This document shows, one piece after another, positions 1-34,133 of a stretch of DNA of 34,133 nt. The stretch comes from Chloroflexota bacterium. Lineage in GTDB: Bacteria; Chloroflexota; Anaerolineae; J102. Each line of letters starts with the position of its first letter. Position 1 is the first letter of the stretch. The translations under genes were made by a program, and so were the position numbers. The notes beneath the pieces were generated by a model that saw nothing but the letters and a program-made list of their open reading frames with translations, was not told where the DNA came from and searched no databases. Where the stretch lies: contig JAAENG010000596.1 of the NCBI GenBank assembly GCA_024224665.1, forward strand, positions 1 to 34,133, written 5' to 3'.

Positions 1-2763
1 CCTACGCCCACCTTCACTCCTACGCCCACCTTGACACCGACTGCGACGGACACGCCGACGATTACACCCACCCCCACCATCACCCCCACTCCCACGATTA
101 CGCCAACAGCTACGATTACGCCGACAGCTACGATTACGCCGACAGCAACAGATACCCCGACGATCACACCCACGCCCACCATCACCCCGTCACCAACTGC
201 CACACCCCCTCCACCTGCAATCTCACTGGGAAGGGTGCGAGTAGGATTGCGCCCACATGGTATTGCCGTTGATCCCCTGCTAGACCTGGTGTATGTCGGC
301 AATCACGAAGGGGGGAATGTCAGCGTTCTCGATGGCGCCAGTGGGGCGTTGCAGAATACACTCGGTTCAGGTGGGTCGCTGGGCGCCAACGGCGTAGCTT
401 TCGATCCATTACAGGGGCATATTCTCGTTGCCAACAAGTTTACCGATGATGTTGTCGCCATCGATCGCCATACACCAGGGAACGTGATGCGAGCACAAGT
501 GGGTAGCCAACCTGATGGTATCACCATCGATGTCGGCAAAAGCCGCCTGTATGCTGCCAATTTCTCCGATAACACCCTGTCGATCATCAACACGCAGACC
601 ATGGTCGAAACTGGCCGTGTGCCGGTGGGCCTCACACCATCGCACGTCGTCTTCGACCCTGTCAGTGGCCATATATTTGTTACACATCATATCGCTCATT
701 CGGTAGCCGAACTGGACGGAAACGGCACGCTCGTACGCCAATGGGCCCTGATCGGGCGGGGACCTTATGGCATCAGCATAGATAGGGCGAACCGGCGGGT
801 TTTCACCGCGAATCGTCTCGATAACTCGGTGAGTGTGCTTTACCTAGGTAATGGCCAACAGGACCGCTTTTCGATGCCATGCTCGACCAGACTGGTTGCC
901 TACAATGCCAACACCAATCGCCTGTGGGCAGTATGTGATGTCACCAGCACGCTTTATCTTTTGAATCCTGATAACGGGACTATTCAACTCACATTTCCCT
1001 TGGGGGATGATCCGGATGAAGGAATCGCTATCAATCTGACAACAAATCGGTTGTACGTTAGCAACGCCGGCGATGATACCATCAGCATGTTTCAGGAACG
1101 AGGGCCGTTGAGTACGCCTACACCTTTGCCCACGTTCACAGTTACACCCACAGCAACCAAGACACCGCCGCCATCGTACACTCCAACACGAACGCCTACC
1201 CATACACCGACCAAGACGCCAACCCTCACACCAACAACAACCTACACGCCTACAGCTACATCCACAGCCACCTCATCTCCAGCGCCTACAGCCACGGCAA
1301 CTTGTGCCCCCGTACCCGATAAATACGAACCCAACAATGAGGCTGCCAATGCAACCACGTTACAAGTCAGTGGGCGCCCGCAGAAGCACAATTTTCATGA
1401 CTCGTCCGATCAGGATTGGCTCCAAATAGAGCTTGTGTCTGGAGAATTCTATCTGGCTGAAGCAGGCGTATCTGGTTGGGTTGATGTCGATCCTTACCTG
1501 GAACTCTATGATAAGGATGGTGAGACACTGTTACAGGCTAACAATGATTTCATCGCAGGCGATCCATCTAGCGCCATACTTTTTACGCCCACAAGTAATG
1601 GACAGTATTTTCTGCGTGTGATCAATGCCAAAGGTCTGGGCACTTGTTTCACCTGGTATACAGTGGAGATAGCTTCGGTAACCCCACCCCCATCGCCGAC
1701 CCTTACACCAACATTGACACCAACCCTTATCTTTACAGCTAGCCATACACCAACGTACACCCCTCTCCCCCAAAATCAGTACCTACCTTTGATTCTGATC
1801 AAAGGGAACGTGGTTTCACTCGCCCGGACATTTGAGCACGTTTCACGGCTACCCTCGCGGCTCAGCCGGCAGATGCCACTCAGACCCAAACCCGTGGCCG
1901 TGGATGTACACCCGGTAACCGGCCAGATGGCCCTAGCTGAAAAACACACACTACGGTTTCTTTCACCTAGCGGACGTGAACGGCTGCGTGTGCGTTTGGG
2001 TCCTGATCCCGTCGCCGTGCACTTTGGCCCTGAGGATTTGCTATATATCAGCGATGCCACGCTGGAGCAGGTTTGGGCCGTGAACACCTCCACAGGTCGG
2101 GTTCAAGCCAAAAGTCTGAACCTCGGACATGTGGCCGGGCTGGTATCTATCGATAATCGAGTGTATGTCGCCGATAGCCTCGGAGATCGCATCATCGTTC
2201 TTGATTCCAACTTGAATACCATCGATACGTACAGAACCGGACCCTCTCCCTACGCGTTGGCTCATAAGGGCTCAAATTTAGCAGCCGCGCATGCTGGCGG
2301 CGACACCATTGGTTTGTTCGATCTTGACTCGTCTGCTAACCGTCGCGACGTCACTCTTGGCGGCCTCGGACACCCGCAGGCATTGACATTTAACGATGAT
2401 GGCAGCCGCCTCTATGCTTTATTTGTTTTCACACCCAAGTTCCATCGCATCGCCGAGATCGATGTGGCTTCTGCAGAGGTGCTGCGGCTAATCGGCGGAG
2501 ACTACGAGCGCCCAATGGTTGGTGCTTATAGTATGGCCTTCTCCGCAGGCATCCTCTTCATCCCCGAGGAAGATCGCTTACACCGATATGATCTCACGCA
2601 GGATGGTTGGCTCGAGCCGATGGCGAATGCTGCTACCACAACGCCATTTGGCATAGCGCTGACACCGGCGGGTGATCTAATTATCGCTTCCCTACTGCCG
2701 AGAGCGGAGGCTATCGTGGTCTCCCCTTCCGAACATTTGTTTGACAGGGTGCCTCCCCCATAA
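1..2763 (+). CDS. Secreted/surface YVTN-type beta-propeller protein with Thr/Pro-rich linkers and a PPC-like domain (5' truncated by window start)
   Basis: Frame is open from base 1 ([10 protein letters not shown]...). Blades such as '[32 protein letters not shown]' and '[25 protein letters not shown]'. '[15 protein letters not shown]...DQDWLQIEL...YFLRVIN' is PPC-like. Several (T-P)n linkers. Confidence 0.85.
94..147 (+). repeat. 18-bp tandem repeat (acgattacgccRacagcW x3) encoding the TITPTA linker
   Basis: acgattacgccaacagct / acgattacgccgacagct / acgattacgccgacagca in consecutive 18-bp units. Confidence 0.8.
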
Positions 2764-2910
2764 CTATAATGAGCCGGTATGTTGGTGGGACAAAGTGACA
2801 TGACAGAATATAAATGGTCGGGTTGCTGCCGGACCCGCGGCCAGCAGCCCCGCTCATGCTTGTAACCCCGACATATATCGTTTTTAGAAGTACGCTGCTT
2901 CGAAAATAAC

Positions 2911-2938
2911 AAGGCAAAAAGCAAAGTGCAAAAGGCAA
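2911..2938. repeat. Degenerate heptamer array (AAGGCAA AAAGCAA AGTGCAA AAGGCAA) upstream of dnaG
   Basis: Four consecutive 7-nt units read directly. Confidence 0.65.
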
Positions 2939-3046
2939 ATGTGCCCTCCGCTTCTAAAATAGCTCCATCTTGGAGTGCCAGCCCCTTCCCCTATCTGCGT
3001 AAAGCCTTCCGTCAAATTCGTCGTCTTCCCCCAGCCAGGTCATTCT

Positions 3047-5044
3047 ATGCCCCGTTTTCTCATCGACGAAGTCAAAGATCGTCTCGATATTGTGGAAGTT
3101 ATTGGCGGCTATGTTGCCTTGAAGCGTTCAGGCAACAGTTATAGAGCCCTATGTCCTTTTCACAACGAAAAAACGCCATCATTTCATGTCTTTCCCGATA
3201 CGGGTACATGGCGCTGTTTTGGCGCATGTGGAGAAGGCGGCGACGTGATTAACTTCGTACAAAAGCGCGAAAGTCTCGATTTTCCTGAAGCATATCGGAT
3301 GCTTGCTCAACGGGCAGGTGTCGATATCGATCAAAACCGTGATCCAGAAGCGACCAGCAGACTCAATCGCTTACGAGATGTCAATCATCTGGCTGCCACT
3401 TATTTTCATCACCAGCTACTCAACAGTGCCGCAGGCGAAGCAGCACGTGCTTATCTACGACGCCGAGAGATCACTGACGAAACCATTCAACAATTCCAGA
3501 TTGGCTTCGTCCCCGAGGGTTGGGATAACTTGATCACCTACATGAGATCGCGTGAGTATGAACTCGATGATCTAGAAGCTGCCGGTCTCATCATTCGTAG
3601 AGAAGATGGTGGTGGTTACGATCGTTTTCGGGATCGGGTGATCATCCCCATCTGTGATTCACAAGGCCGGGTGATTGGCTTTGGTGGGCGCATATTGGGC
3701 GATGGCGAACCCAAATATCTCAACTCTCCTCAGACGGCGCTCTTTGATAAAAGCAGGGTTGTCTTTGCTTATGATCACGCCCGGCGTTCGATCATATCAC
3801 AGGATCAGGTTGTGCTTGTAGAAGGCTACATGGATGTGATTAGCGCACACCAGCGTGGTTTTAAGAACGTCGTCGCAGCTATGGGCACCTCTATCACACC
3901 TCAACAGCTTAAGGTGCTAAGCGGAAAAACCCAGCAATTTGTATTTGCGCTGGATGCTGATGCTGCCGGGATCAACGCCACCTTACGCAGTATTCATGTG
4001 GTACGCGAAACGTTTGCTAGTGCGGCAGTGCCCGTTCCTACAGCGGGGGGCAGATTTCGGCACGAACCCCGCCTTGCTGCGGTTGTCAAGATCGCTGCGA
4101 TGCCCGACGGCATGGATCCAGATGATGTTTTGAGAAAGGATCCATCCATGTGGCAACGTCTGATCGATGGAGCTATGCCTCTTGTTGATTATTATTTCGA
4201 ACAAGCCGCTTCTGAAGATGACCTCAGCACGGCACATGGCAAGGCCGATTTTGTCAAACGCTTACTGCCCATTATCAATGAAATCGACGATATAATCGAA
4301 CGAAAACACTATGTCGCACGTCTGGCCACGCTCTCAGGCGTTACCGAACGGGAGATCGATCAGCAGCTTGAGATCTATGCGCAGAACCTTAGCAGGGCCC
4401 GAAAACGTGCAACTGCGATTCCCAAGCCAGCCGAACCGCAATCAGATAGCGAGGAACCGCCATCTCTATGGCAAGATGAACCCGAGACGCCTACGCATGC
4501 TCGGCCTTCCCGCGTCGCCACATCTCGTGACCAGCAGATCGAAGAGCATATATTAGCCTACCTCGTTATTCGCACGGATCTGCTGATATGGGCGGATGGC
4601 GAATTGGCTATGATCCGGCTAGACCCTATCGACACAGTAGATTTTCAACATGCGGCCAATCGAGCGATCTTTGACGCTCAACAGGAATTCTTGTACAGTG
4701 ACGCAGCCGCGTTACCTTCGGGCCTCAGCCAGCATCTGGATCCCTCGCTATTACCGCATTTCGAGAGTATCTGGCAGCAAGCGCAGAACTGCCGTGAATT
4801 ACGCGATGAGCAATTGCGCAAAGATCTGGTTGATAGTGTGCTCAGGCTGCGGCTGCGGCGTGTCGAACAGGACACGTTGAAACTCGAACAGCTTATTCGC
4901 GAAGCAGACGATGAGCAAGATCTACGAAGCCATCTCGGCCATCTCGGTAAAAAAAGTCGCGAAATGCAAACCCTCACCAAAGTCATTGCCTCTCGTTCTC
5001 ACTCTAGCCGATGGATGAATGGTAACCAACGCTATACGACTTGA
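3047..5044 (+). CDS. dnaG: DNA primase DnaG
   Basis: MPRFLIDEVKDRLDIVEVIGGYVALKRSGNSYRALCPFHNEKTPSFHVFPDTGTWRCFGACGEGGD (CHC2 zinc finger), 'GFGGRILGDGEPKYLNSPQT', TOPRIM 'VVLVEGYMDVISAHQRGF'. Start set at internal ATG 3047 rather than 2975 on family N-terminus. Confidence 0.96.
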   Translation: MPRFLIDEVKDRLDIVEVIGGYVALKRSGNSYRALCPFHNEKTPSFHVFPDTGTWRCFGACGEGGDVINFVQKRESLDFPEAYRMLAQRAGVDIDQNRDPEATSRLNRLRDVNHLAATYFHHQLLNSAAGEAARAYLRRREITDETIQQFQIGFVPEGWDNLITYMRSREYELDDLEAAGLIIRREDGGGYDRFRDRVIIPICDSQGRVIGFGGRILGDGEPKYLNSPQTALFDKSRVVFAYDHARRSIISQDQVVLVEGYMDVISAHQRGFKNVVAAMGTSITPQQLKVLSGKTQQFVFALDADAAGINATLRSIHVVRETFASAAVPVPTAGGRFRHEPRLAAVVKIAAMPDGMDPDDVLRKDPSMWQRLIDGAMPLVDYYFEQAASEDDLSTAHGKADFVKRLLPIINEIDDIIERKHYVARLATLSGVTEREIDQQLEIYAQNLSRARKRATAIPKPAEPQSDSEEPPSLWQDEPETPTHARPSRVATSRDQQIEEHILAYLVIRTDLLIWADGELAMIRLDPIDTVDFQHAANRAIFDAQQEFLYSDAAALPSGLSQHLDPSLLPHFESIWQQAQNCRELRDEQLRKDLVDSVLRLRLRRVEQDTLKLEQLIREADDEQDLRSHLGHLGKKSREMQTLTKVIASRSHSSRWMNGNQRYTT

Positions 5045-5077
5045 AACTTCTTCGTTCTGGGTGTTATCCCACATTAT

Positions 5078-6394
5078 ATGAGTTCAACCCCACATCTTGA
5101 GACAGAACAAACTGAAACGAGTGATAATCGTGATTCCGACGAGTCGATTGAACAGATCGATGGCGCCTCTGAATATCAGGATGAAGAGGAAGCAGAGAGA
5201 GACGATGAGACTTCAACGGACGACTTTGTCTCGATTCCGATTTTAGAACTGGACGATGACGATGAATCCAACCTGCTACCAGATATCGAGCGTGACACAA
5301 AACTGGAAGCGGAGGTCGAAGCCGAAGCAACCATACCGGTCGAACGCATCGTCGATGATGTCAGTATCAACGATCCGGTACGGCAGTACTTGCGCGAGAT
5401 CGGACGTCATGACCTTCTGACCGCCGATCAAGAAATTGCCATTGCCAAACGCATTCGCGCCGGGCAGGAGGCCGAAGCACGCGTCTTGGAAATGGCCAGT
5501 GACGGTATGAGCACCTCCGATGCTCTGGCGCTGTTACCTGAGGAGGAACAGGAGCAAGTTCAGGCACTTATCGACGATGGCTATGAGGCCCAAAAGGAGT
5601 TGAGCCGTAGTAACCTGCGTCTTGTCGTGAGCGTTGCTAAACGATATATTGGCCGAGGTATGAGTTTCTTGGATCTGATTCAGGAAGGCAATCTTGGTCT
5701 TCTCAGAGCGGTTGAGAAATTCGATTACGAGCTTGGTTTTAAGTTCAGTACTTACGCAACATGGTGGATTCGACAGTCAATCAGTCGGGCGATTGCGGAT
5801 CAGGCCAGAACCATCCGTATCCCCGTCCATATGGTTGAGAGTATCAACCGTCTATTGCGCATTCAAAGGGGTCTGACCCAGGAATTAGGGCGAGAACCAA
5901 CTGCTGAAGAAATTGCATTGGAGATGGACTTTATCGAGCCCGAAGAAGAGCGGATTGCGATCAAGCGGGCGGTGACAAACGGCGATCCCTTGAATCCAAT
6001 GCAAAAACGAGCGCTGAAGCGCGCTTCTGCCAAAGTCCGTCGCATCAAACGAGTCTCTCAAGAACCGATGTCACTGGAGATGCCTGTTGGCAATGAAGAT
6101 AGCAGCTCGTTGGGCGATTTCATCGAGGATGACAGCCTGCCAGCACCCGCTGACGCCGCCTCCCAGCAATTGCTAAAAGAACAGATGCATGAAATACTCG
6201 AACAATTGAGCGAGCGTGAACGCAAAGTTCTAGAGATGCGTTTCGGTTTGAATGATGGTATGAGCCGTACCCTGGAAGAGGTTGGTAAAGAGTTTGGCGT
6301 CACGCGAGAGCGTATTCGCCAGATCGAAGCAAAAGCACTGCGCAAGTTGCGGCACCCCATCCGTAGCCGCAAGCTGAGAGATTATCTAGGGTAG
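5078..6394 (+). CDS. rpoD: Primary sigma-70 factor
   Basis: '[11 protein letters not shown]', '[74 protein letters not shown]', C-terminal '[29 protein letters not shown]'. Directly after dnaG. Confidence 0.97.
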
Positions 6395-6397
6395 CTG

Positions 6398-6619
6398 CTA
6401 TCCGATTCTCATACCGAGTTGCTCAAGCACCTGTTTAGTTTGTATCGAGTTGTTGTGCTCTATAGCTCGCATATTTTGGGCAATAGCCGCACTCGTATTT
6501 CTCAGGCTGCCCTCGATGAGTACACATGCTTGCGGTGGTAGTTGTAGGCGTTCACATAGCCGCTGGTGCATAAAGGGGGGATCTGGCTTTCGCAGGCCTT
6601 CCAATGCACTGATCATCAT
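6398..6619 (-). pseudogene. C-terminal fragment of a HAD-like hydrolase
   Basis: 'GLRKPDPPFMHQRLCERLQLPPQACVLIEGSLRNTSAAIAQNMRAIEH' resembles HAD motif III/IV ('G.RKPD...L...P..cvfiDD...N...A...GM.aI'). No motif I aspartate; motif IV acidic pair reads EG. Start overlaps the upstream stop. Confidence 0.5.
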
Positions 6620-7485
6620 GGCGCGTGTACCTGCTTTATCAGAACAGGTACGCGCCGTCCCACCGCCCGGAATCCAAAGCCTTGGTAAAGTCGTTGAGAG
6701 GTCTTATTGTGCCATTGCGTATTGAGCGTCACGACCTCCACCGCATTGCTTGCGGCAAAGTCAAGTGCATCAGCCAAGAGATATCGTCCAAATCCCTGTC
6801 CTTGCACGTTAGGATCAATCCCTACACGAACAATCTGAGCATGTGTGCCATGGACATCGATACAAGCATAGCCGGCCAGTGTCTCGCCAACTTCTAAGAC
6901 AACCAGCCGGCTGGTTGTTAACAGCAATTGTACCAATTCGCCGCTAGAAAATTGCCAGGGCCAGTCAAAACAGCGGTGATCGAGCGCTTTTAGCTCACCG
7001 ATTTCTGAAGGGGCCAGGGAGCGTAGACGACACAAGCGACTGGGCAGGTGCTGGTCTACCATGGATTGGACTGGGACTGCACGTTCGAAATTGACTATAT
7101 AGTCGCGTGTCGTAAAGTCGCGTCGGATCAACGGTGGTACCAGCCAGGATTCCATAGCAAAGTGCATCAGATAGCGCTTATTTTCGAGCGATAATGCATC
7201 TTCCAACGGTTGTAACAAGTGGGTTACACCCGTATCAAGGCGCCAACCATTGACAAGCACGACCCCGCGTATCTGAGCCAAAGCCCGCTGTCTTGAAGTA
7301 GCACAGATAAAGCCCCACAGTACCGCGCCGGTATCGGCTATGAAGCAATAGTCACGCTCGATCATGCGCAAGAGATCTTCGTAACCGAAACGAATACAAC
7401 TTCGGCGTGCACGTTGGATTAATTGTTGGATGCGGTCGACGTCGGTAAGTCGAGCGCGGCGAACTTCGACTTGAAGATCCTGCAT
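6616..7485 (-). CDS. GNAT family N-acetyltransferase
   Basis: C-terminal 'IVRVGIDPNVQGQGFGRYLLADALDFAASNAVEVVTLNTQWHNKTSQRLYQGFGFRAVGRR' is a GNAT acetyl-CoA motif. Confidence 0.88.
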   Translation of the reverse strand: MQDLQVEVRRARLTDVDRIQQLIQRARRSCIRFGYEDLLRMIERDYCFIADTGAVLWGFICATSRQRALAQIRGVVLVNGWRLDTGVTHLLQPLEDALSLENKRYLMHFAMESWLVPPLIRRDFTTRDYIVNFERAVPVQSMVDQHLPSRLCRLRSLAPSEIGELKALDHRCFDWPWQFSSGELVQLLLTTSRLVVLEVGETLAGYACIDVHGTHAQIVRVGIDPNVQGQGFGRYLLADALDFAASNAVEVVTLNTQWHNKTSQRLYQGFGFRAVGRRVPVLIKQVHAP

Positions 7486-8039
7486 ATGTCAGTTCAGGTT
7501 ATTGAAACAGTGCTTGATTTAGTGTCATCTTTTGAACACCCCTATTCTTACCACAGCCCTGGTATCTGAGCAATCCAACAGCGGCCACCGGGGCGGAGAT
7601 ACTCCTTGGGAAGAGACATATTCAGAAAGCCACAGGTCTCTTCATCGCCAGCCGCTAGTGGGTGCTGAGGATGGCTGGATTGGTCGGATCGTTCTTCATA
7701 GCTGCCGGTGCATCTCTTGCCTTGTCAATCGCCACAAGACGGGTCACTTTGTCTGCAACCAAACTCGCACCTGCGACCTGCTACTTGCCCCAAAAGGGCC
7801 TCATTTTCTCAGCGCAGTCTGGGAACAATTGCTAGTTATTTGATTGATGCTTTTCGGACAGCCCCTTTTGCAGATTAGTCTGCTCCCAACTCGTTTAGGA
7901 CACACCCATATGACACTTTCAGGTGTGTATCATCAATAATTTGCCTTCAAAATCTTACTGCTATTATAATAACGGTCGATGCCGTGCTTCTTCTTATCAA
8001 GATTTCGCAGATCCAAAATGCGGCATGTCGATGTGCCAT

Positions 8040-8207
8040 TAGACCAGTAGACCATTAGACCAGTAGACCATTAGACCAGTAGACCATTAGACCAGTAGAC
8101 CATTAGACCAGTAGACCAGTAGACCATTAGACCAGTAGACCAGTAGACCAGTAGACCATTAGACCATTAGACCAGTAGACCAGTAGACCAGTAGACCAGT
8201 AGACCAG
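8040..8207. repeat. Octamer tandem repeat, 21 copies of TAGACCA(G/T)
   Basis: Unbroken 8-bp periodicity; only the 8th base varies (G or T). Confidence 0.97.
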
Positions 8208-8436
8208 TAGTCCGGGATACGCCGTCCAGGCGATTAGCGAGATGCAATCTACCCGGAATACCTGTATTCTCGTTTGTCTGATCTACGGTATAGAGAAGCA
8301 CCTGATGTGGAATTTGGATCTGCTGAGTTTGTACTTTATGGACGGTGAAGATGTGTCGAAAACGATTCACACTATTTAGGAAAAAAATAAATTGTCTTAA
8401 AACCAACGCCATTGGCAGGTCAGAAGGTACGAGTCG

Positions 8437-9078
8437 ATGAGCAGTCTTCTCGAGTCACAATCTATTGAGCCTTCTGTCGCCGATACAGAGCCTCACCAAC
8501 ATGTTCCACTGCCCTTGCGCTGGATCAGTAGCCTGCTACTGAAGGTGCTAGGCTGGGAACTGATAGGTTCATCTAGAGGGGCCCCTAAGTTTGTTGTCGC
8601 CACACGACACACCTCGGCTTGGGATGTAATTTTAGGTCTGGCAGGGGGCTATGCCTCAGGTGTCCGCCCGCGCTGGTTAGTCAAAAAGGAGGCTATTACA
8701 GGTATCGTAGGAAGGATGATCCTCCTGGCGGGCGGCATCCCGGTCGACCGCTCACAGCAAAGCAACGTGGTTGACCAGATGGCAGATCTGTTTGCAGAAC
8801 AAGATCATTGTGTGCTTTACGTAGCTCCGGAGGGAACACGTGGAAAAGCCGGCTATTGGAGGACTGGGTTCTACTATATTGCACTGGCTGCAAATGTTCC
8901 CATTGTTTGCGCTTATCTCGACTACAAAGAGAAAAAAGTGGGTTTCACTGAACAGTTGTATGTATCCGGTGACCTCGAAGCCGATATGGAGATCATTCAT
9001 ACATGGTTCGCGAACATGACCCCGAAATATCCAGATCAGGTAGGGAAAATCCACCTAGAATCTGAAACACCACCCTAA
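8437..9078 (+). CDS. PlsC-like 1-acyl-glycerol-3-phosphate acyltransferase family protein
   Basis: HX4D motif 'RHTSAWDVI' and 'VAPEGTRGKAGYWRTGFYYIAL'. Confidence 0.87.
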   Translation: MSSLLESQSIEPSVADTEPHQHVPLPLRWISSLLLKVLGWELIGSSRGAPKFVVATRHTSAWDVILGLAGGYASGVRPRWLVKKEAITGIVGRMILLAGGIPVDRSQQSNVVDQMADLFAEQDHCVLYVAPEGTRGKAGYWRTGFYYIALAANVPIVCAYLDYKEKKVGFTEQLYVSGDLEADMEIIHTWFANMTPKYPDQVGKIHLESETPP

Positions 9079-9111
9079 ACCTCAATTGCTTTTCTGTAGG
9101 AGGATATAAAA

Positions 9112-11343
9112 ATGGCCCATGTAACCATGCTCCATACCCTTGGCCAGAACCAATTTTTTGGCTCCCTTGACGATGCCGTATTGGAAAAACTGATTCCTCA
9201 AATAGAGGAAGTTCATCTGGACGATGGCGATGTGTTGGTTAAGCAAGGGGATCCGAGCGATAGTTTGATCATTTTGGCGGAGGGAAAACTCATAATCCAG
9301 GTAGAAACCGCAGCTGGTAAAACTGTGGTGGTTCGGCATACCGAGCCTGGTGAAGTCCTAGGGGAAACGGCCCTACTAACCGGACAGCCACGCAATGCGA
9401 CCCTAGTATCAAAGGGTACAACCAGCATCTTACTTCTTTCTCGCCAGGGATTTCTTCGTCTAGAAAATCTTCAACCTGAAGTCATCGAACTGATGTCGCA
9501 GATAATGAAGGAGCGCATGCAAGAGCGTCAAATCGCATGCATTCTCGCAGGCATACTCGGCCAGGACTACAGCGAAGACGCCTGCCGCCAACTCACAGAG
9601 GTGCTGGAATTTCAAGTACTGGCCAATGGCGTCAGGCTGATCGAGCAGGGGAAATCTGCTGACGCCATGTACATTGTGATACGTGGCCTGCTGCGTATGG
9701 TTGCCAAAAACCAGGAAGGAGAAGAAAGAGTCGTCGGCGAAGTAAGCCCGGGAGGTACGCTGGGCGAGTTGGCGATGCTAACCGGTAGTCCTTACAATAT
9801 CAGCGCCTTCGCACTGCGGGAAACGGCTGTCGTCAAACTAACTCATGACTGCTTTGAATCTATTGTCAAGCAGTCGCCGGAAATCGCCTTGCCCCTCACT
9901 CGTCTGGTGGCAAACAGAGCCCTGGCTATTTCGAATCCAGTTCAGAAGATCCGAGATAGAACCTTTGCCCTCACCCTGGCAGTGGTGCCACTGCAGGCGG
10001 ATATACCCCTCTACGAATTTGGGCACGAACTGGCGGCAATACTGGGTGATCGGGACGAGACTTTATACATGGATGCCGAGGGATTCAGCGCTCGCTGGGG
10101 AAAACCCGAGATCGCACAAACCGATCTCAACGCCCCCTTGCATACGGCGCTGGCGAACTGGTTCGATGAGCAAGAGAACCACTATAAATACATGCTCTTC
10201 CTCACCGATCCCGGATGGTCTAACTGGACCCAACGTGTGGTACAGCATGCCGATCGGATTCTGCTTGTAGGATCAAGCGCAACATCGACAGGTAAACTTA
10301 CGCCACTTGAAAAACACATCTCCGAACAGGCGCCTATGGCGAGGACCGAATTGGTCTTGCTCCATCCCCCCCATACAGAATATCCTCGCGATACCCACAA
10401 ATGGCTTGCACCACGCCAGCTCTATACCCACCATCATGTGCGCCAGGGTAGCCAGGTACACCTGCGGCGGTTGGCCCGTCGCCTGAGCGGGAGATCCATC
10501 GGTTTCGTCCTCAGCGGTGGCTCAGCACGAGGTTATGCTCACATTGGTGTGGCAAGAGCACTCGAGGAACTCGGCATCGACGTTGACATGGTGGGTGGCG
10601 CCAGCATGGGTTCTCTTATCGGTGGCAGTTATGCCTATGACATAGATCACGAAGAACTCCACGATCTGGCCAGATCGATGGGTTCCAACGATCTCATTTT
10701 CGACTACACACTTCCTTTGGTGGCCTTGAATCGAACGCGTAAGATCATGAGCATCTATAGAAGTGCCTTCGGCGACCGCCAGATTGAAGATGCCTGGAGA
10801 TCTTATTTCTGTGTGTCCGCAAATCTGACGCGCTCTAGAGCATATATTCACGAGCAGGGTGAGATGGCGCTGGCTGTCCGGGCCAGCACTGCCATCCCAG
10901 CGGTGTTCGCCCCTGTTATAATCGGTGATGACCTGCTGGTGGACGGCGGCTTGATCAATAACTTCCCGGTGGACATCATGTTGCAGAAAATCGAAGGGGG
11001 TACGGTCATTGGGGTGAGTGTCAATCCACCCATGGAAAAAATCCGCAAATACGATATAGGTCATCACATTTCTGGATGGCATGTAGCCTGGAATCGTCTG
11101 AATCCATTCGCCAAGAAATACAGAGTTCCCACTTTGCCGAACACATTGACGCGTGCTATGGTCATCCACAGTCTGGATAATATGCGCAACACGCAACAAA
11201 TGGCTGACTTGCTCATCCTGCCGGACTTGCGGGATTTCAACAGTATGAAATTCGATAGTTATGAGGGTATCATCACGGCAGGTTACGAAACCGCTCGCCC
11301 ACAGATAGAGGCATGGTTACAGAACGGCGGTCTACCTAAATAG
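9112..11343 (+). CDS. Patatin-like phospholipase with two N-terminal cyclic-nucleotide-binding domains (NTE/RssA-like)
   Basis: Two cNMP modules ('DVLVKQGDPSDSLIILAEGKL...GEVLGETALLTGQPRNATL' and 'VRLIEQGKSADAMYIVIRGLL...GGTLGELAMLTGSPYNISA'). Patatin 'GFVLSGGSARGYAHIGVARALEE', 'GGASMGSLIGG', 'LLVDGGLINNFPVDIM'. SD-like aggagg about 12 nt upstream. Confidence 0.94.
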   Translation: MAHVTMLHTLGQNQFFGSLDDAVLEKLIPQIEEVHLDDGDVLVKQGDPSDSLIILAEGKLIIQVETAAGKTVVVRHTEPGEVLGETALLTGQPRNATLVSKGTTSILLLSRQGFLRLENLQPEVIELMSQIMKERMQERQIACILAGILGQDYSEDACRQLTEVLEFQVLANGVRLIEQGKSADAMYIVIRGLLRMVAKNQEGEERVVGEVSPGGTLGELAMLTGSPYNISAFALRETAVVKLTHDCFESIVKQSPEIALPLTRLVANRALAISNPVQKIRDRTFALTLAVVPLQADIPLYEFGHELAAILGDRDETLYMDAEGFSARWGKPEIAQTDLNAPLHTALANWFDEQENHYKYMLFLTDPGWSNWTQRVVQHADRILLVGSSATSTGKLTPLEKHISEQAPMARTELVLLHPPHTEYPRDTHKWLAPRQLYTHHHVRQGSQVHLRRLARRLSGRSIGFVLSGGSARGYAHIGVARALEELGIDVDMVGGASMGSLIGGSYAYDIDHEELHDLARSMGSNDLIFDYTLPLVALNRTRKIMSIYRSAFGDRQIEDAWRSYFCVSANLTRSRAYIHEQGEMALAVRASTAIPAVFAPVIIGDDLLVDGGLINNFPVDIMLQKIEGGTVIGVSVNPPMEKIRKYDIGHHISGWHVAWNRLNPFAKKYRVPTLPNTLTRAMVIHSLDNMRNTQQMADLLILPDLRDFNSMKFDSYEGIITAGYETARPQIEAWLQNGGLPK

Positions 11344-11736
11344 AACGAACGCGCTGCCAGCGCCACAATAACGCCGTGCAAAAGGCATTACTATAGTCGG
11401 CAGATCGCGCCCGAAGCGATGATAATCTGATGGGGTCCATCATCAAGGTCGTGCGGGGTCCGCGACACTTTGGGAGAGATCGCCGACGTATTTCGGGAAT
11501 TCTTTGGTGAGTACCATGGAACGGCCACCTTTTGATGCTACAATTGCGCCATGATACAATTGCAGCGCCTATGAGGTGCACCATGGCCGAATTTATCACG
11601 AACAACATTCGAAAGAAACGGCCTTTGGTCACGACAAACCAGATCCTGTTTGGGGCCCACTCGGGGCTTGTCTGTCGCCTCCATTGTTCTGCTTTCCTGC
11701 GACTACACAGGACGTCGCCTTAACGAGGAATCCCTA

Positions 11737-12141
11737 ATGGCCGAAAGAAGAATCAGAGTTCTAGTCGCCAAACCAGGTCTCGACGGCCACGATCGTGGCG
11801 CCAAAGTCGTCGCTCGCGCCCTACGAGATGCCGGCTTCGAGGTGATCTATACCGGCATCCGCCAAACTCCCGACATGATCGCCGAAGCAGCCCTGCAGGA
11901 AGATGTAGATGTCGTGGGTCTCTCGATCCTTTCGGGTGCACACATGACCCTGGTCCCCAAAGTGATCCAAGCTCTGGGGGAGGCTGGTATGGGAGATGTC
12001 GTCCTTCTTCTAGGCGGGATCGTGCCTGATGAAGACATCAAAGCGCTGAATGAAATAGGGGTGAAGGGGGTGTTTGGGCCGGGAACGCCGACAGGTGATA
12101 TTGTCGATTTCATCCATGCTGAACTCGCCGAGCCGGCTTGA
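11737..12141 (+). CDS. Methylmalonyl-CoA mutase C-terminal (small) B12-binding subunit
   Basis: '[67 protein letters not shown]' with DxHxxG. ATG 11737 has an aacgagga RBS. Confidence 0.93.
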
Positions 12142-12377
12142 GACGTAGATCGTGGTTCGTTGGTGTTCATTGCCCAAGTTGCCGGTGAAGGTTCCCTATA
12201 AACGCGATTTCGGGCTATACCGATCAGAAAAGAGACACAGATGAATACGAACTTAGTACGGATAAGCCCCACTGATTTGTTATAACTTGCGCCCTAAAGA
12301 TCGGTTTGCCCGCTCAAAATTTGATGAACAAAGATACCTTGTGACAGACGAAACGCAACACGCAACACTAGCTTACC

Positions 12378-13412
12378 ATGCCTGAACTCGACCTAAATTC
12401 TTCTGCCGACCTGGTCTCAGCCCTGGCGGACGGCAATCGTCGCGCCCTCGCTCGTACGATCTCGCACGTCGAGAATAATACGAAGTTGGCGCAGCCACTT
12501 CTGACTACGTTATACCCACAAGCCGGCCATGCGCATCTTGTCGGCATCACCGGTTCGCCAGGGACGGGCAAATCCACACTTGTCAATCAGGTGGCAAGAG
12601 AGTATCGGCGGAGAGATCTCAGCGTTGGCATTGTTGCCGTCGATCCCACCAGCCCCTTCAGTGGGGGAGCGTTATTGGGGGATCGAGTACGAATGCGCGA
12701 TCTTGCCGGTGATCCCGGCATCTTTATTCGCTCGATGGCTACGCGTGGCAATTTGGGTGGTTTGGCGCAAGCCGGCGCGGATGTCGTTATGGTGTTGGAT
12801 GCTGCGGGTTTCGACCGCGTTATCGTCGAGACAGTAGGTGTGGGGCAGAGCGAAGTTGAAATCGCCAGCACTGCGCATACGACAGTGGTGGTGGAAGCGC
12901 CCGGGTTTGGTGATGAAGTACAGGCTATCAAAGCAGGTATTTTGGAAATAGCCGATATCTTCGCTGTGAACAAGGCGGACCGGGAAGGGGTCGAACGAAC
13001 TGTCATGGTTTTGCAGATGATGCTCAATCTTGGCAGCCCTGACAGACAGCAAATCATGCATCATGGTCGCATGTTACCGGTTGATTGGCCTGAACCTGAC
13101 TTCGACTCTCATGTTTGGACCCCACCGATCTTGGAAACGATTGCCACAAAAAACCAGGGTACCGAATCCTTGGTCGATGCTATCGAAGAACATCAAAGCT
13201 ATCTCAAACAGAGCGGCCACCTCGAATTACGTGACCGCTTAAGAGCGGCCACCGAACTGCGCATGATATTGCGAGATGCCTTACTACAGCGCCTGCTTCG
13301 CCAACTTAGTAAGGAAGAACTCACCAGTTTGGTAAATGCCGTTGCCCAACGTAAAATCGATCCGTACAGCGCCGTACAAAAACTGCTCGATGCCCATACA
13401 CACTCATCCTAA
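12378..13412 (+). CDS. meaB: Methylmalonyl-CoA mutase-associated GTPase MeaB/ArgK
   Basis: 'VGITGSPGTGKSTLVNQVAREYRRRDLSVGIVAVDPTSPFSGGALLGDRVRM', 'VIVETVGVGQSEVEIA', 'FAVNKADREG'. Confidence 0.95.
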   Translation: MPELDLNSSADLVSALADGNRRALARTISHVENNTKLAQPLLTTLYPQAGHAHLVGITGSPGTGKSTLVNQVAREYRRRDLSVGIVAVDPTSPFSGGALLGDRVRMRDLAGDPGIFIRSMATRGNLGGLAQAGADVVMVLDAAGFDRVIVETVGVGQSEVEIASTAHTTVVVEAPGFGDEVQAIKAGILEIADIFAVNKADREGVERTVMVLQMMLNLGSPDRQQIMHHGRMLPVDWPEPDFDSHVWTPPILETIATKNQGTESLVDAIEEHQSYLKQSGHLELRDRLRAATELRMILRDALLQRLLRQLSKEELTSLVNAVAQRKIDPYSAVQKLLDAHTHSS

Positions 13413-13447
13413 CTATGCAGTGCATCCTCTTCGAGAGGAGGTCCCCC

Positions 13448-14416
13448 GTGTCTGAAGGCCTTTATGGTGAACTTGCTGTAGTCGGTGGTACCAGTAATCC
13501 TAACCTCACCGCGCAAATATGTGATTATCTGCGTGTCGTGCGCACGCCGGTGACTGTTAAGAAATTCAGTAACGAGAATATATTTGTGCGCTTGGAACAA
13601 AGCATCCGCGCTAAAGATGTATTTCTAATCCAACCTTTTGGGCGGCCGGTCAATGACACGATCATGGAACTGCTCATAACTATCGACTGCCTGCGCCGGG
13701 ATAGTGCCGGGCGCATTACAGCGGTGGTGCCTTACTATGCGTATGGACGTACAGATAAGAAAGACCAACCGCGTGTCCCGATAACCGCGCGTCTGTTGGC
13801 CGATCTCATATCGGTGGCAGGTGCAGATCGCTTTCTCACCGTAGATCTGCACGCCGGGCAAATCCAGGGGTTTTTCACGATCCCCACCGATGAATTGACG
13901 GCAAAGCACAAATTCGTGCAGTACATACGAGATAACAACCTGCACGAAAATGCCGTCATCGTCGCCCCAGATGTCGGGGCTGTGCGGCGGGCCCGTAATT
14001 TCGCCGCGGAGTTGGATATCCCCTTGGCCATTATCGAAAAACGACGAAGTTTAGAAGGGGATCAGCCCAAGATGTACAATCTGATAGGTTATGTCGAAGG
14101 TCTCACCAGTATCCTCATCGATGATGAAATCGACACCGCCAGCACCCTCTGTAAGGCAGCCGAATTCCTTAAGGAGAAAGGGGCAACTAGCATATACGCG
14201 CTAACCACCCATGCCGTGCTTTCCGAACCGGCTCCAGATCGTCTGGCCGCTGCACCTATTGACCATATCGTCGTCAGCAACACCCTGGATATCGAGCCAG
14301 ACAAGTGTGAGCGTCTGGGGGATAAACTGATCGTGCTCAGTCTGGCGCCGTTACTGGGAGAAACCATCCATCGCATCCATCAGGGCCTAAGTGTTGGGGC
14401 AATGTTCTCAGAATAA
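13448..14416 (+). CDS. prs: Ribose-phosphate pyrophosphokinase
   Basis: 'LAVVGGTSNPNLTAQICDYL', 'KDVFLIQPFGRPVNDTIMELLITIDCLRRDSAGRITAVVPYYAYGRTDKKDQPRVPITARLLADLI', PRPP site 'ILIDDEIDTASTLCKAAEFL'. GTG start at 13448 is favoured by upstream gagaggagg; 13415 ATG is the alternative. Confidence 0.95.
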   Translation: MSEGLYGELAVVGGTSNPNLTAQICDYLRVVRTPVTVKKFSNENIFVRLEQSIRAKDVFLIQPFGRPVNDTIMELLITIDCLRRDSAGRITAVVPYYAYGRTDKKDQPRVPITARLLADLISVAGADRFLTVDLHAGQIQGFFTIPTDELTAKHKFVQYIRDNNLHENAVIVAPDVGAVRRARNFAAELDIPLAIIEKRRSLEGDQPKMYNLIGYVEGLTSILIDDEIDTASTLCKAAEFLKEKGATSIYALTTHAVLSEPAPDRLAAAPIDHIVVSNTLDIEPDKCERLGDKLIVLSLAPLLGETIHRIHQGLSVGAMFSE

Positions 14417-14563
14417 TCTGCGCTGTGATTCAGTGCGAGCGCCACAGCAAATGGCGGCCCCGGCCTCGGCATAACCGATAGCGATTGCGCGCCCGATCCC
14501 GCGGCCTGCGCCGGTGATGACGGCCACATTTCCGGCAAGTGCCGGCTGGTTGTTAACGCTCAT
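14408..14563 (-). pseudogene. Truncated N-terminus of a short-chain dehydrogenase/reductase (51 codons)
   Basis: Hand translation from ATG 14563: MSVNNQPALAGNVAVITGAGRGIGRAIAIGYAEAGAAICCGARTESQRRLF*, with the TGxxxGIG cofactor motif. Below the ORF-track cut-off. Confidence 0.8.
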
Positions 14564-14581
14564 AATCAGACCTCACTAAGT

Positions 14582-15883
14582 CTATAACACCGACAGGATC
14601 TCACCCGACCAGGCCAGCAGGTGCTCATCCGCCATGCTGGTTCCAACCAACTGCAAACCCAAGGGCAGGCCATTGGCAGCGTATGCGGCCGGGACTGTAG
14701 AGACAGGTAATCCGGCGTATGTCCAGGGCAGATTCATGATGGGATCGCCGGTGGATTCGATGCCTTTGGGGGCGGGGCCAAGGGCGGCAGGGCATAGCCA
14801 CAGATCGACGCCATGTACATCCATGACGTGCTCGATCTCTTCTCGGCAGGTTCTTCGACCCTCGCGAATAGTTCTGACTTCTTCTGCATCTATGGTTTGC
14901 CCCTCGCGGATCAAGGCGGCGGTTTGAGGGCGGTAAAGGGATTCATGCTCGCTAAACCAGGTGGCATGCTCTTCGGCGAATTCGGCAGCGATCATGCGCC
15001 GGTGCTGTTTGTTTAGATCGGCGATGTCAGACAATAGTGGCGCACGAATGACTGTGTAACCCGCCGCTTCCAGAGTCTTGACCTGTGCGGCAAAAGCCGC
15101 CAACGCCTCCTCTGATGCTTGGGCGAGATAAGGGCCTTCGGGAATCCCCAGCAGCGGCCGGGTCAGATCCCCGACATTCTGCCAATCACGACAAAGGATC
15201 GAGGCTGCAAGCACCATACCGGCTACATCCTGGCTAAAAAGCCCCACGTGGTCGGCCGAACGTGAGAAGGCTAACAAGCCTGCTGGGGGAATGCGATTGT
15301 AAGTCGGTTTGTATCCGACGATGCCGCAAAATGCCGCCGGACGGATCACCGAACCGATGGTCTGCGTGCCCAGGGCCAGTGGCGTGAGCCCCGCCGCCAC
15401 TGCTGCTGCCGAGCCACTGCTGGACCCACCCGGCGTGTGAGCCAAATTGTGGGGATTGCGCGTGGGCCCCGGTGCAAAATAGGCGAACTCGGTGGTCACA
15501 GTTTTGCCCATGGCCAGCGCTCCGGCAGCTTTTAGCATAGACACACTCGTCGCCTCGTCGCCGGCAAGCTCCTCGCCAGGCAAATCGCAGCCGGCCTGTG
15601 TGGTAAAACCATCGGCATGAAAGATATCCTTGACGCCGATGGGGATGCCGAACAGGGCTGGGCGGGAGCCGGGGTCGGGATAGCGGTGCAGAAGGGATTC
15701 GGCGTCGGCCAGGAGCCTCGTACGGCGGTCGGGTTCGGGGACAAAAGCCTGGACCTGAGGCTCGATGGCGTCGATGCGATCGAGCAACTCGCTCAAGTAG
15801 CTGATTAGATCAAGCTGCCCGGTGTGAAGGGCTGTGGCCGTTTGCGCAAGGGGGGCAGGTTGGAGGAGGGAGGTCGGGGGCAT
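14582..15883 (-). CDS. Amidase signature family enzyme (GatA-like)
   Basis: 'FGIPIGVKDIFHADGFTTQAGC', 'HTPGGSSSGSAAAVAAGLTPLALGTQTIGSVIRPAAFCGIVGYKPT', 'MNLPWTYAGLPVSTVPAAYAANGLPLGLQLVG'. Confidence 0.94.
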   Translation of the reverse strand: MPPTSLLQPAPLAQTATALHTGQLDLISYLSELLDRIDAIEPQVQAFVPEPDRRTRLLADAESLLHRYPDPGSRPALFGIPIGVKDIFHADGFTTQAGCDLPGEELAGDEATSVSMLKAAGALAMGKTVTTEFAYFAPGPTRNPHNLAHTPGGSSSGSAAAVAAGLTPLALGTQTIGSVIRPAAFCGIVGYKPTYNRIPPAGLLAFSRSADHVGLFSQDVAGMVLAASILCRDWQNVGDLTRPLLGIPEGPYLAQASEEALAAFAAQVKTLEAAGYTVIRAPLLSDIADLNKQHRRMIAAEFAEEHATWFSEHESLYRPQTAALIREGQTIDAEEVRTIREGRRTCREEIEHVMDVHGVDLWLCPAALGPAPKGIESTGDPIMNLPWTYAGLPVSTVPAAYAANGLPLGLQLVGTSMADEHLLAWSGEILSVL

Positions 15884-15889
15884 GGGGAG

Positions 15890-15945
15890 TTCAGAGTTCA
15901 GAGGTCAGAGGTTGGAGGTTGGAGGTCGGAAATTGGGGGTTGGAT
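15890..15945. repeat. Degenerate heptamer array (TTCAGAG TTCAGAG GTCAGAG GTTGGAG GTTGGAG GTCGGAA ATTGGGG GTTGGAT)
   Basis: Eight consecutive 7-nt units, between the CaiB-like gene and the amidase start. Confidence 0.75.
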
Positions 15946-15971
15946 ATCTCAATCAACCGGTTTTGTCATGA

Positions 15972-17168
15972 TCACACGACACCATCATCATGCATACCGA
16001 CAATGGCTGCGTCGTCGTAGTCCAATTCTCGCAGGATCTCATCGGTATGCTGCCCTAAAGTGGGCGGCGGCAGGCGATAGCTGGCCGGGGTGTCGGAGAG
16101 ATGCATGGCATTGCCCAGCACTTTGATCGGGCCCACGGTGGGGTGGTCCATATCCACGACCATGCCTCGGGCCAGCACATGTGGATCGGCCAGGGTTTCA
16201 TCGATCTCGTTGATTGGGCCACAGGGGATGCCGGCTGCGCGCATTTTACCCAGCCAGACATCGGCGGGCTGCGTCTCGAAAAGATCACTCAACGCCTGAT
16301 GCAGTTCCATGCGGTGGTTGAGGCGGTCGGCGTTGCTGGTGTAACGTGGGTCTGCACCCAGGGTCTCGGCCACGCCGATGGCTTCGCAGAAAATCGTCCA
16401 CAAACGTTCGCTGCCCACCGCAACCAGAAAAGTTTTATCCAAAGCGTCGAAAAGCTCGTAGGGTGCGATCTGAGGATGGAAATTACCCAAGCGGCTGGGG
16501 CGCTGGCCGCTGACAAAGTAAGCGCCGGCCATATTCGTCAGCCAGGTAACCTGCGAATCAAGCAAGGCGGTGTCGATGAATTGGCCCTTACCGCTATGAT
16601 CACGGGCGTAAAGAGCGGTGGTGGCGGAGATCGTGGTGTAGAGCCCGGCGGTGATATCGCTGATCGGCACCGGATAGCGCACGGGTGGGCCATTTGGTTC
16701 TCCGGTGAGGGCCATGGTGCCGGACTCCCCCTGCGCGGCCAGATCGTAACCGCTACGCCCGGCGTTGGGGCCGGTCATGCCATAGCCGCTGATCGAGCAA
16801 TAGATCAGACGAGGGTTGAGAGCGCTGAGGGTGTCGTAATCTGCTTGCAGGCGTCGCAAAGACTCGATACGCGGCTGGTTGATGAGTAGGATATCAGCTT
16901 GAGCGATAAGCTTGTGGAAGATCTCACGTCCGGCAGGGTGCTTGAGATTGAGTGTGAGACTGCGCTTATTGCGATTGGTACTGAGAAAGTAACCACTTTC
17001 ACCTTCGATGAAAGGGGGACCCCAGCCTCGAGCCATATCACCTTTGCCCGGGCGTTCGATTTTGATGACATCAGCGCCCATGTCGCCCAGCATCATAGCG
17101 GCAAAGGGCCCGGCCATGGCTTCGGTCATGTCGACGACGCGGATGTTTTCGAGTGCAAGTTGATTCAT
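15972..17168 (-). CDS. CaiB/BaiF family (class III) CoA-transferase
   Basis: 'NIRVVDMTEAMAGPFAAMMLGDMGADVIKIERPGKGDMARGWGPPF', 'NRNKRSLTLNLKHPAGREIFHKLIAQADILLINQ', 'LIYCSISGYGMTGP'. Confidence 0.95.
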   Translation of the reverse strand: MNQLALENIRVVDMTEAMAGPFAAMMLGDMGADVIKIERPGKGDMARGWGPPFIEGESGYFLSTNRNKRSLTLNLKHPAGREIFHKLIAQADILLINQPRIESLRRLQADYDTLSALNPRLIYCSISGYGMTGPNAGRSGYDLAAQGESGTMALTGEPNGPPVRYPVPISDITAGLYTTISATTALYARDHSGKGQFIDTALLDSQVTWLTNMAGAYFVSGQRPSRLGNFHPQIAPYELFDALDKTFLVAVGSERLWTIFCEAIGVAETLGADPRYTSNADRLNHRMELHQALSDLFETQPADVWLGKMRAAGIPCGPINEIDETLADPHVLARGMVVDMDHPTVGPIKVLGNAMHLSDTPASYRLPPPTLGQHTDEILRELDYDDAAIVGMHDDGVV

Positions 17169-17328
17169 AAAGATTTTTCCAGAATAGCGTTAGGCGGCAT
17201 TTCCTCAACCTCATACTAACGCAGGATTACCCGATTTGTCCACGGCATTCAACAGCGATTGTGCAGCGGGATGCCGGTTATATGTGGCGCCGGGCGTCGT
17301 GCCAGCGAGTCTGGTAGTCCGCCTGCTA

Positions 17329-17426
17329 AGGCATTTTCGGAAAAATAAATAAGCCTCCAATCCGAAAATGCCTCTAGCGACCTCCGAAAATGATAAAATC
17401 TCCCTCAATTATTTTTCGGAAGTCGC
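17329..17426. repeat. Paired inverted repeats sharing a TTTTCGGA core (two hairpins)
   Basis: Hairpin 1: aggcattttcgga (17329-17341) / tccgaaaatgcct (17361-17373), perfect 13 bp. Hairpin 2: gcgacctccgaaaa (17377-17390) / ttttcggaagtcgc (17413-17426), 13 of 14. Confidence 0.85.
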
Positions 17427-17443
17427 CTAACCCCTTTGGCCGT

Positions 17444-20342
<2,899 letters not shown>

Positions 20343-20422
20343 TTATGGCAATTTCTTGCGGAATAACTGGGAATCTGAACTATTCGTCGTGCGTTGTGTG
20401 TATGAAGCAGGCGCTCCGTTCA

Positions 20423-20929
20423 TTAGGAGCTTTCATCAGATAACGGTGGTAGAGGGAGTGCTGTTGTGGCTTTGATCTCCGAGAGAACCAGGCTGGTACG
20501 GATCTGAGCAATGCCTGAAATCGGTGTGAGACGGCGGATGACAAATCGCTCCAGGTCTTTGCGATTGCGGACAACCACCTTGAGCAGATAGTCTTGTTCG
20601 CCGGTAACATGGTAGCATTCCAGAACTTCGGGCAATTTCTGAACAGAGGTCCTGAAGTTCTCAATTTGATCATGCTGGTGTAGTGCCATACTGACATGGA
20701 TCAGACAGAGCATGTCGTAACCTGCCCTTTCGCGATCCACCAGAGCGACATACTGACGGATGAATCCATTCTTCTCGAGCCGCCGAATACGAGCGTGCAT
20801 TGCGGGTGCAGAGAGATTGGCCTGGCGGGCCAGGTCGGTGTGCTTTATCCGTCCATTGATTTGTAACTCATTAAGAATAGCGAAATCAATGGCATCGAGT
20901 GGCGATAGTCTTTGAGATGACTTTATCAT
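20423..20929 (-). CDS. Lrp/AsnC family transcriptional regulator
   Basis: 'LDAIDFAILNELQINGRIKHTDLARQANLSAPAMHARIRRLEKNGFIRQYVALVDRERAGYDMLCLIHVSM', 'LECYHVTGEQDYLLKVVVRNRKDLERFV'. Confidence 0.93.
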   Translation of the reverse strand: MIKSSQRLSPLDAIDFAILNELQINGRIKHTDLARQANLSAPAMHARIRRLEKNGFIRQYVALVDRERAGYDMLCLIHVSMALHQHDQIENFRTSVQKLPEVLECYHVTGEQDYLLKVVVRNRKDLERFVIRRLTPISGIAQIRTSLVLSEIKATTALPLPPLSDESS

Positions 20930-21360
20930 TTGGGCGACCTCACGTCAATGGTTTTTCTGTGATTACGGAGAATATACGAATTTTATTAAGCGTATTAGCC
21001 ATTCTACTTAATTTTATTCGGTAGACAAGCCTATGTGGCAGAGGCACGGGAGTCGGCGTTGTACTTGGCCATGCGCGGCTATGGCACTATGCATGTTACG
21101 GCAATAGCATCGTCGGTGTATTTGCAAATTCAGGCAATGTTACTACAATGACTTCAGCACTAGTTTTGACATAAAATCTCGCAACTCAAGTGTCTGCTCG
21201 AAAGATCCATGGCTTTATGCTGAGAAGACACCAATTAAGACATGAGTGTTGCCCTATCAGCATAATGAGAGCATTTCATACGAAAATGGGTGGCATCGCA
21301 GGGCTGCAACATGACACAACCCTGGTGGTGCGAATGGCAATCACGAGCATTAGCGGCTGA

Positions 21361-22197
21361 ATGAACATGGACTGGCTACTCGATCCACTGCAATTCAATT
21401 TCATCATCCGGGCATTGCTCGCCGCACTGGTAGTCGGCATCGTTTGCTCGGTACTGGGCACTTATGTGGTGCTTCGAGGTATGGCGTTCTTCGGTGATGC
21501 GCTGGCCCACACCATATTGCCTGGTGTAGTGATCGCTTTTTTGTTAGGCTGGCCTCTCGCAATTGGCGCATTGATATTTGGTGTTCTCACGGCCGTGGGT
21601 ATCGGCGCCTTGACCGACCGTGGCACACTCAAAGAAGACACAGCTATCGGCGTTGTCTTTGCAGGGCTTTTTGCCCTGGGGATCGCTTTGTTATCTATGT
21701 CCGGAAACTACACGGTCGATCTGGCACACTTTCTGTTCGGCAATTTATTGGGCGTTTCGATCTCAGATCTTGTTGTAATTGTCATATTAGCGGCGATCGT
21801 TCTGCTCACGATCCTGTTATTCTACAAGGAATTTTTGCTGATCTCTTTCGACCCGGTGCTGGCCACGACCTTACGGATACCAACCACCTTGCTGCGCTAT
21901 CTGCTTCTGGTGCTCATTGCCATCACCATAGTCACCGCCCTGCAGGTGGTTGGCATTGCCCTGATGTTGGCGATGTTCGTCACTCCGGCAGCGACTGCCT
22001 CCCTGCTCACACGGCGCCTGCCTTCGATGATGGCTGTCGCTGCGGCCATCGGCGCCATCTCTGGTGTGGTGGGTGTGTACGCTTCCTTTTATCTGAATGT
22101 GGCGTCGGGGGCAGCCGTGGTATTGGTTGCATCTTTGATCTTCATATTTGTATTCCTATTTGCGCCCGGGCGGGGGTTCATCTGGCAACGACAGTAG
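21361..22197 (+). CDS. Metal (Zn/Mn-type) ABC transporter permease
   Basis: 'ALLAALVVGIVCSVLGTYVVLRGMAFFGDALAHTILPGVVIAFLLG', 'VVGIALMLAMFVTPAATASLLTRRLPSMM', ZnuB/TroC-like pattern with several TM segments. Confidence 0.9.
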   Translation: MNMDWLLDPLQFNFIIRALLAALVVGIVCSVLGTYVVLRGMAFFGDALAHTILPGVVIAFLLGWPLAIGALIFGVLTAVGIGALTDRGTLKEDTAIGVVFAGLFALGIALLSMSGNYTVDLAHFLFGNLLGVSISDLVVIVILAAIVLLTILLFYKEFLLISFDPVLATTLRIPTTLLRYLLLVLIAITIVTALQVVGIALMLAMFVTPAATASLLTRRLPSMMAVAAAIGAISGVVGVYASFYLNVASGAAVVLVASLIFIFVFLFAPGRGFIWQRQ

Positions 22198-22438
22198 GAG
22201 CGATAAATCATGCGGTTTTGCTGCGACCTCCCAGTGGGCAACACGTTTTGACATCTGGGCCTGTGAACGCTAGAATTTGTGCACTTTAGCACCAGTTCCA
22301 TATAGTTTTACTTGCATCCGTTTCGTCTCTCCTGAAAGGCCAAAAAACTGCCTCAATCGAGAGATGGTATTGGATACCGTGCCATATCCGGCACCGCAGC
22401 CGACTTAACCGAGACCCCGGAAAACACACGACATTTGC

Positions 22439-22466
22439 CGTGCCCCCTGTCCAGACTTGGGGCACG
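22439..22466 (+). promoter_or_regulatory. Stem-loop in the hppA 5' region
   Basis: cgtgcccc (22439-22446) / ggggcacg (22459-22466), perfect 8-bp stem, followed by tttgttg. Confidence 0.45.
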
Positions 22467-22577
22467 TTTGTTGTGCAACATGGACGCATGATCGAACTGG
22501 TACGACCTCAGCGATATTTTACTCGATATCTTATTGAGTATCCCATTGATTTATCTACTTTTAGGAGGAGTTACCCC

Positions 22578-24950
22578 ATGAAGTTGCGTGATTTTCTCAC
22601 TTCGTCACGGCTGGCCTTTGCAGTTGTGGCGTTGTTTGTGTTTGCGATGCTCTTGCCGCAATCGGCCGCGGCAGCAGGCGTCGCCCAGGAGTCGGCGCAT
22701 GAACCACTGCCCTGGTTGTGGTGGTTGGGTCCCATCGGCTCGATCATCGCCTTGATTTTTGCCCTCATCTTTTACCGCAATGTGATGTCTGTGGATGAAG
22801 GGACACCCCGCATGATCGAGATCGCACAAGCTGTGCGCGATGGCGCCTCGGCCTATCTTTCCAGCCAGTACAAGGTCGTTGCCATTGTCTTCGCAGCCTT
22901 GTTCGTCCTGTTTTTGATCTTGGCCTACGGCCCTGAAGTGCAGAACAAGGTCATCCCCTTCGCTTTCTTGACGGGTGGATTCTTCTCTGCGCTCTGTGGT
23001 TTCTTTGGTATGAAAACCGCGACAAACGCATCGGCTCGCACCACCAATGCTGCCCGCCAGGGCCTGAATGGTGGCCTGCGCGTCGCCTTCCGTGCCGGTG
23101 CAGTCATGGGCCTGGTCGTCGTCGGCTTCGCATTGCTGGATATCTCGATCTGGTTCCTGATCCTCTACTACCTGTTCCCCGTCGAATTCTATGGGGGTGC
23201 ACTTAGCCCCCTGCCGCAGATTACCGTCATTATGCTTAGCTTCGGCATGGGCGCCTCGACCTACGCTCTCTTCGCTCGTGTCGGGGGTGGCATCTACACC
23301 AAAGCAGCTGACGTAGGCGCTGATCTCGTCGGCAAAGTCGAAGCCGGTATCCCCGAAGATGACCCCCGCAACCCCGCAACCATCGCCGATAACGTCGGCG
23401 ACAATGTCGGTGATGTGGCCGGTATGGGGGCGGACCTCTATGAATCTTACGCCGGATCTATTTTGGCGACAGCGGCATTGGGCGTGGCTGCAGTCGGCGT
23501 GGCCGGCGAAGCCTTCCGAGGAGCCGATTCCCTGATCGGCATGCAGTTGCGGTATCTATCTGCACCCTTGGCCCTGGCGGGTATCGGCGTGGTGTTATCC
23601 ATTATTGGCATCTACATGGTCCGCACCAAAGAAGGGGCCTCGATGGCCGAATTGATGGGCTCGCTCTCGCTGGGTGTGAATGCCAGTTCAGTCGGTATCG
23701 CTGTCGTGGCCCTTCCCATCCTCTATCTTTTGGAACTTCCCAACTGGTGGCAGGTATGGATTGCGGTGGTAACAGGTCTTGCCGTCGGTATCGTCATCGG
23801 CAAATCAACTGAGTATTACACATCCTACGCCTTTAAACCGACCCAAGGGATCTCCGACCAGGCCGACACAGGCCCTGCCACCGTCATCATCGACGGTCTG
23901 GCCGTGGGCATGAACTCGACCATGATCCCGGTGTTGGCTATTGCTGTCGGTATTTTCGTTAGCTTCTACATCGTGGGTGGTGGCGCTAACACCTTGATGG
24001 GTTTGTTCGGTGTCGGCATTGCAGCCGTCGGTATGCTTTCGACGCTGGGTATCACGCTGGCTACCGATGCTTATGGCCCCATTGCCGATAACGCCGGTGG
24101 TAACGCCGAAATGGCCGGTTTGCCCCCTGAGGTTCGCCAACGCACCGACCAGTTGGATGCGCTCGGTAACACCACTGCCGCCACAGGTAAAGGCTTTGCT
24201 ATCGGCTCCGCTGCCCTGACTGCTCTGGCACTGCTGGCAGCCTATATGGAAGAAATCCGCTTTAGTCTCGTGTACCTGCAAGGCATCGAAACTGTTATCG
24301 TAGCCGGCCAAACTATTCCTGTCGAAGAACTGACTATGGATCAGTTCATGACCTATTACGACGTCACACTGCTGAATCCCAATGTGCTGATCGGTGTTTT
24401 CCTTGGCGCAGTCACCGCCTTCTTCTTCTCGGCAATGACGATGAAAGCTGTCGGCCGTGCCGCGGGTGATATGGTGCAGGAAGTGCGGCGCCAGTTCAAG
24501 GCCAAGCCAGGCATCCTCAAAGGGGAAGATACGCCCGACTATGCCCGTTGCGTGGAGATCAGCACAAAATCAGCGCAACGAGAGATGGTCGCTCCGGCTT
24601 TACTGGGCATCATCGTGCCGGTTGCCGTTGGCCTCGCCTTTGGTGTTGCCGGTGTCTTGGGTTTGCTGGTGGGCGCCCTCACAGCCGGTTTTGCCCTGGC
24701 CGTCATGATGGCCAACTCGGGCGGCGCCTGGGATAACGCCAAGAAATATATCGAAGATGGCGCCCATGGCGGCAAGGGCTCTGAAGCCCACAAGGCCTCG
24801 GTCGTGGGCGATACCGTAGGCGATCCCTTCAAGGACACCTCTGGCCCCTCCCTCAACATCTTGATCAAATTGATGTCGATGGTGTCGGTTGTGTTTGCCG
24901 GTGTGGTTGCTGCAGTTGGTGTGGGTGGCCTACTGGGCGGTATTCTCTAA
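22578..24950 (+). CDS. hppA: Membrane-bound ion-translocating pyrophosphatase
   Basis: 'GGGIYTKAADVGADLVGKVEAGIPEDDPRNPATIADNVGDNVGDVAGMGADLYESY', 'DALGNTTAATGKGFAIGSAALT', 'MANSGGAWDNAKKYIEDG...VVGDTVGDPFKDTSGPSLNILIKLM'. ATG 22578 has an aggagg RBS. Confidence 0.96.
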   Translation: MKLRDFLTSSRLAFAVVALFVFAMLLPQSAAAAGVAQESAHEPLPWLWWLGPIGSIIALIFALIFYRNVMSVDEGTPRMIEIAQAVRDGASAYLSSQYKVVAIVFAALFVLFLILAYGPEVQNKVIPFAFLTGGFFSALCGFFGMKTATNASARTTNAARQGLNGGLRVAFRAGAVMGLVVVGFALLDISIWFLILYYLFPVEFYGGALSPLPQITVIMLSFGMGASTYALFARVGGGIYTKAADVGADLVGKVEAGIPEDDPRNPATIADNVGDNVGDVAGMGADLYESYAGSILATAALGVAAVGVAGEAFRGADSLIGMQLRYLSAPLALAGIGVVLSIIGIYMVRTKEGASMAELMGSLSLGVNASSVGIAVVALPILYLLELPNWWQVWIAVVTGLAVGIVIGKSTEYYTSYAFKPTQGISDQADTGPATVIIDGLAVGMNSTMIPVLAIAVGIFVSFYIVGGGANTLMGLFGVGIAAVGMLSTLGITLATDAYGPIADNAGGNAEMAGLPPEVRQRTDQLDALGNTTAATGKGFAIGSAALTALALLAAYMEEIRFSLVYLQGIETVIVAGQTIPVEELTMDQFMTYYDVTLLNPNVLIGVFLGAVTAFFFSAMTMKAVGRAAGDMVQEVRRQFKAKPGILKGEDTPDYARCVEISTKSAQREMVAPALLGIIVPVAVGLAFGVAGVLGLLVGALTAGFALAVMMANSGGAWDNAKKYIEDGAHGGKGSEAHKASVVGDTVGDPFKDTSGPSLNILIKLMSMVSVVFAGVVAAVGVGGLLGGIL

Positions 24951-24972
24951 ACTACACCTCTTTATTCTTGTG

Positions 24973-25016
24973 AAAAACGTCGCTCGGGCAATTGCTCGAG
25001 CGACGTTTTTGTTTTT
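24973..25016 (+). terminator. Rho-independent terminator after hppA
   Basis: aaaaacgtcgctcg (24973-24986) / cgagcgacgttttt (24997-25010), perfect 14 bp, followed by gttttt. Confidence 0.88.
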
Positions 25017-25024
25017 GCGAAATC

Positions 25025-25993
25025 TTAAGAAAATTCCGGGGCTAAAGCCTGTGCTGGCAGGATCGGACCAGAGCTTTCTTCACCATTGAGCATGCCCTGG
25101 ACATCCTCATGGCGCAACATTTTAACAAACTCGATCTGAGGGGCGATGGCAGGATGGATGTTGCTTTCCGCCATCCAGATAGTATGCGTCATGGTCACGT
25201 CTTCGATGGCAATGGCCTTTATCTTGCCCATTTGCATAAAGCGTGTGGCCGACACCCGCGGGACAAAACCGACGCCAATGCCCGCTTCGACGGCCATAAT
25301 AATAGCCTCTGAATTACCCAATTGCATGACCTGGTGTAATTCGCCGGCAGAGATATCAAGTGGGATCAGTGCCTGCATCATGGCCTGGTAGGTACCAGAA
25401 CTCTCTTCCCGCAAGATCAATCTCTCGTGTAACAGCTCATGTGCCTCGATAACATCGCGCTGGACCCAGGGGTGATCTATCGGCGCGATCAAGACAACCT
25501 CATCTTCCAAGAAGCGGTAGAATGTGACCTCCCCATGTTCGACCGGGGCACTGCTAAAAGCCACATGTACACTACGGGTGCGTAGTTGTTCTAAAACGCG
25601 GGTACGGGAGCCGACATTGATTGTCGCGCTCACGCCAGGATAGCGTTCGCAAAAGCGCGCCAACAACCTGGGCAGGATGTACTTGCCGGACGTCGTGCTA
25701 CAGCCCAGTATAAGATGTCCGACGATTTTACCGCTGAGGGAATGGGCCGTTTCTTCAAAGCGTTGCCCGCGCCTGATTAGATCGCTGGCCATGGGCAGCA
25801 GATAGGCGCCTGCCTCACTTAGAAAAACTCGACGACCCTGGCGATCAAAGAGTTTGACGCCCAATTGCCGTTCGAGTGATTGAATACGTTGGGTGACAGC
25901 AGGCTGGCTGAGATTGAGTTCCAGGGCGGCGGCAGAGAAATTCTCAAGGCGCGCTGCCGATACAAAGACTTCAAGACCTTGCCAATCGAGCAT
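25025..25993 (-). CDS. LysR family transcriptional regulator
   Basis: 'MLDWQGLEVFVSAARLENFSAAALELNLSQPAVTQRIQSLERQLGVKLFDRQGRRVFLSEAGAYLLPMA' HTH, then a substrate-binding domain. ORF track start is 26044. Confidence 0.93.
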   Translation of the reverse strand: MLDWQGLEVFVSAARLENFSAAALELNLSQPAVTQRIQSLERQLGVKLFDRQGRRVFLSEAGAYLLPMASDLIRRGQRFEETAHSLSGKIVGHLILGCSTTSGKYILPRLLARFCERYPGVSATINVGSRTRVLEQLRTRSVHVAFSSAPVEHGEVTFYRFLEDEVVLIAPIDHPWVQRDVIEAHELLHERLILREESSGTYQAMMQALIPLDISAGELHQVMQLGNSEAIIMAVEAGIGVGFVPRVSATRFMQMGKIKAIAIEDVTMTHTIWMAESNIHPAIAPQIEFVKMLRHEDVQGMLNGEESSGPILPAQALAPEFS

Positions 25994-26073
25994 GATGGGT
26001 ACTCCGCTGTGAAATGAGGGGGTGACTTCGAGGTATTGGTGCATGCCGAAAGTCGCATATTGGTGCTGCTTAA

Positions 26074-26113
26074 CTAAGTCAATAATAACTTCGAATAAAT
26101 AACAATGACTTAG
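26074..26113. promoter_or_regulatory. Candidate regulator operator: CTAAGTCA-N24-TGACTTAG
   Basis: Perfect 8-bp inverted repeat (26074-26081 / 26106-26113) in the divergent lysR / rhodanese intergenic region; 32 bp centre to centre. Confidence 0.4.
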
Positions 26114-26230
26114 ATCATATCCAAACCATAATCAAACCTTATATACTTGTGACAGATGCAACAACATTCGAACACACGCGCTTTTGCGCGGCAAAAACAC
26201 TCACTCTTTGTAGAGGAGAATCTGAATCAC

Positions 26231-28315
26231 ATGAATACACGAAAAGTTTTAACACTCCTGATTGTGGTCTTGTTGGCCGCTGTTATGGTCAGTTGTGGTG
26301 GTGGAGAACCTGAACCGACCGCTACACCTGTTCCTCCTACTGCCACCGAGGTCCCACCGACGCCGACGCCGATCCCACCGACGCCGACGCCGGAGCCACC
26401 GACGCCGACGCCTGTTCCTCCCACGCCGACGCCTGTTCCTCCCACGCCGACACCTGTTCCCCCCACACCTGAGCCCGTAGCTGAGGCCGTCGACGCCTTC
26501 GAGGTTGTACGCCAGGCCGCTGAGGACTATGTCACCTCAGATGCCAAACCGGTTATGTCTGCTGAAGCCCTGTTCGAGAACCTGAACGATGGTGATCCCG
26601 ACAACGATCCCTTCATCATCTCGGTGCGTTCTCCTGAGCACTACGCCCTGGGCCACATTCCCGGCGCCATTAACATCCCCTGGAAAACCATTGCCAAGCC
26701 CGAGAACCTGGCGAAGATCCCCACGGATCGTCCCGTTGTCACCTATTGCTATACCGGCCACACCGGCCAGGTGGCGGCTACATCGCTGGCACTACTTGGC
26801 TACGATGTCATTAACCTCAAATTCGGCATGATGGGCTGGACTCAGGATGACGAAGTGCTGGCCACTGCTCGTTACAACCCTGAGACATCACCAGACTATC
26901 CTGTAGAAACGGAAGCCAACGAAGCGACCGAGACCTACGACCTCCCAGAATTGGCGATAGATACTGAACTACCGGACGACATCGTGCGCGCCGCCATCGA
27001 CGCCTATCTTTCCTCTGATGCCAAGCCCGTGACCACAGCAGAAGCGGTGTTCGAGAACCTGAACGATGGTGATTCTGACAACGATCCAGTCATCGTTTCT
27101 GTCCGTGGTCCCGACGATTACGGCAAGGGCCACCTCCCTGGCGCTATCAATATCCCTTGGAAGACCATCGCCGATCCCGAGAACCTGGCTAAGCTACCCA
27201 GCGACCAACCCATTGTCGTGTACTGCTACACCGGCCACACCGGTCAGCTCGCCAACACGGTCCTTTCTGTCCTCGGTTACGACGCCATCAATATGAAGTA
27301 CGGGATGATGGGCTGGACCCAGGATGATGACGTGCTGGCTACCACACGCTATAACCCCGCTACGTCGCCCGATTATCCGGTTGTTACCGACGATGCAGCG
27401 ATGAGTGCCGAGGCAGAAGTAACCAATGTCTTCGAAGATGTGCGCCAGGCGGCCGAGGATTATCTTGGCTCTGATAAAGCTCCCGTAACCAGCGCCAGTG
27501 CTCTGTTCGAGAACCTGAACGATGGTGATCCTGACAACGATCCCTTTATCCTCTCTGTGCGTGCCCCTGACGCCTACGAAATCGGACACATTCCCGGTGC
27601 GGTCAATATCCCCTGGAAGCAAATCGCTAAACCCGAAAGCTTGGCCCAACTGCCCAGCGACCAACCCATTGCTGTGTACTGCTACACTGGCCATACCGGC
27701 CAGTTGGCGACCACGGCCTTGAATCTCATGGGGTACGACGCCGTCAATCTGAAATACGGCATGATGGGCTGGACCGATGATCCCGAGGTGCTGGCAACCA
27801 AAGCCTACGATCCCGCCACGGGCGCCGACTATCCAGTCGAGACGGAAGTCAACGAAGCGACTGAGACCTACGACTATCCTGAAGTAGTCGCAGAAGATGT
27901 TCGCGCCGCCATCGATGGTTGGATCAATGGCGAAGATACAGTTGCCGTAACACCTTCCTCTGCCATTTTCGAGAACCTGAACGATGGTGATCCCGACAAT
28001 GATCCTGTCATCCTCTCGGTGCGTGCACCCGACCACTATGCAGTCGGCCACGTGCCCGGCGCTATCAATATCCCCTGGAAAACGATCGCCGATCCCGCCA
28101 ATCTGACAAAATTACCTACTGATGAACCCATCGCAGTGTACTGCTACACCGGCCACACAGGCCAGGTCGCAACTACCATTCTCGGTTCACTCGGCTACGA
28201 TGTCACCAACATGAAATTCGGGATGATGGGATGGACGCTCGACGACGAAGTACTCGGTACCGAACGTTTTGATCCCGCCAATGTCCCCGGCTACCCCACC
28301 GAAAGTGGCTCATAA
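26231..28315 (+). CDS. Lipoprotein with a Pro/Thr linker and four tandem rhodanese domains
   Basis: [25 protein letters not shown] (lipobox VSC), [12 protein letters not shown] linker, four copies of '[33 protein letters not shown]......P...YCYTGHTGQ'. Start ATG 26231 with gaggagaa upstream. Confidence 0.95.
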
Positions 28316-28340
28316 ACCCAACCGCTAGCTTGTATCTCTG

Positions 28341-28372
28341 CCTGCCTCGCCGGTTTCGACCGGCGGGGCAGG
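28341..28372 (+). promoter_or_regulatory. Intercistronic stem-loop with UUCG tetraloop
   Basis: cctgcctcgccggt-ttcg-accggcggggcagg: 14-bp stem with one T/G wobble, between the rhodanese and cytochrome genes; no T-tract. Confidence 0.75.
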
Positions 28373-28402
28373 TGAACTCGTTTGACGAAAAGGAGCCGGC
28401 CT

Positions 28403-29932
28403 ATGGGTAGTTCTCCAAAATCCTGGTTTAGAAATCCCTGGTGGTGGTTGGTGGCGGTGCTCGTTCTGGCGCCGGCCTTAGTGCTCATCAGCCGCCCGGC
28501 AGCGTCGTCGCCAGAACCGGCGGTGGTGTCCATCACAGATGTTGTCGCTTCGGCAGTTGCTGCAGACGCCGAGCAAACGCAATCAGAGCGTTCTCAATCA
28601 GCATCCACCACGAATCAAAACCAAACAGATCAAGATGAAACCGTCAGCCAATCTGCGGACGTACCATCCTCTGACAATTGCGTCGCCTGCCATACCGACG
28701 AAGAGAAGCTCAAAGCTATCGCCGAAGAACCCGAAGAAGTCCATTCGGAAGAAGCCTCGGGTGAGGGGTGAGCGGGTGAGCTACCTCCGTTGGAGGTATG
28801 GGAGAAAGTCTTAATCGATAGCAAAAAATATTTGGAAGAAGATGTGCACGCCCAGGTCGGTTGTATCGAATGTCATGGCGGCACAAGCGACACTGATGAC
28901 AAAGAATTGGCACACGAAGGTGTTGTCGCCAAAGTCAGCGCCGATCCTATGAAAGCCTGCGGCAGTTGCCACATAGATTACGCCGTCAAGTCACAGAGCA
29001 ATATCCATCGCCTGCAGACCGGTTACCAGGATGTGTTAAGCAACCGTGGTGGTGATTTCACCGATCCCACCTTTGTCACTGCCTACAACAATCACTGCAC
29101 CTCCTGCCATGCCGATTGCGGCGACTGTCACATCAGCCGGCCCTCCGGCCTGGGTGGGGGCTTGATTTCCGGCCATAAAGTCAAGAAGATCGCATCGGTG
29201 TGGCTGACTTGCGGCGGCTGCCATAGCGCCCGAATCGCCGACGATTACCGCGGCAATCATGAGGGTATTCCTGGTGATGTACATTGGGCGAAACAGGGCA
29301 TGGTCTGCACCAAGTGTCATAACTCAGAAGATTACCACGCGCCCAGCCACGGCACCCGCTACGACGGCGCCCAAAGCCCCTCCTGCGAAGATTGCCACGA
29401 GGATATCCGTAGCGCAGCCGGCGCCATCGAACAGCACGATGACGAGCATCTTGACAAGCTCGCCTGTCAGACCTGCCATGCGGCCGGAGCATACAAGAGT
29501 TGTTTTGGTTGCCATACCGGCATCGACTCCAAGGACATCAAATTCTACAGCACCGAACCCTCGCAGATGACCTTTAAGATCGGACTCAACCCCAATCAGA
29601 GCGAGGAGAGACCTTGGGACTATGTGCTGCTTCGCCACTCACCAGGCAATCCCGAACTCTTCGATTTCTATGGTGAAAATCTGCTGCCTGACTTCGATGC
29701 TCTGCCGACCTGGAAGTACACCACCCCGCACAACACCCAGCGCAATACACCACAGAATGAGACCTGTAACGCCTGCCACGGCCAAGATGAATTATTCCTC
29801 CTCGAAGAGGATGTCGATCCTGCCCTGCGTGCAGCCAACGAGAGGGTGATCGTGCCCGAAGATCGGGTTCCCGGCTACCTGTCCGATCAACCTGCGCCTG
29901 GCGTGAGCGAGGAAGAGGAGGGTGGAACATAA
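28403..29932 (+). CDS. 11-heme c-type cytochrome interrupted by an in-frame UGA (28769-28771)
   Basis: ORF-track entries 28382-28771 and 28790-29932 are in the same frame, separated by one TGA and six sense codons. First part: membrane anchor plus CVACH. Second part: CIECH, CGSCH, CTSCH, CGDCH, CGGCH, CTKCH, CEDCH, CQTCH, CFGCH, CNACH. ATG 28403 has an aaggag RBS; the second part has no evident RBS or signal peptide. Confidence 0.8.
28782..28798 (+). promoter_or_regulatory. Stem-loop just downstream of the in-frame UGA (candidate SECIS-like element)
   Basis: tacctcc-gtt-ggaggta: perfect 7-bp stem, GUU loop; 17 nt between UGA and the loop. Confidence 0.4.
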
Positions 29933-29967
29933 TGAGTCGTGAGTGTAATTTAAATGTTCAAGGGGTA

Positions 29968-31176
29968 ATGAAGATTAAAGATTGGCCACTATCAATCTTC
30001 AGTCTTCAATCTTTAGTTTTCATCCTCCCCCTGATATGCTTGATCCTCTTCGCCACCCCAACCTTCGCCCAAGAAGACCCTACCATCACCAACGATCAGT
30101 GCATGCTCTGCCACAGTGATCCCGACCTGACCATGGTGCTACCCTCGAACGAGGTGCTGCCCCTGACAGCGGAGAGTGACACCCTGGCCCATTCGGTGCA
30201 TGTGGCAGGGGCCGAGGAGCCACTCAACTGCGTGGATTGCCACAATGATAAAACCGGTTATCCCCATGCTCCTTTCCCCAGCAATGATTACCGCAGCTGG
30301 CAGGTGCAGATGAGCCTGGTTTGCGGGAACTGCCACGAAGACCAGGCTGTCGAGCAGCAAGACAGCATGCACAGCCGCTATCTCGCGGCCGGACGCATCG
30401 AGGCCGCCACCTGCGCCGACTGCCATGGTTCACATGAAACCGATTGGGCCGATCCCGAAAAGGGTCCGGTCGGCCGTATGGCCCAGGTCGATGCTTGTGG
30501 TTCCTGCCACAGCACCATCGCCGATGAATACAAGGAATCGATCCACGGTCAGACGCTGGCAGACGGCAGCGATGATGTGCCCACGTGCAGCAGCTGCCAT
30601 CCCGCCCATCACATCGAAGACCCGCAATCGGCGGAATTTCGCCTGAAGTCACCTGAGCTTTGTGGTGATTGCCACGCCGACGATGCCATGATGTCGCATT
30701 ACGAGATCTCCACAGATGTCTTCGACACCTATGTTTCTGACTTTCACGGCACGACGGTGCAGATCTTCGAAAGCATCCAGCCGGGTGAATTCACCAACAA
30801 GGCGGTATGCAGCGACTGTCATGGCGCTCACCACATCCTGCCGGCCACCGACGAGAATTCCAGCGTGATGAAGGCCAACCTTACAGAGACCTGCCAGCGC
30901 TGCCATCCCGACGCCGGCGAGAACTTTGCCGATAGCTGGATGGGCCACTACCGCGCCAGTTGGGAGCATTTCCCCTTGGTGACCGCGGTCGAGTGGTTCT
31001 ACAGGCTGGTTATTCCCATCACCATTGGCTTCTTTGTTTCGTACATAGGTCTGGATGTAGCCCGTACCTGGCTGGATCGCAGCCGCCAGCGCAAAGAATA
31101 CCGCAGAGCACGCCGCAAAGAAGAATCGCCTGAACAAGAAGCGTCAGAACTGGAAGGAGGTGAGCGCAATGAGTAA
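29968..31176 (+). CDS. 9-heme c-type cytochrome with signal peptide and C-terminal TM helix
   Basis: CXXCH x9: CMLCH, CVDCH, CGNCH, CADCH, CGSCH, CSSCH, CGDCH, CSDCH, CQRCH. C-terminal 'LVIPITIGFFVSYIGLDVARTWL'. ATG 29968 gives MKIKDWPLSIFSLQSLVFILPLICLILFATPTFAQ; 29932 is an alternative start. Confidence 0.92.
   Translation: MKIKDWPLSIFSLQSLVFILPLICLILFATPTFAQEDPTITNDQCMLCHSDPDLTMVLPSNEVLPLTAESDTLAHSVHVAGAEEPLNCVDCHNDKTGYPHAPFPSNDYRSWQVQMSLVCGNCHEDQAVEQQDSMHSRYLAAGRIEAATCADCHGSHETDWADPEKGPVGRMAQVDACGSCHSTIADEYKESIHGQTLADGSDDVPTCSSCHPAHHIEDPQSAEFRLKSPELCGDCHADDAMMSHYEISTDVFDTYVSDFHGTTVQIFESIQPGEFTNKAVCSDCHGAHHILPATDENSSVMKANLTETCQRCHPDAGENFADSWMGHYRASWEHFPLVTAVEWFYRLVIPITIGFFVSYIGLDVARTWLDRSRQRKEYRRARRKEESPEQEASELEGGERNE
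29993..30020. repeat. Heptamer array CAATCTT CAGTCTT CAATCTT TAGTTTT inside the 9-heme cytochrome signal-peptide codons
   Basis: Four 7-nt units; also the right part of an inverted repeat with 29968-29984. Confidence 0.65.
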
Positions 31177-32278
31177 GCAAAAGGAGACTCGCACCTTCGT
31201 TCGTTTTGAACTCATACAACGGATCGAGCATTTATTACTGCTCCTTTCCTTTTCTCTGCTGGCCATCAGCGGATTACCCCAAAAATGGCCCGAAGCCTCG
31301 ATCTCGCTGTGGATCATCAATCTTTTTGGTGGCATCGAAAGCACACGTCTCATTCACCACACCTCGGCCATTGTTCTAGTCTTACTCTCGATCTTCCACA
31401 TGATCTACCTTGGCTACAAGCTCTTCGTAGAACACCGCCGCCCCAGCATGCTACCTGCCATGACGGACGTTACCGATTTCTTCCAGATGATCGCCTTCAA
31501 TCTGGGCTTCACCAAGGAACGCCCACAGATGGGCTACTTCAGCTTTGGTGAGAAAATCGAATACTGGGCCGTGGTTTGGGGTACCGTCATCATGGCTATC
31601 ACCGGCTATGTGCTGTGGAACCCTGTTGTGCTCACCAAGTACCTTCCTGGTGAGCTGGTCCCGGCCTCCAAGATGGCGCACGGTCTGGAAGCGATCTTGG
31701 CCGTGGTTTCCATCCTCACCTGGCATCTGTACAACGTCCATCTCAAATACTTTAACAAAAGTATATTCACAGGCAAGATCAGTTACCACGAGATGGAAGA
31801 GGAACATGGCGCTGTTTTGCAGGAGATCCTGAATGAAGAAGACCAGGCGCCCAGGTCAACGCCGGAGGGCCAATGGCGGCGGGCGAGGATATATCTCCCC
31901 ATCGCCGGTGTTGTGGCCGCGATCTTCCTGCTCTTCACTTACCGTTTCTTCACTATCGAAGAGACCGCCATCACCACGATTCCACCCCAACAATACGCCG
32001 AGGTCTACGTGCCGATCGCAGCGCAGGCGCTGCCAACAGCGACACCCGCTGCAGAGACGACGGCTATTGCCGAGTCTGAAATCCCACAGCAGCGCCCTCT
32101 TGCCAGTGTTGAACCCCCGGCCATCGTATCACATCCGCTGGACGAAATCAGGCAGGACTGTCTTGCCTGCCACCACGTTTACAGCATGGTGGCGCCCGCC
32201 CCCATCGAGCACGCTGAACGCACTAACGACGACTGCCAGACGTGCCATGCTGTGGCGGAGGAGGTGGCAAAGCAATGA
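31169..32278 (+). CDS. Cytochrome b-type membrane subunit (FdhI/thiosulfate-reductase-like) with C-terminal diheme extension
   Basis: 'FELIQRIEHLLLLLSFSLLAISGLPQKWP', 'RLIHHTSAIVLVLLSIFHMIYLGYKLF', 'AHGLEAILAVVSILTWHLYNVHLKYFNKSIFTGKISYHEM', then 'CLACH' and 'CQTCH'. ATG 31169 has an aaggaggtga RBS. Confidence 0.88.
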   Translation: MSKQKETRTFVRFELIQRIEHLLLLLSFSLLAISGLPQKWPEASISLWIINLFGGIESTRLIHHTSAIVLVLLSIFHMIYLGYKLFVEHRRPSMLPAMTDVTDFFQMIAFNLGFTKERPQMGYFSFGEKIEYWAVVWGTVIMAITGYVLWNPVVLTKYLPGELVPASKMAHGLEAILAVVSILTWHLYNVHLKYFNKSIFTGKISYHEMEEEHGAVLQEILNEEDQAPRSTPEGQWRRARIYLPIAGVVAAIFLLFTYRFFTIEETAITTIPPQQYAEVYVPIAAQALPTATPAAETTAIAESEIPQQRPLASVEPPAIVSHPLDEIRQDCLACHHVYSMVAPAPIEHAERTNDDCQTCHAVAEEVAKQ

Positions 32279-33900
32279 AGCATAGTGTCATGAAAGACAA
32301 ACCTCTGTTCGCTATAGGTGGCAAGTGGCAAGCAGCAAGTGGCAAGTTGGGCTCACGAGTACCTACTACCTGCCACCTGCTACCTGCCACTGTCATACTG
32401 GCCCTTCTCGTCGTACTGCTACTGCCCGGCGTCGCCAATGCGGACCCTCCAGCTCCTCACCAGTACATGCAGGAATATGAGGGGCCTCAATCGTGTGAAA
32501 CCTGTCATCTAGGAGCAGCCGAACAGATTACGCAGTCCATGCACTACACCTGGTCCGAGAAAATGGATCATTATAGCCCCATTCCCGCTACGATTTCCAG
32601 TATCAACTGGTTGGGTGTTCTCAATCCTGATATGGAGATCGCCGGAGGATGCGGGCGCTGCCACACCGGAGGTGGCGCCATGCCGGGCACGGCTGAAGCA
32701 GATACGGCAGAAGCACACGCTCAAGTTGATTGTCTAGTCTGTCATGCCGAAGTCTACGACATGAGCGCTCGTTTCCCGCAGCAGGATGAAGAGGGCAATT
32801 GGACTCTGGGTGGCGATCGTAGTTTGGCAGCAGCCCGCACGGCTGCAAGGCCCAGCGACGAAGCCTGCCTGCGCTGTCATCTTAATGCGGGCGGCGGAAA
32901 TCTGTTTGCGCGAGGCGTCGATTTAGCGCCGGTGGCGGATAAGCATGCCGAAGAATCGTATGGCGACATTCACGCCGAGCGGGGTATGGTCTGCGTCGAT
33001 TGCCACCGTGCGCCCGATCATTTGATCTATGGCTTCGCGCCGACGTTGTGGAGCCGCGACCATGAAGATGAACGCCTGCTCTGCTCCGACTGTCACGGCG
33101 AGGACCCGCATGACAACTCCCTGCTCAACCAGCACCTGCGGCTGGATTGCCGTACCTGCCATGTGCGTGAAACAGGCGGATTGGTAACCAGGGACTGGAC
33201 GGCTGAACCGGTCTACGATCCCATCAAAGAACTGTATGGCCCGGTCGATAACGTAGCCCCGCCCAACACCCTTCAATCGACCCATCTCTGGCACAATGGC
33301 GAACGCCTGATCCCCAGCGAAGGTTGGCCCGGCGAGTATGGCGATCTGAATTCCTTCATCCAACCCTTCAAGGTCTACCAAGGCACGGTGCCGGCCAACC
33401 CTAAGGACGGCAAACCCTGGCCCCTGAAGCTGGACGTTTTCTACAAAACCGGTGACCTGGAAACAGCAATGGAGGTCGGTGCTCAAGATGCCGGTCTCGC
33501 CTGGACGGGCGAATGGGAGCCCAAGACCATGGAGGTCCCGTTGCAGATCAGCCACGGTATTGTCGAAGCAGAACGCGCCTTGATGTGCCAGGATTGCCAC
33601 GTGCCTAATGGGCGCATGGACTTTGCCGCCCTCGGCTACGATGCCGAACGCATACAAATCCTCGAATCACTTTCCAGCGCCGACGCAGGCGAGGGCCAGA
33701 TGCTGCAGGTCAGCTTCGAACCCAGCGCTAATCCGGCAGCACCTCGATCCACCGATCCCATCGAGGTGGAGAATGGCGTTGAACTACCGCTCTTTGGCAG
33801 TTGGTCTCTGGTCGGCGCCTTACTGATCATCCTCCTCGTTGCCATCGTCGTAATCTGGGCGCTCATGCGCCAGCGTCAGAAACTGGCATCTGCAAGTTAG
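32275..33900 (+). CDS. 8-heme c-type cytochrome with signal peptide and C-terminal TM anchor
   Basis: CXXCH x8: CETCH, CGRCH, CLVCH, CLRCH, CVDCH, CSDCH, CRTCH, CQDCH. C-terminal 'LVGALLIILLVAIVVIWALM'. ATG 32275 overlaps the preceding TGA; ggaggaggt upstream. Confidence 0.92.
   Translation: MKHSVMKDKPLFAIGGKWQAASGKLGSRVPTTCHLLPATVILALLVVLLLPGVANADPPAPHQYMQEYEGPQSCETCHLGAAEQITQSMHYTWSEKMDHYSPIPATISSINWLGVLNPDMEIAGGCGRCHTGGGAMPGTAEADTAEAHAQVDCLVCHAEVYDMSARFPQQDEEGNWTLGGDRSLAAARTAARPSDEACLRCHLNAGGGNLFARGVDLAPVADKHAEESYGDIHAERGMVCVDCHRAPDHLIYGFAPTLWSRDHEDERLLCSDCHGEDPHDNSLLNQHLRLDCRTCHVRETGGLVTRDWTAEPVYDPIKELYGPVDNVAPPNTLQSTHLWHNGERLIPSEGWPGEYGDLNSFIQPFKVYQGTVPANPKDGKPWPLKLDVFYKTGDLETAMEVGAQDAGLAWTGEWEPKTMEVPLQISHGIVEAERALMCQDCHVPNGRMDFAALGYDAERIQILESLSSADAGEGQMLQVSFEPSANPAAPRSTDPIEVENGVELPLFGSWSLVGALLIILLVAIVVIWALMRQRQKLASAS
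32317..32390. repeat. Opposed heptamer arrays inside the 8-heme cytochrome 5' coding region
   Basis: GGTGGCA AGTGGCA AGCAGCA AGTGGCA (32317-32344) opposed by CTACTAC CTGCCAC CTGCTAC CTGCCAC (32363-32390). Confidence 0.75.
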
Positions 33901-33936
33901 CGATTGTTCCCAGAATACACACCAACGTAAAAATAG

Positions 33937-33971
33937 AAACACCCTCGGCAATCCAGCGCCGAGGGTGTTTT
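33937..33971 (+). terminator. Rho-independent-type terminator closing the cytochrome cluster
   Basis: aaacaccctcggc (33937-33949) / gccgagggtgttt (33958-33970), perfect 13 bp, ending in a T run. Confidence 0.85.
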
Positions 33972-34133
33972 ACTAATGAACTCTGCGTTCGCTCAAATTT
34001 GACACCAAATCTAGAATTCGTCTTTTTTGACCAGAATTCGGTCCTCGCCAGGCAATTTGTTGTCAACCTGCGTGATTTTTTATCACTGAATTCGCTCTGA
34101 TGAACATCGCTTCACCCAGCAATGAGAATCCAC

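Follow-up and report, generated by a model that had tools for sequence, protein, structure and literature searches.

The in-frame UGA of an 11-heme cytochrome c gene in a Chloroflexota bacterium is very probably recoded as selenocysteine (Sec), directed by a hairpin located directly 3' of the codon. This reading is inferred from sequence alone, without protein-level data, and is based on the conservation of the UGA, the covariation of the SECIS element and the presence of tRNA-Sec and selA in the genome. The gene is part of a large family of 11-heme seleno-cytochromes c, which is found in three phyla and is apparently undescribed in the literature searched. Three features of the analysed stretch of DNA (34,133 nucleotides, referred to here as the window) are central:

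28403–29932, + strand: predicted seleno-multiheme cytochrome c gene; 11 CXXCH motifs, 509 aa via UGA readthrough, N-terminal membrane anchor/signal
28769–28771, + strand: predicted UGA selenocysteine codon; kept at a single alignment column in Chloroflexota, Acidimicrobiia and Desulfobacterota (TGA in 78/80 GTDB loci)
28782–28798, + strand: putative SECIS hairpin tacctcc-gtt-ggaggta; 7-bp stem, GUU loop, 17 nt from UGA to loop, supported by covariation and synonymous-codon constraint

The initial annotation had joined two ORFs (28382–28771 and 28790–29932) across the UGA, assigning a membrane anchor and one heme site to the upstream part and ten CXXCH motifs to the downstream part. Both claims held: read directly from the sequence, the ORFs share one frame (...EASGEG-U-AGELPPLEVWEKV...), with one CXXCH before the UGA and ten after it. 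The gene probably starts at ATG 28403, with AAGGAG 8 nt upstream, and ends with TAA at 29932; except for the TGA at 28769 the frame is continuous, without a second in-frame stop. Sec would fall between hemes 1 and 2, in a loop rich in glycine (GEGUxG), of a product which, judging from its signal anchor and c-type hemes, is predicted to reside in the periplasm or envelope. Elsewhere UGA is an ordinary stop, terminating 5 of the 22 window genes and also several homologs of the seleno-cytochrome gene itself.

A six-frame search of 61 genomes yielded 19 more full-length or near-full-length homologs, 18 of which contain the in-frame TGA, while the remaining one is truncated by a contig end. Alignment of 18 homologs placed the TGA at one column within the motif G-[EV]-G-U-[AG]-[GA]. 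Wider searches, covering 396 genomes of the window's class, a GTDB-wide scan, 247 Acidimicrobiia-related genomes and 396 Desulfobacterota-type genomes, recovered homologs of which almost all have exactly one TGA, at the same place, behind heme 1 and ahead of the nine or ten other hemes. A near-full-length homolog was present in about 75 of the 396 genomes of the window's class, and strong matches in 48 of the 396 genomes of the Desulfobacterota sample, and in 7 of the 247 Acidimicrobiia-related ones; the codon is also found in the complete genome of Desulfosarcina widdelii (NZ_AP021875; locus L170/L247). Dereplication left 72 UGA homologs, drawn from three phyla (Chloroflexota, Actinomycetota and Desulfobacterota). 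They share one UGA column within GxGU(A/G)G; a single heme precedes the UGA and about ten follow. This set was selected for the presence of TGA and its 72/72 is consequently not an independent count. One copy, L106, comes from a contig labelled Candidatus Thorarchaeota and is nested within Chloroflexota on the tree, which probably reflects a binning error.

The hairpin was noted initially as a perfect 7-bp stem with a GUU loop, and stem, loop and spacing held as described. Folding of the single sequence was no better than that of shuffled versions of the hairpin region (z about –0.8), and comparison with relatives therefore had to decide. In the 72 dereplicated homologs, codon, spacing and hairpin are all kept. 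Synonymous variation drops over exactly the hairpin codons: normalised synonymous entropy at codons +5 to +8 after the UGA, the four conserved hairpin codons, is 0.00–0.19. At the 169 conserved, degenerate codon columns lying elsewhere, its mean is 0.83 and its lowest value 0.33. Five of the seven stem pairs show compensatory changes (GC/AU/CG, CG/GC, CG/AU, UA/GC and CG/AU), and 93.2% of cells are paired in the stem versus 38–52% with the partner slid, with 0/500 shuffles as high. Both sides of the stem are altered in 33 cells, and the covariation score is 0.404, as against 0.156 for shuffled and at most 0.195 for slid partners; the stem also covaries in a smaller set. The first base of the three-base loop is a constant G (G21), and the distance between UGA and loop is constant in the sequences analysed. 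From this codon constraint and covariation we infer that the hairpin very likely acts as a bacterial SECIS, although direct experimental support is not part of this inference. In divergent Desulfobacterota homologs (L260–L264 and L269–L273, with motifs such as VAGUGV and GEGUAG) the region after the UGA differs; these could represent further subfamilies.

The genome encodes a tRNA-Sec with UCA anticodon (71.6 bits) and selA (552 bits). In the window's metagenome-assembled genome (MAG; G000), selB was found neither by the family model nor with a relative's protein, and selD was not found by the family model. As the MAG is 91.7% complete and distributed over 628 contigs, we read this as a gap in the evidence rather than a contradiction; an assembly gap or an unusual machinery are both conceivable. 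Among the homolog-bearing genomes checked, selA was present in 16/16 and selD exceeded the cut-off in 13/16, the selD genes of carriers usually containing a TGA themselves, and selB was over the cut-off in 52 of 61 relatives.

Several checks proposed in the initial annotation were carried out. Alignment of homologs, in which Cys or an aligned UGA was to speak for Sec and Trp against it, gave neither Cys nor Trp but UGA nearly throughout, an unusual outcome; the hairpin is conserved and covaries in relatives, supporting a SECIS; and of the four sel genes the MAG yielded selA and selC but neither selB nor selD, which most other carriers checked do have. The candidate of a new Sec-containing multiheme cytochrome is consequently strongly supported by the UGA in three phyla, the covarying SECIS and the tRNA-Sec and selA of the genome.

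Cys was not seen at the UGA column in any homolog found, so that the classical test of Cys/Sec pairing is unavailable; most selenoprotein families show such pairing, but it is not a requirement. The rare replacements are Trp in G079, Leu in G067, His in G271 and Tyr in G984, and G123, G073 and the second G264 copy have lost the motif. The codon of G079 is TGG; its sister species G046 and G106 retain TGA and its genome has selA and selD, and we therefore read this Trp as a secondary loss. Those non-Sec variants that were placed on the tree (G984 was left out) are scattered over several spots. Their genomes, G984 excluded, retain selA, and loss of Sec is therefore not explained by loss of the machinery. 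G264 carries two copies in one cluster, one with Sec and accompanied by a rhodanese, the other without Sec and joined to additional heme domains (L176 and L280), a pair which might have arisen by duplication and subsequent Sec loss.

The main clue to function, missed in the initial annotation, is the gene located upstream of the cytochrome:

26156–28315, + strand: four-domain rhodanese lipoprotein; Pfam Rhodanese 4e-70, 4 domains; ORF as listed, start probably further in

A rhodanese-domain gene lies within about 3.5 kb in 51 of the 53 GTDB loci having at least 0.9 kb on both sides, and in 34 of 37 further loci with short flanks from Acidimicrobiia and Desulfobacterota, versus 0/43 control loci (selA, selD, octaheme). 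In 44 clustered cases it always adjoins the cytochrome gene on the same strand, upstream or downstream depending on the lineage. Of the 53, only L132 and L142 lack it, and these two are precisely the Trp and Leu variants; the chance of this coincidence would be 1/1378 if the loci were independent, a figure which overstates the case, since both are related on the tree. Likewise, no rhodanese was found in the 8–16 kb around the non-Sec genes of G271, G123, G073 and G079. By contrast, the sister genome G046, which keeps the UGA that G079 has lost, has its rhodanese immediately upstream. In G401 and G984 (L268:2-1714 and L276:255-2405) a single polypeptide, a natural fusion, combines the 11-heme cytochrome with two rhodanese domains at the C-terminus. 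The G984 fusion has Tyr at the Sec position, and the tie between Sec and rhodanese is thus strong but not absolute. Active loops of the rhodaneses contain Cys (CYTGHT, CASGHR), and many of these proteins have a lipobox. From this genetic linkage we infer that the family is functionally tied to rhodanese.

Further neighbours in the window are:

25025–26044, – strand: LysR regulator; best match NF040786 "selenium metabolism-associated LysR", 225 bits vs. cut-off 250
29932–31176, + strand: 9-heme cytochrome c; Pfam Cytochrome_C7 and others; adjoins the Sec gene in close relatives too
31160–32278, + strand: b561-type membrane cytochrome with 2-heme C-terminal tail, FdnI-like; Ni_hydr_CYTB, formate dehydrogenase gamma-like
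32242–33900, + strand: 8-heme cytochrome with remote similarity to octaheme tetrathionate reductase; 159.9 bits with TIGR04315, whose cut-off is 375; no in-frame UGA

A LysR gene is found near the seleno-cytochrome in 26 loci; NF040786 was the best model in 7/7 tested, two of them above the cut-off. The continuation of the operon varies by lineage, featuring either an FdnI-type cytochrome b or an HmcB/FdhB-like FeS protein together with a QrcD/NrfD-like membrane protein; in the window's family it consists of the 9-heme, b561 and 8-heme cytochromes, the latter standing at the operon end. FdnI-type cytochromes b and HmcB/FdhB- and QrcD/NrfD-like proteins are typical links to the quinone pool.

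An AlphaFold model of residues 84–494 built with 72 sequences reached a mean pLDDT of 90.9, and the loop that holds Sec, between hemes 1 and 2, is modelled with confidence; an earlier run with 18 sequences (pLDDT 54) was discarded. No PDB or viral fold matched the 72-sequence model at E ≤ 0.001. Multiheme folds are, however, poorly served by such comparisons, and no new fold is therefore claimed. Eleven conserved His residues outside the heme motifs are available for eleven hemes. An obligatory role of Sec as heme ligand was considered and is thought unlikely, as these free His suffice. Sec is thus probably not a routine axial ligand and would be free to react, an inference from the count of conserved His for which direct evidence of catalysis is lacking.

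The mode of action favoured here is a hypothesis. The Sec selenol would receive sulfane sulfur, or its selenium analogue, from the adjoining exported rhodanese. Quinone-pool electrons, entering via cytochrome b or FeS/NrfD-type membrane partners, would run along the heme wire and reductively release sulfide or selenide. The substrate, the direction of electron flow and Sec as the reactive atom are all inferred, and this scheme could as well be wrong as right. A bolder reading, somewhat less likely than not, would make the family a selenoenzyme class of its own, respiratory or detoxifying: Sec, supplied with sulfane sulfur (or selenium) by a rhodanese, would stand before an 11-heme wire that reduces this to sulfide or selenide. 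This class would be common to anaerobes of three phyla, without a Cys version found so far.

The alternative that survives best accepts Sec insertion and assigns it another role: the main activity of the system could be the reduction of selenite or tellurite, the role suggested for Geobacter ExtKL, or a selenium-sensing switch could be the function of the UGA. This remains possible and is supported by the parallel to the extHIJKLMNOPQS cluster with its extI mutant phenotype (PMC5877670) and by the selenium-associated LysR neighbour. On the other hand, the 11-heme family shows no convincing homology to ExtKL, and the pairing with rhodanese suits sulfane sulfur at least equally well.

Decoding of the UGA as Trp or another standard residue, by readthrough or a changed code, is very unlikely. 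The few non-UGA homologs do have Trp, Leu, His or Tyr and never Cys, in line with this option. However, UGA terminates other genes of the window and several homologs of the same gene, the SECIS-like element is strongly constrained at the RNA level, and carriers have tRNA-Sec and SelA. The readthrough candidate of the initial annotation is thus not favoured, UGA being a normal stop and the SECIS covarying.

Two separate genes, the first for a short monoheme protein and the second for a cytochrome translated anew from TTG 28790, can be all but ruled out as well. TTG is indeed the commonest codon at this position (63 of 66 Leu codons among the 72 genes), but homologs also have CTG, TTA, GTG, GTA or GCG there, GGAGG lies downstream and not upstream of the TTG, the downstream product would lack the export signal required for heme attachment, and the codon constraint is accounted for by the SECIS stem. 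A lesion or error, whether a nonsense mutation such as TGG to TGA, a pseudogene in decay or a sequencing mistake, had been kept as a candidate by the initial annotation, which argued from the absence of other stops against an old pseudogene. It finds support only in the TGG of G079. It is practically excluded, since 78 of 80 GTDB loci, assembled independently and with the complete D. widdelii genome among them, have the same TGA, no other stop interrupts the frame, and the hairpin covaries.

With recoding to Sec as the preferred reading, standard gene callers would truncate or split the seleno-cytochrome genes. Cys homologs accompany most known selenoproteins, and a thioredoxin-like fold is frequent among them. 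The 11-heme family so far shows neither and would couple selenium to long-range electron transfer through hemes. Its linkage to rhodanese offers a testable idea for the extracytoplasmic reduction of sulfane sulfur or selenium oxyanions in sediment bacteria.

Compared with known systems, the locus resembles bacterial SECIS-directed Sec insertion by SelA/SelB/SelC/SelD in its hairpin directly 3' of the UGA, its apical loop opening with G, and the tRNA-Sec, SelA and SelD of carriers; it differs in that selB and selD were not recovered in the window's MAG. Against NCBIfam the family stayed below the cut-off of every model, and a 2026 inventory covering 119 families of prokaryotic selenoproteins does not list it (PMC13188914). 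This inventory cites Haft and Gwadz (2023) and Haft and Tolstoy (2025), and an earlier description in these two studies was excluded only via its table. Weak likeness to the Geobacter ExtM, ExtN and ExtO models in the CXXCH region (best E about 1e-12 to 1e-14) is far below the curated cut-offs, and these proteins are not described as selenoproteins in the literature searched.

The inventory lists two seleno-multiheme cytochromes, ExtKL and the TIGR04315 octaheme protein, and neither fits the 11-heme family (PMC13188914). The octaheme form with Sec (WP_331457571.1, annotated as such in GenBank; PMC13188914) is likewise a reductase-like multiheme protein whose Sec lies between hemes 1 and 2, and hhalign gave 98% over window hemes 3–10, a score that CXXCH repeats can inflate. 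TIGR04315, however, has 8 hemes and the Sec motif NNFU(I/V)xxxSNxxRCTSCH, with Cys in other members, and the Sec sites do not coincide when both families are aligned in register. Matches were weak at best (5 of 72 members, best 6.3e-6; 32 bits for L269 against a cut-off of 375 bits). Membership was therefore rejected, given scores far below cut-off, 11 instead of 8 hemes and no NNFU motif. Within the octaheme family itself, nine Desulfobacterota-type members (L219, L222, L223, L227, L229, L232, L233, L235 and L236) have TGA at this motif before heme 2 and another has Cys at that position; the Sec form looks common rather than exceptional.

ExtKL (NF040886) has 5 hemes and a C-terminal Sec in IPDGUPTPNR, whereas the window's family has 11 hemes and an N-terminal Sec in GxGU(A/G)G after heme 1. 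NF040886 matched no sequence of the 18-member and 72-member sets, and membership was rejected on this ground and on heme number, Sec position and motif; hhalign gave 57% over 40 columns only, which makes homology unconvincing. In the ExtKL loci fetched, which had short flanks, a rhodanese was found in 0/12. Nevertheless, ExtKL is likewise a Sec-containing multiheme c cytochrome split at its UGA in annotation (gsu2937-gsu2936) (PMC5877670). The Geobacter extHIJKLMNOPQS cluster further encodes the rhodanese-like ExtH, 10- and 12-heme cytochromes and a cytochrome b, and an extI mutant is impaired in selenite and tellurite reduction (PMC5877670). With a rhodanese-like protein and further multiheme cytochromes encoded nearby, the ExtKL cluster thus forms a striking functional parallel to the 11-heme family described here.
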